Below, piece after piece: positions 1 to 64,000 of a stretch of 64,000 bases of DNA; position 1 is the first letter of the stretch, and every line of letters begins with the position of its first letter. The position numbers and the translations under genes are program-made. The stretch is taken from the NCBI RefSeq assembly GCF_029338515.1, contig NZ_CP119988.1:3534001-3598000 (forward strand). The letters are read 5' to 3'. Source of the DNA: Haloglomus litoreum (lineage in GTDB: Archaea; Halobacteriota; Halobacteria; Halobacteriales; Haloarculaceae). The notes under the pieces were generated by a model. The model was not told the DNA's origin, did no database searches, and saw only the letters and a list, made by a program, of their open reading frames with translations.

Positions 1-452
1 TGGCGGTCGCTGTCCCCCTCGCGGATGCCGAAGCCGTAGCGCTCGCCCGTCTCGTAGATGAACGCGACCTGGACCGCGCGCTGGTCGGCGAACGTCGCGC
101 CGACCGGCTCGTCCAGCACGATGGCGTCGATGTTGCCGTTCTCCAGGTCCTGGACCGCGAGGGTGTAGTTGTCGTAGGCGTTGTAGTTCGACTCCTCGAG
201 CTTGTTCTGCTTGATGAGTTGCTCCTGGATGACGCTCTCGCCGGTGGTCCCCTTCTGGGCGCCGATGGGGTGGCCCGAGAGGTCGTCCAGCGAGGATGGC
301 ATGAAGCTGCCCCCGCCGTCGCCACCGTCACCGCCGTCACCGCCGTCGCCACCACCGTCACCGCTGTCGGTACAGCCGGCGAGCGTGACGGCGCTCCCGG
401 CGGCCAGGGCTTTCAGGTACGAACGACGGTCAGTTCCGTGGTCGGTTGACAT
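1..452 (-). CDS. Amino-acid ABC transporter substrate-binding lipoprotein (partial; first lobe missing)
   Basis: Read leftward from an ATG at 452; the C-terminus lies off the left edge. The product opens with a Tat-like leader (DRRSYLKALAAG) and a lipobox ending LAGC near residue 27, so it should be a membrane-anchored lipoprotein on the cell surface. A Gly/Asp linker follows, then at once SLDDLSGHPIGAQKGTTGES and the DLENGNIDAIVLDEPVG stretch. These belong to the second lobe of family 3 solute-binding proteins, which feed polar amino acids to ABC importers. The roughly 90 residues that normally lie between the linker and SLDDLSG (first lobe, much of the ligand pocket) are absent. Either the deletion is real, possibly through the repetitive Gly/Asp codons, or the assembly collapsed there. 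A TATA-like gatatatgtata on the minus strand lies just upstream. Confidence 0.8.
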   Translation of the reverse strand, partial: MSTDHGTDRRSYLKALAAGSAVTLAGCTDSGDGGGDGGDGGDGGDGGGSFMPSSLDDLSGHPIGAQKGTTGESVIQEQLIKQNKLEESNYNAYDNYTLAVQDLENGNIDAIVLDEPVGATFADQRAVQVAFIYETGERYGFGIREGDSDR

Positions 453-555
453 ATGTTCGTATACATATATCACGGATTAGTAGCTTTCCCCTCCGGTTCC
501 AGTCCTGTCTCCCGGTAGCGTCGAGATAGAGCGGCGCAGCCGAGCGACCGGGCGG

Positions 556-1830
556 TCAGTCGCGCCGGAGCGCCAGGACCGCCGTCAGGACGAGTCCGAC
601 CAGCGCCGCGGCGATACCCAGGCCGGGGCCCGAGCCGGCTGTCGGCGTCCGTGGACCAGGCGTGTTCGCGCCGACACTGGTCCCGCCAGACCCGCCAGCA
701 CTCGTGACCGCGGTGGGGCCGCCACCGCCGTCGCCACTGCCGTCGCCATCCCCCCCGTCGCCTCCGCCGGACTGCCGGGCGGTCGCGGTGTCGGTCGCAG
801 TGGGCGTGACGGTGGGCGTACTCGCGGCCGGTTGCGAATCGTCGACCGGCGTCGGGCTGGCCGTCGCCGTGGCCGTTGCCGTGGGCGTGCTCGCGGCCGG
901 ACCCGGGTCGTCGGGCGTCGGTGTCGGCGTGGCACCCGGCGGTGGCGTCGGCGTCGGCGTCCCGGTCGGTGTCGGGCTCCCCTGCGACGGCGGGTCCGAG
1001 CGGTTGTAGTACTCGCCCTCCTGGGTCCGGCAGGTCCACTCCCGCGTGTCCCGGCCGAACTCGTCGGTCGGCGGACACGTGGTCGGCGGGGGGCCGAGCG
1101 TCTCGATGGCGTCCTGTCGGCTGTCACAGCCCTCGCAGACGTAGACGTACTTCGCGGCGCCGTAGATGGTGTAGTCGGTCGTCGTGTCCATCTGCGTCGA
1201 CCCGTTGATGTACCCGGTCAGCCGGTACCAGCCCGGCTCGTCCGGGTTCTCGAGGCAGTTGGTCACCCGCGAGACGATCTGGTCCCTGATCGTGATGTTG
1301 ACCGGGCCGCCCGCAATGCCCTCGCTCTTGAAGAACCGAACGTAGATGCCGTCCTTCGTGTACGTGACCGACTTGTATGCGTTGAGCAGGCTCCGGTCGG
1401 TTTCGGTCCCGGGGCGGTTGTTCCCGCGGTCGATACCGAACGCGGTGGCGTCCGTCGAGGTGCACGTGTCCCAGCGGAAGTCCTCCTGCCGGACCACGTT
1501 CCAGTGCATGTTGATGTTCTCGCTGAACCCGACGGCGAAGATGTTGAACGAGTTCCCCGTCGCGCCCGGCGCGTGGTCGTCGACCCGGAACGACGTGTTG
1601 CCGGGGAACTGCTGCTTCTCGTCGTCCTCGCGCCCCTGGTTGGCCTTCCCGCCCGTGCCGGGAGCGAGCCACGGGGTCCCCTCGTCACCGCCGTCCGGGT
1701 TCGGGTCGTCCTGCACCGCTGCCCCTGCCCGCGACGCGTCCGTCGCGCCCATCTGCGCCGCCGCCGGCACGACCGACAGCACCACCACGACGGCGAGCGT
1801 CAGCGTCACGAGGGTCTGCGCTCGGTTCAT
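556..1830 (-). CDS. Cell-surface protein with Thr/Pro stalk and PGF-CTERM-like anchor
   Basis: 424 residues. An N-terminal signal peptide (residues 1-26, hydrophobic core TLAVVVVLSVVPAAA) is followed by a Cys-containing globular region to about residue 280, a Thr/Pro/Gly-rich stalk, and a C-terminal helix (GLGIAAALVGLVLTAVLALR) ending in RRD. A GPGLG-like motif before a hydrophobic helix and basic tail resembles the haloarchaeal PGF-CTERM signal, which archaeosortase processes to lipid-anchor surface proteins; the exact PGF triplet is changed here. The globular part has several Cys residues (for example VCEGC and TTCPP) and I do not recognise its fold. A TTTAAA on the minus strand at about 1883-1889 could be its TATA box, implying a leader of roughly 30 nt. 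Confidence 0.8.
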   Translation of the reverse strand: MNRAQTLVTLTLAVVVVLSVVPAAAQMGATDASRAGAAVQDDPNPDGGDEGTPWLAPGTGGKANQGREDDEKQQFPGNTSFRVDDHAPGATGNSFNIFAVGFSENINMHWNVVRQEDFRWDTCTSTDATAFGIDRGNNRPGTETDRSLLNAYKSVTYTKDGIYVRFFKSEGIAGGPVNITIRDQIVSRVTNCLENPDEPGWYRLTGYINGSTQMDTTTDYTIYGAAKYVYVCEGCDSRQDAIETLGPPPTTCPPTDEFGRDTREWTCRTQEGEYYNRSDPPSQGSPTPTGTPTPTPPPGATPTPTPDDPGPAASTPTATATATASPTPVDDSQPAASTPTVTPTATDTATARQSGGGDGGDGDGSGDGGGGPTAVTSAGGSGGTSVGANTPGPRTPTAGSGPGLGIAAALVGLVLTAVLALRRD

Positions 1831-1969
1831 GGATGGCGCGTCACCATCCGGGGAGAAGTTCGTGCTGCCGGGAACGCTCTATGTTTTAAATCAGCCGTTT
1901 ATTGAACGCATATTCGGTAAATGTGGGCGTCTGGTGTCGGCGCACGTATCCGGGTGCGGACGTGGCGGG

Positions 1970-2086
1970 GAGGACTTCGCCGCCGAGGTCGGCGGCGGCG
2001 ACCCGGAGGACTCCGACTCGAGCGCCGACTTCCACCGGCAGGCCGAGGAGGATGGGGGCGAGGCGGTACCCGACGGGAGGGAGTAG
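1970..2086 (+). pseudogene. Fragment: duplicated 3' end of the small gene at 2629-2826
   Basis: In one frame these bases read as a 38-residue tail, ending in a stop, that closely matches the last 37 residues of the product at 2629-2826. GGDPED, FHRQAE and GEAVPDG are shared in the same order, with a few substitutions and one added Gly. There is no start codon or matching 5' part, so this is a partial duplicate rather than a gene. It lies between the upstream region of the surface protein at 556-1830 and the frameshifted gene at 2238. The rest of 1831-2237 holds a promoter candidate for the surface protein and no other supported gene. Confidence 0.7.
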
Positions 2087-2237
2087 TTCGGTCTCTCGAC
2101 GACCGCTCCGCAACCACTAACCCCGGGCCCCGCCTGCCGTTCGACAATGGACTGGACAGAGCAATGCGTCCGTTCTGATAGCAGTCTGCTTGCGACCTCG
2201 CCGAGTCCGGTGTTTCTGTCCCGTAGGTTGATGTGCG

Positions 2238-2653
2238 ATGCCGGAACCAGTCCGGCGTAGGAGCGAGACCGTGACTGATGACGACCTGGGGCGTGGCTAC
2301 GACCGTACCTGGACGGTTCCGGTGGGCACCGCGAGCCGCTGGCGGTTCGGCTACTCCCACGAGAGCGGCACGGTCACACGATTCGCCCTCCAGCTGGAGT
2401 ACTCGCTCGACGATGAGTGGGCCCCAGTCGTCCGGTACGACCACGATCGGGTCACCGACCACGGTGGGCACGACGTGACCGAGGAGGGAATCCATCTGGA
2501 CGTGTACCGTGAGGCGAGAAACTCCGGCAGGAGTACATCGCACCCCCGATGCCGGCGGGCGTGGCCCTGGATTTCGCCGAAGACCACTTACGAGAGAACA
2601 TGCAACGCTTCATCAGGAGGTTCGAAGAATGGCACGGAAACAGGAGCCGGTGA
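2238..2653 (+). pseudogene. Small acidic protein gene interrupted by a frameshift
   Basis: From ATG 2238 the frame reads into a conserved-looking protein (RTWTVPVGTASRWRFGYSHE, then a stretch ending GIHLDVYRE at about 2511). It then degenerates into Arg/Ser-rich nonsense. A shift of one base at about 2509-2513 restores a plausible protein: GEKLRQEYIAPPMPAGVALD, then FAEDHLRENMQRFIRRFEEW, ending at the TGA at 2651-2653. Adding one base after the Arg codon would join the halves as YRDGEKLRQEY. The restored product would be about 138 residues. Its end overlaps the start of the gene at 2629, which fits a translationally coupled pair. I cannot name the family. Either the gene is recently inactivated or one base is missing from the sequence. 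Confidence 0.65.
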
Positions 2654-2826
2654 CCGACGAGGAAATCGAGGCCGCGAAGCGAGAACTGCGCCGGGTGCAG
2701 GAGGAGGTTCGCGAGCAACTGGCGGCGGACCTTGGTGGCGACCCCGAGGACTACGACGCCAGCGCCTACTTCCACCGGCAGGCCGAGGACGGTGAGGGTG
2801 AGGCCGTGCCCGACGGCGGGGAGTGA
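2629..2826 (+). CDS. Small acidic protein, partner of the frameshifted upstream gene
   Basis: 65 residues starting MARKQEPVTDEEIEAAKREL. The first half looks like an amphipathic, probably coiled-coil helix. The second half is acidic and ends FHRQAEDGEGEAVPDGGE. The start at 2629 is chosen because an upstream in-frame extension (from 2509) has Arg/Pro-rich shadow composition, and because the overlap with the end of the 2238-2653 gene gives typical translational coupling. A copy of its last 37 residues lies at 1970-2086. A small two-gene cassette with a degenerate duplicate suggests a toxin-antitoxin-like or other mobile accessory module, but there is no catalytic motif to prove it. Confidence 0.65.
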   Translation: MARKQEPVTDEEIEAAKRELRRVQEEVREQLAADLGGDPEDYDASAYFHRQAEDGEGEAVPDGGE

Positions 2827-3021
2827 ATCGAAAATCGGCAGGTGTCCGCTGCCTGTATCGCAGGAACGTGTGGGTCAGTGGTGTTCTATCCTAGATTCTG
2901 TCAACCACTGGTGACGTTCACAGGCACATGCTGAATACAGAGCGCTAGTCGGTCACGAACGAGTGGTCGAAATCGACGGGTTGCGTCGTCCGATACAGAG
3001 AGAAGAGATATCGGGGGTCCG

Positions 3022-3351
3022 TTACAGCCACCCTGAGGGAAGCTCACCCTCATTATCCAGCAACGCTTCCAGGACTGGCCGAATCTCTTCGAAGTTCGAG
3101 CCTTTCGACACCTCCTTGGTCTCCTGATTCCAGTCGATGAACCCGTACCGTTCCAGTTTCGGGAGGTGGCTATGTTTCATCATGATGAGACGCTGGAGCG
3201 CTTCGGTCTCCGACTCCGAGGCGTCGACGACAACAGGGGCATCGTCCTGGGGGTTGTGATCCAGTAATGCCACCAGCAGCTTTCGGCGCTGCACGTCTGC
3301 AAGCGCATCCAGTATGTCGTCAAACGACAAGGTCTGAGAGACTGTTGCCAT
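3022..3351 (-). CDS. Winged-helix regulator, DUF7344-like
   Basis: 109 residues. It opens with LSFDDILDALADVQRRKLLV, the standard beginning of the small haloarchaeal ArsR-like winged-helix proteins grouped as DUF7344. It continues through EALQRLIMMKHSHLPKLERY and GFIDWNQETKEVSKG, which fit the recognition helix and wing. It should be a soluble DNA-binding regulator; no sensor domain or target can be read from the sequence. It stands alone, divergent from rfcL, with AT-rich DNA upstream (3352-3420) containing several TATA-like runs. Confidence 0.75.
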   Translation of the reverse strand: MATVSQTLSFDDILDALADVQRRKLLVALLDHNPQDDAPVVVDASESETEALQRLIMMKHSHLPKLERYGFIDWNQETKEVSKGSNFEEIRPVLEALLDNEGELPSGWL

Positions 3352-3728
3352 ATATGCTATTGGCTTTCACCGCAGGTATATCTGTACGATTTTAACTCTG
3401 TATGATATTATTATTAAGTGGGGGAATCGGTACTGAAGTGACCGCTAAGCCGGGGAGTTCGACAGGAAAAGAGAACGAGTAGCACACCACCCACTGTTGC
3501 TGCATATAGCCTCTATATTCAGCAGACAACTTCTGATAGGTCCCTGGCAGATTGCGAAGTTGGGGCCGTACGCCGATGGTTCCGCCGTCGCCGGGTTCAA
3601 GACCGGTGGCCACGTCGGCTCTTCCAAGATGCGGCAACGGACGAGAACCGGTCGAACGCAGCCCTCGATATGACCCGAACCAAGATATTCGAGAAATGAA
3701 CGCAACAACTGCTGAAAACCGCTAATAT
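3352..3728. other. Intergenic region between HTH regulator and rfcL
   Basis: 377 bp between divergent genes. The left part (3352-3420) is AT-rich for this genome and should hold the regulator promoter. Short reading frames on the minus strand (3392-3708) have no family features or haloarchaeal composition, so I see no gene. The sequence taatatatgg lies immediately before the rfcL start at 3729, too close to serve as its TATA box. Confidence 0.5.
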
Positions 3729-5204
3729 ATGGTAGATTGGACGGAGAAGTACCGGCCCACGACGCTGTCGGAGGTCCGGGGCAACGACAAGGCCCGGGAC
3801 GCCTTCCACGAGTGGGCCCGGTCGTGGGACGACCACGGCGAGGCGGTCATCATCTACGGCGCGCCCGGCGTGGGGAAGACCAGCGCCGCGCACGCGCTCG
3901 CGAACGACATGGGGTGGTCGGTGATGGAGCTGAACGCGTCGGACTCGCGGACCGCCGACAAGATCAAGCGCGTCGCGGGCGGCGCTGCGATGAACCAGTC
4001 GCTCACGACGAGCGGCCGCCAGCTCGTCATCCTCGACGAGGCCGACAACCTCCACCAGCACAAGGACCGCGGCGGGGCCCGCGCGATGACGGACCTCGTG
4101 AAGTCGGCGAATCAGCCCATCGTCCTCATCGCGAACGACTTCTACGAGATGTCCCGCGGGCTCCGGAGCGCCTGCCGGGACATCGAGTTCCGCGACGTGG
4201 GGAAACGCTCCATCCTCCCCGTCCTCCGGGACATCTGCCGGAAGGAGGGCATCGAGTACGAGGACGCCGCGCTGGACCGCATCGCGAGCACCAACGACGG
4301 CGACCTGCGCGGCGCCATCAAGGACCTGCAGGCCGCCGCGGAGGGGCGCGAGCGCATCACCGTCGACGACGTGTCCACGAGCGACCGCGACCGCACGCAG
4401 GACATCTTCTCGCTGCTCGACGCCGTGCTCAAGGAGCAGTCCCCGGAGGAGGCCCTGCAGACCGCCTACGACACGGACGAGACGCCCGACGACCTGCTCC
4501 AGTGGGTCGAGGACAAGGTGCCGAAGGTGTACGAGGGCGACGAGGTGGCCGACGCGTACGGCTACCTGGCGAAGGCGGACCGCTGGCTCGGGCGCGTGCG
4601 TGCGACACAGAACTACACGTACTGGCGCTACGCGACCGACAACATCGCCGCCGGCGTCGCGGCCGCACGCACGCGCGACCGCGGCGGCTGGACGCGCTAC
4701 GGCGGCGCGCCGTACCGCTCGTACCGGGACTCGACGCGGGACTACATCGCCGAGCGCATCGCCGAGTCCGCCGGGGTGTCGACGGCGACGGCTCGGCGGG
4801 AGATCATGCCGTTCCTCGCGGTGATGACCCACCACTGCAAGAACCGGGAACTGACGGTGCTGATGGCCGCGCGCTACGAACTGGACGCCGACCACGTCTC
4901 CTTCATCACGGGTAGCGGCGCGTCGACGAACAAGGTGCAGGACATCGTCGCCGACGCCGAGGAACTGCGCGAACAGGAGGCGGTGGACCATTCCGGTGGC
5001 GCGTTCGCGGGTGGCGTGGCCGGAGAGTCGGAGGTTGAGGGGGAAGACGGGGACGATGGCGGCGAGGGCGAGGAGGAGGAGGTCGCGCAGGCGACGCTCG
5101 GTGGGGGCGACGAGTCAGGTGGTGATGAGGAGGAGGGCCGCGAGGCCGACGCGGAGGCCGCCGAGGAGGACGACCAGCAGTCCGGGCTGAGTGATTTCAT
5201 GTAG
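3729..5204 (+). CDS. rfcL: Replication factor C large subunit (clamp loader)
   Basis: 491 residues. The AAA+ subunit works with RFC small subunits to load the PCNA sliding clamp onto primed DNA. It begins VDWTEKYRPTTLSEVRGND; Walker A is GAPGVGKT at 44-51, and Walker B is VILDEAD at about 100-106. A helical collar domain follows to about residue 410. A long Glu/Asp/Gly-rich linker then leads to QSGLSDFM at 484-491, a PCNA-interacting (PIP) box of the archaeal RFC-L type. The length is normal for haloarchaeal RFC-L. It stands alone, with the nested inverted-repeat element just downstream and the carotenoid genes facing it. Confidence 0.97.
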   Translation: MVDWTEKYRPTTLSEVRGNDKARDAFHEWARSWDDHGEAVIIYGAPGVGKTSAAHALANDMGWSVMELNASDSRTADKIKRVAGGAAMNQSLTTSGRQLVILDEADNLHQHKDRGGARAMTDLVKSANQPIVLIANDFYEMSRGLRSACRDIEFRDVGKRSILPVLRDICRKEGIEYEDAALDRIASTNDGDLRGAIKDLQAAAEGRERITVDDVSTSDRDRTQDIFSLLDAVLKEQSPEEALQTAYDTDETPDDLLQWVEDKVPKVYEGDEVADAYGYLAKADRWLGRVRATQNYTYWRYATDNIAAGVAAARTRDRGGWTRYGGAPYRSYRDSTRDYIAERIAESAGVSTATARREIMPFLAVMTHHCKNRELTVLMAARYELDADHVSFITGSGASTNKVQDIVADAEELREQEAVDHSGGAFAGGVAGESEVEGEDGDDGGEGEEEEVAQATLGGGDESGGDEEEGREADAEAAEEDDQQSGLSDFM

Positions 5205-5334
5205 GGATTGCTCGTTCGGTTTGAAAGCCGTATTTTAGCGTAGAATAATCTTGATATATAATTTCTGTCGATTTTCCATGTATTATGTGCACTTCTAGCG
5301 GATTCTTCGGGCGACAGCAACGACAAGAAGGACA

Positions 5335-5921
5335 TCTACGAAGCCCTCGCACTCTCGACCCGCCGCGACTCGCTGCGCTCCTCGGTCGCTCCGCTCCCTG
5401 CGGTGCTTGCGTCGTCGGGGCGGGGTCGAGAGCGCTCGCCCTTCGAGTCCGCCAGGGGCTGTGTTTCGAGTCGAGCGACGCGCATGGTGGTTCCAGCGGA
5501 GCGCTGGTGCCCCCACACCTCCCCGCGCGAGCGCCGAGTGTCGGCGAACACGCTCGCGTTGCTCGCGGTTCGCCACGGGTGGCGCTCGCGCGCTTCCTGT
5601 CCACGGAACCGGCTGGCCGAGCAACCGCTCGTCGGCCGGGAGCGCGTGGCCGTAGCGGCTTGCCCGCGAGGCCCGCGCGACCTGGGGAAGGGCAGGGTCG
5701 CTGCTCCGTGACACGGTCAATGCCCTGGTGGACTCGAAGGGCGAGGCCGCTCCGTGGTGCCCCGGCGACGGCGAGGCCGAAGGCCGAGCAACGGAAGACG
5801 CAGCCCGCGCAGCGAAGCGAGCAGGAACGTCTTCCGGCACAAGCACCGCAGCGGAGGGAGCGGAGCGACCGGAGCGAGGAGCGCAGCGAGCCGCGGCCCC
5901 GGAGCGGCCGAGGGCTTCGTA
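5335..5921. repeat. Nested inverted-repeat element, copy 1
   Basis: A GC-rich, gene-free block bounded by imperfect terminal inverted repeats: TACGAAGCCCTCG at 5337-5349 and its complement at 5909-5921. Inside lies a second inverted pair (ctcgcccttcgagtccgcca at 5435-5454, its complement ending at 5745, one mismatch). The arms between outer and inner pairs are also partly complementary to each other. A ~270-bp core lies between the inner repeats. The same architecture recurs at 59159-59733, with the core in the opposite orientation. Reading frames across it are Arg/Ala-rich shadows. It fills the gap between the converging rfcL and lyeJ. No transposase is encoded, so it could be a MITE-like non-autonomous element or a structured repeat. 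Confidence 0.8.
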
Positions 5922-6026
5922 CAGGGGCCCGTTGTCCTGCCCGCCATCCCAGTTGCCGAGAGATTCGGAGACGGTTGTCTGGCCGGTGTTGTCGTTCCAG
6001 AGATGGATAATCCCGTAGAAGCCGTA

Positions 6027-6923
6027 CTATCCCACGAACGGGTTGCCGTAGACCAGCACGTACAGGCCCCCCATCGTGATCACCATCCCGGCCAGCGAGT
6101 TGATGATGGGATACCACCAGTAGGCCTCGTCCACGTCCACGCGGGCGAAGGTGATGCCGAAGACGAGCAGCGGGTAGAGCATCAGGACCACCGTGAAGAA
6201 CGGGTGGACGTAGACGAACGCCACGGCAGCGAGCAGCCACATCCCGGCGCAGTAGAGGAAGGTGTTGAACCGGCCGAGGTAGGTCGCCGTCGTCTCGATA
6301 CCGGCGGCGCGGTCCGGTTCGATATCCGGGATCGCGGAGAACGTGTGCATCCCCATCGTCCAGAGCCAGCCGCCGACGATGGCGCCCAGCGGGGGCAGTT
6401 GCCCCGAGAGCGCCGTGTACGCGATGACGCCGGGGAGGATGTAGAGCCCGTTCGAGAGCGAGTCGAGGAACGGCGTGGTCTTGAAGCGCAGCGGCGGCGC
6501 GGAGTACTCGGTGGCGAGGAAGCCGAAGACGGCGAGCGTCGCGACCGCAGCGAGCGGGAGGAACGGCACGAACGCGAGGCCGAGCAGCCCCGAGACGACG
6601 ACGGCCGCCACGACGAGCCGGGACCCCTGGTATCGCACCTCCCGGCCCTCCTTCTTCGGGTTCTCGGCATCGATGTCGGCGTCGAAGATGTCGTTGACGC
6701 CGTAGAGGAAGACGTTCGCGGGGAGCAGGAAGTACGCGAACAGCGCGAGCGCGAGCGGGGTGAACAGCTCCCCGACAGAGGTGGCGGCGTACGCGACGCC
6801 GACCACCACGGGGCCCGCGAGATACAGCCAGAACCGGGGCCGCGAGAGCCGCAGCAGATAGCCGACGGCGGTGTCCTCCGGCGGCAGCACGCGCTCCAGG
6901 GCGAACGATTCCTGCTCGGTCAT
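6027..6923 (-). CDS. lyeJ: UbiA-family prenyltransferase, lycopene elongase/1,2-hydratase
   Basis: 298 residues; a polytopic membrane protein of the UbiA superfamily. The substrate/Mg motif NDIFDADID lies at residues 77-85 and a second Asp-rich patch (SAIPDIEPDRAAGIET) near 190. In haloarchaea, members next to crtD add C5 isoprene units to both ends of lycopene and hydrate them on the way to the C50 pigment bacterioruberin. The gene starts one base after the crtD stop (crtD ends at 6925 on the same strand), so the two are one operon. The usual third gene, cruF, does not follow; the inverted-repeat element lies there instead. Assignment rests on family and context. Confidence 0.88.
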   Translation of the reverse strand: MTEQESFALERVLPPEDTAVGYLLRLSRPRFWLYLAGPVVVGVAYAATSVGELFTPLALALFAYFLLPANVFLYGVNDIFDADIDAENPKKEGREVRYQGSRLVVAAVVVSGLLGLAFVPFLPLAAVATLAVFGFLATEYSAPPLRFKTTPFLDSLSNGLYILPGVIAYTALSGQLPPLGAIVGGWLWTMGMHTFSAIPDIEPDRAAGIETTATYLGRFNTFLYCAGMWLLAAVAFVYVHPFFTVVLMLYPLLVFGITFARVDVDEAYWWYPIINSLAGMVITMGGLYVLVYGNPFVG

Positions 6924-6924
6924 G

Positions 6925-8553
6925 TTATCGCTCGGGTGCGCTCCCCGCGAGGTCCTCGATGACGCAGTCCGCCGTGTGCTGGCCGCTCACCAGGCACATC
7001 GGGACGCCGATGCCGGGCGTGGTGTACGACCCGGTGAAGTAGAGCCCGTCGACCTCCTTCGAGCGGTGCGGCGGCCGGAGGAAGGCGGTCTGGCGGAGGG
7101 TGTGGGCCATCCCGAGCGCGGTGCCCTGCATGGAGTTGTAGCGGTCGGCGAACTCCGAGACGGAGAACGACTCCTCGAAGACGATGCGGTCGCGCAGGTC
7201 GACGCCCGTGTTCTCGGCGAGGTCGTCGAGGACGAGTTCGCGGTACTGCTCTCTCGTTTCGGGGCCGTCCTCCAGGTCCGGCGCGATGGGGACGAGGACG
7301 AACAGGTTGCTGTGGCCCTCGGGGGCGACCGAGGGGTCCGTCTCCGAGGGGACACAGACGTAGTACGCGGGGTCGTCGGGCCACGACGGGTCGTCGAAGA
7401 TGGTCTCGAAGTGCTCGTCCCAGTCCGTCGGCAGGACGAGCGTGTGGTGCTCCAGCGGGTCCACGTCGCCCTCGACGCCCATGTACAGCAGGAACGCCGA
7501 CGGCGCGTACGTCCGGGAGTCCCAGTAGTCCGCGTCGTAGCCCCGCTCGTGTGCGGGCAGGAGTTCCTGCTCGGTGTGGGCGTAGTCGGCGTCGCTGACG
7601 ACGTGGTCGAACGACTCGCGGCGTTCGGTCGCGGCGTCCGTGGCCGCGGTCCCGCCGTCGGGCGTGGCCTCGACCGTGTCGTCGTCGTCGACGCTGGTCT
7701 CGGCGTCACTCCCGCTCTCGGTTCGCGTGGGGAGGCCCGTATCCGCGGCCTCCCCGACGACGAGTTCGAAGCCCTCGCGCCGGGTGATGATCTCCTCGAC
7801 CGGCGCGCCCGTCTCGTACTCGACACCCAGCTCACCGCCGAGTTCGACGAGCGCGTCGACGACGGCCCCGATACCGCCGTCGGGGTAGTAGACGCCGAGG
7901 TTGAAGTCGACGTGGCTCATGATGTTGTAGAGCGCGGGCGTGTTCTGCGGCGCGCCCCCGAGGAACACCAGCGTGTACTGCATGATCTGCTGGAGTTTGG
8001 GGTGGTCGAAGTAGTTCGAGACGTAGCCGTCCATCGTCCCGAGGAGCTTCAGCCCGACGGGGGCCGCCTTCATCACGTCGAGGTCCACGAAGTCCCGGAG
8101 CGAGGAGCGGTCCTCGTAGACGAAGTGCTCCATCGCCGTCTCGTAGTGGTACTCGGAGGTGTCGAGGTAGTCGTGGAAGGTCTCGCCCGCGCCGGGCGCG
8201 TAGGACTCGAATGTCTCGGCGTTGGCGTCGCGGTCGGCGACCATGTCGACGCTGTCGCCGTCCTTGAAGAAGATGCGGTAGTGCGGGTCGAGGCGCGTCA
8301 GCGAGTAGTAGTCGTCGGGCGCACGGCCGAAGTGGCCGAAGAACCGCTCGAACACGTCGGGCATCAGGTACCAGGACGGTCCCATGTCGAACTTGAAGCC
8401 CTCCGCCTCCAGCCGGGAGGCCCGGCCCCCGAGCTGCTCGTTCTTCTCGAGAACGGTCACGTCCGCGCCCGCGTCCGCGAGGTAACAGGCCGTCGAGAGG
8501 CCACCGAATCCGGAACCGATCACGGCGATGCGTTCGCCGTCGAGCCCTTGCAT
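6925..8553 (-). CDS. crtD: Phytoene desaturase-family carotenoid 3,4-desaturase
   Basis: 542 residues. The N-terminal dinucleotide-binding motif GSGFGG at 13-18 follows IAVI and precedes the FAD Glu in VLEKNEQLGGRAS. The C-terminus has the conserved GLYFTGSYTTPGIGVPMCL stretch of the CrtI family. Linked to lyeJ it is best read as CrtD, which desaturates carbons 3,4 of bacterioruberin precursors. Residues roughly 260-325 form an acidic, low-complexity insertion (TESGSDAETSVDDDDTVEA) that most homologues lack or have shorter, probably a surface loop. It heads a two-gene minus-strand operon. CrtI itself is the alternative; linkage favours CrtD. Confidence 0.87.
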   Translation of the reverse strand: MQGLDGERIAVIGSGFGGLSTACYLADAGADVTVLEKNEQLGGRASRLEAEGFKFDMGPSWYLMPDVFERFFGHFGRAPDDYYSLTRLDPHYRIFFKDGDSVDMVADRDANAETFESYAPGAGETFHDYLDTSEYHYETAMEHFVYEDRSSLRDFVDLDVMKAAPVGLKLLGTMDGYVSNYFDHPKLQQIMQYTLVFLGGAPQNTPALYNIMSHVDFNLGVYYPDGGIGAVVDALVELGGELGVEYETGAPVEEIITRREGFELVVGEAADTGLPTRTESGSDAETSVDDDDTVEATPDGGTAATDAATERRESFDHVVSDADYAHTEQELLPAHERGYDADYWDSRTYAPSAFLLYMGVEGDVDPLEHHTLVLPTDWDEHFETIFDDPSWPDDPAYYVCVPSETDPSVAPEGHSNLFVLVPIAPDLEDGPETREQYRELVLDDLAENTGVDLRDRIVFEESFSVSEFADRYNSMQGTALGMAHTLRQTAFLRPPHRSKEVDGLYFTGSYTTPGIGVPMCLVSGQHTADCVIEDLAGSAPER

Positions 8554-8678
8554 ACGTCCACAGAGGGCTGGCGCGGGCTAAAGTCGTCCGGTCGGGGCGG
8601 TTCCCGTGGGGGAGCCATGGGACGGTCGGCGTCGCGCCCGGCAGCGGAGTTTTGTCGGCCCCGCCGCTACGCGGTCCC

Positions 8679-9113
8679 GTGTCCCCCCGTACGCACCTGA
8701 CGAGCGCGGACGACGTGCCCGAACAGGGCGGCTGGCTGTTCACCGTCGAGGAGCCGAACGGCTCGCTGCAGGAGGTCTTTCTCGTCCGCCTCGACGACGG
8801 CATCGCGGCGTGGAAGAACTACTGCCAGCACGAGACGGACCAGGAACTCTATCGCGAGGAGATCGGCGCCGTGGTGCGCGACGGCGGCATCGTCTGTCCG
8901 AAACACGGCTCCGTCTTCGACGCCGTGACCGGGGACTGCGAGAACGGCCCGGCCGCCGGGTCGACGCTGGCCGAGGTCGCGGTGACCGTCGAACTCGGCG
9001 AGGTGTACCTCACCGACGACGACGTCGAATTCAGTCACGCCGGGCCCGCGAGTGCCGGCGACGACGACGATGACGACGACACTCCGGGGTCGACCTCCCA
9101 CCTGCGGTTCTGA
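8679..9113 (+). CDS. Rieske [2Fe-2S] protein
   Basis: About 144 residues from GTG 8679; an in-frame TTG at 8652 would add nine residues and looks less likely. The two halves of a Rieske site are clear: C49-x-H51 (NYCQH) and C73-x2-H76 (CPKH), followed by GSVFDAVTGDCENGPA. There is no membrane helix, so it is a soluble ferredoxin of the NirD/dioxygenase-ferredoxin kind and not the anchored bc1 subunit. The C-terminus is a run of Asp residues followed by SHLRF. It is divergent from crtD with a ~125-bp gap. It could serve an oxygenase or act as a general electron carrier; the partner is not evident. Confidence 0.85.
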   Translation: MSPRTHLTSADDVPEQGGWLFTVEEPNGSLQEVFLVRLDDGIAAWKNYCQHETDQELYREEIGAVVRDGGIVCPKHGSVFDAVTGDCENGPAAGSTLAEVAVTVELGEVYLTDDDVEFSHAGPASAGDDDDDDDTPGSTSHLRF

Positions 9114-9152
9114 CGACGGAACCCCCATACTGCCGGCGGGCGTACCCGGACT

Positions 9153-9767
9153 ATGAGCGACCAGCGACGGCGACGGGTCCGCGAGGCGTGGGACGCGGTG
9201 GCCGACGACTACGCGCGGGTGCGCAACCCCGATGGCCCGGACACCGCCCTGCTGGACGAACTCGTCGCCGACCTGCCCGACGACGCGACCGTCCTCGACG
9301 TGGGCTGTGGCGACGGCGCGCGGACGCTGGCGAACCTGCCCGCCGGCACCGTGGGGCTGGATTTCTCCCGCGTGCAACTGGAACTGGCCCGCGACCGGAT
9401 TCCCGGCGCTCCCCTCCTGCAGGCCGACATGACGGCGCTCCCCGTCGCGGACGACAGCGTCGACGCCGTGACGGCCTACCACTCCGTCTTCCACGTCCCG
9501 CGGGAGGAGCACCCGGGCGTCTATCGGGAGTTCGCGCGGGTCCTGCGTCCGGGCGGGCGCGTCCTCCTGACCGTGGGCCGCGGGAGCGGGAGTTCGACGG
9601 CGAGCGACTGGCTCCGAAGCGGCCACCCGATGTTCTGGTCGACGCCCGGCCGCGCGACGACCCTGGACCAGCTCCGGGAGGCGGGCTTCGAGGTGGTCTG
9701 GGAGCGCCTCGTCGACGACCCGCTCGGGAGCGAGGCGCTGTTCGTGCTGGCCGAGCTGTCCCGGTAG
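9153..9767 (+). CDS. Class I SAM-dependent methyltransferase
   Basis: 204 residues. Motif I is VLDVGCGDGAR (48-58), followed by GLDFSRVQLELAR (acidic loop), an ADMTALPVADDSVDAV motif II region and HVPREEHPGVYREFARVLRP, all typical of the Methyltransf_11 fold used on small molecules or quinones. The substrate is not deducible. It lies 39 bp after the Rieske gene in the same orientation and may be co-transcribed. Confidence 0.85.
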   Translation: MSDQRRRRVREAWDAVADDYARVRNPDGPDTALLDELVADLPDDATVLDVGCGDGARTLANLPAGTVGLDFSRVQLELARDRIPGAPLLQADMTALPVADDSVDAVTAYHSVFHVPREEHPGVYREFARVLRPGGRVLLTVGRGSGSSTASDWLRSGHPMFWSTPGRATTLDQLREAGFEVVWERLVDDPLGSEALFVLAELSR

Positions 9768-9885
9768 ACATCGGCTGCCAGGCTAGCACGGCACCTGCTG
9801 GATTCATGCCCTCACCGCGCGTACTGACGAGCATCTCCGGCTGTCCACCCCGGCCACGAGCCGGTCGGCCGTCCGGTAACGAACC

Positions 9886-10683
9886 ATGACCACAGATGCC
9901 ATCTCTGCAATCCGCCGAGTCGACTCCCCGGACGGGCCCGCCAGCGACGTGACCGACCGCAGGACCCCCCGTGGTGCGCGTGCCATCGCCCGCGCCGCCC
10001 TGGTCGCCGCCGGCCTGACCCTCCTCGGCCTCGTCGCCGGCACCGTTCTCGGCCTCGTGCCCGTCCTCGTCGAGTTCCTCCTGACGGGCGAGGCGGTGTT
10101 CGCGCCGCCCACGCTCCTCGCCAGCACGGTCCTCACGATGGGCGGCTACGCCGCCGTCGGACTCTGGTTCGCCCGGCGGTACGGGGTCGCCCTCCCTGCC
10201 CGCGTCCCCACCCGGCGCGACGTGGGCTGGGTCGCTGGCGGAACGCTCCTGGCACTGGTCGGCGTGACCACCAGCCTGGTCGTGCTGTCGAGCCTCGGAA
10301 TCGAGGCGGCACCGAACGCCATCGGCGGCTTCGGCGAGGCGATGCCCGTCCTCTTCCTCGCGCTGGCGGCGCTCTCGGTCGTCGCCATCGGCCCCGCGGA
10401 GGAGATCCTGTTCCGCGGTGCCGTCCAGGGGCGACTCCGTGCGACGGTCGGCCCGACCGGCGCCGTCCTCGGGGCGGGCGCGCTGTTCGCCAGTATCCAC
10501 GCGTTCGCCGTCGTCGGCACGCTCGGCGCGACGCTGACGACCGTCGCGGTCATCTTCGTCCTCTCGCTGGTCCTGGGCGTGGCCTACGAGCGCACCCGGA
10601 ACATCGTCGTCCCGGCGCTGCTGCACGGGTTCTACAACGCGACGCTGTTCGTGGCTGCGTACGTCGGTACCACGGGAATCTGA
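9886..10683 (+). CDS. CPBP-family intramembrane metalloprotease
   Basis: 265 residues with about eight hydrophobic segments. The three catalytic signatures are present: EE-x3-R (E172, E173, R177 in PAEEILFRG), F-x3-H (F201-H205 in FASIH) and H-x3-N (H247-N251 in LLHGFYN). These define the CAAX protease/bacteriocin-processing (Rce1-like) family, which cuts peptide bonds within or near the membrane. The substrate is unknown. The next gene is a pilin-like secreted protein, but prepilins are processed by a different enzyme (PibD), so no functional link is claimed. Confidence 0.88.
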   Translation: MTTDAISAIRRVDSPDGPASDVTDRRTPRGARAIARAALVAAGLTLLGLVAGTVLGLVPVLVEFLLTGEAVFAPPTLLASTVLTMGGYAAVGLWFARRYGVALPARVPTRRDVGWVAGGTLLALVGVTTSLVVLSSLGIEAAPNAIGGFGEAMPVLFLALAALSVVAIGPAEEILFRGAVQGRLRATVGPTGAVLGAGALFASIHAFAVVGTLGATLTTVAVIFVLSLVLGVAYERTRNIVVPALLHGFYNATLFVAAYVGTTGI

Positions 10684-10785
10684 GCCCCGGGCGGCGACCC
10701 ATCGAGACCGTTCAATGCGGTTTAATGGCACATTTTTCGCCAGTCCGGAGACTGTACTTAGGATAGTTCCACACGATAGGAGGGT

Positions 10786-11835
10786 ATGAACAATCACTCA
10801 TGGACCCACCGCGCGGCGTCCCGACAGGACGACGAGCGGGCGGTCTCCCCGGTCATCGGCACCGTGCTCCTCGTCGCGCTCACCGTGCTGCTGGCGGTCG
10901 CCGTCTCGACCACCGCACTCGGCGTGGGGACCCTCGCCGACCCCACGCCCTCGGCACGCTTCTCGTTCGCGTACGAGGAGGGAGTCGGGCTAGTCGTCAC
11001 GCACGAGGGCGGCCGCGCCATCGACGCGGAGTACCTCGCCGTGGTCGGCGAGGACCCGGACGGCGTCGCGGGCTTCGGGCCCTGGGCCGGCACCGGCAGC
11101 GTCGGCGCCGGGGACAGCACCGTCGTCACCGGTGTCGACGGGAACGAGATCGTGCGCGTGGTCTGGAGCGAGGATCGCCGGTCGAGCGTGCTCGCCGCGA
11201 CCACACTCGCGTTCAAGGGGGCCTTCGCGTACGAACTGACCGACGGTGCGGTCATGATGGAGGCCGAGAGGGCCACCGCCCGGTACGAGGGTACTGGAGT
11301 TGCAGTCGGCCACACCTGGGCGAACGAGTCCCGCGGGGACGCCAGCGACGGCCACCGGCTGATCGCCCTGCCGAAGGGCGACAAGAGGACGCGCGTGAGC
11401 ACGGATTCCGACCGAAACGGGCCGGGCTCGGACGCCGATATCGCCGCCGGCCCCCGCGCCGACTACCGCATCGCGTTCGACCGGGACGACATCGACGCCG
11501 CCACGGACGGCACGTTCTACGTCTGGGTCCGGATGGACGGCAGCGCGACGAACGGACGGGACCACAACTACCACGACTCCGTCCACGTCGGCCTCGACGG
11601 TGTGGTCGTCAGCGGGGAAGCCCTCGAGAGCCGCGAGCGCAACTACGGCGTGAGCTCCTACGAGTCGGACCGCCAGAACTGGCGGTGGGTGGGCTGGGTC
11701 ACCGAGTCCAAATCGAACCGAGTCACCGTCACCGTCGATTCGCCGGGCGTCCACACCCTCAACGTCTGGATGCGGGAGGCCGGGACCGAGATCGACCAGG
11801 TCTACGTCACCGCGGACCCGAACGACCGCCCGTAG
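10786..11835 (+). CDS. Type IV pilin-like protein fused to a carbohydrate-binding-like domain
   Basis: 349 residues. The N-terminus has the haloarchaeal prepilin signature: [20 protein letters not shown], with a hydrophobic helix at residues ~22-45. PibD should cut just before this helix. After a short pilin-like beta region (to ~130), the rest reads as a jelly-roll: [14 protein letters not shown] at the beginning and [20 protein letters not shown] at the end. Those are marks of CBM6/GH115-C-like carbohydrate-binding modules. The protein may be a minor pilin or pseudopilin that presents a sugar-binding head outside the cell. A TTTAA-rich stretch at about 10719-10735 and a second at 10755-10765 may be promoter elements. 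Domain identity at the C-terminus is inferred from motifs only. Confidence 0.8.
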
Positions 11836-11882
11836 CCGGCGGGGGAGGAACGCTTTTGCCTCCGTGCCCGGATTCAGCATCG

Positions 11883-12305
11883 ATGGGCGACGGACGGACG
11901 CGGCGACGGCTGCTCATCGCCTGCGGCGCCTGTCTCGCGGCGACCGCCGGCTGCGGGGCCCGCCGCGAGCCGACGCCGACCCTGACGCCCGCGTCGGTCC
12001 CCGAGCCAGTCGTCGTCGAGGTCGGCCCCGACGGCGCGTTCGCCTTCCGTCCCGGGACCGACGAGCCGTTGCGCGTCCCGCCAGGCACGACCGTCCGGTT
12101 CGTCTGGCGCTCGGACAACCACAGCGTCAACGTCGTCGACCAGCCGGACGGGGGCTCCTGGGGTGGCACGCCGGGGCCGAACTCGGCGACCTACGACGAG
12201 GGCTACGTCCACGAGCACACGTTCGAGGTGCCCGGGCGGTACCTGTACGAGTGCTTCGCGCACACGCCGGTCGGGACGGGCGAGGTGCGGGTCGTCGAAG
12301 GATGA
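11883..12305 (+). CDS. Halocyanin/plastocyanin-like copper lipoprotein
   Basis: 140 residues from ATG 11883. A Tat-like leader ([14 protein letters not shown]) and a lipobox ending ATAGC (C24) predict a lipid-anchored surface protein. The cupredoxin core has H80 (DNHSVNV), C124 and H127 (YECFAH), as in halocyanins, mobile type-1 copper electron carriers. The usual axial Met a few residues after the second His is replaced (HTPVGTGEV). The copper centre would therefore lack the standard Met ligand, or use Gln/none, which tends to lower the potential or weaken the site. Confidence 0.83.
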
Positions 12306-12358
12306 GCCCGGACACCCCCACACGGCCACCGCCCACCGCTCCCCACCGTTCCGTACCG

Positions 12359-12364
12359 TTTATA
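12359..12364 (+). promoter_or_regulatory. TATA box of the aIF5A gene
   Basis: TTTATA centred 27 nt before the ATG at 12389, the spacing expected for archaeal leaderless transcripts. This supports the chosen start and separate transcription from the halocyanin gene. Confidence 0.7.
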
Positions 12365-12388
12365 CCGGCGCGACCGGAACGGCCGAGC

Positions 12389-12763
12389 ATGGCGCGAGAG
12401 CAGACCGAGGTCCGCGATCTGCAGGAGGGGAACTACGTGATGATCAACGACGTCCCCTCGAAGATCACCTCGTACAGCACGTCCAAGCCCGGCAAGCACG
12501 GCAGCGCGAAGGCCCGTGTCGAGGGCACCGGTGTCTTCGACAGCCAGAAGCGCAACTTCACCCAGCCCGTCGACGCGAAGGTGTGGGTCCCCATCATCGA
12601 GCGCAAGCAGGGCCAGGTCGTCTCCACCTCGGACGGCGAGATGCAGGTGATGGACCTCGAGACCTACGAGACCATCACGATGCGTATCCCCGGCAGCGAG
12701 GACATCACGGCCGACGACGAGATCGAGTACCTCGAGTACGAGGGCAACCGGAAGCTCGTCTGA
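12389..12763 (+). CDS. eif5A: Translation initiation factor aIF5A
   Basis: 124 residues. The hypusination loop [12 protein letters not shown] is intact with K36 as the modified lysine. The N-terminal KOW-like domain and C-terminal OB-fold ([15 protein letters not shown]) are complete. aIF5A relieves ribosome stalling at polyproline and other motifs once the Lys is converted to (deoxy)hypusine. The agmatinase gene begins 22 bp downstream; in haloarchaea agmatine metabolism supplies the side chain for this modification. The start is fixed by the leaderless TATA box and the standard [11 protein letters not shown] opening. Confidence 0.97.
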
Positions 12764-12785
12764 GCCGCTGGCCGCTCCTCTCCTG

Positions 12786-13595
12786 ATGTCACCGTTCCCC
12801 GGCGCGAATGCGGCCCGTTCCGACGCCGCGTACGTCCTCGTCGGGGCACCGCTGGACCGCTCCACCTCCTTCCGGCCCGGCACCCGCTTCGGTCCCGACC
12901 AGGTCCGGCGCTACGCCCGGGGGTTCGAGGACTACGACCACCACACCGACACGGGGTTCAGCGACTGCGAGGTCCACGACGCCGGCGACATCGAGCCGTG
13001 GGCCGACGCCGACGACTACCTCGACTTCCTCGCCGACCAGCTACGGGACGCCCGGGACGATGCGACGCCGCTCCTCGTCGGCGGCGAGCACACCGTCTCC
13101 ATCGCGGGCGTCCGTGCCATCGAGCCGGATGTCTTCGTCTGTCTGGACGCGCATCTGGACCTCCGCGAGGAACTCGGCGGGGATCCGCTCTCGCACAGCA
13201 CCGTCACCCGGCACGCCCTGGAGGTCACGGACCGGGCGGTCGTGCTGGGCGCGCGAGCGGGCAGCGAGGCCGAGTGGGCGCGTGCGAGCGAGGCCGACGT
13301 GGAGGTCGTCCCACCCGAATCGGTGCCCGGCTGGTCGGCCGAGTTCGACGGCGACGAGTCGGTCTACCTCAGCGTCGACATCGACGCCGCCGACCCCTCG
13401 GTCGCCCCGGGGACGGGCACGCCGGAACCGTTCGGCCTGTCGAGTCGCGAGATGCGCGACGTGGTCCGGGACGTGGCGCCCCACGCTCGCGGCTTCGACG
13501 TGGTGGAGGTGAACGACCGCGACGACGGGCAGGCCGCGGTGCTGGGGGCGAAACTGCTCCGGGCGTTCGTGTTCGCACACGTAGACGGGCGGTGA
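12786..13595 (+). CDS. speB: Agmatinase (ureohydrolase)
   Basis: 269 residues. All manganese-binding motifs of the arginase/agmatinase family are present: GGEHT (H102), DAHLD (D121, H123, D125) and SVDIDAADP (D198, D200). The enzyme hydrolyses agmatine to putrescine and urea. Its position directly after aIF5A is conserved in many haloarchaea and fits a role in polyamine supply for hypusine formation. A short gap (22 bp) without its own TATA box suggests an operon with aIF5A. Confidence 0.93.
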   Translation: MSPFPGANAARSDAAYVLVGAPLDRSTSFRPGTRFGPDQVRRYARGFEDYDHHTDTGFSDCEVHDAGDIEPWADADDYLDFLADQLRDARDDATPLLVGGEHTVSIAGVRAIEPDVFVCLDAHLDLREELGGDPLSHSTVTRHALEVTDRAVVLGARAGSEAEWARASEADVEVVPPESVPGWSAEFDGDESVYLSVDIDAADPSVAPGTGTPEPFGLSSREMRDVVRDVAPHARGFDVVEVNDRDDGQAAVLGAKLLRAFVFAHVDGR

Positions 13596-13742
13596 ACCCG
13601 CTCGGACTCGGCAGCGCTATCCAATAACCAACCCAATAATCGAGTTACTGCAATTACTCCCCACCTAACAACCCGATATATTCTATACTGAGCATTCAGT
13701 CAGCCAAATGGCTTATCCCGGAACGGACACAGGCCGGCACGC

Positions 13743-14381
13743 ATGAAGCGACGGACGTACCTCGCGGCCGCCGGTGCGGCCGCCCTCGCCGGCCTGTCGG
13801 GCTGCAAGGGGGCGGTCGCGCAGGGGACCGGGCGGCACCTGCTGGGCCCCGACACGGACGAGCGGCGGGTGACCCTCGCCGAGGTGGACGACGTGCCGGA
13901 CGAGCACGAGGTCCGGATGGAGGTCGAGATGCTCGAGACGGTCGCGAACGCCGACCACCCGCCCCGACTGACGGTCACGACGACGAACGAGGGCCCGGAG
14001 CAGGCCATCTCGGGCGGGTCGGACATGTGCCACCTCTTCAACCGCTCCAGGGCCGGGAGCGACGACCCCGAGGGGCTGTGGCTCTACCGTGCGGACGACG
14101 CCGACGACATCGACCGCCGTGGAGGGCGATGGGTGCCCGACCGCACGGGCAGGCGTGCCTACGCAATGTACGGCTGTTCCCGGCGATTGTTCGCCGCCGA
14201 CGAGTCGCTCACCAACGAGTACGAGGTCTGGGATGACTACCGGAACCGGGGCTACTTCCCGCCCGGGACGTACCGCTGGGCCGAGCGAGTCGAGGTGCTT
14301 GACGACCCCCGTTCGGACGCCGACACGGACCCAGCCACGTTCACCTGGGGCTTCTCGCTCTCGGTCGAGGTTCCCGAGTAG
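13743..14381 (+). CDS. Haloarchaeal lipoprotein of unknown function
   Basis: 212 residues. The leader MKRRTYLAAAGAAALAGLSG ends in a lipobox Cys (LSGC, C21), so it is probably exported by Tat and lipid-anchored. The mature part is an acidic beta-rich domain (RLTVTTTNEGPEQAISGG, later YFPPGTYRWAERVEV) resembling the BsuPI/DUF-type extracellular domains that cap surface proteins. I do not recognise a catalytic motif. A TTAT at about 13710-13713 lies ~30 nt before the start and could be the TATA box. It ends exactly where the opposing gene ends (stops at 14379-14384, no gap). Confidence 0.75.
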   Translation: MKRRTYLAAAGAAALAGLSGCKGAVAQGTGRHLLGPDTDERRVTLAEVDDVPDEHEVRMEVEMLETVANADHPPRLTVTTTNEGPEQAISGGSDMCHLFNRSRAGSDDPEGLWLYRADDADDIDRRGGRWVPDRTGRRAYAMYGCSRRLFAADESLTNEYEVWDDYRNRGYFPPGTYRWAERVEVLDDPRSDADTDPATFTWGFSLSVEVPE

Positions 14382-14834
14382 TCAGCCATCGCTCGCCTCG
14401 ACGACCGCTCTGAACACCGGCAGCGCCCGCTTCGCGGCGACGCCCGACTCCAGGAAGAGGAGCGTCCGCGGTGGGTCGGTGGCCTTCGGCCGGACGCGCA
14501 GCCCCGAACTATCCTCGGCAGCGGCCTCCTGCCCCGCGTCGGCCGCGGCGTCGGGCGCCAGCCGGAACTCCACGCGCGCCCGGTCTGTGTGGACGTACAC
14601 GTCCGCGAGTCGCTCGACCGCGTCACGCGTCTCCACGTCGGGGTTCCGGCGGTCGGCCCGTTCACCCGGCGGGAGCAGGGCGATGCCGTAGGCGAACTCG
14701 CCGTGTTCGCTCCCCTGGACGTCCCGTACGTCCGTCACCGCCAGTCGGCCCAGGGCGCCGCGCTCGTGGCCGCGCACCTCCGCAGCCAGCAACTGCGCGA
14801 TGCGCCGGCCGTCCACCACGCGCTCGTCGACCAC
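14382..14834 (-). CDS. Conserved hypothetical protein coupled to the DUF2240 gene
   Basis: About 150 residues from a GTG at 14834 that overlaps the stop of the upstream DUF2240 gene, a typical coupling arrangement. The sequence (RRIAQLLAAEVRGHERGALG, later DAVERLADVYVHTDRARVEF and RTLLFLESGVAAKRALPVFR) is alpha/beta, acidic and soluble, with a Glu/Ala insertion around residue 110. I recognise no motif. Composition and frame use are those of a genuine haloarchaeal gene, and the plus-strand frames opposite are Arg/Pro-rich shadows. Its function probably relates to that of its partner. Confidence 0.65.
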   Translation of the reverse strand: MVDERVVDGRRIAQLLAAEVRGHERGALGRLAVTDVRDVQGSEHGEFAYGIALLPPGERADRRNPDVETRDAVERLADVYVHTDRARVEFRLAPDAAADAGQEAAAEDSSGLRVRPKATDPPRTLLFLESGVAAKRALPVFRAVVEASDG

Positions 14835-15301
14835 TACAGCTCCTCCCGGGCGCGCTCGGCGAGGCCCGCCACGTCCGCGCCTCGCTTGTGGGCGTACAGG
14901 ATGGCGGCGCCGTCCATCGTCAGGCCTCGGTCGGCCTTCAGCCGGTTCATCGCCGCGACGGCCTCCTGCTTCTCGACGCCCTCGCCCGCGAGCGCCGAGA
15001 GGACGCGGTCGAACGTCGAGCGCTCCTGCAGCAGCGACTCGTCGGGCCGGAACTCCTCGGGGACCTCTACCGTGGCGGGGTCGAACTGCGCGACGAGACG
15101 GTTCTCCTCGCGGGTCAGCAGCCCCTCGCCCACGCCGATGTCCGCGAGGCGGCGGGCCTGGTCCGGCGTGAACCACTCCCAGTCGAGCGAGAGCTTCTTG
15201 ACGAACGTCCCCTCCGGGAGTTCGGTGGTCCCCTCGCGCTGGAACGGGGCCCCGATGGCGACGCGCAGGCTCATGCAGGCGTCGTCTTCGGCGGTCGTCA
15301 T
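14834..15301 (-). CDS. DUF2240-family protein
   Basis: 155 residues (start could also be the internal Met at residue 10, MSLRVAIGAPFQREG). It resembles the archaeal DUF2240 family: SLDWEWFTPDQARRLADIGV, LLTREENRLVAQFDP and KADRGLTMDGAAILYAHKRG. The family is soluble and uncharacterised, with a helical, possibly nucleic-acid-binding look. It is first in a two-gene unit with 14382-14834, downstream of and on the same strand as the Bat-type regulator. Confidence 0.78.
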   Translation of the reverse strand: MTTAEDDACMSLRVAIGAPFQREGTTELPEGTFVKKLSLDWEWFTPDQARRLADIGVGEGLLTREENRLVAQFDPATVEVPEEFRPDESLLQERSTFDRVLSALAGEGVEKQEAVAAMNRLKADRGLTMDGAAILYAHKRGADVAGLAERAREEL

Positions 15302-15335
15302 ATATCGGTCGGTGGCGCGTCGACCCCGGGCGGTC

Positions 15336-15992
15336 TCATCCCGTCAGGGCGGCGAACACGCGCTCCTCGATGCGGCGCAGGTGCTTGCCGACGGCGGACG
15401 ACGACAGATCGAGCGCCGCGGCGATGTCCTCGTGGGTCGCCTCGCGGGGGTCCCGGTAGTAGCCGAGGTCGACGGCCGCGGACAGGATCTCCTGCTGGCG
15501 GGTGGTGAGCGTCCGTGCCAGCCGGTCGGCGTCGGGGGTGTACTCGCCGGTTTCGACGACCTCGACGTCGACCGCCTCCAGGTCGCCCGCCGACGCGTAC
15601 AGCCGCCGGAACGCCTCGTCGTCGCCGATGAGGGTCATCTCCTGGCTCCCGTCCCGCTGGAACTGCAGCGGCGTCTCGACGACGACGTCGTGGCGCTGCT
15701 GCCACTCCAGTATCCGCCGGACGGGCTCGTTCACCTCGAACTGGCTGACGGCCATCCAGCGGTCCTCCCCGGAGACCATGTAGTCGCGGACGGTCGGCTC
15801 GGACGCCATGATCTCCTCGTACCGGTCGCGGTCGCCGCTCCCCTCCGCGAGCAACAGGAGCGTCCCGTCGTCGAGGAGTTCGAAGTGGTGGACGGCCTCG
15901 CGCTGGAGGGAGGGCTCCTCCGTCAGTCGCACCCCGAGCGGGTGGAACGCCGTCCCCTGTTCCGGGACCAGCCGGACCGTCAGGTACCGCAT
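15336..15992 (-). CDS. Bat-type HTH regulator
   Basis: 218 residues from ATG 15992. The C-terminal third is an HTH_10 (bacterio-opsin activator) domain: LTTRQQEILSAAVDLGYYRD followed by EATHEDIAAALDLSSSAVGK, then HLRRIEERVF. The N-terminal two thirds (VRLVPEQGTAFHPLG to GSQEMTLIGDDEAFRRLY) is the beta-rich input domain usually found before HTH_10 in this family. It is probably a soluble transcription factor responding to a small signal or redox state. It is divergent from the FAD monooxygenase with an ~84-bp gap, so that gene is one candidate target. Confidence 0.88.
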   Translation of the reverse strand: MRYLTVRLVPEQGTAFHPLGVRLTEEPSLQREAVHHFELLDDGTLLLLAEGSGDRDRYEEIMASEPTVRDYMVSGEDRWMAVSQFEVNEPVRRILEWQQRHDVVVETPLQFQRDGSQEMTLIGDDEAFRRLYASAGDLEAVDVEVVETGEYTPDADRLARTLTTRQQEILSAAVDLGYYRDPREATHEDIAAALDLSSSAVGKHLRRIEERVFAALTG

Positions 15993-16076
15993 AGCGCCAT
16001 CTAGCCAGGTGCGTGACTTAAAGCAGTGTGGATGACCTCCACCAGGACGTCGTCCCGCCCGTGCGTACCCCGTCCC

Positions 16077-17312
16077 ATGAAGACGGACCCTCCACCGACC
16101 GACCCGCCGGCGGGCTGGACCGCATCGACCCGCGCTTCCGGTGGGACAGAGGCCCCGGCCATCGCGATCGTCGGTGGCGGTATCTGCGGCCTCACCACCG
16201 CCCTCGCGCTCGAACGGCGGGGTCGCTCCCCGACGGTGTACGAGGCCGCCGATGCGTACGGGCCCGTCGGGGCCGGCATCCTCCTGCAGACGAACGCGAT
16301 GCTCGTCCTCGACCGGCTCGGTGTCGCCGAGCGTGTCCGCGAGGCCGGCGTCGCACTCGACGGCGGCGGGCTCCGGGCCCCCGGCGGGGAGTTCATGACA
16401 CGGTTCGACCTGGACGACCTCGAACGCCGCGAGTTCGGGTACGGGTTCGTCGCCGTCCACCGGGCCGACCTGCTGGACATCCTCCGCTCGGCGCTCGAGA
16501 CCGAGGTCCGAACGGGGAAGGACTGCGTGGACGTGGTCGGCACCGACCCGCCGACCGTCCACTTCGACGACGGGAGTACGGCTACTCCGGACCTGCTGGT
16601 CGGGGCGGACGGCATCGACTCGACCGTCCGCGACGCCGTCGCACCCGAGGTCACCCCGCGCCCGCTCGATGCCGTCGCCTACCGGGCGCTGGTCGATCTC
16701 GACATCCCCGACCCGTACCGGACCCGTGGCTTCGAGGTCTGGGACTACGGCACCTACACCGGCGGCTCACCCGTCGACGAGGACCGCTTCTACTGGTTCG
16801 CGACGGCGCCGGAGCCCCTCACCGACGGCGCAGCGAGCCCCGAGGCGACGGAGGCAGCACTCCGTGACCGCCTGGGCGACGCTCCCGAACCCCTTCCTGC
16901 CGTCCTCGACGGACTGGACCCGGCCGACCTCGTCGTGACGGACCTCCGTGACCTCCCGGCACTCGATTCCTGGTCGCGCGACCGCGTCGTCCTCGCCGGC
17001 GACGCCGCCCACGCGATGCTCCCGTTCGCGGGGCAGGGGGCCGCCCAGGCGATCGAGGACGGACTGGCGCTGGCCGACGCACTCGCCGGCCACACCGACC
17101 ACGGGCGCGCGTTCGCGGCCTACGAAGGGGAGCGCAGGCCCCGGGCGGACCGGGTCCGGAGCGAGTCCCGGCGGCTCGGCCGCCTCGGCACGATACAGTC
17201 GCGGCTGGGCTGTCGGCTCCGGAACGGGCTCCTCGATGCCGTCCCCGACGGGCTGGTTCGCCGGTTCCGCCGCCGTCGAGCCGCGAACACCTCGCTCCCG
17301 ACGCCATCGTGA
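16077..17312 (+). CDS. FAD-dependent monooxygenase
   Basis: 411 residues from ATG 16077; an upstream GTG (16026) in the same frame would add 17 low-quality residues. The FAD-binding motif is IVGGGICGLTTALAL (31-45), followed by the acidic YEAADAYGPVGAG, a mid-protein VGADGIDSTVRDAV (DG motif), and LAGDAAHAMLPFAGQGAAQA (GD motif) near 300. This is the class A flavoprotein hydroxylase family (PF01494; salicylate- or zeaxanthin-epoxidase-like). The substrate is unknown. It is divergent from the Bat-type regulator, which may control it. Confidence 0.87.
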   Translation: MKTDPPPTDPPAGWTASTRASGGTEAPAIAIVGGGICGLTTALALERRGRSPTVYEAADAYGPVGAGILLQTNAMLVLDRLGVAERVREAGVALDGGGLRAPGGEFMTRFDLDDLERREFGYGFVAVHRADLLDILRSALETEVRTGKDCVDVVGTDPPTVHFDDGSTATPDLLVGADGIDSTVRDAVAPEVTPRPLDAVAYRALVDLDIPDPYRTRGFEVWDYGTYTGGSPVDEDRFYWFATAPEPLTDGAASPEATEAALRDRLGDAPEPLPAVLDGLDPADLVVTDLRDLPALDSWSRDRVVLAGDAAHAMLPFAGQGAAQAIEDGLALADALAGHTDHGRAFAAYEGERRPRADRVRSESRRLGRLGTIQSRLGCRLRNGLLDAVPDGLVRRFRRRRAANTSLPTPS

Positions 17313-17375
17313 TGACCTTCCGACCGACTCGCGACCCCAGCACGGAGCATACAGACCGATACACACCCGCTACCG

Positions 17376-18257
17376 ATGACTGACGACACTACCGACGCCA
17401 CCGACACCGATACCGACGAACCCGACGCAGCGTTCGACCAGGACGAGCCGCGGACCGACGGGGGCGAGGCGAGCGACGCGACCGGCGCCTCGTCGGCGGA
17501 CCGTTCCGACGGTGGGCAGGAGACTGCGGCCGACGGGAGCGGCGTCGTCGCCCCCGACGACGAGACGCCCACCTGGCGCGAGCGCAAGGTTCGCACACAG
17601 GGCCTCTCGCAGGTGACCTACGAGTACTTCGAGCGGGCCCGCCGCGAGGACCAGGACCTCCGGACCGAGAGCGACTACGTCGAGCGCGACGTGCTCGCGT
17701 TCCCGGTCTGGCCCCACGAGATGATCCGGAACCTGGCGCTGACGAGCTTCTTCGTCGGCATGATCGTCTTCCTCGCCGCGGCGCTGCCGCCCCACATCGG
17801 CGCGCCGGCGAACGCGAACCAGACACCGGGCGTCATCCTGCCGGACTGGTACCTCTACTGGTCGTTCGGCCTGCTCAAGCTCGGCCCGCTCAACCCCGAA
17901 CTGGCGCTGCTGGGCGGCGGCAAGCTCATGTCCGACCGGATGTACGGCGTCCTCGCCAACCTCGTCGTCGTCGGGGTCATCACCGTCGTCCCCTTCCTGA
18001 ACAAGGGGGCGGCCCGCCGACCCGTCGAACAGCCGTTCTGGGCGGCCATCGGCGTCTTCGGCGTCACGTTCGCGTTCACCATCGCCGCGTACTCCGCGAA
18101 GAACCTCGTGCCGATGGCGCCGCACCTGCTGTTCGATCTGACCTTCCTCCTGCCGTTCGTGACGGCGGCGCTCAGCTACGCCATCCTCCGGGCGATGCGG
18201 GAGGGCTACATGTTCGAGCTGAACCGGCGCTACTACCGGCTGCGGCCGCCGAAGTAG
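17376..18257 (+). CDS. Cytochrome b C-terminal (subunit IV/PetD-like) domain protein
   Basis: 293 residues. The first ~100 are acidic and hydrophilic. Then come three or four membrane helices (LALTSFFVGMIVFLAAALPP, VLANLVVVGVITVVPFL, AAIGVFGVTFAFTIAAY, FDLTFLLPFVTAALSYAI). The quinol-site motif appears as P156-D-W-Y (ILPDWYLYWSFGLLKL), matching PEWY/PDWY of cytochrome b and b6f subunit IV. It should be part of a quinol-oxidising bc-type complex. No cytochrome b N-terminal half, anchored Rieske or other subunit is adjacent, so the partner genes must be elsewhere. Confidence 0.83.
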   Translation: MTDDTTDATDTDTDEPDAAFDQDEPRTDGGEASDATGASSADRSDGGQETAADGSGVVAPDDETPTWRERKVRTQGLSQVTYEYFERARREDQDLRTESDYVERDVLAFPVWPHEMIRNLALTSFFVGMIVFLAAALPPHIGAPANANQTPGVILPDWYLYWSFGLLKLGPLNPELALLGGGKLMSDRMYGVLANLVVVGVITVVPFLNKGAARRPVEQPFWAAIGVFGVTFAFTIAAYSAKNLVPMAPHLLFDLTFLLPFVTAALSYAILRAMREGYMFELNRRYYRLRPPK

Positions 18258-18268
18258 GCTCGCGCACC

Positions 18269-19195
18269 TCAGTCGGCCGTCTCGCCCGCCGTCTCGGGGT
18301 CGGGCAGGTCCAGCTCGCGGCCCTCGGCGTCCGCGCGGTCCCGGACCCGGCCCAGGACCCGGCGGGCCTCGCCGAGTTCGGCGTCCCCGACCGCGCGCAG
18401 GAGCGCGACCGCGCGCTCGGCACGGGTCCGCCGCCACGACGCCTCTCGGGCCTGGTAGGTGCGGACCGCGCGGAGGAAGTCGACCCGCCGGAACTCGGGC
18501 CAGTACGGCGAGCAGAAGAAGACGGCGGCCTCGTTGCCGTTTGCGTGCCACGGGAGGAAGTTGGAGGTCCGCTCGTCGCCACCGGTCCGGATGATGAGGT
18601 CGACGGCGCGTGCGGGGCCCTCGTACAGCTGTGACTCGACGGCTTCGACGTCGATGTCGGCGGGGTCGAGATCACCGTCGGCCACGTCGCTGGCGAGGTC
18701 GCGGGTCGCCGAGAGCAGTTCCGCACGCCCGCCGTAGGCCAGGGCGATGTTGAGGTGGAACTCGTCGTAACCCGCCGTGCGGCGGTCGGCGTAGTCGATG
18801 GCGTCGCGCACACGGGGCGGGAGCCGGTCGAGTTCGCCGATGGCACGGATGCGGACCTCGTTCTCGTGGACCTCCTCGCGGTCGGCGAACTCCCGGAGCT
18901 TGTCCTCGATGAGGTCGAACAGGTCCTCGCGCTGCTCGGGTGGCCGGTCGAAGTTCTCCGTCGAGAACGTGTAGAGAGTGAGTTCCTGGACGTCGAGCTC
19001 GTTGCACCAGTGGAGCATCTGCTCGGTCGTCTGCGCGCCGGCGCGGTGGCCGTCGGTGGCCTCGTCGCCCGACTGGCGGGCGTAGCGGCGGTTCCCGTCC
19101 TGGATGACGGCGACGTGTTCCGGCGCGCCGTCGAGTTCGCGCTCCAGCAGGCGCTCGTACAGCGCGAGCGCGCGCCGGCGGACCCACCCGGTCAT
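18269..19195 (-). CDS. uppS: cis-Polyprenyl (undecaprenyl-type) diphosphate synthase
   Basis: 308 residues. The catalytic IQDGNRRYA (D33, N35, R36) and GHRAGAQTTEQMLHWC lie near the N-terminus. TLYTFSTENFDRP is at ~95-107, and DLIIRTGGDERTSNFLPW contains the C-terminal diphosphate-binding Arg. The enzyme condenses isopentenyl diphosphate into long-chain polyprenyl diphosphates, which become dolichol-like carriers for N-glycosylation in archaea. The C-terminal ~70 residues are an acidic/Arg-rich extension. It is convergent with the cytochrome b gene and divergent from the cold-shock gene. Confidence 0.95.
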   Translation of the reverse strand: MTGWVRRRALALYERLLERELDGAPEHVAVIQDGNRRYARQSGDEATDGHRAGAQTTEQMLHWCNELDVQELTLYTFSTENFDRPPEQREDLFDLIEDKLREFADREEVHENEVRIRAIGELDRLPPRVRDAIDYADRRTAGYDEFHLNIALAYGGRAELLSATRDLASDVADGDLDPADIDVEAVESQLYEGPARAVDLIIRTGGDERTSNFLPWHANGNEAAVFFCSPYWPEFRRVDFLRAVRTYQAREASWRRTRAERAVALLRAVGDAELGEARRVLGRVRDRADAEGRELDLPDPETAGETAD

Positions 19196-19292
19196 ATGGG
19201 GGAACGAACGCCCGGCAGGTATGGCTCTTGTGACTGGTCACGCCGGGGGTTCATCCCTGACAGGGGTCAGGGAGGTGCCGACGGTCGCAGGC

Positions 19293-19300
19293 TTTTTATA
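19293..19300 (+). promoter_or_regulatory. TATA box of the cold-shock gene
   Basis: TTTTTATA lies 26-33 nt before the ATG at 19326, fitting a leaderless or near-leaderless transcript. Confidence 0.65.
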
Positions 19301-19325
19301 CGGGCGTATCCACCAGAGAGTTGCA

Positions 19326-19520
19326 ATGGCGACTGGTAAGGTCGTGTTCTTCAACGACACTGGCGGCTACGGTTTCATCGAGACTGACGAGGCGGACGAG
19401 GACGTGTTCGTCCACATGGACGACATCGAGGGTCCTGACCTGGAGGAGGGTGAGGAGCTCGAGTTCGACATCGTCGAGTCCGAGAAGGGCCCCCGGGCCC
19501 AGAACCCGACGCGAGTCTGA
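19326..19520 (+). CDS. cspA: Cold-shock domain protein
   Basis: 64 residues. It has the full CspA OB-fold: GKVVFFNDTGGYGFIET contains RNP1 (GYGFI) and DVFVHMDDI contains RNP2 (VFVHM). Members bind single-stranded nucleic acid and act as RNA chaperones. Acidic substitutions are typical of haloarchaea. It is monocistronic with its own TATA box; the ~200 bp downstream to the next start holds no supported gene. Confidence 0.95.
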   Translation: MATGKVVFFNDTGGYGFIETDEADEDVFVHMDDIEGPDLEEGEELEFDIVESEKGPRAQNPTRV

Positions 19521-19727
19521 GGAACCGACGACCACGGAGAGGTAGCGGCACGGAACTGCGGCGCGGTCGCGCGAGTTGTCGCGGGCGCGCAGTCACAGCC
19601 GGTGAGCCGTGGCTCCATCCGGCCCACGCGCCGGCGCCTCGCTCCTGCGGACCGTTCCCGGCCTCGCAACGGCCGAAAACCGTCATCGACCGCTACCGGT
19701 TTACCTGCCCTCCGCGAAGCCGCGCGC

Positions 19728-20144
19728 ATGGAGACCATCGACGAGGACCTCGTCCGGCGGACGCGTGCCCTGCTGGAGCCGGGCGAGATCGAGTTGAACG
19801 GCATCGTCGTCCACACGGACCTCTCGGGCGAGGAGGAGCCCGCGCTCCACCAGGTCACGCTCGAGACGGGGAACGTCATCGCCGATCACCACCCCGACAC
19901 CGCGCCCGGGGACACCTACGTCTACTCCGGCAACGACGACCCCGACTTCGGCGTCAACCAGCACCAGGGGCTCACGCTGGACGGCGAGGCGTTCGTCTGG
20001 GAGTGCCAGCAACTGCTCCGCGAGGGCCACTACGCCGTCGTCGTCTACTACGAGGCCGTCGTCGACCACGAGGCCGTCGTCGAGGGTGTCGAGGCACTCG
20101 ACCACGTGGACCGCGTGGTCGGCGTCCGCGGCGACGGCGACTGA
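19728..20144 (+). CDS. DUF5778-like haloarchaeal protein
   Basis: 138 residues from ATG 19728. It is acidic and soluble: ALLEPGEIELNGIVVHTDLS, then TAPGDTYVYSGNDDPDFGVN and GHYAVVVYYEAVVDHEAVVE. It looks like a conserved family known only in haloarchaea, which I tentatively match to DUF5778; function unknown. The last 11 codons and the stop lie in a 38-bp segment duplicated in tandem just downstream, so the 3' end is copied outside the gene. Confidence 0.7.
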   Translation: METIDEDLVRRTRALLEPGEIELNGIVVHTDLSGEEEPALHQVTLETGNVIADHHPDTAPGDTYVYSGNDDPDFGVNQHQGLTLDGEAFVWECQQLLREGHYAVVVYYEAVVDHEAVVEGVEALDHVDRVVGVRGDGD

Positions 20145-20186
20145 ACGACCGCGTGGTCGGCGTCCGCGGCGACGGCGACTGAACGA
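20111..20186 (+). repeat. 38-bp perfect tandem duplication across a stop codon
   Basis: Bases 20111-20148 and 20149-20186 are identical (beginning ccgcgtggtcggcgtccgcg, ending gactgaacga). The first copy contains the end of the upstream gene including its TGA; the second copy is non-coding. It looks like a recent slippage duplication. Confidence 0.95.
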
Positions 20187-20258
20187 CCCGGAACCCGCGA
20201 ACCGGTCGACGGTGCACCGAACGCGACCCTTATGCAACTCTGACCCGGAGTTCCGCGT

Positions 20259-21383
20259 ATGACCGAGGACGCCGACCCGCTGTCCGACCGGGTCGACCGC
20301 GCCATCGTCAACGCCTTCCAGGGCGGGTTCCCCGTCGTCGAGCGGCCCCTCGAGCCCGCTGCGGCCGCGCTCCGGGAGCGCGGTATCGACATCGACGCCG
20401 ACGAGCTGCTGGCCCGCGTCCGCGCGATGGACGAGGCCGGCACCCTCACGCGCTTCGGCGCGCTCGTCAACGCCGAGGCCATCGGCGGTGCCGCGACGCT
20501 GGTGGCGATGCACGCGCCGCCCGAGCGCTTCGACGAGGTGGCCGAGCAGGTCAACGCCCACCGCGAGGTCGCACACAACTACGAGCGCGAGCACCCGCAC
20601 CTCAACATGTGGTTCGTCGTCAGCGTCGCCGACGCCGACCGCGTGCGCGAGGTCCTCGACGAGATCGAGGCCGAGACCGGCCAGCCGACCTACAACCTGC
20701 CCAAACAGCAGGAGTTCCGCGTCGAGGCGAAGTTCCTCGTCGACGGCCCCATCCCGGAGGGCGACGTGGACCTCTCGGACCTGGGTCCCGACGTGACGCC
20801 GACCGACCGCGACCACCTCACGCCCGCGGAGCGCGACCTCGTCCTGGCGGTGCAGGACGGCCTCCCGCTCACCGAGACGCCGTACGCCGACGTGGCCGCG
20901 GAGATCGACCAGCCCACGGAGTGGGTACTGGAGACGCTCCAACGGTTCGACCGCGAGGAGAAGGTCCGCCGCGTGGGTGTCGTCCCGAACCACTACGCGC
21001 TGGGCTACACGGAGAACGGGATGACCGTCTGGAACGTCCCCGACGACCTCGTGGACGAGGTGGGGCCCGCCATCGCTTCCCTCGACTTCGTCACGCACTG
21101 CTACGAGCGGCCGCGCCACGAGGGCGTCTGGCCGTACAACTTCTTCGCGATGACCCACGGCCGCAGCGAGGCAGAGAGCGCCGAGCGCGTCGAGCAGGTC
21201 CGGGAGCGGATGGCGGAGTTCTGGGACGTCGGCGAGGACGACTGGGACACGCTGTTCTCGACGCGCATCCTGAAGAAGACCGGCATCCGGCTGGACGAGC
21301 GCGCCGACGCGAACACGGAGGACGGCGACAGTACCGGGGACGGACCCGGGGCATCCGCGGAGACGGAGGTCGGCGACGACTAG
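20259..21383 (+). CDS. ahbAB: Siroheme decarboxylase, fused AhbA-AhbB (Lrp/AsnC fold)
   Basis: 374 residues with two tandem Lrp/AsnC-like modules. The first spans roughly 1-165 (VDRAIVNAFQGGFPVVERPL, RFGALVNAEAIGGAATLVAM); the second starts at about 185 (LTPAERDLVLAVQDGLPLTE, RVGVVPNHYALGYTENGMTV). Each carries the HTH plus alpha/beta ligand domain found in AhbA and AhbB, which decarboxylate siroheme to didecarboxysiroheme in the alternative heme pathway. A single fused chain replaces the usual two subunits. It abuts sirC (stop 21383, start 21384) and hemA follows, forming a tetrapyrrole operon. Annotation as a transcription regulator would be a common error. Confidence 0.88.
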   Translation: MTEDADPLSDRVDRAIVNAFQGGFPVVERPLEPAAAALRERGIDIDADELLARVRAMDEAGTLTRFGALVNAEAIGGAATLVAMHAPPERFDEVAEQVNAHREVAHNYEREHPHLNMWFVVSVADADRVREVLDEIEAETGQPTYNLPKQQEFRVEAKFLVDGPIPEGDVDLSDLGPDVTPTDRDHLTPAERDLVLAVQDGLPLTETPYADVAAEIDQPTEWVLETLQRFDREEKVRRVGVVPNHYALGYTENGMTVWNVPDDLVDEVGPAIASLDFVTHCYERPRHEGVWPYNFFAMTHGRSEAESAERVEQVRERMAEFWDVGEDDWDTLFSTRILKKTGIRLDERADANTEDGDSTGDGPGASAETEVGDD

Positions 21384-22055
21384 ATGATCCCGCTCCACCA
21401 CGACTTCCGGGGGAAGACGGTCCTCGTCTTCGGCGGCGGTCCCGTGGGGGCGCGGAAAGCCCAGCGGTTCGCCCGCGAAGCGCGGGTGGTGGTCGTCAGT
21501 CCCGAGTTCAGCGACACCGATTTCGAATCCGAGGGTGCATCAGCGGGCCAGGTCGCGTTCGTCCGCGCAGCCCCGACGCCGGACGGCGTGGCCGGGTGGT
21601 TCGACCGCGTCGCCCCGGCGCTGGTCGTGGCCGCCACGGACGACGCCGACCTGAACGCGGCCATCGCGGCCGAGGCGGCCGAGCGGGGAATCCTCCACAA
21701 CCGGGCGGACCGCTCGGGAACCGACCGTCGGCCGGTCGGCGAGGTGGTCGTGCCGGCGACGGTCCGTGACGAGCCCGTCGTGGCGAGCCTCGCGACCGGC
21801 GGGGCCAGCCCGGCACTCTCGAAGCACCTCCGCGAGCGCCTGGAGGACGAACTCGCCGGTGCCGGGGCGATGGCCGAGTTGACGGGCGACCTCCGGGCCG
21901 ACCTGCAGGAACGGGGGGTCGACCCCGACCTCCGGCGAACCGCCGTCCGGCGGGTGGTTCGGGACTCGGGCGTTTGGAAGGCTTTAGGTACGGGTGGTGC
22001 CAACGCCCGGGAAAGAGCCACCGAGGTCGTTGCCGAGGTGGTAGGTGACGAATGA
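21384..22055 (+). CDS. sirC: Precorrin-2 dehydrogenase (siroheme synthase N-domain)
   Basis: 223 residues. It begins MIPLHHDFRGKTVLVFGGGP with the NAD-binding GGGPVGARKAQRF, and has LVVAATDDADLNAAIAAEA and VPATVRDEPVVASLATGGAS, all typical of the SirC/CysG-N/Met8 family. The enzyme oxidises precorrin-2 to sirohydrochlorin using NAD. It lies in the middle of the ahbAB-sirC-hemA operon; its last codon overlaps the hemA start by four bases. Confidence 0.94.
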   Translation: MIPLHHDFRGKTVLVFGGGPVGARKAQRFAREARVVVVSPEFSDTDFESEGASAGQVAFVRAAPTPDGVAGWFDRVAPALVVAATDDADLNAAIAAEAAERGILHNRADRSGTDRRPVGEVVVPATVRDEPVVASLATGGASPALSKHLRERLEDELAGAGAMAELTGDLRADLQERGVDPDLRRTAVRRVVRDSGVWKALGTGGANARERATEVVAEVVGDE

Positions 22056-23434
22056 CTGTTCCAACTGGGCTGGTCTCCGGCGTCAGCATCTCCCATCGGC
22101 ACGCCAGTCTCGACCACATCGAGCGGGCGGCCGTCGAGTCACAGCGACAGGGTGTCGAGACGCTCCTCTCGCAGCCGGGCGTCCGCGAGGCGTTCTGCCT
22201 CCAGACCTGCAACCGCGTCGAGGCGTACGTCGTCACGGACGATGCCGCGACCGGCCGGGCCGCGCTGGAGCGCTACACGGCCGGACTGGAGGACGCCAGG
22301 GTCGCGATGGACCACGAGACCTCGCTCGAGCACCTCATCCGGGTGGCGTGTGGGCTGGAGTCGCTCGTCCTCGGCGAGGACCAGATCATCGGGCAGGTCC
22401 GGCGCGCGTTCGTCACGGCCCGCGAGGCCGGCGGCGTCGGTCCCGTCCTCGAGGACGCCATCACGAAGGCGCTCCACGTCGGCGAGCGCGCCCGGGACGA
22501 GACCGAGATCAACGAGGGCGTCGTCTCGCTGGGGAGCGCCGCCGTCGAACTCGCCGAGCGGGAACTGGGCGACCTCTCGGCCGAGGACGCGCTCGTCGTC
22601 GGCGCCGGGGAGATGGGGACGCTCGCGGTCCGCGCGCTGGACGGCGAGGTCGCCTCCCTGACCGTCGCGAACCGCTCGCCCGAGCGCGCCGAGCACCTGG
22701 CCGGCGACATCGAGGAGACACCGGCCCGAGCAGTCGGGCTGGAGGCGCTCCCCGAGGCCACCGCGTCCGCCGGCCTCGTCCTCACGGCGACGGGGAGCGA
22801 CGAGCACGTCCTCGACGCCGAGCGCCTGTCCGGGGCGGGCGAGACGTTCGTCGTCGACCTCGCCTCACCGCGTGACGTGGCCCCCACCGCCGACGACCTC
22901 GACGATGTGACGGTCCGGGACCTCGACGCGCTGGAGGACGTGACCGACCGGACCCGCGAATCCCGTGCCGAGGCCGCCGCGCAGGTCGAGGCGATGGTCG
23001 ACGAGGAACTGGACCACCTCCTCAGCCAGTACAAGCGCAAGCGCGCCGACCAGATCATCGCGGCCATGTACGAGGGTGCCGAGCGCGTGAAGGCTCGCGA
23101 GGTCGGCAAGGCCGTCTCCACGATGGAGACAGATGGGCTGACCGACGAGCAGGAGGCTGCCGTCGAGGCGATGGCAGATGCGCTGGTCAACCAGCTCCTC
23201 TCGGCACCCACGAAGAGTATCCGCGAGGCCGCCGAGAAGGGCGACTGGACGACCATCAACTCCGCGCTCGAGCTGTTCGGCCCCGGCATGAAGGTCGACC
23301 CCGAGGAGGTCGGAGAGGGGGTGCCCTCGGGCGCCGTCGACGCCGAGAGCGTGGACCCGGACGAGATCCCCGCCGAGATGCGCGAGCAGATGCCCGACGC
23401 CGTCCTCGACCGCCTCGCGACCGGCTCCGACTGA
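22052..23434 (+). CDS. hemA: Glutamyl-tRNA reductase
   Basis: 460 residues. The catalytic Cys is C53 in LQTCNRVEAY. The conserved GLESLVLGEDQIIGQVR, NEGVVSLGSAAVELAE and the NADPH-binding VVGAGEMGTLAVRAL follow. It reduces Glu-tRNA(Glu) to glutamate-1-semialdehyde, the first committed step to tetrapyrroles. The ATGA overlap with sirC shows translational coupling. The C-terminal ~60 residues are an acidic haloarchaeal tail. Confidence 0.97.
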   Translation: MTVPTGLVSGVSISHRHASLDHIERAAVESQRQGVETLLSQPGVREAFCLQTCNRVEAYVVTDDAATGRAALERYTAGLEDARVAMDHETSLEHLIRVACGLESLVLGEDQIIGQVRRAFVTAREAGGVGPVLEDAITKALHVGERARDETEINEGVVSLGSAAVELAERELGDLSAEDALVVGAGEMGTLAVRALDGEVASLTVANRSPERAEHLAGDIEETPARAVGLEALPEATASAGLVLTATGSDEHVLDAERLSGAGETFVVDLASPRDVAPTADDLDDVTVRDLDALEDVTDRTRESRAEAAAQVEAMVDEELDHLLSQYKRKRADQIIAAMYEGAERVKAREVGKAVSTMETDGLTDEQEAAVEAMADALVNQLLSAPTKSIREAAEKGDWTTINSALELFGPGMKVDPEEVGEGVPSGAVDAESVDPDEIPAEMREQMPDAVLDRLATGSD

Positions 23435-23503
23435 GCCCCCTGTTCCCCATCGACGACCGTCACGGACCGATACTGGCAAGTGCGCCCCGCCGGAGGCTCG
23501 GAT

Positions 23504-23656
23504 ATGGCAGACGACCACGACCACGGTCACGACGAGGAGGAGGGCCGCACGACCGCCCCGCAGAGCGAGTTCACCGCACAGCAGGTCGCCGTCGGGTTCG
23601 TCGTCGCGCTGGTGGGCATCGCGCTCGTCTTCGGCGTGCCGTTCCTGCTCGCGTAG
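23504..23656 (+). CDS. Small single-helix membrane protein (DUF7550-like)
   Basis: 50 residues, shorter than most ORF cut-offs. A His/Asp-rich head (MADDHDHGHDEEEG) is followed by one membrane helix (VAVGFVVALVGIALVFGVPF). It matches a widespread haloarchaeal micro-protein type that I recall as DUF7550. The His/Asp cluster could bind metal. The ATG at 23504 follows hemA by 69 bp, so it may be the last member of the heme operon; it is convergent with the next gene. Confidence 0.7.
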   Translation: MADDHDHGHDEEEGRTTAPQSEFTAQQVAVGFVVALVGIALVFGVPFLLA

Positions 23657-23663
23657 GGCCCGA

Positions 23664-25121
23664 CTACCCTTCTCCGTCCGTCTCGATGACGACCCGCCCG
23701 TCGGCCCCGCGGACGGTCGTCGTGTCGGCGTCGACGAACGCCGGTGTTCCGAGCAGCAGGACCGCCGTCCGGTCGTCGGTCCGGCGGAGCCGGTAGGCGA
23801 CGGGCCGCCCGTCGAGCGTGGTCGTCCACTGCCGGCCCGTCCGGTCGTCGGCCAGCGGAGCGTCCCCGGTCCGCTCGCTCAGGTACGCCGTGACGGCGGT
23901 GTCGAACTCGCTGGCGTTCGCCGCGTCGTCGAAGCGCAGCACCCACGCGTAGCCCCGGGCGCCGGTCTCGTTGTTGAAGGCGATGCGCGTGTCGTTGCCC
24001 CAGCCGGCCGCCGCGCGGGCGGCCCGGTCGTCACCGAGTTCGGTGGCGAGCGCCACACGGAGGAACGCCTCCCCGATGCGACCGCGCGGCGGGGCGAACG
24101 TCTCCTGCCAGACGCCCGCCGTCTCGCCGCGGAGCGCGACGCGGAGCGGGACCGGCCCCTCGTCGGTTCCGGGGTGGAGCACCTGCTCGCTGGTCAGCGG
24201 CGGGTCGGCGTAGACCTCGGGCAGCTCCGCCGGAGAGTCGACGGTCGCCGCGGCGTACCGGTAGCCGAACCAGTACGGTGCGAACGAGTAGCGAGCGGCG
24301 CCGTCGCTGTTCCGGTACCGTCGCTCCACGCCGCGAGCGGGGCGCTCCCCGGGAGCCGCCCGGTCGACCACGTAGGCCAGCCAGTAGCGGTCCTCGGTGT
24401 AGGTCGCGGCGCCCTCGATGACCGCGGTACTGGTGAACCGGCCGTCCGGGTCGGACCCCGTGGCCGCCGTCACTCGGCCGATGTACCCGCGGCGGAACTG
24501 GACCGTGTGGGTGAACTCGTGGGCCAGCACGTGTTCGAGGAACGCCGGCCGGTCCGCGAGGTTGCGGTTGGCGTACACCGTCCGGGGGCCGACGACGAAG
24601 GCGATGGCCTCGGCCTCGGTGACGTTGCGTTCGAGCCCGAGCAGGCGCTGGAACTCCGGCGGCGATGTCGTGTTGGCCGTCGTGTCCAGCAGCTGGATGG
24701 TGTCCGGTCCCGGGACGTCCGTCCCGAGGAGCCGGGTCGTCCGGTCGTAGACGAGCCCCGGGTCCAGCGGCAACTCGCCGCCCTGGACCGCGATGGTCTC
24801 CTCGTCGTCCCCGTCGAGGAGACCATCGAGGACGCCGGAGCCGTCCGGGGACCCCTGCCGGTCGCGGGGCGTCGGTGTCGCGATGGCGGTCGCCGTCGGC
24901 TCCGGGAACGTCGGGGTCGGTGACGTGGTGGCTGTCGCCGGCGCGGAGGCAGTGGCGGTCGGGGTGCCGGAACCGGTCGGGGTCGGGACGGCTGTCGGCG
25001 TCTGTGTGGGCGACGTTGGGGTCGGTGCGGCGGGTTCGGCGTCCGGGCCGCCGTAGCCGACGCTACAGCCGGCCAGCACCAGCAGGATGGCACAGCAGAC
25101 GGCGGGGAGGGCTGGTCGCAC
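23664..25121 (-). CDS. Hvo_1808-like surface lipoprotein with HExxH motif
   Basis: 485 residues from GTG 25121; an in-frame ATG at 25184 would put 21 Arg/Pro-rich residues ahead of the signal peptide. The leader PALPAVCCAILLVLAGC ends in a lipobox. A long Thr/Pro spacer (residues ~30-90) leads to the folded part. The segment FLEHVLAHEFTHTVQFRRGY contains HEFTH, a zinc-metalloprotease-like HExxH site. The whole resembles the haloarchaeal Hvo_1808 surface protein family. It is probably displayed outside the cell; protease activity is inferred only from HExxH. Confidence 0.8.
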   Translation of the reverse strand: MRPALPAVCCAILLVLAGCSVGYGGPDAEPAAPTPTSPTQTPTAVPTPTGSGTPTATASAPATATTSPTPTFPEPTATAIATPTPRDRQGSPDGSGVLDGLLDGDDEETIAVQGGELPLDPGLVYDRTTRLLGTDVPGPDTIQLLDTTANTTSPPEFQRLLGLERNVTEAEAIAFVVGPRTVYANRNLADRPAFLEHVLAHEFTHTVQFRRGYIGRVTAATGSDPDGRFTSTAVIEGAATYTEDRYWLAYVVDRAAPGERPARGVERRYRNSDGAARYSFAPYWFGYRYAAATVDSPAELPEVYADPPLTSEQVLHPGTDEGPVPLRVALRGETAGVWQETFAPPRGRIGEAFLRVALATELGDDRAARAAAGWGNDTRIAFNNETGARGYAWVLRFDDAANASEFDTAVTAYLSERTGDAPLADDRTGRQWTTTLDGRPVAYRLRRTDDRTAVLLLGTPAFVDADTTTVRGADGRVVIETDGEG

Positions 25122-25318
25122 TGGCCGAGGGAACGGCCGCCGCCCGCTAAACCCTTCGCCCGCTAGCGGCGCGAGCGTCCGCACCGCCGACCCGAGACAT
25201 TATCCGATAAACGACAGCTTAAACGCATAAGATTCGGGATTCGCCTGGAATCCGGCCGCCTCGCCCGGAACGCGACACTCGCGGAACGTATATTCGCGTG
25301 CCCGTCGACGACTGACCT

Positions 25319-25702
25319 GTGCGCGTCGTCCACGAACCGACCGGCGGGAGCGAGCGGACACTGGCGACGGCCGTCGAGTTCGCGGACGGCCTCCTCTCGC
25401 AGGCACGGGGGCTGATGTTCCGGCGGTCGTTCCCCGGGGACTACGCGCTCGTCTTCCGGTTCGGTCGCGTCGCGAACCGGGGGCTCCACATGGTGTTCGT
25501 CCCGTTCGACATCGACGCCGTGTGGCTGGTCGACGGCGAGGTGACGGCCAGCAAGCGGCTGCCCGCGTGGCGCGGGCTGGGCCGCGGGCGCGCGAACACG
25601 GTACTCGAACTGCCGGCCGGGGCGGCCGAGGGGGTCGAACCGGGGGATACAGTGCGCGTACTGGACGGGGACGGGACGGACGTGACGACCGGCGGGGGCT
25701 GA
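25319..25702 (+). CDS. DUF192-family protein
   Basis: 127 residues from GTG 25319. Motifs of DUF192 are clear: DGLLSQARGLMFRRSFPGDY, then HMVFVPFDIDAVWLVDGEVT and the closing ANTVLELPAGAAEGVEPGDTV. The family is widespread in archaea and bacteria and its function is unknown; most members are secreted, but this one lacks a signal peptide. It is divergent from the Hvo_1808-like gene across ~200 bp. Confidence 0.88.
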   Translation: MRVVHEPTGGSERTLATAVEFADGLLSQARGLMFRRSFPGDYALVFRFGRVANRGLHMVFVPFDIDAVWLVDGEVTASKRLPAWRGLGRGRANTVLELPAGAAEGVEPGDTVRVLDGDGTDVTTGGG

Positions 25703-25756
25703 ACTGGCGGCCCACGCCGGCGAAACCATCAGGGCGGTGGCTCCCGATTGCCGGGT

Positions 25757-26233
25757 ATGACCAGCCACGGCGTCGTCAGCGCCATCCACGTTGCCCCCGA
25801 GGCGGGGGCACCGGTCGAGTCCCGCGAGACGGTGACGGCCGAGGCCGACGCCGGACTCCGAGGCGACCGCTACTTCGACGAGACGGGAACCTTCGCCGAA
25901 CGGGACGGGAGCGCCATCACCCTCATCGAACGCGAGGCGCTCGACGCGGTCGAGGCGGACTACGACATCGACCTCGACCCCGGTGTCCACCGGCGCAACG
26001 TCACGACCGAGGGCATCGCGCTCAACCACCTCGTCGGCGAGCGATTCCGGGTCGGCGAGGCCGTCTGCGTCGGGACGGAGCTGTGCGAGCCCTGTTCGTA
26101 CCTGGAGCGCCACCTCGAACGGGAGGGGGTGCGTGAGGCACTCGTCCACCGGGGCGGGCTCCGGGCGCGCATCGTCGAGGGCGGCGCGATCGTCATCGGC
26201 GACGCGGTCGTCCGGACCCAATCGGAGAATTGA
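25757..26233 (+). CDS. MOSC-domain protein
   Basis: 158 residues from ATG 25757. It has the YiiM/MOSC core: AGLRGDRYFDETGTF, the NVTTEGIALNHLVGERFRVG segment and the conserved Cys region GTELCEPCSYLE. MOSC domains pass or bind sulfur in molybdenum-cofactor-dependent reactions. A second, longer MOSC protein is at 47761-48585. It is a single-domain form, probably soluble, and 54 bp downstream of the DUF192 gene. Confidence 0.88.
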   Translation: MTSHGVVSAIHVAPEAGAPVESRETVTAEADAGLRGDRYFDETGTFAERDGSAITLIEREALDAVEADYDIDLDPGVHRRNVTTEGIALNHLVGERFRVGEAVCVGTELCEPCSYLERHLEREGVREALVHRGGLRARIVEGGAIVIGDAVVRTQSEN

Positions 26234-26253
26234 ATCCCGTCCGTCCCGACGGG

Positions 26254-27084
26254 ATGGATATGAACGAGCCGGGGTTCCAGTCCGTCATGGACCAGTCGAC
26301 CCTCGCCGAGCGGGTCGAGGCCGGCACGGTGCCGGAGTGGGTCGAGCGCCACTGGCGGACCTTCCACGAGAGCCTGACGGGCGAGCACGAGGGCGAGTCG
26401 TTCCCCTGTTTCTTCGGCGCCGAGTCCGTCGCGAACGGGGAGCCGCTGTACACCGCGGTCCCGTCGACGAGCGACCGTGACGCGCTGCTGTCGTTCCGCG
26501 ATTCGCTGCTTGAGTACCTCGACACCTACGAGGAGCGCGAGGGCCGGACCTCGTTCGTCGTCTTCTTCCGCCCCGAGGCCGGCGTCGAGACCGAGGCCGA
26601 CTACCACGACGCGCTCTGGCACGTCCTCAAGGTGCTGCATGTCCACGACCCGTCGCCGTGGCCCGACGACATCCCGACGGAGACGGACAGCCGGTTCTGG
26701 GAGTTCTGCTTCGGCGGCGAGCCGATGTTCCCGACCTGCCGCGCGCCCTTCTACGACACCTACCGGAGCCGGTACTGCCCGGTCGGCCTGGAGATCACCT
26801 TCCAGCCCCGCACCCTGTTCGAGGGCATCACCGGCGACACGGAGGCCGGCCAGCGCGCCCGCGAGACCATCCACGAGAACCTCGAACGGTACGACGGCGT
26901 CTGCCCGCACGCCAACATCGGTGACTGGGGGGCGCCGGGCGACCGCGAGTGGCACCAGTACATGCTCCCGGAGGACGAGTCACAGGCCCCCGATTCGTGC
27001 CCGGTGACGTTCTCCCGGGACCACCCGAAGGTCGACCGGCGCTTCGACCCCGTCATGCCGGCGTCGGGGTCGGCGGACGATTAA
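26254..27084 (+). CDS. YqcI/YcgG family protein
   Basis: 276 residues; the ATG at 26254 is preferred and 26260 is an alternative. It has the family signatures [54 protein letters not shown] and [20 protein letters not shown]. These proteins are soluble and poorly characterised; conserved Cys residues suggest a metal or redox site. It follows the MOSC gene by 20 bp in the same direction. Confidence 0.85.
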
Positions 27085-27109
27085 GTCCCTCCGGGCCGAG
27101 AGGGAGGGC

Positions 27110-27682
27110 ATGGTGGGCGGAGCGCTCTCGCTGCCGGCGGACGCGGTACTCGTCCTCGTCGACTTCCAGACGGGGTTCGACGAGCCACGCTGGGGCGACC
27201 GGAACAACCCGGAGGCGGAGTCGAACGCCCGCGACCTGCTGGCAGCCTGGCGCGAGACCGACCGGCCCGTGGCCCACGTCCGCCACGACTCGACCGAGGC
27301 CGATTCCCCCCTCAGGAAGGACACAGCGGGCTTCGAGTTCAAACCCGGACTGGCGCCCCGGAGCGGGGAGCCGGAGTTCGTCAAGTCCGTCAACGGCGCG
27401 TTCGTCGACACCGACCTGGAGTGGTGGCTCCGGGACCACGGCCACCGAACCATCGTCCTGGCGGGCCTGACCACCGACCACTGCGTCTCGACGACGGCCC
27501 GGATGGCCGAGAACCGCGGGTTCGACGTGGTCGTGGTCGGTGACGCCTGCGCCACGTTCGACCGGACGCTCGACGGCGAGCGGTTCGACCCGGAGACGGT
27601 CCACCGGACGGCGCTCGCCCACCTCTCGGGCGAGTTCGCGACCATCACCGATACGCCGGCGGTGCTGGCCGCACTGCGGTGA
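27110..27682 (+). CDS. Isochorismatase-family cysteine hydrolase
   Basis: 190 residues. The catalytic triad is visible: D18 (LVDFQTGFD), K92 (FVKSVNGAF) and C125 ([12 protein letters not shown]). The family includes nicotinamidase, isochorismatase and N-carbamoylsarcosine amidase. The DxH metal site and DWHP motif of true nicotinamidase are not present ([15 protein letters not shown] occupies that region), so sequence alone does not say nicotinamidase. The next gene is nicotinate phosphoribosyltransferase, which makes a role in NAD salvage attractive but unproven. Confidence 0.85.
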
Positions 27683-27759
27683 CGGCCGGGGCGCCGACCG
27701 CCGACCCCGGCACGACGGAGCGCCCGCACCTTTTTCGACGCGCCACGAGTCCGTCGGGT

Positions 27760-28956
27760 ATGAGCGAGGATGCCGACGATACCGACGGCGCCGGCCACGG
27801 GGACGGACCGGACCACCCGTTCGACATCGTCCCGCCGGCCGCCATCCGCGACGGCACCGCGACGGACGACTACTTCCTCCGGACCGAGCGGGCGCTGGAC
27901 GGGGCAGGACGGAACCCGCACGTCGTCGCCGAGGTGACGCTCGGGCAGTTCCCCTCGGGGGACCCCCACCTCTTCTCGGGCATCGAGGACGCCGTCCACC
28001 TCTTCGAGGACCTCCCGGTCGACGTTCACGCGCTCGCGCCGGGGACGTTCTTCGACGGTGGCCCAGTCGTCCGAATCGAGGGGCCGTACCGCTCGTTCGC
28101 CCGCCACGAGACCTCGCTGCTGGGCTTCCTCTCGCAGGCCACTGCGTTCGCCACCGCGGCCCACGGACTCCGGCGGGCCGCGCCCGAGACGCCCGTCGTC
28201 TCCTTCGGCGCGCGCCACCTCCACCCGTCGCTGGCGGCGGTGCTGGAGCGGTCGGCGCTGCTCGCGGGACTGGACGGCTTCTCGCACGTCGCCGCGGGCG
28301 AGGTGCTGGGTCGCGAGGCGACGGGGACGATGCCCCACGCGCTCGTCATCTGCTTCGGCCGCGGCGAGCAGGAGGCCGCGTGGCGCGCCTTCGACGAGCA
28401 CGTCGACGCCGGCGTGGCGCGGACGGCGCTCGTGGACACCTACAGCGACGAGGTCGACGAGGCCATCCGCGCGGCCGAGGCCGTCGACGGTCTGAGCGGC
28501 ATCCGCCTCGACACGACGGGCTCCCGGCGCGGTGACTTCCGGCACATCTGCCGGGAGGTCCGCTGGGAACTCGACGCCCGCGGCCACGAGGACGTGGACG
28601 TCTTCGTCTCGGGCGGGCTCGAAGCCGAGGACCTCCGCGAGCTGCGCGATGTCGTGGACGGCTTCGGGGTGGGCGGCGCCATCAGCGACGCCGACCCGGT
28701 CGACTTCGGCCTCGACATCGTCGCGGTCGAGGGCGAGCCCGCCGCCAAGCGCGGGAAGCTCTCGCTCCCGAAGCAGGTCTACCGCACCCCGGACGGCGCC
28801 CACCACCTCGGACTCGCACGCGAGGAGGGTCCTCCGGATGGCGAGGCGCTGCTGGAACCGGTCGTCGCGGACGGCGAGGTCCTCACGGACTTCGACCTCG
28901 ACGAGAGCATCGAGCGCGCTCGCGAGGACGCGGAGCTGGTGTTCGACGTGGCGTGA
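27760..28956 (+). CDS. Nicotinate phosphoribosyltransferase
   Basis: 398 residues from ATG 27760, chosen because the in-frame upstream extension has no conserved sequence. It has the NAPRTase/quinolinate-PRTase barrel features: TERALDGAGRNPHVVAEVTL, FARHETSLLGFLSQATAFAT, VSFGARHLHPSLAAVLERSA, GIRLDTTGSRRGDFRHICRE and VDVFVSGGLEAEDLREL. The enzyme joins nicotinate to PRPP, making nicotinate mononucleotide for NAD. It is probably co-transcribed with the cysteine hydrolase (77-bp gap). Convergent with the malic enzyme, eight bases apart. Confidence 0.9.
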   Translation: MSEDADDTDGAGHGDGPDHPFDIVPPAAIRDGTATDDYFLRTERALDGAGRNPHVVAEVTLGQFPSGDPHLFSGIEDAVHLFEDLPVDVHALAPGTFFDGGPVVRIEGPYRSFARHETSLLGFLSQATAFATAAHGLRRAAPETPVVSFGARHLHPSLAAVLERSALLAGLDGFSHVAAGEVLGREATGTMPHALVICFGRGEQEAAWRAFDEHVDAGVARTALVDTYSDEVDEAIRAAEAVDGLSGIRLDTTGSRRGDFRHICREVRWELDARGHEDVDVFVSGGLEAEDLRELRDVVDGFGVGGAISDADPVDFGLDIVAVEGEPAAKRGKLSLPKQVYRTPDGAHHLGLAREEGPPDGEALLEPVVADGEVLTDFDLDESIERAREDAELVFDVA

Positions 28957-28963
28957 CCGGCCC

Positions 28964-31216
<2,253 letters not shown>

Positions 31217-31397
31217 ACCGACGTGGCGTCGGAAACGCGTAAAAATCTATCCGAACGGACGGGTGGCGGTGGCTTCTGCCGTCGTCGGCAGGGGTATCCG
31301 CTCACAGGGGACCCGCGGCTGGCCGGCCGGGTGCGTGGCCCCGGAACCGTCGCCCGCCTTCGGAAACCCATTTACCGCGGCCCCGACTGGCTCCAGT

Positions 31398-31676
31398 ATG
31401 GTCGAGAACGTCCTCTATCCCGCGTACTTCGACGCCGCCCACTCCCGCGGGGAGGGTCGCCGGGTGCCACAGGACCTCGCGGTGGACGACCCGACGGTCG
31501 ACGAACTCGCGAAGGCCGTCCAGCAGGTCGGCTACGACGCCGTCATCGAACGTGACGTGACGTACGCCCGGGAGTTCGAGCCCCGAGGGCGCGTCCTCGT
31601 ACAGAACGCCGACGACGCCGGCAAGTCCGACCTCCTGGGTGCGGTCGCCGCGTACCTGAACGCGATGCGGGAGTGA
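31398..31676 (+). CDS. srp19: Signal recognition particle 19 kDa protein
   Basis: 92 residues from ATG 31398: [20 protein letters not shown], then [20 protein letters not shown] and [14 protein letters not shown]. It matches archaeal SRP19, which binds the 7S RNA tip loops and primes SRP54 assembly for membrane targeting. A TTTA box lies about 25 nt upstream. The gar1 gene follows within 30 bp, an arrangement common in haloarchaea. Confidence 0.95.
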
Positions 31677-31705
31677 GCGCGGATGCACGGGACGGGTGAG
31701 GAGCG

Positions 31706-31933
31706 ATGAGACGACTCGGCGAGGTGGTCCGCACGGCCCAGGGCCTGGCCATCGTCCGCTGCCCGGACGCGGACCACCCCGAGATCGGGACGATGGTCCT
31801 GGACGAGAACCTCGATGGGATCGGCCGCGTGGTCGACGTCTTCGGGCCCGTCGAGCGCCCGTACCTGGCGGTCACGCCGGACGACGGCGTCCCGCTGCCG
31901 TCGCTGGTCGGCGGGCCGGTGTACGCGCGGTAG
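31706..31933 (+). CDS. gar1: H/ACA RNP protein Gar1
   Basis: 75 residues: MRRLGEVVRTAQGLAIVRCP, then GTMVLDENLDGIGRVVDVFG and PVERPYLAVTPDD. This is the split-barrel core of Gar1, which works with Cbf5, Nop10 and L7Ae in pseudouridylation guided by H/ACA RNAs. It is the second gene of the srp19-gar1 unit. Confidence 0.93.
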   Translation: MRRLGEVVRTAQGLAIVRCPDADHPEIGTMVLDENLDGIGRVVDVFGPVERPYLAVTPDDGVPLPSLVGGPVYAR

Positions 31934-32001
31934 TCGGGGCATAACGGAATCAGTGGGCGACGGGCGGCCGACGCTGACCGTGTCGGGCGGCCGCCCGACA
32001 G

Positions 32002-32109
32002 CTACCACTCGGACAGCCGACGCAGCGACTCCGAACAGTACGGACAGGCGCTGTTGACGAACGCGTTGACCAGCCGTTCGCACCCTCGACATCTGGCGAC
32101 CTGATCCAT
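32002..32109 (-). CDS. 35-residue zinc-ribbon micro-protein
   Basis: A short frame below usual ORF limits: MDQVARCRGCERLVNAFVNS followed by ACPYCSESLRRLSEW. It has two Cys pairs, C7-x2-C10 and C22-PY-C25, spaced as in a zinc ribbon. Its start is supported by a TATA-like box on the minus strand (32138-32143) about 30 nt upstream, the leaderless spacing. Such one-domain zinc proteins are common in haloarchaea, and some regulate biofilm, stress or metabolism, but no partner can be named here. It is convergent with gar1. Confidence 0.7.
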   Translation of the reverse strand: MDQVARCRGCERLVNAFVNSACPYCSESLRRLSEW

Positions 32110-32137
32110 GTTACCGGAGGAGCGCGGTAGCGATGTA

Positions 32138-32143
32138 GTTATA
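32138..32143 (-). promoter_or_regulatory. TATA box of the 35-residue zinc-ribbon gene
   Basis: TATAAC on the minus strand, 29-34 nt ahead of the start at 32109, consistent with a leaderless transcript. Confidence 0.5.
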
Positions 32144-32175
32144 CGGCAGCTACCGGGCTCTAGCCGCTGCTTGAC

Positions 32176-32194
32176 CGGGCGGTGGCTCCGCCCG
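32176..32194 (-). terminator. Hairpin after the RNase R gene
   Basis: A perfect 7-bp stem (CGGGCGG/CCGCCCG) with a 5-nt loop, 38 bp downstream of the rnr stop on the minus strand. There is no T run, so it may be a 3'-end stabiliser rather than a classical terminator. Confidence 0.4.
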
Positions 32195-32232
32195 ACCCTG
32201 GACTCGAACAGCCATGCGAGCGCAGCAGTGGG

Positions 32233-33591
32233 TCAGTTGAACGCTTCCGGGCTCACGTCGCTCTTGCGGCGGTCGAGGTCCTCGTCGGGGTCCGGGTCCT
32301 CGACGACCTCGACGCCGCGGTTGTTGATGGCGTGCGGGTCGAGGCCGACCTCCTGGAGGAAGTCCTTGTAGATGCGCTCGACGGTCTCGCCGTCCTTCTG
32401 CTTCGAGGAGGCGTGGTCACAGAGCGACGGCAGCGAGTGGTCGCCCGGCGTCTCGTCCTGGTAGATGATCCAGTGGTTGACGAGGTCGCTCAGCCGGCGG
32501 ATGGGCGAGGTGAAGTGGCCGTAGATCTCGAAGTTGAGCGCGTGGTGGCCGCCGAACGGGTCGGCCATGTACTTCGCCCGCGGCATGACCTTCATCACGG
32601 CCCACTGGATCTTGTTGAGCTGGCGGCCCGGTGCCTGTTCGAGGGTGGCGTTGACGGCCTTGCGCGGGTCGTCCCAGGAGTCGCCGGGGATGGAGACGCC
32701 GTCGAGGTCCTGGATCTCCTGCAGGGCCTCGTCCCACTCCTCCGGGGTGGGCTGGGGGTGGACGCGGAACATCGCCTCCAGCCCGCGCACCCACTGGAGC
32801 TCGTGCGTGACGGCCTTGTTGGCCTTCAGCATGCACTCCTCGATGATGGTGTGGGCGCGGTCGCGCTTCGGGTTCAGCACCAGGGAGCCGTCCGCCTTGC
32901 GCTGCTCGTGGAGCGCCTCGGCGAGTTCGTACGCCAGCGTGAGCTCCTCGTGGAGGTCGGCGTCGGGTTCGTCGAGGCGCTTCTCGGCCTGCTTGTAGGT
33001 GAGGCGCTCGTCGGAGTGGACGATCGACTTGTAGATGTCGATGGACTCGTTCGAGAGCGTCTCGGCGTCGATCTTCATCTCGACGGTGTGGGCCAGGCGG
33101 TCCTCGTTGGGGACCAGCGAGCAGACCGTCTCCGCCAGCACGGGCGGGAGCATATGCATCGTGTAGCCCGGGAGGTAGACGGTGTTGGCCCGCTTGACGG
33201 CCTCCTCCCACATCGCGCTGCCCGGGTGGACGTAGTGGGTGACGTCGGCGATGTGGACGTGGAGGTAGTAGTAGTCCTCGTCGCGGCGGATGGAGATGGC
33301 GTCGTCGAAGTCCTGTGCGTCGGCGGGGTCGATGGTGCAGGTCGTGAGGTCCCGGCAGTCCGTGCGGTACTCCTCGCCGATCTCCGAGGCGATCTCGGCC
33401 TCGGTGTCGGTCGTGCGTTCGCGGGCCTCACTGAGGACCTCGCTGGGGAACTGGTCGCGGAGGTCGAACTCCTCGAAGAGGGACTCCCGTTTGGCGGCGA
33501 GCGCGTCGGCGAGTGCGTCGTCGATGCGGACGGGGCCCTGCCCCTCCGCGGTCCCGGCCTGCGCCTGCGCGTCGGCGTCCGTATCGCTCAT
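32233..33591 (-). CDS. rnr: RNase II/R-family 3'-5' exoribonuclease
   Basis: 452 residues. The RNB catalytic domain fills most of it: IDPADAQDFDDAISIRRDED (the Asp cluster binding Mg), IADVTHYVHPGSAMWEEAVK, RANTVYLPGYTMHMLPPVLA and GHFTSPIRRLSDLVNHWIIY. The cold-shock and S1 RNA-binding domains of bacterial RNase R are missing, as is typical of the short haloarchaeal form. It degrades RNA processively from the 3' end; haloarchaea use such an enzyme where other archaea use the exosome. It stands alone, 56 bp from the next minus-strand gene. Confidence 0.95.
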   Translation of the reverse strand: MSDTDADAQAQAGTAEGQGPVRIDDALADALAAKRESLFEEFDLRDQFPSEVLSEARERTTDTEAEIASEIGEEYRTDCRDLTTCTIDPADAQDFDDAISIRRDEDYYYLHVHIADVTHYVHPGSAMWEEAVKRANTVYLPGYTMHMLPPVLAETVCSLVPNEDRLAHTVEMKIDAETLSNESIDIYKSIVHSDERLTYKQAEKRLDEPDADLHEELTLAYELAEALHEQRKADGSLVLNPKRDRAHTIIEECMLKANKAVTHELQWVRGLEAMFRVHPQPTPEEWDEALQEIQDLDGVSIPGDSWDDPRKAVNATLEQAPGRQLNKIQWAVMKVMPRAKYMADPFGGHHALNFEIYGHFTSPIRRLSDLVNHWIIYQDETPGDHSLPSLCDHASSKQKDGETVERIYKDFLQEVGLDPHAINNRGVEVVEDPDPDEDLDRRKSDVSPEAFN

Positions 33592-33647
33592 GGAGGGCGT
33601 AGGAGAAACGGCTAGTTAGTCCTGTTGGGCGGGCGCCGTGCCCGCCC

Positions 33648-33956
33648 CTACCGCTCGCGCTCGTGTTCGCTCTCCGTCTCCTCGACCTCACCGGTCGCGA
33701 GCTCGGTGTAGCGCCGCAGGAACGCCTCCCGGTCGCGCTCACCGGCGCCACTCTCGACCAGCGTCGTCTCCAGGTCGCCGCGGGGCTGGTGGCAGAGACC
33801 GCTGTGGCACTCCTTGCAGAGGAACTCGAACTCCTTGTCCGCCCGGTCCCAGCGGTCGCCGTGCTTGTCGTACTCGCGCGCCGCCGTGCGCGGCACCTCC
33901 TCGCCACAGGCGATACAGGTCACCTGCGTCCGATCCCGGTCGCGGCTGCCCCACAT
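33648..33956 (-). CDS. Zinc-binding small protein, HNH-like Cys pairs
   Basis: 102 residues from ATG 33956. C14-x2-C17 (CIACGEEV) and C47-x2-C50 (LCKECHSGLC) form a treble-clef or ribbon zinc site. The C-terminal third is an acidic helix ending EETESEHERER. Upstream in-frame sequence (to 34658) is shadow. It is probably a haloarchaeal family of unknown function with nucleic-acid or protein binding. Placement 56 bp upstream of rnr on the same strand suggests co-transcription. Confidence 0.75.
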   Translation of the reverse strand: MWGSRDRDRTQVTCIACGEEVPRTAAREYDKHGDRWDRADKEFEFLCKECHSGLCHQPRGDLETTLVESGAGERDREAFLRRYTELATGEVEETESEHERER

Positions 33957-34121
33957 TCCTGTTCGGGGGTTGCCCTCGGTCCCACTTAGACCTTCGCGCG
34001 GACGAGTCCGGGAGGAGGTAGACCACCGCCCGCTCCCGGGAGGAGGTATCCACCGCCCGCGCGGAGGCGGTGGCGAGCGGCCAAGGTCAAGGGTTTTGAG
34101 TCCACCCCGGCTATCGGGGGT

Positions 34122-34643
34122 ATGGACCTGCGACTCGTGGCCGTGCTGCTGCTGGTCCCGGTGCTGGACTTCCTGCTCCTCGTCGGGCTGGTGGCGGTCG
34201 GGCCGCTGACCATCGTCCACGGCGTCCTCGTCGTGGTCGTCACGTCGCTGGTGGGGCTGCTCCTCGTGCGGGCGGAGGGGAGACACACGCTCCGGAAGAT
34301 CCAGCGGAACCTCGCCGCCGGCGAGTTGCCGGGCGACCAGCTGCTGGACGGTGCGCTCATCCTCGTCTCGGCCGGGCTGTTCCTCACGCCCGGCTTCCTG
34401 ACGGACATCCTCGGCCTGCTGCTGGTGCTGCCGCCGACGCGCTACCCGTTCCGCGTGGCGACCCGGAAGTTCGTCGTGACGCCGTACCTCGACGCGAAGA
34501 CGGGCGGCTTCGTCACCGGTGGCGTCTACGAGGGCGGCGCCCCCCGGACCGAGGTCGAGCTGGACGAGTCCGACTACCGCTTCGACGACAGCGACGAGGA
34601 GGGCGAGCCCGGGTCGCGAGGCAGCGACACCCCACAGGACTGA
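34122..34643 (+). CDS. FxsA-family membrane protein
   Basis: 173 residues. It has the FxsA arrangement of N-terminal helices (LRLVAVLLLVPVLDFLLLVG, IVHGVLVVVVTSLVGLLLV), a charged loop (RAEGRHTLRKIQRNLAAGEL) and the signature GALILVSAGLFLTPGFLTDI followed by LGLLLVLPPTRYP. FxsA in E. coli affects exclusion by phage T7; the physiological role is unknown. The C-terminal tail is acidic. Confidence 0.92.
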   Translation: MDLRLVAVLLLVPVLDFLLLVGLVAVGPLTIVHGVLVVVVTSLVGLLLVRAEGRHTLRKIQRNLAAGELPGDQLLDGALILVSAGLFLTPGFLTDILGLLLVLPPTRYPFRVATRKFVVTPYLDAKTGGFVTGGVYEGGAPRTEVELDESDYRFDDSDEEGEPGSRGSDTPQD

Positions 34644-34881
34644 CACCGAGGTCGACACGGACCCATCCGACCCGTCGTACCGGGGGCGATTCCCGACCGG
34701 GGAGCCGCCGAATGCGGACCCGAGCGCGGTCGTCGGGTGGGGCCGCCCGCAGCTATATATCCGTACTGACGGCTATTACAACCCGGTAGGGGAGCCACTG
34801 GGGACGGGACACATCCCGTGGCAGGGGGAACGGTCCCCTGCCGAACACCCCACTATATTTTTGGATGCCTCCGCGAGAAAC

Positions 34882-34887
34882 TTTATC
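34882..34887 (+). promoter_or_regulatory. TATA box of the PhoD gene
   Basis: TTTATC 26-31 nt before the ATG at 34913 supports that start. The 270-bp intergenic region also holds a stem (caggggg/cccctg) near 34819-34840 and a TATA-like ctatattttt at 34853-34862, so a second promoter is possible. Confidence 0.55.
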
Positions 34888-34912
34888 CACATCCGGCGGA
34901 CCCGTCCCAGTG

Positions 34913-37024
34913 ATGACAGACCGGAGTGGTGACGGGACCGAGCACAGTACGACACGACGGAACGTCCTCAGGGCGGCGTCCGCGGCGTCCGCAGGCGCCG
35001 CGGCCGCGACGCTCCTCAGCACGGGTGCGGTGGCGGAGCCGACCGAACCGTCGGGGACGGCGGGCTCGGCCGAGGCGGCGACCGAGGGTGGCTATCGGGT
35101 GTTCCCGCAGTCGGTGGCCAGTGGTGGGCCGACGCCGAGCGGCGCCATCGTCTGGACGCGGGTCGCGCCGACGGCCGTCCGATTCAGCGACGCCGACACG
35201 CTCTACCTGGAGGTGACGGCGGCGCCGGACCGGAGGACGGCCAACGCCGCCGCCGACTTCACCGGCGCGACGACCTACACGCTGCCGGCCGCGGACCTGG
35301 ACGCGAGCCAGGACCACACGGTGAACGTCGACCTCGACGGGCGACTCGACCCGGACACGTTCTACTTCTACCGCTTCGTCTTCGACGGTGCGACCAGCCC
35401 GGTCGGACGGCTGCGGACGATGCCCGCCCCCGACGCGTCCGTCGATGACGTCCGACTGGCGGTGAGCTCCTGCAACAACTACCTCCACGGCTACTACGGG
35501 GCGTTCGGCCACATCGCCAAGGAGCGGGCCGACTACCACGTCTCGCTGGGGGACTTCCTCTACGAGTACGCGGGGGCCGGCCAGCAGCCCGGGCGCGACA
35601 TCCAGCTCCCCAGCGGGAAGAGCGTCGTCCACACGCTGGCCGACTACCGGCACCTGCACCGGACCTACCGGAGCGACGACAACCTGCGGGCGGCGATGGA
35701 GCGCCACACCCTCATCCACACGTGGGACGACCACGAGATCATCAACAACCGCTGGTGGGTCGGCGACGCGGAGACCGGCTTCCCGGACACCCGGAGCCAC
35801 CCGTTCGGCGGCGACCCCGGGCAGATGCGCCAACTGTACGCCCGCGGCATCAAGGCGATGCTGGAGTACCTGCCGCTGCGCGTCGAGTACGACGACCCGC
35901 AGGCGGCCGGCGGGTCCGGCGAGGGCAACACGGCCCGGCAGTACTTCCGGCTCTACCGCTCGTTCAAGTTCGGCGACCTCGCGGAGCTGTTCATGACCGA
36001 CGAGCGGCTCTACCGCTCGCCACCACCGAAGGACGACGACGACCCGACCGCTGCGGGGGGCCGCGACCTCGCGCCGCCGTCGCCCGAGCGCAACCAGGCA
36101 GACCTCGACCGGACGATGCTCGGGACCGAGCAGTACCGCTGGTTCCTCGACGGCGGCACGAACCCGGGACCGATGCCCGACACCGACGGCGTCACCGGCA
36201 CCGACGCGACCTGGAAGCTCCACGGCAACGAGGTGCTTTGTGCGGCGCTGAAGGTCGCCAACGCCGGCGTCGACAGCCTCTACCTCAACTACGACGCCTG
36301 GGACGGCTACGAGGCCGAGCGGAATCTTCTCATGGCCCGACTCGCCCGCGACGAGGTCGACAACTACGTCACGCTCACCGGCGACATGCACAGCTACGTC
36401 GCCGGCTACCTCAAGCAGGACTACAAGGACCCCCAGCAGTCCGAGTACGTCGGCGGGTCCCGGGTCGGTATCGAGTTCATGACGCCCGGCATCACCAGCA
36501 ACAACCTCGCCAGCGCGGGCGGTCTCCCCGCGAACGCGACCGAGGACGCCATCGACGAGGCCGTCCGGACGCAGAACCCCCACATCGAGTGGTTCAACTC
36601 CTCGCGCTGGGGGTACACGACGGTCCACATCAGCGACCGGTCGCTCACGTACACGGCGTACGACGTCGACCGGACGGTCGACTCGGGCGACGCCCCGAAG
36701 CAGCTGCTCCGGAGCTACCGGGTGCCCGAGGGTCGCTACGAACTGCAGGAGTTCCGCTCGGCGCCGCTCGACGAGGTCGTCGGTGACCAGGTGGCGCCCT
36801 CGTTCGCCGAGGCGACCGCGAGCGATGGGCCCGATGTGACGACCGGGGCAGGGCCGGTGGACGGGACCGTCGACGCGGTGACCGGCGACGGTGGCGACGA
36901 GGCCAGCGACGGCGGCAGCACGGATAGCGACCCGGACGACACCGGCACCAGCACTACCGGTGACGACGACGATGGAGCCGGTATCCCGGACCCCGTCGAC
37001 GACGGGTTCGAGTGGGGAATCTGA
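34913..37024 (+). CDS. phoD: PhoD-family alkaline phosphatase/phosphodiesterase, Tat-secreted
   Basis: 703 residues from ATG 34913. The Tat signal is TRRNVLRAASAASAGAAAAT. The N-terminal Fn3-like domain (SGAIVWTRVAPTAVRFSDAD) is followed by the PhoD core: VSSCNNYLHGYYGAFGHIAK, SLGDFLYEYAG, IHTWDDHEIINNRWW and LTGDMHSYVAGYL, which carry the metal ligands. The last ~60 residues are a Gly/Asp/Ser/Thr-rich tail. It should release phosphate from organic phosphoesters outside the cell. The purple acid phosphatase gene starts two bases after its stop, forming an operon. Confidence 0.93.
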   Translation: MTDRSGDGTEHSTTRRNVLRAASAASAGAAAATLLSTGAVAEPTEPSGTAGSAEAATEGGYRVFPQSVASGGPTPSGAIVWTRVAPTAVRFSDADTLYLEVTAAPDRRTANAAADFTGATTYTLPAADLDASQDHTVNVDLDGRLDPDTFYFYRFVFDGATSPVGRLRTMPAPDASVDDVRLAVSSCNNYLHGYYGAFGHIAKERADYHVSLGDFLYEYAGAGQQPGRDIQLPSGKSVVHTLADYRHLHRTYRSDDNLRAAMERHTLIHTWDDHEIINNRWWVGDAETGFPDTRSHPFGGDPGQMRQLYARGIKAMLEYLPLRVEYDDPQAAGGSGEGNTARQYFRLYRSFKFGDLAELFMTDERLYRSPPPKDDDDPTAAGGRDLAPPSPERNQADLDRTMLGTEQYRWFLDGGTNPGPMPDTDGVTGTDATWKLHGNEVLCAALKVANAGVDSLYLNYDAWDGYEAERNLLMARLARDEVDNYVTLTGDMHSYVAGYLKQDYKDPQQSEYVGGSRVGIEFMTPGITSNNLASAGGLPANATEDAIDEAVRTQNPHIEWFNSSRWGYTTVHISDRSLTYTAYDVDRTVDSGDAPKQLLRSYRVPEGRYELQEFRSAPLDEVVGDQVAPSFAEATASDGPDVTTGAGPVDGTVDAVTGDGGDEASDGGSTDSDPDDTGTSTTGDDDDGAGIPDPVDDGFEWGI

Positions 37025-37026
37025 CG

Positions 37027-39066
37027 ATGACACGCGAGACGACAGCGACCGACGACAGCGCGGACGGGGACGGCGACGACGGCCTCTCCCGGCGAGGGGT
37101 CCTGCAGGGGAGCGCCGCGCTCGGGGCGGCCCCCATCATCGCCAGCGCGGCCGGCGCGGCCGAGGCCGCCATCGGCGACGGCCCCCAGGGCATCCACGTC
37201 GCCTACGGGCAGGAACCGACCAGCATGATGACCGTCGCGTTCACCGGCGCGCCAGCCGCGACCGGGGCGACCGTGCGCTACGGCGAGCCGGGCCGCCTCG
37301 ACACGGCGGCGGGCGCGACCGGTCGGCCCGTCCCCGGCAGGGACGCGATGGCGTACACGGCCACGCTGACGGGCCTCGCGCCCGACACGGAGTACGCCTA
37401 CGAGGTCGAACTGAACGGGACCACCTCCGAGCGCCGGCGCTTCCGGACCGCCCCCAGCTACGACAGCGACGCGGGCACGGACGGGTTCACCATCACGCAG
37501 GTCGGCGACCACGGCGCCGCCGACCCGGACAACCCGGGGCAGCGACCCGGGGACGCCCACCCACAGATGGTGATGGCCATCGCGGAGTCGCTCGACCCGG
37601 ACATGCAGTTGCTGGCGGGCGACATCTCCTACTCCAACGGGAAGCCCTCGACCTGGGAGCTGTACTTCGACATCCACGAGGATCTCTACGGCGGGACCGC
37701 CGGCCGCCCCGCGACCCCGTTCATGACGGTCCCGGGCAACCACGAGGCCGAGGTCGGCACGGGGATGGTCCAGTACGACCGGCGGCTCAACGACGCGATG
37801 CCCATCTACGACCCCGACATCGACACGGTGTCGAAGCGGCGCTGGTGGAACGTCGTCTACGAGAACGCGTTCATCATGGGGCTGAACACCACGGCCGACG
37901 CCTGCGGCGACCTGGCGCGGGCCGAGGAGTTCGTCCCGCTGTACGACCCCCGCTGTCGGACCGAGCAGGGGCTCACCTACGGCGAGGTGCAGGAGCAGTA
38001 CGTCCGGTCGGCGCTCCAGCGCGCCGAGGAGGACGACGACGTGAAGTGGAAGATCGTCTTCTTCCACGGCCCGCTCTGGACCACCTCGCCGGACCACGAG
38101 CCCCGGCGGGACCTGCAGGAGCGCTGGGGCCCCATCTTCGACGAGTACGACGTGGACCTCGTCATGCACGGGGATAACCACGTCTACGAGCGCACCAAAC
38201 CCATCCGGCACACCGAGGACCTGCTGACCTACTCCGAGCGGCGGGCCCCGGCGTCGTCGCCCCAGGGCGAGAGCGCGCCGCCGCCGGAGGAGGCCGCGGC
38301 GGACCTCGAGTTGCCGTTCGACGAGACGGACCCGTACGGGACGACGTACATCGTCAACGGGACCGGCGGCGTGAGCCACTACCCGCTGGGCGTGGAGGAA
38401 CTCTACATGGACACGACGACGGACGCGTTCTTCGGCATCACGCGCCTGGAGATCGACGAGAAGTCCATCGACGTGCAGTACGTCGCGGCGCCGCCGCTGG
38501 CCGAGCAGGGGCTGGACGACACCACGCCGCTCACCGACGAGTTCGACCCGAACGGGGACGCGGTCCGGGTCGTCGACGAGTTCTCCATCGAGAAGGACGG
38601 CCACGGCCGCCCGATACAGGTCGAGGGGAGCCCGGCCGAGCCGACGGCACCGACCAGCCTGGAGGTCACCGGCCGGCGGACCGACGACGGGACGGTCTTC
38701 ACCGCCCGCAGCACCAACCAGGTGACCGTCGAGATCACCGCGGCCAACGACACCGTCGAGTTGCGGGACCGCATCCCGGCCGAGTGGGACGTGGTCGGCG
38801 GCGACTACGACCGCGTCGAGCCCGGTCCCGAGGGAACCGGGACGAAGTACGTCTACCTCGACCCGTCAGCCCCCGACGACGAGGTCCGGCTTCGAGCGGA
38901 CTACTTCGTCGAGGCGCCCGGGGACGCCGACGACACGGGCGAGTACACGTTCGGGCCCGTCCAGGCTCGCGGGACGGACCGGCACGGTGACGCCGGCTGG
39001 ACGGCCGTGCCCGGCACCACCAGCAGCGAGGTGGTGGTCGGAATCGGCATGGGCTCCACGCTCTGA
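37027..39066 (+). CDS. Purple acid phosphatase-like metallophosphoesterase, Tat-secreted
   Basis: 679 residues from ATG 37027. A Tat leader (GLSRRGVLQGSAALGAAPII) is followed by a Fn3-like N-domain (MAYTATLTGLAPDTEYAYEV). The metallophosphoesterase core has GDHGAADPD (37500s), AGDISYSNG, GNHEAEVG and MHGDNHVYERTKP, the last carrying the GHxHxYER-type motif as GDNHVYER. A C-terminal beta region (STNQVTVEITAANDTVELRD) may be a second Fn3-like or S-layer-binding part. It follows phoD directly; together they point to phosphate scavenging outside the cell. Confidence 0.9.
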   Translation: MTRETTATDDSADGDGDDGLSRRGVLQGSAALGAAPIIASAAGAAEAAIGDGPQGIHVAYGQEPTSMMTVAFTGAPAATGATVRYGEPGRLDTAAGATGRPVPGRDAMAYTATLTGLAPDTEYAYEVELNGTTSERRRFRTAPSYDSDAGTDGFTITQVGDHGAADPDNPGQRPGDAHPQMVMAIAESLDPDMQLLAGDISYSNGKPSTWELYFDIHEDLYGGTAGRPATPFMTVPGNHEAEVGTGMVQYDRRLNDAMPIYDPDIDTVSKRRWWNVVYENAFIMGLNTTADACGDLARAEEFVPLYDPRCRTEQGLTYGEVQEQYVRSALQRAEEDDDVKWKIVFFHGPLWTTSPDHEPRRDLQERWGPIFDEYDVDLVMHGDNHVYERTKPIRHTEDLLTYSERRAPASSPQGESAPPPEEAAADLELPFDETDPYGTTYIVNGTGGVSHYPLGVEELYMDTTTDAFFGITRLEIDEKSIDVQYVAAPPLAEQGLDDTTPLTDEFDPNGDAVRVVDEFSIEKDGHGRPIQVEGSPAEPTAPTSLEVTGRRTDDGTVFTARSTNQVTVEITAANDTVELRDRIPAEWDVVGGDYDRVEPGPEGTGTKYVYLDPSAPDDEVRLRADYFVEAPGDADDTGEYTFGPVQARGTDRHGDAGWTAVPGTTSSEVVVGIGMGSTL

Positions 39067-39169
39067 GACCGACACGTTCCGTCCCCATCTGGCGCTGTCC
39101 GACATCGGTCGAAGTCGACTAGCCCACAGGTATTTCATAGCCGAACCAGACTCTCTAGCCACTCTCACG

Positions 39170-41089
39170 ATGGCCTCCCGAACCGATCCGATCCGGGTGC
39201 TCCACGTCGACCCGGATCCGTCGTTCCTGGATGTCGCGAGCGACGCTCTCGAGAGCGAGAGCGACGCCGTCGTGGTCACGACCGCGACGAGGGCCGACGA
39301 GGCGATGGCCACCCTGGAGGCCGAACCGGTCGACTGTGTGGTGAGCGACTACGAACTGCCCGGCGGGGACGGTATCGAACTCCTCGAGGCGGTCCGTGAC
39401 CGCGAACCGGAGCTCCCGTTCGTCCTGTTCACCGGGGCGGGGAGCGAGGCGGTGGCCAGCGAGGCCATCTCCGCCGGGGTGACGGACTACCTCCGGAAGG
39501 GCGGTGGCCGCGAGCGGTTCGCGCTCCTCGCAGATCGGGTGGAGACGGCGGTCGACCGGTTCCGCTCCCGTCGGGCGCTGGAGGAGCGCAACCGCCGGCT
39601 GGAGACGCTCATCAGCAACCTCCCGGGGATCGTCTACCGCTGCGAGAACGCGCCCGGGTGGCCGATGAGCTACGTCGCCGGCGAGTGTGAGGAGCTGGTC
39701 GGCTACCCGCCCGAGGCCATCGAGGACGGCGAGGTCTCCTGGGGCGAGGACATCATCCACCCCGAGGACCGGGACCGGGCCTGGGAGATCGTGCAGGACG
39801 CCATCACGCACGGCGAACCGTTCGAACTCACCTACCGCATCGTCGATGCCGACGACGACGTGCGGTGGATGTGGGAGCGCGGTCGCGCGGTCGGTACCGA
39901 CGGGACGCCGGGCGCCGACGTCGACTCGCTGGAGGGGTTCATCTCGGACATCACCGACCGGAAGCAGCGCGAGCGCGAACTCCGCGAGGAGCGCGAGTTC
40001 ACGGCGACCGTGATGGACGCGTTCGACGACGTCGTCTACGTCTTCGACACTGATGGCAACTTCGTCCGCTGGAACGACCGCGTGGTCGAGGTCTCAGGCT
40101 ACGACGAGGCCGCCCTCGACGAGATGGGGCCGACCGACTTCGTCACGGGCGAGGACGTCCAGCGCGTCGCGGACTCGATCCAGGAGATCTACGAGACCGG
40201 CCGGTCCACGGTCGAGGTCGACCTCGTGATGGCCGACGGGTCGACGGTCCCGTACGAACTCCGCGGCCGCGCACTCACCGACGAGGACGGCGAGGCCTGG
40301 GGGTTCTGTGGCATCGCCCGCGACATCTCCGAGCGCCGCCGCCACGAGCGCGAACTGGAGTCACGCAACGAGCGACTCGACGAGTTCGCCTCCATCGTCA
40401 GCCACGACCTCCGCAACCCGCTGAACGTGGCCCAGGGGCATCTGGAACTGGCCCAGGAGACCGGCGACGCCGACCACCTCGACGCCGTCGCGGCCGCCCA
40501 CGAACGGATGAGCACGCTCATCGAGGAGCTGCTCGAACTCGGCCGGGAGGGCGAGGCCGTCGACGACCCCGGGCCGGTCGCGCTGGCCGATGTCGCGGAG
40601 GCGGGCTGGCGCAACGTCGACACCCCCGGGGCCGACCTCCGGCTCGAGACCGACCTCCTCATCCGGGCCGACGCGGGCCGCCTCCAGCGGCTCTTCGAGA
40701 ACCTCGTCCGGAACAGCGTGGAACACGGTTCCACGGGCAGTCGGCCGCAGGCCGACGACAGTGTGGAACACGGCACCCCGGAGGACGTGGCGGCCGAGGA
40801 CGGCGGTGCAGACACCGAGGCGGACGCCGACGATGACCCGGCGGTGACCGTCACGGTCGGCGACCTGCCCGACGGGACTGGCTTCTACGTCGCCGACGAC
40901 GGGCCCGGTATCCCGCCCGAGCAGCGCGACGCGGTGCTGGACGCCGGGGTGTCGACGACCGTCGGTGGAACCGGCTTCGGCCTCTCCATCGTCCGGCGCA
41001 TCGCCGAGGCCCACGGCTGGGAGGTCGCCGTCACCGAGAGCGAGGCGGGCGGCGCCCGCATCGAGTTCCGGGGCGTCGAAACCGCCTGA
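39170..41089 (+). CDS. Receiver-PAS-PAS histidine kinase
   Basis: 639 residues from ATG 39170. Domain order: receiver (10-120; phospho-acceptor D60, T88, K110), PAS (~145-270, YVAGECEELVGYPPEAIEDG), a second PAS (~275-395, FVRWNDRVVEVSGYDEAALD), HisKA with H412 (IVSHDLRNPLNVAQGH), and HATPase (ENLVRNSVEHGS, VADDGPGIP, GTGFGLSIVRRIAEAHGW). The receiver acidic pair reads HVDPDP, with Pro where the second Asp usually sits. A ~40-residue acidic insertion lies in the ATPase domain. There are no membrane helices, so it is cytosolic. Paralogue at 49910-51790. Confidence 0.93.
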   Translation: MASRTDPIRVLHVDPDPSFLDVASDALESESDAVVVTTATRADEAMATLEAEPVDCVVSDYELPGGDGIELLEAVRDREPELPFVLFTGAGSEAVASEAISAGVTDYLRKGGGRERFALLADRVETAVDRFRSRRALEERNRRLETLISNLPGIVYRCENAPGWPMSYVAGECEELVGYPPEAIEDGEVSWGEDIIHPEDRDRAWEIVQDAITHGEPFELTYRIVDADDDVRWMWERGRAVGTDGTPGADVDSLEGFISDITDRKQRERELREEREFTATVMDAFDDVVYVFDTDGNFVRWNDRVVEVSGYDEAALDEMGPTDFVTGEDVQRVADSIQEIYETGRSTVEVDLVMADGSTVPYELRGRALTDEDGEAWGFCGIARDISERRRHERELESRNERLDEFASIVSHDLRNPLNVAQGHLELAQETGDADHLDAVAAAHERMSTLIEELLELGREGEAVDDPGPVALADVAEAGWRNVDTPGADLRLETDLLIRADAGRLQRLFENLVRNSVEHGSTGSRPQADDSVEHGTPEDVAAEDGGADTEADADDDPAVTVTVGDLPDGTGFYVADDGPGIPPEQRDAVLDAGVSTTVGGTGFGLSIVRRIAEAHGWEVAVTESEAGGARIEFRGVETA

Positions 41090-41169
41090 CGACGCCGGGT
41101 CCGACAGCCCGGCGTGCAGAAAGGTAATCCTTAAACGACCGACGACAGTACCACCGAGTGCGCCTACCT

Positions 41170-41244
41170 GGGCCAATAGCTCAGTCAGGTATGAGCGCTC
41201 GGCTGATAACCGGGAGGTCACCGGTTCAAATCCGGTTTGGCCCA
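41170..41244 (+). tRNA. tRNA-Ile (GAU)
   Basis: A 75-nt cloverleaf: acceptor GGGCCAA/TTGGCCC plus A, anticodon loop CTGATAA with GAT, T arm ACCGG-TTCAAAT-CCGGT. No intron. A TTAAAC at about 41131-41136 lies some 35 nt upstream and may be the promoter. The last 14 bases recur at 42198 as part of a 74-bp direct repeat. Confidence 0.95.
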
Positions 41245-41304
41245 TACCGGGCCTCCGCCCGAGGCGCTGACCTCCCCAGCCAATTCATCTCGGACGCAAC
41301 ACCC
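41231..41304 (+). repeat. 74-bp direct repeat, left copy (contains tRNA-Ile 3' end)
   Basis: Begins tccggtttggcccataccgg and is identical to 42198-42271. The first 14 bases are the end of tRNA-Ile. Similarity continues imperfectly for about 45 bp more on both sides of the island (to ~41350 and ~42317). The arrangement is like an attL site at a tRNA, but longer than usual core sites. Confidence 0.9.
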
Positions 41305-41407
41305 CACAGCGGAGCCGCCGTTCTCGGGAGAGTTCATCAGGGAACCTGTTGGCCAGCCGTGCCGTCAGGGGGCCGCCGTTCCCGCTCGGCCACCGACCCA
41401 GGGGTCG

Positions 41408-41749
41408 TCAGTCCAGCCAGCTCCGGCCGACCGTCCGTCCCCCACGGAGTTGCTCCTCGTCGTAGTACGTCGAGATCTCCTCGAGAATCTCGGCGATTTC
41501 GCGAGCCGAGAGGCGCTGGTCGGGAAAGTAGAGGACCGCGTAGTAGTCCGCCTCGGAGAGTTCCGTCAGGAAATCGTCGTCGTAGGTGACGAGGACCCGC
41601 TCGTCCTGCAGCGACCGCGCCCCGAGTTCGGTGTCGGAGTCACCCTTCGAGAGGCCCTCGCTCACCTCGACGTGGAGGACATCGTGACCGCCGTTCTCGA
41701 GCCGGTGGAAGATCTCGTGCTCGAGGTTCTCGTCGAGGAGGAACCTCAT
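41408..41749 (-). CDS. DUF5615 (PIN-like) protein, probable toxin
   Basis: 113 residues from ATG 41749. The MRFLLDENLEHEIFHRL opening and RVLVTYDDDFLTELS are the signatures of DUF5615, a Mut7-C/PIN-like fold with acidic residues that may cut RNA. Such genes normally follow a DUF433 gene as a toxin-antitoxin-like pair; here its start overlaps the end of the DUF433 gene by four bases. It lies on the island between the 74-bp repeats. Toxicity is inferred from family and context. Confidence 0.88.
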   Translation of the reverse strand: MRFLLDENLEHEIFHRLENGGHDVLHVEVSEGLSKGDSDTELGARSLQDERVLVTYDDDFLTELSEADYYAVLYFPDQRLSAREIAEILEEISTYYDEEQLRGGRTVGRSWLD

Positions 41750-42024
41750 TCGGGCTTCTCGAGCGTCGGGGCCGCCTCGGCCGCGCGCTGGCGACGCGCC
41801 TCGACCGCCCGCATCTCCTCGGGGTGGCGATGGTAGTACGCCAGCGCCTCGTACACGTCCGCCACGTCGAGGTTCAGCCGCTCGGCCACCGTCTCCGGCC
41901 GCAGTCCCCGACCCTCCACCCGGGCGTGGATATGCTGGACAGTCACGCGACTCCCCTCGATATGGGGCTCGTCGTGAATCTCCGACTCCTCGCCGGAGAC
42001 GATCTTCGATTTCGTCACTGCCAT
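41746..42024 (-). CDS. DUF433 (VapB-like) protein, probable antitoxin
   Basis: 92 residues from ATG 42024. The DUF433 core reads IHDEPHIEGSRVTVQHIHAR, then LRPETVAERLNLDVADVYEA and LAYYHRHPEEM; this is a small winged/HTH domain that binds its partner and probably its own promoter. It is upstream of and overlaps the DUF5615 gene (ATGA junction). A TTACCTAT on the minus strand about 25 nt ahead of the start could be its TATA box. Confidence 0.88.
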   Translation of the reverse strand: MAVTKSKIVSGEESEIHDEPHIEGSRVTVQHIHARVEGRGLRPETVAERLNLDVADVYEALAYYHRHPEEMRAVEARRQRAAEAAPTLEKPE

Positions 42025-42197
42025 ACACCAGTTTCCGGTGTCACGATAGGTAAGTCCTCGCCCTGCTGGCCCAGCGACGACAGGAGGAGAGCCCGCGAGA
42101 AGATGGAACAGCGACGAAGGTACCTTCGCGATTGACCATGACGACGACAGCCAACCTACCATCCGACCGGACCGCAGCGGGAGGCGAATCTGGCACC

Positions 42198-42271
42198 TCC
42201 GGTTTGGCCCATACCGGGCCTCCGCCCGAGGCGCTGACCTCCCCAGCCAATTCATCTCGGACGCAACACCC
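42198..42271 (+). repeat. 74-bp direct repeat, right copy
   Basis: Identical to 41231-41304 at an offset of 967 bp. Only the terminal 14 bases of tRNA-Ile are present, so there is no second tRNA. The region 42025-42468 has no gene; apart from this repeat it holds the DUF433 promoter and, at 42399-42440, AT-rich DNA with a CTTATC about 30 nt before the next gene. Confidence 0.9.
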
Positions 42272-42468
42272 GACAGCGAAGCGGCTGTTCTCGGCAACGT
42301 TCGTCAGGGAGCCTGTTGACCACTCCTGTCGGAGTGGCCAGGTTTCCCGGCCCGAGATTGACGAACGACACCCCGACCGACCCCGAACAAGACATATACA
42401 CACCTTATACAGTATCCACTACCTTTCTGCAAACTCTTATCCGTGGTTCGTGTGACGTATCGGATACA

Positions 42469-42612
42469 ATGTCCGCCCCCGCCAACACGGGTGTTCAGTC
42501 AGCATCGTACCTGCCCTGCGAGAACTGTGCCGAGGGGTCCCTGTCGTGGGACCCGACCGAGCAGACGAGCGTCTGCGTCGCGTGCGGCGAGTCCATCGGG
42601 GGCGCGGAATGA
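42469..42612 (+). CDS. 47-residue zinc-ribbon protein
   Basis: Starts MSAPANTGVQSASYLPCENC; C17-x2-C20 and C36-x2-C39 (CVACGESIGGAE) form a zinc ribbon. The last codons overlap the start of the acyltransferase by four bases (ATGA), so the two are translationally coupled. Function is unknown; its place just outside the tRNA-Ile island means it is probably chromosomal. Confidence 0.78.
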   Translation: MSAPANTGVQSASYLPCENCAEGSLSWDPTEQTSVCVACGESIGGAE

Positions 42613-43526
42613 CGAAGCGTCACGTCGAGTTGCCGCCGGAGGTCCAGACACGCATCGACGAGGCGGTCGCGTTCGCCGACCACCGGCTCGCGTCGGACGA
42701 CCCGACGGGCGCCGTCGTGGGCGAGCTGCTGGCCGAGATCCACGGCGACCGGCAGGCGTACGAGCGTTACCTGGACGGGAAGCCACAGTCGCCGATGGCG
42801 CGGGTGCGGGCGGCGAGCTACGATCCGCGGAACGCGCTCACCGAGTCCGAGCACTGGGCCGAGCAGGACCACGCGGACCTCCGGGAGGCGAAGTGCCTCA
42901 ACTACCTCTGGCGTGGCTTCGACGAGTCCCCGCTGGCGAACAACACCGCGTTCGCGCTGCCGTTCCGCCGGATGCTCGCGACCCACCTGTTCGAGGAGGT
43001 CGGCGAGGGGGTCCGGCTGTTCGGCGGCATCAAGATCCAGTGCGGCCACAACATCGTCATGGGCGACAACGTCGTCGTCCACAACGACGTGCTGCTGGAC
43101 GACCGCGGGGAGCTGGTCATCGGGGACCGCGTCTCCATCGCCGACCGGAGCCACCTCCACACCCACAGCCACGACGTGGTCGACCAGTCCGACGTGACGA
43201 ACTACCGGACGGTCGTCGACGACGACGCGCGGCTGGGGTACGACTCGATGGTGAACGCGGGCTGTCGCGTCGGGGTGAACGCGATGGTCGGCGCCGGCGC
43301 GATGGTGCGAGGGGACGTGCCCGACCACCACGTCGCGGTCGGGTCGCCGGCCGAGAGCGTGAAGGTCAAGCCCGGGTGGGAGCCAGTCGCTCGCGAGCCG
43401 GGGCCGCTGGAGAACCGCGCCGTCGAGCGCCAACTCGACAGCGACCTCACCGGAGAGTTCGAGTCCGTCGACGAGTTCGGCCGCGACCTGACGCCGCCCG
43501 CGCGGCCGGGGTCGCCCTCGGACTGA
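42609..43526 (+). CDS. Hexapeptide-repeat acyltransferase
   Basis: 305 residues from ATG 42609. The N-terminal ~100 residues are helical (LREAKCLNYLWRGFDESPLA). The rest is a left-handed beta-helix: GVRLFGGIKIQCGHNIVMGD, NVVVHNDVLLDDRGELVIGD, then the putative catalytic His region SHLHTHSHDVVDQSDVTNYR and GYDSMVNAGCRVGVNAMVGA. It belongs to the maltose/galactoside/serine O-acetyltransferase superfamily. The acceptor is unknown, perhaps a cell-surface sugar. It is coupled to the zinc-ribbon gene. Confidence 0.87.
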   Translation: MTKRHVELPPEVQTRIDEAVAFADHRLASDDPTGAVVGELLAEIHGDRQAYERYLDGKPQSPMARVRAASYDPRNALTESEHWAEQDHADLREAKCLNYLWRGFDESPLANNTAFALPFRRMLATHLFEEVGEGVRLFGGIKIQCGHNIVMGDNVVVHNDVLLDDRGELVIGDRVSIADRSHLHTHSHDVVDQSDVTNYRTVVDDDARLGYDSMVNAGCRVGVNAMVGAGAMVRGDVPDHHVAVGSPAESVKVKPGWEPVAREPGPLENRAVERQLDSDLTGEFESVDEFGRDLTPPARPGSPSD

Positions 43527-43815
43527 GCCGTCACCAGGGGGCCGGTGGGGGGACCGGATGCACCCCGTCGCTGTTCCTGCGGGGCTGCCCACCTGGGCCG
43601 GCTGCAGCGCGTGCTTGCGGAGGTGGTCGACCGATGCGGTCTCGGTTACAAGGGCGTGCCTGCGGAGGTGGTCGAGGGCGGTCCATCACCGTCGCTCCGG
43701 CGACCTCGGTCCCGGGTGGGGGAGCCACGTATCGTTCCACCGGCCGGGATGCGCACAAAAACTCCCGGGGGCTCCCGGCAGCACCCCTTTGGTGTGGTGT
43801 ACGTTGCTCGGTGGC

Positions 43816-44028
43816 ATGGGTGACACTCCCGTCGAGACGGTGCCGTGCCATTACTGTGGTGTCGATATCGAGGTACCCGCCGAGCGGAGCCGGTTCGAGG
43901 CGTTCACGGCGCACTTCCAGACGGAACACATCCGGGACCGTGTCGCCAGGTCGGGCGAGGGGCAGGCCGCCGGCGGTCACGATGGCTCGGCCCGGCCGGT
44001 GGGTGGCCCCCACGACGCTGGGGACTGA
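43816..44028 (+). CDS. C2H2 zinc-finger micro-protein, copy A
   Basis: 70 residues. C11-x2-C14 (PCHYCGVDIEVP) and H33-x4-H38 (AHFQTEH) give a C2H2-type finger; the tail is Gly/His/Asp-rich and disordered. A paralogue with identical spacing follows at 44143. The upstream ~70 bp resemble those of the paralogue (cccggca-cac-ttggt). The preceding stretch 43527-43815 has no gene but holds a 22-bp near-perfect direct repeat (43609-43630 and 43654-43675). Confidence 0.75.
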   Translation: MGDTPVETVPCHYCGVDIEVPAERSRFEAFTAHFQTEHIRDRVARSGEGQAAGGHDGSARPVGGPHDAGD

Positions 44029-44142
44029 TTCCGCCCCGCTGGCGGGGGAGTCGGCATCGTTCCGCGCACGTCCGACGCAACATAAATATCGCCGGGGCGT
44101 CCCGGCATCACGGATTTGGTCGCTTCGACGGTACAAACGTCC

Positions 44143-44367
44143 ATGGCCGACACCGCGGGCGAGATGGTCGCGTGCGACTACTGTGGGACCGACATCGAGG
44201 TGCCCGCCGACGGGTCGCGCTACGAGGCATCCGTGGCGCACTTCGAGGCCGAACACGCCGAGCGCCACCAGGGCCCTCCGGAGGCCGGCGAGGCGACCGG
44301 TGTCGGCGCTCGGGCGGGGCCGTCGGTCGAGGCCGACGGCACCGAGGACAAGGGGATCAGCGACTGA
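44143..44367 (+). CDS. C2H2 zinc-finger micro-protein, copy B
   Basis: 74 residues. C11, C14, H33 and H38 sit exactly as in copy A (ACDYCGTDIEVP and AHFEAEH); the disordered tail has diverged. The short upstream segment with aaatatcgccgg and cccggcatcac resembles that of copy A, so the duplication included regulatory DNA. Function unknown; single-finger proteins of this type may bind DNA, RNA or protein. Confidence 0.75.
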   Translation: MADTAGEMVACDYCGTDIEVPADGSRYEASVAHFEAEHAERHQGPPEAGEATGVGARAGPSVEADGTEDKGISD

Positions 44368-44416
44368 CGGCTGCGCACGGTAGCTTTTTCATCGCCGCTT
44401 TCCACCCGGTAGCCGC

Positions 44417-44719
44417 ATGATCGTACTCAACGCGAGCATCCCCATCGACCCCGACAGCCGCGAGACCGCCGTCGAGGCCGCCACGGAACTCGCACAGCAC
44501 TCCCGCGAGGAGGCCGGCGTCATCGACTACCGCGTCGCGCTCGATGTCGAGGACGACACGACACTGCGCATCTTCGAGCAGTACGAGGACGAGGACGCGC
44601 TGAACGCCCACATGAACAGCGACCACTACGGCTCGTTCGAGAGCCGGGTCCCGGGGTTCGCCGCGGGCGCGCCCGAACTCCACCGGTTCGACGTGAGCGA
44701 GAAGACCCAGTTGATGTGA
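44417..44719 (+). CDS. Antibiotic biosynthesis monooxygenase (ABM)-domain protein
   Basis: 100 residues, one ABM ferredoxin-like fold: MIVLNASIPIDPDSRETAVE, then EEAGVIDYRVALDVEDDTTL and EQYEDEDALNAHMNSDHYGS. Members dimerise and include quinol monooxygenases (YgiN) and heme-degrading enzymes. Lone small forms often act on quinones or reactive aldehydes. The substrate is unknown. Confidence 0.87.
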   Translation: MIVLNASIPIDPDSRETAVEAATELAQHSREEAGVIDYRVALDVEDDTTLRIFEQYEDEDALNAHMNSDHYGSFESRVPGFAAGAPELHRFDVSEKTQLM

Positions 44720-44752
44720 GGGTTCCGGGGGTGTCTCCCCCGGCCCCTCGAT

Positions 44753-45457
44753 TCAGTCGGCGAACTCCTCGCGAACCGTCTCGATCGCCTCCAGGAACCC
44801 GTCGGCGTACGACTCCTCACAGACCGTATCGGCCGCGGCGCGGGCCTCGGTGTCGGCGTTGGCGACCGCGAACGAGCGGCCCGCAAGCGCCAGCATCGCG
44901 GCATCGTTCTCCGAGTCACCCACCGCGACGAACGCGTCGGGCTCGAGGTCGAGCGCGGCGGCGGCCGCCTCCAGCCCCCGGCCCTTGTCCACCTCCGGCG
45001 AGGTGACGTGGTAGGCGAACCCGGTGTCGAAGACGCGCAGTCCGTGGTCCGCGGCGATGCGCTCCAGGGGCTCCAGCGGAGAGTCGTGCGCGACGGCGAA
45101 CTCCGTCTCGCGCCAGCGATTGACGAAGTCCGTCGGCCCCCATCCCACGTCGTACCCCTCGGCCTCGTACTCGCGGGCGACGGCCGCGGCCGCCTCGCGG
45201 TCGCCCGTGAACCGCAACTCCCCGTCGCCCTCCATCTCGTGGTCCACGTAGACGGCGCCGCCGTTCTCCGCCACCACGCGCTTTGGCACGCCGAGGAACT
45301 CGCACAGCGCCACCGGGTACGGCAGCGCCTTCCCCGTCGCGACGACGACGGGCGCCTCGGCGGCCCACTCGCGGAGCGCGGGCAGGACCCGGGCGTCGAG
45401 AGCCCGCTCCTCGTCGGTCAGCGTCCCGTCGATGTCGACGGCCAGCGGCGGAAGCAC
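44753..45457 (-). CDS. Archaeal phosphoglycolate phosphatase (HAD family)
   Basis: About 234 residues; the GTG at 45457 gives the normal opening LPPLAVDIDGTLT, and GTGs at 45463 and 45466 are alternatives. The HAD motif is D8-x-D10-G-T (VDIDGTLT). VVATGKALPYPVALCEFLGV and RVVAENGGAVYVD follow, and motif IV is VAVGDSENDAAMLALAG. This is the Cof-like C2-cap type found in archaeal PGPs, which remove phosphate from 2-phosphoglycolate. Long upstream frames on this strand are shadows of the plus-strand genes. Confidence 0.9.
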   Translation of the reverse strand: MLPPLAVDIDGTLTDEERALDARVLPALREWAAEAPVVVATGKALPYPVALCEFLGVPKRVVAENGGAVYVDHEMEGDGELRFTGDREAAAAVAREYEAEGYDVGWGPTDFVNRWRETEFAVAHDSPLEPLERIAADHGLRVFDTGFAYHVTSPEVDKGRGLEAAAAALDLEPDAFVAVGDSENDAAMLALAGRSFAVANADTEARAAADTVCEESYADGFLEAIETVREEFAD

Positions 45458-45511
45458 GACCACCACTCCGCCCGCCGGGGGTATCAAGCCCCTGTCTCCC
45501 GTACGGCCGGT

Positions 45512-46444
45512 ATGGCAGAGCGGAACACCGACGACACCCCCACGTCGGACGCCGGCGACGGTCCCGACCCCATCCCGGTTCCGGGCTGTCCGGAGACGTA
45601 CGCGGTCGACCACCTGCTGCACGGCCAGCCGACGGCTCTCTCCTCGTACCTCGTCGCGGGCGAGGCGCCGGTGGTCGTCGACTGCGGCGCCGCGGACACG
45701 ACCGACCGCATCCGCGCGGCGATGGCCGACCTCGGCGTCGACCCGGCGGCCGTCGAGGCCATCCTCGTCACCCACGTCCACCTCGACCACGCGGGCGGCG
45801 CGGGCGACCTGGCGCGCGCCTGCCCGGACGCGGAGGTCTACGTTCACGAGCGCGGCCTGCCGTACCTGACCGACGCCGACCGGCTGGCGCGCCTGAAGGA
45901 GAGCACGGACGAGGCGATGGGGATGCCCGACGCCTACGGCGACCCCGAGGTCGTCCCGGCGTCGCGGTGCGTGTCGGTCACGGGTGGCGAGACGCTCGAC
46001 CTGCCCGACCGGACCCTCGAGTTCGTCGACGCGCCCGGACACGCACCCCACCACTACGCCGCTATCGACCGCGCCTCCGGCGCCCTGTTCTCGCTCGACG
46101 CCGCGGGGATGTACTACGACGGCCGGGTCCTGCCGACCACGCCGCCGCCGTCGTTCGACCTGGCGGCGAACCTGGAGACGGTCGAGCGCCTGCGCGGGCT
46201 GGACCCGACGGTGAACTGCTACGGGCACTTCGGCCCCGGCGAGCACGGGGCCGCGGACGCCGAGCTCGCGGGCTACGCCGAGGTGCTCCCGGAGTACGTC
46301 GAGCGCATCGACGCCCTCCGGGCCGACCACGACGGGGCCGGGGAGATACTCGGCGCGCTGGGCGAGCGGTGGCAGACACCCACCGCCTACCGGGACGTGG
46401 CCGGCGTTCTCCGGTACCTTCGGGAGCGGGAGGGCGAGAACTGA
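45512..46444 (+). CDS. Metallo-beta-lactamase-fold hydrolase
   Basis: 310 residues from ATG 45512. The zinc motif is THVHLDHAGG (H88, H90, D92, H93), with EFVDAPGHAPHHYAAI and SLDAAGMYYDGRVLP giving further ligands. It resembles the MBL enzymes related to glyoxalase II and lactonases. The substrate is unknown. It is divergent from the PGP gene across ~55 bp. Confidence 0.88.
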   Translation: MAERNTDDTPTSDAGDGPDPIPVPGCPETYAVDHLLHGQPTALSSYLVAGEAPVVVDCGAADTTDRIRAAMADLGVDPAAVEAILVTHVHLDHAGGAGDLARACPDAEVYVHERGLPYLTDADRLARLKESTDEAMGMPDAYGDPEVVPASRCVSVTGGETLDLPDRTLEFVDAPGHAPHHYAAIDRASGALFSLDAAGMYYDGRVLPTTPPPSFDLAANLETVERLRGLDPTVNCYGHFGPGEHGAADAELAGYAEVLPEYVERIDALRADHDGAGEILGALGERWQTPTAYRDVAGVLRYLREREGEN

Positions 46445-46533
46445 CCGCGTCGGGCACCAGTGCGACCAGCCCTCCCCGCCGTCTGCGCGACACGTTCGAA
46501 CGGATTTATGCGACCGGAACGAGTGCCTCATCC

Positions 46534-46989
46534 GTGTCGATAGAGCGCCATCTCCGTGGCGACGAGTCCGTCCACGCCCGCTACGACGGCGACTGGGTGT
46601 GGTACTGTACGGACCAGCGAGTGCTCCGCGTCCCGGCGGCGACCGCCGACGCGGCCCCGGAGACCCTCCCCTACGACGAGGTCGAGCGCGTCGGCCGCGT
46701 CGCCGGGCGTGACACCCGCTACCTGGTCGCGGCGCTGTCGGCCGTCCTCCTGGCCACGCTGGTCCCCGCGCTCCTGATGGGCGTCGCGAACGTCGCCGTC
46801 GTCCCCGCGTCGGCCGTCGCCGGGGGCTTCGCGGTGCTCGCGGTCCTCGGCTTCTACCGGTGGCTCGATTCGAACGAGCCGTACTACCAGTTCCAGGGCA
46901 CGGCTGGCCTCGCGGCGACCGACGACTGGCGGCTCCCCGACGACGAGGACGCCGCGGCGTTCGTCGAGACGGTCCGGCTCCGGCTGTGA
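46534..46989 (+). CDS. Membrane protein with PH-like domain
   Basis: About 151 residues from GTG 46534. The N-terminal SIERHLRGDESVHARYDGDW and YCTDQRVLRVPAA resemble the bacterial PH-domain (YdbT/DUF304-like) fold. Two membrane helices follow (YLVAALSAVLLATLVPALL and VPASAVAGGFAVLAVLGFY). A cytosolic tail (FVETVRLRL) ends the chain. The in-frame extension upstream is a shadow of the MBL gene. Function unknown. Confidence 0.7.
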   Translation: MSIERHLRGDESVHARYDGDWVWYCTDQRVLRVPAATADAAPETLPYDEVERVGRVAGRDTRYLVAALSAVLLATLVPALLMGVANVAVVPASAVAGGFAVLAVLGFYRWLDSNEPYYQFQGTAGLAATDDWRLPDDEDAAAFVETVRLRL

Positions 46990-47029
46990 GAGAGAAACCG
47001 TGAACCGTCCCGAGGCCCCACGCTCGGGT

Positions 47030-47527
47030 ATGACCGACGAGTCGACGGCGGCGGACGGGGAGACGACGACCGGCCAGTTCGTGGTCACGCACGCGGACGC
47101 CGACAGCGCGGTGCTGAAGGCCGTCGACGGCGGGCAGGTCCACACGCTGGCGACGAACCCCGGCGTCGAGATGGACGACGTGGTCGAGGCGACGCTCGCA
47201 CCAGAGCCGCCGATGGAGGTGACGTGGCGCGTCCTCGAGGTGGCCTCCCGGCGAGCACTCAGCATCGAGCACAGCCCCGAGCCCCCCACGGAGCTGGCCT
47301 ACGACATCGCCGCCGACCAGCCCGTCGGCGAGGTGACGCGCCGGGAGCGCGCCGGGGAGGGGGAACTCCACGTGCTCACCCTCGACCCGGGGACCGTCGA
47401 GACCGCCGCCGAGGAGGTCGCCGCCGACGAGGCCACCCGCACCGTCGCCGCACGGGTCGGTGCCCGGCGTGTCGAGTTGCGACTCGACGACGACGAGGGC
47501 GTCCTCAGCGTGCGCTACCTGCCCTGA
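47030..47527 (+). CDS. Haloarchaeal DUF5812-like protein
   Basis: 165 residues from ATG 47030. Acidic and soluble: TGQFVVTHADADSAVLKAVD, GVEMDDVVEATLAPEPPMEV, then TAAEEVAADEATRTVAARVG. It appears to contain a TRAM- or OB-like N-terminal barrel. I place it tentatively in DUF5812, whose function is unknown. The 47528-47760 gap downstream has a hairpin but no gene. Confidence 0.65.
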   Translation: MTDESTAADGETTTGQFVVTHADADSAVLKAVDGGQVHTLATNPGVEMDDVVEATLAPEPPMEVTWRVLEVASRRALSIEHSPEPPTELAYDIAADQPVGEVTRRERAGEGELHVLTLDPGTVETAAEEVAADEATRTVAARVGARRVELRLDDDEGVLSVRYLP

Positions 47528-47708
47528 GGCGAGCGGAGCGACGACCGGACCCGCGGCCGAACGGGAGCGACGTACCGAGCCCGCGAGCAGATCGGGAGCG
47601 ACGACCCGGACCACTTATCACCGTGGTCGCGCCTACCGGTTAGCGTGCAGTAACCGGCGTCGCCCGCCTTTCGACGACCTTCACGGGTCCGAACCGGGTG
47701 CCGCCGTA

Positions 47709-47744
47709 GTGCTGCCATGACTCTACATCGCCGAGTGGCAGCAC
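47709..47744. repeat. 9-bp perfect hairpin downstream of the MOSC gene
   Basis: GTGCTGCCA at 47709-47717 and TGGCAGCAC at 47736-47744, loop of 18 nt. It lies 16 bp beyond the stop of the minus-strand MOSC gene and ~180 bp after the convergent DUF5812-like gene. It may be a 3'-end structure; there is no T run. Confidence 0.6.
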
Positions 47745-47760
47745 TGCCCGGCGGTCGTTC

Positions 47761-48585
47761 TCACCGCGGCCGCTCGTCCAGTATCCGCACCGCGTCCCCC
47801 ACCGACACCTCGGCGCCGACGGTATCGCGAGGGACCCGCGTGTTGACCATCAGCCGGAACTCGTGGTCGAACCAGGCGTCGCCGGCCCAGTCGGGCTTCT
47901 CGGCGGCGCGGCGCTCGACGAAGCGGCGGTTGAACTCGGGGAGTTCCTCGCCCGTGTCGGGGTCCCGCGAGGGGACCACGCACCGCTGGCACGGGTTGAT
48001 CCCCTCGAACTCGGCGTCGCCGACGCGGAACCCGACGACGTGCTCGCGGTCGTCACTGGGGAACAGGCGGTCCTCCCAGAAGGCGGGGACACCATCGACC
48101 TCGATGTTCGCCCGGAGCCGTCGGCGGGCGTTCTCGACCGGGAGGTCGAACCAGTCGGCCACGCGCTCGACGGTGGCCGTGGAGACGACCGTCGGGCCGT
48201 GGGCGTGGGTGTCGTCGGGGAAGCCGCCGTGCTCGTCGCGCCGGACGTGGACCGGGTAGCCGAAGAACTCGGCCAGCCACGCCTCCGCGGCGGCCCGCCC
48301 CTCGCTGTCTGCGAGGTCGAACGTCCGGACGGCGTCGGGGTCGCCGTTCGGGCGGAGGCGAACCGTCGCCGGAGGCTCGAACGTCGACCGGAGCCGGTGG
48401 ACCGCGCGCTCGTTCTTCCCGTTCACGTAGTCACCGTCGTCGTCGACGAGTGCGAACTCGCGGTCGAACCCGAGTCCACCCTCGGGCAGCACCTCCGCAC
48501 GGTCGGGTTCGTACGGGTCCAGCGACTTCACCGGATAGACCCGCAGGCGGGCGACGCGTGGGTCGGTCCCGTCGTGGTCGGCCAT
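47761..48585 (-). CDS. MOSC beta-barrel/MOSC-domain protein
   Basis: 274 residues with the two-domain layout of MOSC_N (VARLRVYPVKSLDPYEPDRA, LGFDREFALVDDDGDYVNGK) and MOSC (RRRLRANIEVDGVPAFWEDR, FEGINPCQRCVVPSRDPDTG). The conserved Cys pair CQRC matches the family site linked to molybdenum cofactor sulfur, as in the C-terminal domain of Moco sulfurase or in mARC without its reductase. It stands alone. The exact substrate is unknown. Confidence 0.9.
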   Translation of the reverse strand: MADHDGTDPRVARLRVYPVKSLDPYEPDRAEVLPEGGLGFDREFALVDDDGDYVNGKNERAVHRLRSTFEPPATVRLRPNGDPDAVRTFDLADSEGRAAAEAWLAEFFGYPVHVRRDEHGGFPDDTHAHGPTVVSTATVERVADWFDLPVENARRRLRANIEVDGVPAFWEDRLFPSDDREHVVGFRVGDAEFEGINPCQRCVVPSRDPDTGEELPEFNRRFVERRAAEKPDWAGDAWFDHEFRLMVNTRVPRDTVGAEVSVGDAVRILDERPR

Positions 48586-48754
48586 CGGTTGGCGGATGCC
48601 TGGTCGTGACGGCGCTTGAACGGTTCGGGTGCCGGTCGGCGCGCCGGTCAGCGACCGCCGGTCCGGTCACCACCCCGAACGTTCGTACAGCGGCGCCCCG
48701 TGCGAGATGAACCGTCCTACCCCTTTTTGTCGGAGTAGGCAATCCCTACGGGGT

Positions 48755-48874
48755 ATGGGGTACACCGCAAGGGAGTCGCTCAGACGAAAGATCGTCTACC
48801 TCGCCCTGCTGACGCTGTTGTTCCTGGGCACCGCGTTCGGGCTGGGGTGGGCGTTCGTCCAGGGCACGCCGTAA
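48755..48874 (+). CDS. 39-residue single-helix membrane protein
   Basis: MGYTARESLRRKIVYLALLT begins with a basic amphipathic head, then a helix (LLFLGTAFGLGWAFVQGTP). It is too short for usual ORF cut-offs. It has normal haloarchaeal codon use and a plausible start preceded by ccctttttgtcgg at about -30 (a weak TATA-like region). No family is recognised; it may be a small regulator or subunit in the membrane. Confidence 0.55.
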   Translation: MGYTARESLRRKIVYLALLTLLFLGTAFGLGWAFVQGTP

Positions 48875-49014
48875 CGGCCAGGCACGCCCGTTCCGGGATG
48901 GTCGGGCCGTTCGTCCGTCCGCACCGGCACCTACCAGACGGGCAGCGGTGGCACCCACTCGGACCGGGGACGGCCACCGACACCGCTTAACGGGTCCGCA
49001 CCGAACCGACCTGC

Positions 49015-49356
49015 ATGAGCGACGCGGACGAGCCGGTCGACCCCGCCGAAATCGGGGAGACCGACGCGCCACCGGTCGAGGAGAAGCCGTACAAGATCAT
49101 CTTCGAGGCCAACAAGTGCATCGCCGCGGGGAAGTGTGCCGAGGTCTCCGCGAACTGGGAGATGGACCTGAAATCCGGGCTCGGAACGCCGAAGACGTAC
49201 TTCTTCGACGAGTCCGAGCTGGACCACAACGTCCGCGCGGCCGAGGTCTGCCCGGCGAAGAAGGACCGCGGCGTCATCCACGTCGTCGACCGCCGGACCG
49301 ACGAGGAGATCGCTCCCGACCCGCATGGAGACGGGACGCTGTCGGTCGACTGGTGA
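49015..49356 (+). CDS. Single-cluster ferredoxin ([3Fe-4S]-like)
   Basis: 113 residues. C35-x5-C41 (NKCIAAGKCAEV) and C79-P (AEVCPAK) give three cluster ligands; the position of the fourth Cys is occupied by Ala in CIAAGKC. This is the pattern of the small [3Fe-4S] ferredoxins that feed cytochromes P450 and some reductases. An acidic N-terminal extension of ~24 residues is a haloarchaeal feature. No P450 is adjacent. A [4Fe-4S] cluster with a non-Cys ligand is an alternative. Confidence 0.82.
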   Translation: MSDADEPVDPAEIGETDAPPVEEKPYKIIFEANKCIAAGKCAEVSANWEMDLKSGLGTPKTYFFDESELDHNVRAAEVCPAKKDRGVIHVVDRRTDEEIAPDPHGDGTLSVDW

Positions 49357-49501
49357 CAGCCCAGTTATTCACAAACCAGCGGAATATCTCCATAGAACGG
49401 GGCGCAACCCCCAGATTGAGAGAACAATCAGAATGCTCGAGACGGCTGTCGTCGGCTCTGACCGAAACCGACAAACGGTGGCCCCGCCGACTGGAGAACG
49501 C

Positions 49502-49586
49502 GCGGGGGTGGCCGAGTCCGGACAAAGGCGGCGGACTTAAGATCCGCTCCAGTAGTGGTTCGAGGGTTCGAATCCCTTCCCCCGCA
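49502..49586 (+). tRNA. tRNA-Leu (UAA)
   Basis: An 85-nt class II tRNA: acceptor GCGGGGG/CCCCCGC plus A, anticodon stem-loop GCGGA-CTTAAGA-TCCGC with anticodon TAA, a long variable arm (TCCAGTAGTGGTTC) and T arm GAGGG-TTCGAAT-CCCTT. No intron. Its T arm and 3' end are repeated twice downstream. The gap 49357-49501 before it has no gene. Confidence 0.95.
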
Positions 49587-49830
49587 CTCCGGTGAACACC
49601 AGTGAGCCGTGAGTGCGGACGGAGGATTCGAACCCTGGCGGTCGCGCACAGCGAGCATCGCGAGCGAGCACGTCCGCCTTCGGTTCGAATCCCTTCCCCC
49701 GCATCCCGACGAACGCCAGTGAGCCGTGAGTGCGGACGGCAGATTCGAACCCCGTCACGAGCGAGCAGCGCGAGCGAAGTGACGACGGTTCGAATCCCTC
49801 CCTCGCATCCCGACGAACGCCAGTCAACGG
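49565..49830. repeat. Array of direct and inverted tRNA-Leu 3'-end fragments
   Basis: The 22-bp tRNA 3' end (ggttcgaatcccttccccc then gca) at 49565-49586 recurs at 49682-49703 exactly and at 49787-49807 with a base lost. Each is followed by a related segment (gaa-cgccagtgagccgtgagt). Between them are inverted T-arm pieces: ggattcgaaccc at 49624-49635 and gattcgaacccc at 49742-49753. Units are 117 and 105 bp long. This looks like nested remnants of integrations or recombination at the tRNA 3' end. Minus-strand frames across it (rich in GFEP) are repeat translations and not genes. From 49831 to 49909 nothing else is seen. Confidence 0.8.
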
Positions 49831-49909
49831 TCTGGACGTCCACCGGGGGCCCGGTTATGACGAGCCAACATTCATATGCGCGCCAGGCTCAGATACGGGG
49901 ACGTACAAC

Positions 49910-51790
49910 ATGTCCGGGACGGGGGAACCGTTGTTCGTCGCCGACGGGGAGCGGGACCGGATCGAGGTGCTCCACGTCGAGGACGACCCGGCGTTCGCGA
50001 CGGTCGCGAGGCGGTTCCTCGAACGGTGCGACCCCTCGCTGGAGGTGACCTCGGAGACCGACCCGCGGGAGGCACTCGACCGGCTGGAGGAGGAGTCGTT
50101 CGACTGCGTCCTCTGTGACTACGACATGCCCGGGATGAACGGCATCGAGCTCCTGGAGTCGCTCCGGGAGTCGTACCCGGAGCTGCCGTTCATCCTGTTC
50201 ACGGGGAAGGGGAGCGAGGAGGTGGCCAGCGACGCGTTCTCGGCCGGCGCGACCGACTACTTCGGGAAGTCCAGCGACGCCAGCGAGTACGAGGTGCTGG
50301 CCGAGCGCATCGCGACGGTCGTCGAGAAGTACCGCACCGAGCGCCAGCTGGAGCGGAGCGAGGAGCGGTACCGGCGCCTCGTCGAGACGGCGCCCGTGGC
50401 CATCGCCGTCCACCGGGGCGACGAGATCGCCTTCGCCAACCGGGCGGCGGCCGACTTCCTGGGGGTCGACGCCCCGGCCGAACTCATCGGGGACGACCCG
50501 CTGTCGTACCTCGATACGGACGACCGGGCGGTGGCCCGCGAGCGCATCGCGAGGCTGCTGGCCGACGAGGCGACCATGGAGTCGCTGGAGGAGCGGTACG
50601 TCGACGCGGACGGGAACCTGAAACACGGACTCGTCGCCGGCAGCGCCGTCGAGTACGGGGGCGAGCGGGCCGTCCAGGTGATCGTTCGGGACATCACCGA
50701 GCACCGCGAGCGCCAGCAGGAGCTGGAGCGCTACCGGCAGCTCGTCGAGGCGATGGGCGACGGCGTCTACGCGCTCGACGCGGACGGCTGCTTCGAGATG
50801 TTCAACGAGCGGATGGTGGAGCTGTCCGGGTACAGTCGCGAGGAGCTACAGGGGCGGTACGCGGGCGACGTGATGACCGAGGCAGGGCTGGAGACCGTCG
50901 AAGCGGCCATCCAGTCGCTGCTCGACGGGGAGACCGACTCGGTCACGGTCGAGGTGCAGGCGAAGCGGGCCGACGGGGAGGTGGTCCCCCGGGAGCTGAC
51001 GCTGACGCTCCAGCCCACCGAGCCGGGCGAGTCGTTCGCCGGCACTGTCGGCGTGGTCCACGACATCACCGACCGCGTGAAGCGCGAGCGGGAACTGGAG
51101 GCACAGAACGAGCGGCTGGAGGCGTTCGCCGAGATCGTCAGCCACGACCTCCGGAACCCGCTGACCGTGGTGGAGGGCCACGTCGAGCTGGCCCGCGAAC
51201 TCGCCGAGGAGGGAGCGAGCGGGGAGGAGCTGGTCCCGCAGCTCGAGGCCATCGCCGATGCGACCGACCGGATGCTGTCGATGACGGGGGACCTGCTCAC
51301 GCTGTCCAGGCAGGGAGACACCGTCGGCGAGCGCCACCCGGTGGCGCTCGCACCGCTCGCCAGGGACGTCTGGAGCACGCTCGACACCGGCGCCGCCACG
51401 CTCGAGACCCGGGACCCCGGCCAGGTCGAGGCCGACCGCACCCGGCTGGAACAACTGCTCGCCAACCTGCTCGAGAACGCCGTGGAGCACGGCTCCACGG
51501 ACGGCCAGTCGTCGCCCGACGACCCGGTGGAGACCCCCGCCGACGGTGCCGACGAGGGACTCACGGTCACCGTGGTGGGGACGGCCGACGGGTTCGCGGT
51601 GACGGACGACGGTCCCGGTGTCCCACAGGAGGACCGCGACGACGTGTTCGAGCGGGGCTACTCCACCGAGCAGGGCACCGGCGTCGGGCTCGCCATCGTC
51701 CGCACGGTCGCCGAGGCGCACGGCTGGACGGTCACCGTCGGTGAGAGCGCGGCCGGCGGCGCCCGGTTCGAGTTCCACACCGACGGCTGA
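49910..51790 (+). CDS. Receiver-PAS-PAS histidine kinase (paralogue)
   Basis: 626 residues from ATG 49910. Domain order: receiver (~17-130; normal acidic pair in HVEDDP, phospho-acceptor D70, T98, K120), PAS (~145-260, IAFANRAAADFLGVDAPAEL), second PAS (~270-395, GCFEMFNERMVELSGYSREE), HisKA with H412 (IVSHDLRNPLTVVEGH), HATPase (ANLLENAVEHGS, VTDDGPGVP, GTGVGLAIVRTVAEAHGW). It is cytosolic with no membrane helix, and is built like the kinase at 39170-41089, with the phospho-His at the same residue number. The partner regulator is unknown. Confidence 0.93.
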   Translation: MSGTGEPLFVADGERDRIEVLHVEDDPAFATVARRFLERCDPSLEVTSETDPREALDRLEEESFDCVLCDYDMPGMNGIELLESLRESYPELPFILFTGKGSEEVASDAFSAGATDYFGKSSDASEYEVLAERIATVVEKYRTERQLERSEERYRRLVETAPVAIAVHRGDEIAFANRAAADFLGVDAPAELIGDDPLSYLDTDDRAVARERIARLLADEATMESLEERYVDADGNLKHGLVAGSAVEYGGERAVQVIVRDITEHRERQQELERYRQLVEAMGDGVYALDADGCFEMFNERMVELSGYSREELQGRYAGDVMTEAGLETVEAAIQSLLDGETDSVTVEVQAKRADGEVVPRELTLTLQPTEPGESFAGTVGVVHDITDRVKRERELEAQNERLEAFAEIVSHDLRNPLTVVEGHVELARELAEEGASGEELVPQLEAIADATDRMLSMTGDLLTLSRQGDTVGERHPVALAPLARDVWSTLDTGAATLETRDPGQVEADRTRLEQLLANLLENAVEHGSTDGQSSPDDPVETPADGADEGLTVTVVGTADGFAVTDDGPGVPQEDRDDVFERGYSTEQGTGVGLAIVRTVAEAHGWTVTVGESAAGGARFEFHTDG

Positions 51791-51876
51791 CGGGCCGGGT
51801 AGTGACCCGGCGCCCCCCGGGCCCGTCCCCGCGACCCGACCGCGTCGCTCTTGTGCTCGCGCCCCCGAGTGCGGGT

Positions 51877-52530
51877 ATGGAACCCGCGTCGCTGGGGCGG
51901 GACCTCTCGGCCTCGCAGGCCCGGAAACTCCGCTTCCTGGCGGTCCAGCTCGTCGGCGCCGTCGCGGTGGTCCACCTCGTCGTCGGCCTGACGGGCTTCC
52001 TCGAGATCCTCGTCAACGGACTGCTGGTGACCTACCTCACGGAGTTCGTCTTCGAGCGGCCACGGACGCTCCTGTTCACCGTCTCGGGGATCGCCATCCT
52101 CGCGGGCATGGTCGCGACCGCTCGCGGCCGGCTCGACCTCCGGCGGGCGTACCTGCTGGGCATCACGGTGCTGGCGACGTATCTCGTCGGCTGGCTCGCC
52201 TGGCACACCGTCCTCGACCACGGGTTCGCCCTGACCGGCGGCGGACCGACCGAGGCGACGCACGCCCACGGCGGCATCCTGGCGACGCTCTTCTCGCACT
52301 ACGTGGAGCCGCTGCTGGCGACGCTCGGGGCCGCCGGCTCCGGTACCCCCGGAACCGGTCGAACGCTGCTCGGTATCGTGTCGGTCACGCTGGAGCTGGC
52401 GGGGCTCGTGGTGCTGGGACTGTTGCTCCGGGGGGACCCCGATATCGACCGGACGGGCGGCCGGGGCATCGGACTGACGCTGGACCGGCCGGAGGCCGGT
52501 GACGACGCGCGGGAGTCGGAATCGGATTGA
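51877..52530 (+). CDS. Polytopic membrane protein, unknown
   Basis: 217 residues from ATG 51877 with four to five helices (LAVQLVGAVAVVHLVVGLTG, LLFTVSGIAILAGMVATA, LLGITVLATYLVGWLAW, LGIVSVTLELAGLVVLGLLL). Several His residues (HTVLDHGFAL, ATHAHGG, FSHYVE) could bind metal or heme. It may be a quinone- or heme-linked membrane component, but I cannot name a family. It is 87 bp after the kinase and convergent with the subtilase. Confidence 0.65.
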   Translation: MEPASLGRDLSASQARKLRFLAVQLVGAVAVVHLVVGLTGFLEILVNGLLVTYLTEFVFERPRTLLFTVSGIAILAGMVATARGRLDLRRAYLLGITVLATYLVGWLAWHTVLDHGFALTGGGPTEATHAHGGILATLFSHYVEPLLATLGAAGSGTPGTGRTLLGIVSVTLELAGLVVLGLLLRGDPDIDRTGGRGIGLTLDRPEAGDDARESESD

Positions 52531-52557
52531 GCGCCCCCGGCTCTGGACCGGACGGTC

Positions 52558-54189
52558 TCAGCTCGGCGTCGGCGCTGGGGTCGGCTCGGCCGTCCCCTCG
52601 GGGACCGGGGTAGCCGTCGTGGTCCGGTTGGCCCCCGTCGCCAGCACGAAGCGGCTGTCGGCGAGCGTCGCAGCGGTCCGGGCGTCAAGCAGCCCGGCCC
52701 CGGTCGCGTCGTCCCGCCCCGGCGCCCCCACGTCCCGGGCGCTCCGCTCGAGCACGTCCCGGAGCTGTGCTGCCGTGGCGTTCGGATGCGCGTCGAGCAC
52801 GAGCGCCGCGGTTCCGGCGACGTAGGGGGCGGCGAAGGAGGTGCCACCGGCTGCGCCCGTCCCCGGTGCCGCCACGGCATCCGGCGCGACCAGGTCAACC
52901 CCGGTCCGGTTATCGACGGGCCCGCGTGAACTGAACTCCGCGATCGAGTCCGTCCCGTAATCGTACGCCCCCACCGCCAGAACGCCGCGAGAGCTGGCGG
53001 GTACCGCGAGACTCCCGGCCGGCGTCCGGTGGGCCAGGTCGCGGGTCGCGAACAGTTCCAGCCGGTGGGGGCCCGGGACGTCGTCGGCCTCGACCGCGAG
53101 GTAGTACCGCCCCCGGGGGACGGTCGTGTCGAGGTAGACCGCGGAGTCGTTGCCGTCGGGGCTGGCGGAGGCGACGACGCGCGGACCACCGATTCCCCGC
53201 CGGAACAGGTAGAGCTCGTAGTCGGCCGTCGTCCCGTTGCCGTCGACGGGCGTCCACTGGAGGCTCGCACGGACCCGGCCGGCGAAGACCTCGCCGTCGG
53301 CCAGCGCGTTCCCCTCGGCGCCGGGGGCGAAGGCGACCCAGCGCCCTCCGTCGGGGACGTGGTTACCGGCCCAGTGGCGCTGGGCGTAGTTGCCTGCCGA
53401 GGTGACGAAGAGGACATCGCCGGAGGCGTTCCGGGCGACCGACGAGAGGCTGCCGGTTCCGGCGTCGGTGTGGCCGAAGTAGCTCCCGGCATCGACGATG
53501 ACATCCACGCCGGACGCCCGGAGCCAGGTCACCGCCTCGCGGTACTCCGCGGCGGTGGTGGTGTCACCGACCGCGGCGACGTGGATGTCGGCATCCGGGG
53601 CGGTGTCGGCGACGACGCTCGCGACGGCGGTCCCGTGGTCGGCGTCGCCGGCGGCGCCGAACGAGCGGTGGGCCGCGACGTGCCCCGCGAGTTCGGGGTC
53701 CGAGACCCGGAACCCGCCGTCGATGATGCCGACGGTCACGTCGTCGCCGGTCAGGCCGCGGTCGTGGACGCTGTCGGCGCCGACCCGGGCGACGCCCGCG
53801 GCCACCTGGCCGCTCGGGCCCCGGTGGCGCTGGCGCATCCGGACGACCTCGACCGCGGGGTTCGAGGAGAGATCACGCACGTCCGAGAGCGCTACGTACC
53901 CCTCGACGTGCGGGCTCCCGTCCTGGATGTAGCGTTTCTGTCGGAGTTCGAGGCTCTCGGTCGAGAGCGACTCCTCGCCGTGGAGTTTCACCGTCACCAG
54001 CACCTCCCGGTCGACCGGGGTCGGCCTGGCCCCGTCGCCGAACAGTCGGTCGAACTGGGCGCCGGTCCCCGGGCTATCGCCGACGTGTCTCGTCTCGGGC
54101 GCCGGCGTGGTGAGTGCCAGAACCGGGGCGAGCGGCGCCACCAGTAACACGGCGGCGAACACCACCCGGAGAGCCGTCCCACGGTTCAT
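52558..54189 (-). CDS. Secreted subtilisin-family serine protease
   Basis: 543 residues. A Sec-like signal peptide (residues 1-26), then a ~130-residue region that may be a propeptide, then the S8 domain with a full triad: D157 (VGIIDGGF), H185 (DHGTAVASV), S451 (GGTSFAAPYVAG), plus the oxyanion N267 (TSAGNYAQ). A beta insertion (~300-400) lies between N267 and S451. The C-terminus is a short Thr/Pro tail without a membrane helix, so the enzyme is probably released. It follows the membrane HTH regulator gene by 46 bp on the same strand. Confidence 0.92.
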   Translation of the reverse strand: MNRGTALRVVFAAVLLVAPLAPVLALTTPAPETRHVGDSPGTGAQFDRLFGDGARPTPVDREVLVTVKLHGEESLSTESLELRQKRYIQDGSPHVEGYVALSDVRDLSSNPAVEVVRMRQRHRGPSGQVAAGVARVGADSVHDRGLTGDDVTVGIIDGGFRVSDPELAGHVAAHRSFGAAGDADHGTAVASVVADTAPDADIHVAAVGDTTTAAEYREAVTWLRASGVDVIVDAGSYFGHTDAGTGSLSSVARNASGDVLFVTSAGNYAQRHWAGNHVPDGGRWVAFAPGAEGNALADGEVFAGRVRASLQWTPVDGNGTTADYELYLFRRGIGGPRVVASASPDGNDSAVYLDTTVPRGRYYLAVEADDVPGPHRLELFATRDLAHRTPAGSLAVPASSRGVLAVGAYDYGTDSIAEFSSRGPVDNRTGVDLVAPDAVAAPGTGAAGGTSFAAPYVAGTAALVLDAHPNATAAQLRDVLERSARDVGAPGRDDATGAGLLDARTAATLADSRFVLATGANRTTTATPVPEGTAEPTPAPTPS

Positions 54190-54235
54190 CGCTCTTGCAT
54201 AGAGGGCCAGGGGTTCGGCAAAAGCATTGGGCCGC

Positions 54236-54856
54236 CTATGTGGTGGTCCGGCGCGACAGCGCCAGCACCAGGCCGGCGACCAGCAGCCCCCCGGCGAGGA
54301 AGACCAGGCCGACCGGGAGCGCGAGCGGGGCGCCGCCGCCCAGACTCTCGCCGATCCGGGGGAGTTCGCCGCTCGCCGTCGACCCGACGCTCGGGACGAC
54401 CAGCCACTGGACGAGCAGACTGGCCAGCGCCAGGACGGTCAGCACGGGCAGGACGCTGCGCAGCGAGTCGAGTAACCCCCCGTCGTGTTCGCGGCTGCCG
54501 ACGAAGACGACCGTCGGGTCGCTGACGGGGGCGTAGACGCTCATCTCGCGCCCCTTCGAGGAGTACCGTGTCTCCTCGACCTCGACGAGGTCCGCGTCCT
54601 GGAGACTGTTCAGGTGGTGGCGGGCGTTCTGGAGCGAGGTGTCCACCCTGTCGGCGACCTCCGAGGCCGTGGCGGGCTCCTCGTGGAGCGCCGTCAGCAC
54701 CGACCGCGCGGTGTCGGAGGCCAGCGACGAGAGGAGGTCGCCGGCCTCCTCGGAGTCGAGCCAGAGGGTCTGGAGGTCTCCCTCCTCGTGCTCGCCTGAC
54801 TCGCTCGCGATATCCCCCGACGGCGTGTCCGAGTCGGAGGACAACAGTTCGGACAT
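54236..54856 (-). CDS. ArsR-type HTH regulator with two C-terminal membrane helices
   Basis: 206 residues from ATG 54856; an in-frame ATG at 54865 would add three residues and break the leaderless spacing. An acidic head is followed by a winged helix at ~42-105 (SLASDTARSVLTALHEEPAT, ASEVADRVDTSLQNARHHLN, SLQDADLVEVEE). After a YAPVSDPTVVFVGSREHD segment come two membrane helices (SVLPVLTVLALASLLVQWLV and APLALPVGLVFLAGGLLVAG). This is a membrane-tethered one-component regulator. It precedes a secreted protease gene in the same unit, and a palindrome sits between its TATA box and start codon. Confidence 0.85.
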   Translation of the reverse strand: MSELLSSDSDTPSGDIASESGEHEEGDLQTLWLDSEEAGDLLSSLASDTARSVLTALHEEPATASEVADRVDTSLQNARHHLNSLQDADLVEVEETRYSSKGREMSVYAPVSDPTVVFVGSREHDGGLLDSLRSVLPVLTVLALASLLVQWLVVPSVGSTASGELPRIGESLGGGAPLALPVGLVFLAGGLLVAGLVLALSRRTTT

Positions 54857-54858
54857 TA

Positions 54859-54872
54859 GTGGCATTTGCCAC
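54859..54872. promoter_or_regulatory. Palindromic operator candidate at the HTH/subtilase promoter
   Basis: GTGGCATTTGCCAC is a perfect inverted repeat (6-bp arms, 2-bp centre) starting three bases before the regulator ATG. The minus-strand TATA box AAAGCTTAAA (54881-54890) is just upstream. A repressor bound here would block RNA polymerase or the ribosome, so autoregulation by the encoded HTH protein is plausible. The rest of the gap 54873-55118 holds no gene. Confidence 0.55.
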
Positions 54873-54880
54873 CCCGCGCG

Positions 54881-54890
54881 TTTAAGCTTT
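54881..54890 (-). promoter_or_regulatory. TATA box of the HTH/subtilase unit
   Basis: AAAGCTTAAA on the minus strand, centred about 29 nt before the ATG at 54856, indicating a leaderless transcript. Confidence 0.6.
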
Positions 54891-55118
54891 GAGGATACCC
54901 CTGCCGGGAAATCCAGCAGCGATACCCTGAACGGTCGTTCTCGACGGTTCGATGCATTCGGACGTTCATCGAAGGACGGATTCGAAGTCCGATTCACAAC
55001 TTTGGTGTCGAGACGGGTATCGGCCGCCGCAATTCCTGCCATCCGCGGTGGCCGGGACCACGCCCGGCCAGTACTCGCGAACGGCCGTGGACGCTCGCCC
55101 AGTCCCCGCTCCACCCGC

Positions 55119-56615
55119 TCACTCCCCGGCAGCCAGCTCCTCGCGCAGCAGCTCGTTGACCGTTCCGGGGTCGGCACTTCCGCCCGTCGACTGCATCACC
55201 TGCCCGACCAGGAAGTTGAGCGCCCCGTCCTCGCCGGCGTGGAAGTCCTCGACGGCGTCCGGGTTCGCCTCGATGGCCTCGCTGACCGCGGCGGCCACCT
55301 CGTCGTCGTCGGTCTTGCCCAGCCCCTCGCGCTCGACGATGTCGTCCGGCGAATCGTCGTCATCGAGCATCCCGCGGAGCACGGTCTCGCGGGCGTTCTT
55401 CGCGGTGATCTGGTCGGTGGCGACGAGTTCGACGAGTCGCTTGACCTCGTCCAGCCGGTCCTCGATGTCCGTGACGTGCATATCGCGGTAGTTCAGTTCG
55501 CCGAGCAGCTCGTCGGCGACCCAGGACGCCGCGAGGTCCGGGTCGAACGCCTCGGCGACCTCCTCGTAGAAGTCCGCGACCTGCTTCGTGGAGGTGAGCT
55601 TGTCGGCGGCCTCGCGCGAGAGGCCGTACTCCTCGCGGAACCGCTCGCGCCGGGCGGCCGGGAGTTCCGGGATGGCGATGCGCTCCTTCCAGTCCGACAC
55701 CCGCAGCGGCGGGAGGTCCGCCTCGCGGAAGTAGCGGTAGTCCTTCTCCTCCTCCTTCGTCCGCATCGAGAGCGTGACACCCTTCGACTCGTCCCAGTGG
55801 CGGGTCTCCTGTGCGACGTCGGCGCCGCGCTGGATGGCGTTCTTCTGCCGGGACTGCTCGTAGGCTAGCGCCTTCTCCGCGCCCTTGTGGCTGGAGATGT
55901 TCTTGACCTCCGTGCGGTTGGCGTCCTCCAGCGTCTCGGTGTCGATGGTGCCGTCCTCGGCCACGCGGTCGGCGTCGACCATCGAGAGGTTCGCGTCCAC
56001 GCGCAGGGAGCCGTCCCGGGTCGCGTCGAAGACGCCGAGGTACTCCAGCACCTCCTCCAGTTTCGCGAGGAACGCCCGGACCTCGCCGGGCGAGCGGAAG
56101 TCCGGCTCGGTGACGATCTCCATCAGCGGCGTCCCCGCGCGGTTGTAGTCGACGAGCGTGTAGTCGGCGGTGTCGATGCCGCCGCCGACGTGCTGCAGGC
56201 TGCCGGGGTCCTCCTCCAGATGCGCCCGCCGGATGTCCACCGAGCGGTCCTCGCCCTCGACGCTGAACTCCAGTTCGCCGTCCTGGCAGACGGGCGCGTC
56301 GTACTGGGTGATCTGGAAGTTCTTCGGCAGGTCGGGGTAGTAGTAGTTCTTCCGGTGGAACCGGGTCTCCTCGGGGATGGCGGCGTCGATGGCCTTGCCG
56401 ATCTTGACGGCGGCCTCCACCGCGCCCTCGTTCAGCACCGGGAGCGCGCCCGGCAGGCCCAGACAGACCGGACACGTCCGGGTGTTGGGCTCCTCATCGT
56501 CGGCAGCGTCGGTCGAGCACCCGCAGAAGATCTTCGTGTCCGTCTCCAGCTGGACGTGGACCTCCAGCCCGATGACGGTGGCGAGGTCGCGCGATTGCGC
56601 GGTCTGTGCGGTCAT
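55119..56615 (-). CDS. gatB: Asp-tRNA(Asn)/Glu-tRNA(Gln) amidotransferase subunit B
   Basis: 498 residues. It begins with VIGLEVHVQLETDTKIFCGC and contains NTRTCPVCLGLPGALPVLNE (the zinc Cys motif), RKNYYYPDLPKNFQITQYDA and YRYFREADLPPLRVSDWKER. The C-terminal YqeY-like tail (VGQVMQSTGGSADPGTVNEL) binds tRNA. With GatA and GatC it converts Glu-tRNA(Gln) and Asp-tRNA(Asn) to the amidated forms. The other subunits are not next to it. The HNH gene is upstream on the same strand with the terminator module between. Confidence 0.97.
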   Translation of the reverse strand: MTAQTAQSRDLATVIGLEVHVQLETDTKIFCGCSTDAADDEEPNTRTCPVCLGLPGALPVLNEGAVEAAVKIGKAIDAAIPEETRFHRKNYYYPDLPKNFQITQYDAPVCQDGELEFSVEGEDRSVDIRRAHLEEDPGSLQHVGGGIDTADYTLVDYNRAGTPLMEIVTEPDFRSPGEVRAFLAKLEEVLEYLGVFDATRDGSLRVDANLSMVDADRVAEDGTIDTETLEDANRTEVKNISSHKGAEKALAYEQSRQKNAIQRGADVAQETRHWDESKGVTLSMRTKEEEKDYRYFREADLPPLRVSDWKERIAIPELPAARRERFREEYGLSREAADKLTSTKQVADFYEEVAEAFDPDLAASWVADELLGELNYRDMHVTDIEDRLDEVKRLVELVATDQITAKNARETVLRGMLDDDDSPDDIVEREGLGKTDDDEVAAAVSEAIEANPDAVEDFHAGEDGALNFLVGQVMQSTGGSADPGTVNELLREELAAGE

Positions 56616-56739
56616 TAGGACGTGTTGGGGCGGGTGGGCGCTTTAGCCTGACGGACACGAGCTTTTTTGACGGCTCGGGTTTCCTCGGCGCTCGCTTCGC
56701 TCGCGCCTGCGGGAACCACTCGCCGCAAAAAACGTTCAG

Positions 56740-56780
56740 AAAAAATGCCGGCACTCGGGCGCTGCGCGCCCTCGTGCCGG
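56740..56780 (-). terminator. Terminator cassette, copy 1 (after the HNH gene)
   Basis: On the minus strand a long stem, CCGGCAC-GA-GGGCGC with GCGCCC-GA-GTGCCGG, closes on a GCA loop and is followed by T6 (A run 56740-56745). Both strands of the stem carry GA, so a tandem G-A mismatch interrupts it. The region of similarity to the cassette behind proS extends to 56731-56793 (63 bp). Confidence 0.75.
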
Positions 56781-56826
56781 TGAACCGCGCTCGCCTCGCT
56801 CGCGCGGATGCAGCACCAGCTGAGGT

Positions 56827-57807
56827 TCAGTCGAACTGCGGTCGAACGGGAAGCTTCTCGATTCTCCTGTGACAGGGCAGGCAGAGCGTGACGAGGTTAT
56901 CGAGGGTGTTGACCGCTTCCCAGTCGATATCTCCACGCTCGTCGTGGAACTCCCGGACGGGCTTGCGGTGGTGGACGGAGAGTCCGCGGTCGAACTCGTC
57001 AACCGAGTCCGACTCGGTGCGACCGCACCACTGGCAGGTGTTGTCGTCAAGTTCGAGCCGGGCACGGCGCTGTCGCTGCCAGTTCGGGCCGTAGTAGAGG
57101 TCACCACCACCCTTCCAGCGGGGGCTGTCAGGCCCGGTCCGCTTCTGCGAGCACCACTCCGAGTAGCAGTCAAGGTCGCAGAAGACTATCTCCCGCTGCT
57201 GCATGATGGCGGGTTTCTTGTCGACATCTCTGTCGCACCACTCACAGGCCGCAGTGACGCGGTCGTACTGGTGGTGCTGTTCACCGACAACGTGCTCTGC
57301 CTGCCACCGGTGTTTGCACTCCCGACAGCAGAACCAGTTCTCCTGCGCCGAAACCTGACTCTCCAGTTCCCGACGTGTCTCGCCACAGTACGCACACGAG
57401 ACCGCCACCCGCTTCGCCATCTCGCTGTTCGGCCTGTAGGGTTCGTATCCGGCCGCTACGACGGCTGCTCCCCAGCTCCCGAACTCCCGTTGGAAGGGCG
57501 TCTCGGAGTACCGGCCGTGTTCCAGCATCTCCGTGCGACGAGGCGTGCGCCCGAGTTCGTCGCGGAGGTCGTGAATCGCGTCCAGCAGGGCCTCCCGGTC
57601 TATCTCGTTAGCCCCGCCCCGCTGGTCGCTGCTGTCTAATCCGGCGGCGTCACGGGCGGCAGGAATCCCGTCGAACTCCCGGTAGAGTGCAGACGTGGAG
57701 TACTCTCCGTGTTCGTCGTACTGTGAGCCGGATGGCGGTTCTCCCACCTCCTCCGCGACCCGCTGAAGGTCTCGAATCAGCTCCGCACGGGGAATCGGAG
57801 CCACCAT
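56827..57807 (-). CDS. Free-standing HNH endonuclease with homing-associated repeats
   Basis: 326 residues from ATG 57807 (a GTG at 57816 is an alternative). Two HNH-associated repeats lie at about 8-55 (SGSQYDEHGEYSTSALYREF) and 75-125 (TEMLEHGRYSETPFQREFGS), a likely DNA-recognition region. Two Cys-rich ribbons follow (CAYCGETRRE with CCRECKHRW; CEWCDRD with CDLDCYSEWC). The C-terminal HNH domain has CQWCGRTESD, LSVHHRKPVREF and LVTLCLPCHRRIE. Such enzymes act as stand-alone homing endonucleases or phage-related nucleases. No intron, intein or phage gene is nearby. It sits between gatB and an aminotransferase, all on one strand. Confidence 0.87.
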   Translation of the reverse strand: MVAPIPRAELIRDLQRVAEEVGEPPSGSQYDEHGEYSTSALYREFDGIPAARDAAGLDSSDQRGGANEIDREALLDAIHDLRDELGRTPRRTEMLEHGRYSETPFQREFGSWGAAVVAAGYEPYRPNSEMAKRVAVSCAYCGETRRELESQVSAQENWFCCRECKHRWQAEHVVGEQHHQYDRVTAACEWCDRDVDKKPAIMQQREIVFCDLDCYSEWCSQKRTGPDSPRWKGGGDLYYGPNWQRQRRARLELDDNTCQWCGRTESDSVDEFDRGLSVHHRKPVREFHDERGDIDWEAVNTLDNLVTLCLPCHRRIEKLPVRPQFD

Positions 57808-57858
57808 ACTGTCCACATCCGAGTACCGCCTCTTGAATCTCCCGCGGGGCCGAAATCG

Positions 57859-58980
57859 CTACTGCACGGCCTCGGTCGCCGCGCCCATGATCTCGATGGC
57901 CTCCTTCAGCGTCTCCATGTCCGTCGCGTAGGAGATGCGGGCGTGCCCGGCGCCGTTCGCGCCGAACGCCTCGCCCGGGACCACGACCACACCGCGGTCG
58001 ATGACCTCGTCGACCCAGCCGTCGGGGACGCGGGGCATCGCGTAGAACGCGCCCTGCGGCGTGGGCACGTCGAGTCCCATGTCGGTCAGCCCGTCGAGGA
58101 GCACGTCACGGCGTGCCTCGAAGGCGGCGACCATCTCGTCGACCGGGTCCTGTGGGCCCGAGAGCCCAGCCTCGGCGGCGTACTGGGAGGGGGCCGACGC
58201 GCAGGCCTGGCAGTACTGGTGGACCCGGAGCATCCGCTCGATGCGCTCGTGGCTGCCCGTGACCCAGCCGAGCCGCCAGCCGGTCATCGAGTAGGTCTTC
58301 GAGCAGGCGTCGACCACGACCACGTTGTCGCTCTCGGCGAACTCCATCGGCGAGCGGTGCTCGCCCTCGAAGACGATGCGGCCGTACACCTCGTCGGAGA
58401 TACACAGCACGTCGTGCTCGTCGGCGATGCGCGCGAACTCGCGCATGTCCGCGACGGACTGGACCGCGCCGGTCGGGTTGGCGGGCGAGTTGACGACGAA
58501 CGCCGCGGTGTCGTCGGTGATGGCGGCCTCCACGTCGGCCGGGGCCATCGTCAGGTCCTCGCGGAGTTCGACGGGAACCGGCTCGCCGCCCGCGAGGTGC
58601 GTGAGCGCCTCGTAGGAGACGAAGCCGGGGTCCGGGAAGAGGACCTCCTGGCCCTGGTCGACGTGCGCCTCCAGCGCGATGTGGAGCGCCTCGCTCCCGC
58701 CCGCGGTGGCGATGACGTTCTCCGGGTCGACATCGAGGTCGTTGTCGCGGGCGTGCTTGTCGGCGATGGCCTCGCGGAGTTCGAGGGTGCCCTTGTTGGA
58801 GGTGTAGGCGTCGCTCTTTCCGGACTGGATGGCCTCGACGGCCGCCTGCTTGGCGTGGTCGGGCGTCGGGAAGTCGGGCTGGCCCAGCCCGAGGTTGATG
58901 GCGTCCTCGCCGGCCGCCTCGAACACCTCGCGGATGCCGCTGATGGAGACCTGCTCGACTCGCGATGAGAACCCGGTCAT
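57859..58980 (-). CDS. PLP-dependent class I aminotransferase
   Basis: 373 residues from ATG 58980. The fold-type I marks are VISGIREVFE-like entry (SISGIREVFEAAGEDAINLG), YTSNKGTLELREAIADKHAR, VVNSPANPTGAVQSVADM, CISDEVYGRIVFEGEHRSPM and the PLP lysine in DACSKTYSMTGWRLGWVTG. It resembles archaeal aspartate/aromatic aminotransferases (AspC/AroAT type). The exact amino acid preference cannot be told. The frame extends upstream to 59064 without conserved sequence. Confidence 0.92.
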   Translation of the reverse strand: MTGFSSRVEQVSISGIREVFEAAGEDAINLGLGQPDFPTPDHAKQAAVEAIQSGKSDAYTSNKGTLELREAIADKHARDNDLDVDPENVIATAGGSEALHIALEAHVDQGQEVLFPDPGFVSYEALTHLAGGEPVPVELREDLTMAPADVEAAITDDTAAFVVNSPANPTGAVQSVADMREFARIADEHDVLCISDEVYGRIVFEGEHRSPMEFAESDNVVVVDACSKTYSMTGWRLGWVTGSHERIERMLRVHQYCQACASAPSQYAAEAGLSGPQDPVDEMVAAFEARRDVLLDGLTDMGLDVPTPQGAFYAMPRVPDGWVDEVIDRGVVVVPGEAFGANGAGHARISYATDMETLKEAIEIMGAATEAVQ

Positions 58981-59158
58981 GGGAGTCGTGTTGGGCGGTG
59001 GGGTGGTAACTGTTCGTGGTCCGAGACAGTGTCCACCAGTTGCATGTAATCTAATAATATTCATATTTGAATGGCTACTAGTATAATTTATAATATATTT
59101 GGAATATTTTCGTTAAATAGGTGGGCAGTGACAGATTCGACACTACCGAAAGGACTCC

Positions 59159-59733
59159 CTACGAAGCCCTCGCGCTCTCGTACCGCCGCGACTCGCTGTG
59201 CTCCTCGCTCCCTTCGGTCGCTGCGGTGCTTGCGTCGTCGGGGCGGCGACGAGAGCGCTCGCCCTTCGAGTCCGCCAGGATTGTGCCAGTGTCACGGTCG
59301 CGGCGCCCCTGCCCTTCCCCAGGTCGCGCGGGCTCGCTCGGGCTCGCCACGCGCTCCCGGCCCGTGTGTTGAAGACGGGTCGCGCGTCCCCGTCAGTCGA
59401 ACCGGCGCGCGCTGGCTGGCTGCGACCGCCCCCGCGAGCGAGTTCAGCTCGCGAGCCCCGGCGGCGGGCGCCGCCCGTCTCTAAGCGCGCGAGGGCCGAG
59501 ACGCGCAACGGAGTGAGCATCGCAGGCGGCTGGGGAGGCACGAGGCTTACGACCCGACTGACCAACACGCGGTCCTGGCGGACTCGAAGGGCGAGTGCTC
59601 TCGGCGAAGGCGGCCGAAGCAAGCACCACAGCACATGCCCGGAACGGCGGGTGAGCGATAGCGAACTCGCCGCATGCCCGGACTGCGAGGAGCGCAGCGA
59701 GGCCCCCGAGTCGAGAGCGCGAGGGCTTCGTAG
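59159..59733. repeat. Nested inverted-repeat element, copy 2
   Basis: Bounded by a perfect 21-bp inverted repeat (starts ctacgaagccctcgcgctct at 59159-59179, complement at 59713-59733). Inside is a perfect 23-bp pair (59258-59280 and 59573-59595; starts ctcgcccttcgagtccgcca). The left arm matches the left arm of copy 1 in the same direction. A core stretch at 59289-59333 matches copy 1 core 5671-5714 only as reverse complement. AT-rich DNA (59040-59130) lies to its left. It separates the divergent aminotransferase and cupin genes. Reading frames inside are shadows. No transposase. Confidence 0.85.
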
Positions 59734-59877
59734 ATTGTTCGGTTGTCGTTGTGAAAGTCACCGTCACCGGAAGAGAGCAGGGGAGTGTCGGAGTCGCCGA
59801 CAACGTAGCGGTCGGTCACACCGGCAACCACCCACGAACAGCCTTACGTGGGGACCACCCACACGAGGGACCACGAC

Positions 59878-60411
59878 ATGAAGCACATCGACATCGACGA
59901 CGTGACCCAGGAGCCTCACCCGATGGGCGTCAACCAGGACCGGCGGGTCGTCTCGGACGCGCTGGACGCGGACGACGTGGCCGTCCTCAGATTCGACCTC
60001 GCCCCCGGCGAGCAGTTCTCCGGCGGCCTCCACACCCACCACGACCAGGAGGAGGTCTTCTACGTCCTCGAGGGGACCGCCACCTGGGACGTCGGGCCCG
60101 ACCCCGACGCGGACCACGCCGAGGGCCACGCGAGCGAGCGACCCGAGACGGAGGAGGTCACCGTCGAGGCCGGTGAGGTCGTCCGGTTCCCGCCGGGCCA
60201 GTTCCAGTGCGGCCGGAACAAGTCCGACGAGCGCGTGGTGGGGCTAGCCGTCGCGGCGCCCGGCACGCAACACGACTGGGAGGCGCTGGAGTCGTTCGCC
60301 CCGTGCGGGGGCGACTGCGACGGCATCACCAGCCACGGCGTCCGCCAGCCCGATGCCGAGGGGATGGTCGTCTACTGCAACGAGTGCGGCACCGAACTGC
60401 AGGTCGCCTGA
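59878..60411 (+). CDS. Cupin-domain protein with C-terminal zinc ribbon
   Basis: 177 residues from ATG 59878. The cupin motif is FSGGLHTHHDQEEVFYVLEG (H52, H54, E58/E59 as metal ligands), with EEVTVEAGEVVRFPPGQFQC as the second motif. The C-terminal 35 residues hold C143-x3-C147 and C167-x2-C170 (VVYCNECGTELQVA), a zinc-ribbon signature not usual in simple cupins. Function unknown; it may be a metal-dependent oxygenase or regulator. Confidence 0.83.
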   Translation: MKHIDIDDVTQEPHPMGVNQDRRVVSDALDADDVAVLRFDLAPGEQFSGGLHTHHDQEEVFYVLEGTATWDVGPDPDADHAEGHASERPETEEVTVEAGEVVRFPPGQFQCGRNKSDERVVGLAVAAPGTQHDWEALESFAPCGGDCDGITSHGVRQPDAEGMVVYCNECGTELQVA

Positions 60412-60487
60412 GCCGGCGCCGACACGGTGTGACTGTCCGGACTGTGGAATCGGAAGACACGTCGCCCCCCGGCACGCAGACGACGCC

Positions 60488-61219
60488 GTGACCGAGTCGG
60501 CACGCGACGCGTTCCTCGCGGGAGTCAGGGCTGCCTTGCCCATCATCGTCGGGATCGTCCCGTTCGGGCTGGTGGCGGGCGCCGCAGCCATCAACGCGGG
60601 ACTGACACTGGTGGATGCGGTCGGGCTGTCGGTGTTCGTCTTCGCGGGCGCCTCGCAGCTGGCGGCCATCGACCTGTTCAGCCAGGGCGCGCCGCTGGCG
60701 CTGGTGGTCGTGACGGTGCTGGTCGTCAACCTCCGGATGATGATGTACAGCGCCTCGATCGCACCCGACCTGCTGGAGGAGCCGCGCCGCTGGCGGGCGC
60801 TGGAGGCGTACCTGCTCGTCGACCAGGTGTACGCCCTGTCGGTGACTCGCTTCGAGCGCCAGCCCGAGACGAACAAGCGCTGGTACTACATCGGTGTGGT
60901 GGCGCCGCTGTGGCTCACCTGGCAGGTCTGTACGGTCGCAGGTGCCGTCGCCGGCGCGCGGGTCCCGGCATGGCTCCCCCTCGACTTCGCCGTCCCGCTG
61001 ACCTTCCTCGCGCTGCTGGTCCCAGCCATCGAGGGCCGGGCCACGGGCGCCGCCGCGCTCGTGGGCGGTGGCGTGGCCACGCTGGGAGTGGGGCTGCCGC
61101 TCGAGGCCGGACTGATGATCGGAGCCCTCACGGGTGTACTGGCGGGCATCCTCGCCGAGCGTACCCTGGGCCCGGACGCGGCCGGCGCGGACGACGACCC
61201 GGGAGGTGGCCACGCGTGA
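60488..61219 (+). CDS. azlC: AzlC-family permease (branched-chain amino acid exporter)
   Basis: 243 residues from GTG 60488. The family opening SARDAFLAGVRAALPIIVGI and VPFGLVAGAAAINAGLTLVD are followed by VFVFAGASQLAAIDLF and several more helices. With AzlD it forms a two-subunit exporter of branched-chain amino acids or analogues. Its stop overlaps the azlD start by four bases (GTGA). The in-frame sequence upstream of the GTG has no helix. Confidence 0.9.
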   Translation: MTESARDAFLAGVRAALPIIVGIVPFGLVAGAAAINAGLTLVDAVGLSVFVFAGASQLAAIDLFSQGAPLALVVVTVLVVNLRMMMYSASIAPDLLEEPRRWRALEAYLLVDQVYALSVTRFERQPETNKRWYYIGVVAPLWLTWQVCTVAGAVAGARVPAWLPLDFAVPLTFLALLVPAIEGRATGAAALVGGGVATLGVGLPLEAGLMIGALTGVLAGILAERTLGPDAAGADDDPGGGHA

Positions 61220-61563
61220 GCACCGGACCACCACCCGGCCAGCAGGTGTGGCTCGTCATCCTCGTCGCCGGCCTCGGGACCTATCTCATCCGGGCATCGT
61301 TCCTGTTCCTGTTCGAGCAGATCGGCGGTGTCCCGCCGCGACTGGAGCGGGCGCTGCGGTACGTCCCGGCGGCGGTGCTGGCCGCGCTGGTCGTCCCGGC
61401 GCTACTGGCGGCCGACGGCAGCCTCACCGTCGTCGGGAACGACCGCCTGCTCGCGGGCGCGCTGGCGGCCCTCGTCGCCTGGCGGACGGAGAGCATCTTT
61501 GCGACCATCGTCGTCGGGATGGTGGCGCTCGTCGCCCTCGGGCAGGTCGGGGCGATGGTGTAA
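61216..61563 (+). CDS. azlD: AzlD-family small subunit
   Basis: 115 residues from GTG 61216. Four helices: VWLVILVAGLGTYLIRASFL (the signature), PAAVLAALVVPALLA, RLLAGALAALVAWRT, TIVVGMVALVALGQVGAM. It is the obligate partner of AzlC and is translationally coupled to it. Confidence 0.9.
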   Translation: MSTGPPPGQQVWLVILVAGLGTYLIRASFLFLFEQIGGVPPRLERALRYVPAAVLAALVVPALLAADGSLTVVGNDRLLAGALAALVAWRTESIFATIVVGMVALVALGQVGAMV

Positions 61564-61634
61564 CCCTCCAAAGGTTACTAGATGGAATCTGTAAACTCTA
61601 GCAGTTACTTACGGCCGCGCGTCGAACCCCTCGT

Positions 61635-61883
61635 ATGACATCGACGCTCGGCGGCCTGGTCAGCGACCGACCCCATCAGGCACTGTCGCGCGCGGTCGTG
61701 AAGACGGCGCTCTACCGGGTGCTGATGGTCGTCGTGTCGGTGGCGGTCGCCTATCTCGTGGTCGGCGACGTGTCGGCGGCGCTCAGCATCGGCCTCGCCA
61801 CGAACGTCGTGAAGACGGTGACGTACTACGGGTACGAGCGGCTCTGGGACCGTATCGCGTGGGGCATCCCCACGGCCGAGTGA
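61635..61883 (+). CDS. DUF2061 membrane protein
   Basis: 82 residues. The signature is LSRAVVKTALYRVLMVVVSV followed by GLATNVVKTVTYYGYERLWD and RIAWGI. The family is a small two-helix membrane protein, often fused to or next to sulfate or nucleotide metabolism genes; function unknown. It lies 72 bp after azlD and may be expressed separately. Confidence 0.88.
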   Translation: MTSTLGGLVSDRPHQALSRAVVKTALYRVLMVVVSVAVAYLVVGDVSAALSIGLATNVVKTVTYYGYERLWDRIAWGIPTAE

Positions 61884-61916
61884 CCCGCGGCGACCGGGCG
61901 AACCGAACGCACCGTG

Positions 61917-61922
61917 TTTAAG
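61917..61922 (+). promoter_or_regulatory. TATA box of proS
   Basis: TTTAAG 24-29 nt before the ATG at 61946, the leaderless spacing. Confidence 0.65.
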
Positions 61923-61945
61923 ATACCGCTCCGACACCTACCGGT

Positions 61946-63412
61946 ATGAGCGACGCCGACGACGGCGACGGACAGGAACTCGGCATCACCGAGTCCAAAT
62001 CGCACAAGCCCGGCGAGTGGTACGCGGAGGTCGTCCAGAAGGCCGAACTGGCGGACTACGCGCCGATGGGCGGCTTCATCGTTACGCGACCGCGGGGCTA
62101 CGCCATCTGGGAGCGCATCCAGGAGCACCTCGACGGCTGGTTCAAGGACTCCGGCGTCCAGAACGCCTACTTCCCGCTGTTCATCCCCGAGTCCTACCTG
62201 GAGAAGGAGAAGGACATCGTCGAGGGGTTCGACCCGGAGGTCGCGTGGGTCGAGAAGGCGGGTCACGAGGAGCTCGAGGAGCGGCTCGCGGTCCGGCCGA
62301 CCAGCGAGTCCATCATCACGCCGTTCATCGCACAGTGGGTCCGCTCGCACCGCGACCTCCCGATGCGGCTCAACCAGTGGTGCTCGGTCGTCCGGTGGGA
62401 GGCCACCGACACGAAGCCGTTCTTCCGGACGAAGGAGTTCCTCTGGCAGGAGGGCCACACCGCCCACGCCACCGAGGAGAGTGCGTGGGACGAGACGATG
62501 ACCCGCCTGGGCCAGTACGAGCGCCTCTACGAGGAGGTGATGGCCATCCCCGGGCTCACCGGCCGCAAGCCCGACCACGACAAGTTCCCGGGCGCGCACA
62601 CCACGACGACCATCGAGGCGCTGATGCCCGACGGTAAGTCCGTGCAGGCCGGCACGTCCCACTACCTCGGCACCTCCTTCGCGGAGGCGTACGACGTGAC
62701 CTACACCGACGAGGACGAGGACGAGCGGGTCGCCCACACCACCTCGTGGGGGCTCTCCTGGCGCGCGATGGGCGCGCTCATCATGACCCACTCCGACGAC
62801 CAGGGCCTGGTCCTGCCCCCGGCACTCGCGCCCGAACAGGTCGTGGTCGTCCCCATCTGGCAGGAGGATACCCGCGAGGAGGTGCTGGAGTACAGCGCCG
62901 AACTCGCCGCCGAACTGGACGAGGAGTTCCGCGTCCACCTCGACGACCGCGACGAGCGCAACCCCGGCTTCAAGTACAACGAGTGGGAGCTGAAGGGCGT
63001 CCCCCTCCGCATCGAGGTCGGCCCGAACGAGGTCGAGGACGGGGAAGCAACGCTCGTCCACCGCCCCGACGGGGAGAACGAGGTCGCCGACCGCGACGAC
63101 ATCACCGGGGCCGTCGGCGACGCACTCGATACGGTGTACGCGAAGCTGTACGCCGCCGCCGAGGAGACCCTGGAGGAGAACGTCCGCGAGGCCCACGGCC
63201 GCAACGAGATCCTCGGCACCCTCGGCCAGCACGGCGGCTACGTCAAGACCGGCTGGTGTGGCGACGAGGCCTGCGAGACCGAGATCAAGGACCAGATCGC
63301 CGCCGAGATCGTGATGGTGCCGCTCGACCGCGACGAGGAGCCGGTCCACGAGACGTGTGGGGTCTGCGAGGAGGAGGCCGAGGAGACGGCGTACTTCGCG
63401 AAGAACTACTAA
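61946..63412 (+). CDS. proS: Prolyl-tRNA synthetase (archaeal/eukaryal type)
   Basis: 488 residues. Class II motifs are clear: motif 1 in GGFIVTRPRGYAIWERIQEH, motif 2 in PMRLNQWCSVVRWEATDTKP with FFRTKEFLWQEGHTAHA, and motif 3 in TTSWGLSWRAMGALIMTHSD. The C-terminal anticodon-binding domain (QVVVVPIWQEDTREEVLE) and the zinc-binding tail with Cys residues (GWCGDEACETEI, ETCGVCEEEAEE) mark the archaeal type, which ends in a Tyr (KNY). It ligates proline to tRNA(Pro). The terminator cassette follows. Confidence 0.97.
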   Translation: MSDADDGDGQELGITESKSHKPGEWYAEVVQKAELADYAPMGGFIVTRPRGYAIWERIQEHLDGWFKDSGVQNAYFPLFIPESYLEKEKDIVEGFDPEVAWVEKAGHEELEERLAVRPTSESIITPFIAQWVRSHRDLPMRLNQWCSVVRWEATDTKPFFRTKEFLWQEGHTAHATEESAWDETMTRLGQYERLYEEVMAIPGLTGRKPDHDKFPGAHTTTTIEALMPDGKSVQAGTSHYLGTSFAEAYDVTYTDEDEDERVAHTTSWGLSWRAMGALIMTHSDDQGLVLPPALAPEQVVVVPIWQEDTREEVLEYSAELAAELDEEFRVHLDDRDERNPGFKYNEWELKGVPLRIEVGPNEVEDGEATLVHRPDGENEVADRDDITGAVGDALDTVYAKLYAAAEETLEENVREAHGRNEILGTLGQHGGYVKTGWCGDEACETEIKDQIAAEIVMVPLDRDEEPVHETCGVCEEEAEETAYFAKNY

Positions 63413-63700
63413 CGCACCGTTTTTCGGTTCGGGTTCCGCGCCTGCGGCGCGGAACCGCTCACCGAAAAAATCTGCACCAAAAAAGCCGCTCCTCGCGGCT
63501 TCGCCGCTCGGAGCGGAGAAACGCGCTCGCTTCGCTCGCGCGTATGCACTCCTCCATGTTGTTCACCCCCTCTACGCTTGCTGAATTTCCATCTTACCAC
63601 GCAATTTGATAGATGATACGCACATTATATTCACCATTTCCCAAATGAACTTTATATTCTGCATTTATTCGTGTAATCGCCTGCGTCGGCGCGAGCGGAA
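63413..63700. other. Intergenic hairpin cluster with an AT-rich island
   Basis: Downstream of proS are dense palindromes: ttccgcgcctgcggcgcggaa (63431-63451) and ccgctcctcgcggcttcgcc-type stems (63486-63515), with A runs on the plus strand at 63463-63468 and 63478-63484 that would be T runs for transcripts from the right. Then comes a ~110-bp AT-rich island (63556-63675). I see no gene; the two short frames are shadows. Confidence 0.6.
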
Positions 63701-63713
63701 CGAGCGCCGTTCA

Positions 63714-63756
63714 CCGGCACGAGGGCGCCGGAGGCGCCCGAGTGCCGGGCTTTTTT
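63714..63756 (+). terminator. Terminator cassette, copy 2 (downstream of proS)
   Basis: CCGGCAC-GA-GGGCGCC (63714-63729), loop GGA, GGCGCCC-GA-GTGCCGG (63733-63748), then GC and T6 (63751-63756). It is the inverted copy of the cassette at 56731-56793, including the flanking ttcaccgg and ctgaacg. Both stand in the terminator direction for the gene before them. Further stems follow (63791-63806 gagagcttcgctctc; 63818-63836 agaacgcgaagcgttct). Confidence 0.75.
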
Positions 63757-63878
63757 CTGAACGTGTTTTGGCCGAGCGGTTCGGCGTTCGGGAGAGCTTC
63801 GCTCTCCCGCAGCCCATCAGAACGCGAAGCGTTCTGAGGACGGCTTTGCCGCCGAACCCGAGGCGAAAAAAGCTCGGG

Positions 63879-64000
63879 TCAGTCGTCGGCGGGTGCCGCG
63901 CCGCCGCTCTCGGAGACGTTCGCGTCCGGGACGGTGCCGTCGTCGTTCCAGCCGCGCAGGTCGTAGTAGTTCGACAGCTCCTCGTCGAGGCCCTCCAGTT
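63879..64000 (-). CDS. Aldehyde ferredoxin oxidoreductase, C-terminal end (partial)
   Basis: Only the last 40 residues are inside the window: LEGLDEELSNYYDLRGWNDD, then GTVPDANVSESGGAAPADD and a stop at 63879-63881. The YYDLRGWNDDG segment is the usual C-terminal YYxLRGWD motif of tungsten-dependent aldehyde:ferredoxin oxidoreductases. It is convergent with proS across the hairpin cluster. The call rests on the short C-terminal motif. Confidence 0.7.
   Translation of the reverse strand, partial: LEGLDEELSNYYDLRGWNDDGTVPDANVSESGGAAPADD

Follow-up and report, generated by a model that had tools for sequence, protein, structure and literature searches.

The two non-coding elements in the 64,000-nucleotide stretch of Haloglomus litoreum DNA analysed here (the window, bases 3534001-3598000 of a one-contig 4.70-Mb genome) belong to a repeat family that is present, as elements or element parts, at about 60 places in this genome. 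In the best explanation that we can offer, to which we give an even chance, they are non-autonomous intergenic repeats of the BIME or BOX kind, spread throughout the Halobacteria, whose hairpin arm would act as a folded single strand and would be served by a putative trans-acting protein. The preliminary description of a repeated, non-coding inverted-repeat element that lacks a transposase, can fold into long stems and matches none of the IS families tested was borne out by our analysis. The element was however described as having two copies, and this did not stand: besides the other places in its own genome, the arm occurs in 102 of 116 Halobacteria genomes.

The two copies in the window

Copy 1 lies at window positions 5336-5921 and copy 2 at 59159-59733. 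Both are real. The inner repeat's exact 20-mer was present at four places in the window, as compared with an expectation of 0.04, and the four matches of the arm profile fell at these same places, all of them arms of copies 1 and 2, with zero matches on the reversed window. Neither copy was found to contain a coding sequence. The outer inverted pair of copy 2 covers 22 nt with 100% complementarity and its inner pair 34 nt with 94% complementarity, the perfect 20-mer included. The outer pair of copy 1 has perfect complementarity solely across TACGAAGCCCTCG, and its inner 20-mer carries a single mismatch. The convergent and divergent settings previously described are those of copy 1 (RFC-like AAA ATPase, +; UbiA, -) and copy 2 (aminotransferase, -; cupin, +) respectively, the divergent reading being backed by Pfam. 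The features of the two copies are as follows.

5312..5335, + strand: outer-end tract rich in GAC, adjoining the left arm of copy 1 (alignment of the outer flanks of 139 arms)
5336..5457, + strand: left hairpin arm of copy 1, from the outer inverted repeat TACGAAGCCCTCG... to the inner inverted repeat ...CTCGCCCTTCGAGTCCGCCAGG (arm HMM, E 1e-30; fold)
5460..5721, - strand: full-length core of copy 1, its + orientation lying on this strand (core HMM positions 3-264, E 7e-62)
5723..5921, - strand: right hairpin arm of copy 1, inverted, with an additional hairpin within its loop (arm HMM, E 2e-18)
59159..59280, + strand: left hairpin arm of copy 2 (arm HMM, E 4e-29)
59285..59379, + strand: initial ~107 positions only of the core of copy 2, a mosaic core (core HMM positions 6-107, E 1e-15)
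59380..59572, + strand: rest of the core of copy 2, of the other core type (sequence comparison with L165, L166, L169, L171 and L172)
59528-59545: motif GGCTGGGGAGGCACGAGG in this core remainder (same comparison)
59573..59733, - strand: right hairpin arm of copy 2, inverted (arm HMM, E 4e-23)

The GGCTGGGGAGGCACGAGG of copy 2 represents the motif GGCTGGGGAGGC, which was found also next to arms in other genera.

Architecture and copy number in Haloglomus

The ends had been read as two nested pairs of inverted repeats. The repeats themselves are real, but they are better understood as two inverted hairpin arms of ~115 nt with two ends each, the outer and inner inverted repeats being the 5' and 3' ends of a single imperfect hairpin. 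Two types of arm were recognised, type 1 with the layout CGAAG-CCCTC-stem...stem-TCGCC-CTTCG-AGTCCGCCAGG and type 2 with GAAAG-CCCCC...GCCCC-CTTTC-AGTCCCGCCC. The usual element consists of an arm, a core of ~270 bp (266 profile positions) in either orientation and an inverted arm. Core-less copies made of two arms (L063, L091 and L106), copies in which one arm hairpin is missing (L082 and L089) and mosaic cores, as in window copy 2, were also observed. Beyond the arm, the aligned outer flanks of 139 arms revealed a degenerate GAC-rich tract with 3-base periodicity, and this outer end is frequently repeated in tandem every 45, 48 or 51 bp. For example, the outer ends of L069, L066, L081, L085, L076, L063 and L056 have units of these lengths, all divisible by three, which contain TACGAAGCCCTCGCGCTCTC and a (GAC)n-like tract.

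When copy 2 was used as query against its own genome, at least about 40 places matched, and more were found with end patterns and a second query; about 58 places were retrieved and parsed for anatomy. The arm covariance model gave at least 60 matches in the same genome, and further copies thus exist. The matches to copy 2 were 67-91% identical to it. The youngest-looking duplication is that of L061 and L070 (519.4k and 938.4k), distant loci with near-identical arm pairs and a left outer flank in common. At another place (L099:1763-1815, with orthologues in L238 and L239), the arm adjoins a conserved intergenic CAGATTACCGTCAGTTGTACTGGCGGCAACCGTTGCCGCTCCCTGGGT that is retained in species without the arm.

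Conservation of pairing

Pairing in the arm has been maintained while its sequence changed. Among 75 arms, 20 of the 31 stem pairs were altered on both sides, and double changes were counted in 343 cells against 114 in shuffles, with none of 500 shuffles as high under a null that ignores phylogeny. Pairing was kept in 92.9% of cells, as compared with at most 45% in slid versions. The core behaved similarly: 17 pairs and 115 cells were altered on both sides among 38 cores, whereas the maxima in 200 shuffles, again with phylogeny left out of the null, were 16 and 46. The top core pairs found de novo build helices; the pair 146-203, for example, was AT in 16 cores, CG in 13 and GC in nine, with none unpaired.

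Pairs altered on both sides with hardly any wobble intermediates, as at core pair 146-203, are also compatible with functionless palindromic DNA, kept self-complementary through hairpin-templated repair and gene conversion, and so is the exchange of whole hairpins that we observed among orthologous copies. However, the interior loops of the arm (CCC/CCC and a T.T mismatch) are fixed, indicating that the stem has not merely been copied into a perfect palindrome. Templated repair is expected to remove mismatched loops, yet these are fixed across families, and we consider this origin unlikely.

To assess the strand on which the structure would act, counts were limited to pairs shared by both strands, or were made on a G.U-free fold, because alifold itself partly generated an excess of G.U. 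Read from outer to inner end, the arms contained 50 A.C against 12 G.T, which favours the opposite strand as the RNA. In the core, three G.U pairs are fixed in the + orientation, yet A.C exceeded G.T among the remaining pairs. The strand tests of arm and core thus conflict.

Distribution

The arm covariance model found its 102 genomes in 41 of the 46 genera of Halobacteria sampled. When the phylum was sampled, it matched nine of 10 Halobacteria and none of 50 genomes from other classes. One exact match to the inner-repeat pattern was seen in the actinobacterium Kineococcus xinjiangensis (L037); it is probably due to chance, because the arm profile had no match there. None of the 4227 Rfam models matched. 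The repeat family appears to be undescribed so far, since no description of it was found in the open-access literature, although absence there is no proof. A nucleotide search with the chromosomal element gave few matches in plasmids, confined to the arm, and none in phage records; an arm pattern likewise had no match in viral contigs, and an origin from a phage or virus was rejected.

Genomic context, mobility and turnover

According to a simple gene finder, 46 of 56 places were cleanly intergenic (14 convergent, 14 divergent and 18 tandem), orientation counts that are rough because the finder labelled copy 2 as tandem against its Pfam-supported divergent reading. Nine places overlapped a predicted ORF; of these overlaps, at least that of window copy 1 was due to a mis-call. 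The remaining place was unclassified. A terminator or promoter role defined by gene orientation was rejected, as no orientation was preferred among the classified places. The same lack of preference bears on the possibility that the arms are cis-acting RNA structures, that is, processing, stability or attenuation elements for neighbouring genes in whose transcripts they lie. Strong covariation is what such a role would lead one to expect, and the excess of A.C over G.T in the arms suggests selection as RNA on one strand. However, besides the missing orientation preference, the two arms are mutually inverted, so that just one would be sense in a given transcript, and presence at a given locus differs between species. 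We therefore regard cis action as improbable.

Element sequence was retained at both window loci in two sister species. Orthologous sites differed strongly in content (L072). At the L090 site, neither sister species had an element; the search for empty sites thus yielded at least one, and the objection to mobility stated earlier, no further copies and no empty sites, does not apply. Breaks in synteny relative to two sister Haloglomus genomes fall at the elements L062, L063, L091 and L106 (538k, 551k, 4616k and 4542k), which suggests that these elements serve as rearrangement points. The picture is that of an old family with slow turnover and recombination between copies.

Inverted ends, the lack of coding sequence, dispersal and patchiness between species would also describe an ordinary MITE or a degenerate IS, with long terminal inverted repeats that a known transposase binds in double-stranded form. 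Some transposable families generate no target-site duplication, and none was found here: in the sequence adjoining the ends of 19 copies, the longest shared direct word was no longer than in the permuted control. An end-pattern search of the Haloglomus genome retrieved no larger copy in which these ends enclose a transposase, and an autonomous copy of this kind was rejected for this genome. In addition, conserved non-complementary loops would be purposeless in a double-stranded end, and we see little likelihood that the family is of this kind. Chromosome-organising sites that bind gyrase, SMC or a nucleoid protein, as proposed for bacterial BIMEs, which gyrase binds, would suit scattered, intergenic and symmetric elements, but related genomes have anything between 0 and about 60 copies, and we hold this to be very unlikely too. 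Each rival is weaker than the reading as a BIME- or BOX-like repeat family on at least one test.

The plasmid form

Several of the arm hits that stood alone in their genome proved to lie at one conserved locus, in which the arm is followed by a non-coding region of ~650 nt and then by a gene for an OB-fold protein, annotated as 'replication factor A / DNA-binding'. The protein resembles RPA in its C-terminal OB domain only. The following places carry the region.

L181:1450-3110; L200-L203; L220-L232 (plasmids); L210 and L213 (own genome): ~650-nt region ahead of the OB-fold RPA-like gene

The non-coding region matched 168 plasmid records, and 177 together with the gene, only about half of them covering most of the query; examples are pHME132 of Haloferax mediterranei and pHMA155 of Haloarcula marismortui. 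In PHS3 of Halobacterium salinarum R1, a related region lies beside an OB-fold gene, found as a BLAST match with no clear arm. The region is 76-97% identical across haloarchaeal families, and it also covaries. In eight genomes, all 12 close OB-fold homologues had a match of its profile beside them, and for 10 an arm lay at, or several hundred bases past, the far end of the region. Among these 10 are two loci in the Haloglomus genome itself, at 3160600 (L210) and 4253318 (L213). On its other side, the module is often flanked by prf1 (an aRF-1 paralogue) or by a HalOD1-domain or PIN-like gene. The dispersed elements are homologous to the plasmid region only across the arm and a further 30 nt or so, and the match of the region profile to window copy 1 covered the arm and some 30 nt further. 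Judged from this arrangement, the plasmid form may be a related version with a nucleic-acid-binding protein of its own, and the OB-fold protein might bind the arm.

Comparison with known elements

The REP/BIME elements of bacteria, which are associated with RAYT, are inverted pairs of imperfect palindromes that are intergenic, numerous and mosaic. The Haloglomus element is likewise composed of inverted pairs of palindromic units and is intergenic, multicopy and mosaic; however, its unit is ~115 nt as compared with ~20-40. The RAYT (Y1) gene is flanked by the unit in REP/BIME systems, whereas the only Y1 gene locus found in the Haloglomus genome has no arm nearby, and a Y1/RAYT partner was rejected. 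BOX elements of Streptococcus are modular too, being repeats that can form stem-loops and whose inner modules vary. The likeness is one of description; BOX belongs to another domain of life, and the Haloglomus element has two inverted terminal arms. Terminal inverted repeats are shared with MITEs and IS derivatives. Integron attC sites, which have R and L boxes and extrahelical bases and are served by an integrase in trans, were considered for their hairpin architecture only; we saw no gene cassettes.

Among haloarchaea, the SMRs and PATEs of Haloquadratum walsbyi are comparable in being numerous, without a transposase and without target duplication (PMC3119063). SMRs are more than 95% identical within a type, and their inverted ends bear no relation to known transposons (PMC3119063). 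Inverted ends, a length too short for a transposase and the lack of target duplication are found in our element as well, but its copies are only 70-90% identical (67-91% to copy 2) and carry compensatory changes. PATEs are described as derived from IS605-type elements, with palindromes near their ends and no terminal inverted repeats (PMC3119063); the Haloglomus element has inverted ends, although each arm, being a hairpin, recalls the palindromes by both ends of a PATE. A structured arm shared across the class is absent from the description of SMRs and PATEs in that source, as far as it was available. The plasmid form, a conserved and covarying non-coding region of ~650 nt on mobile DNA, resembles the giant ornate RNAs OLE, GOLLD and ROOL in what the accessible part of the account says of them (PMC12286853). 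It differs from them in being haloarchaeal, in lying beside an OB-fold gene and in matching no Rfam model, and it is known here as a DNA sequence.

Proposed mechanism and significance

In the BIME- or BOX-like reading, the unit is the ~115-nt arm with its fixed interior loops, two of which are inverted around a structured core of ~270 bp in Haloglomus. The arm would work as a folded single strand, either RNA or ssDNA, and be recognised in this form by a protein acting in trans. The best candidate for this protein is the OB-fold protein beside the plasmid form, with its two homologues in the Haloglomus genome, which may drive the spread or upkeep of the repeats. The dispersed copies would be protein-less relatives of the plasmid form that spread rarely and were then remodelled through recombination between copies, and they would operate like bacterial BIME or BOX elements. 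A further proposal is tentative, and we think it possible rather than probable: haloarchaeal plasmids may carry an unnamed structured RNA (or ssDNA) locus of ~650 nt with an OB-fold partner, whose terminal hairpin would have spawned class-wide, SINE-like, protein-less repeats that populate intergenic regions and mark rearrangements.

Compensatory change has kept a hairpin in about 90% of the Halobacteria genomes sampled, in numbers of up to about 60 per genome. Our results also tie a chromosomal repeat family to an OB-fold protein of haloarchaeal plasmids, a link that can be tested. With the plasmid form in Haloferax mediterranei and a related sequence in Halobacterium salinarum R1, both genetics and RNA work on this link are feasible.
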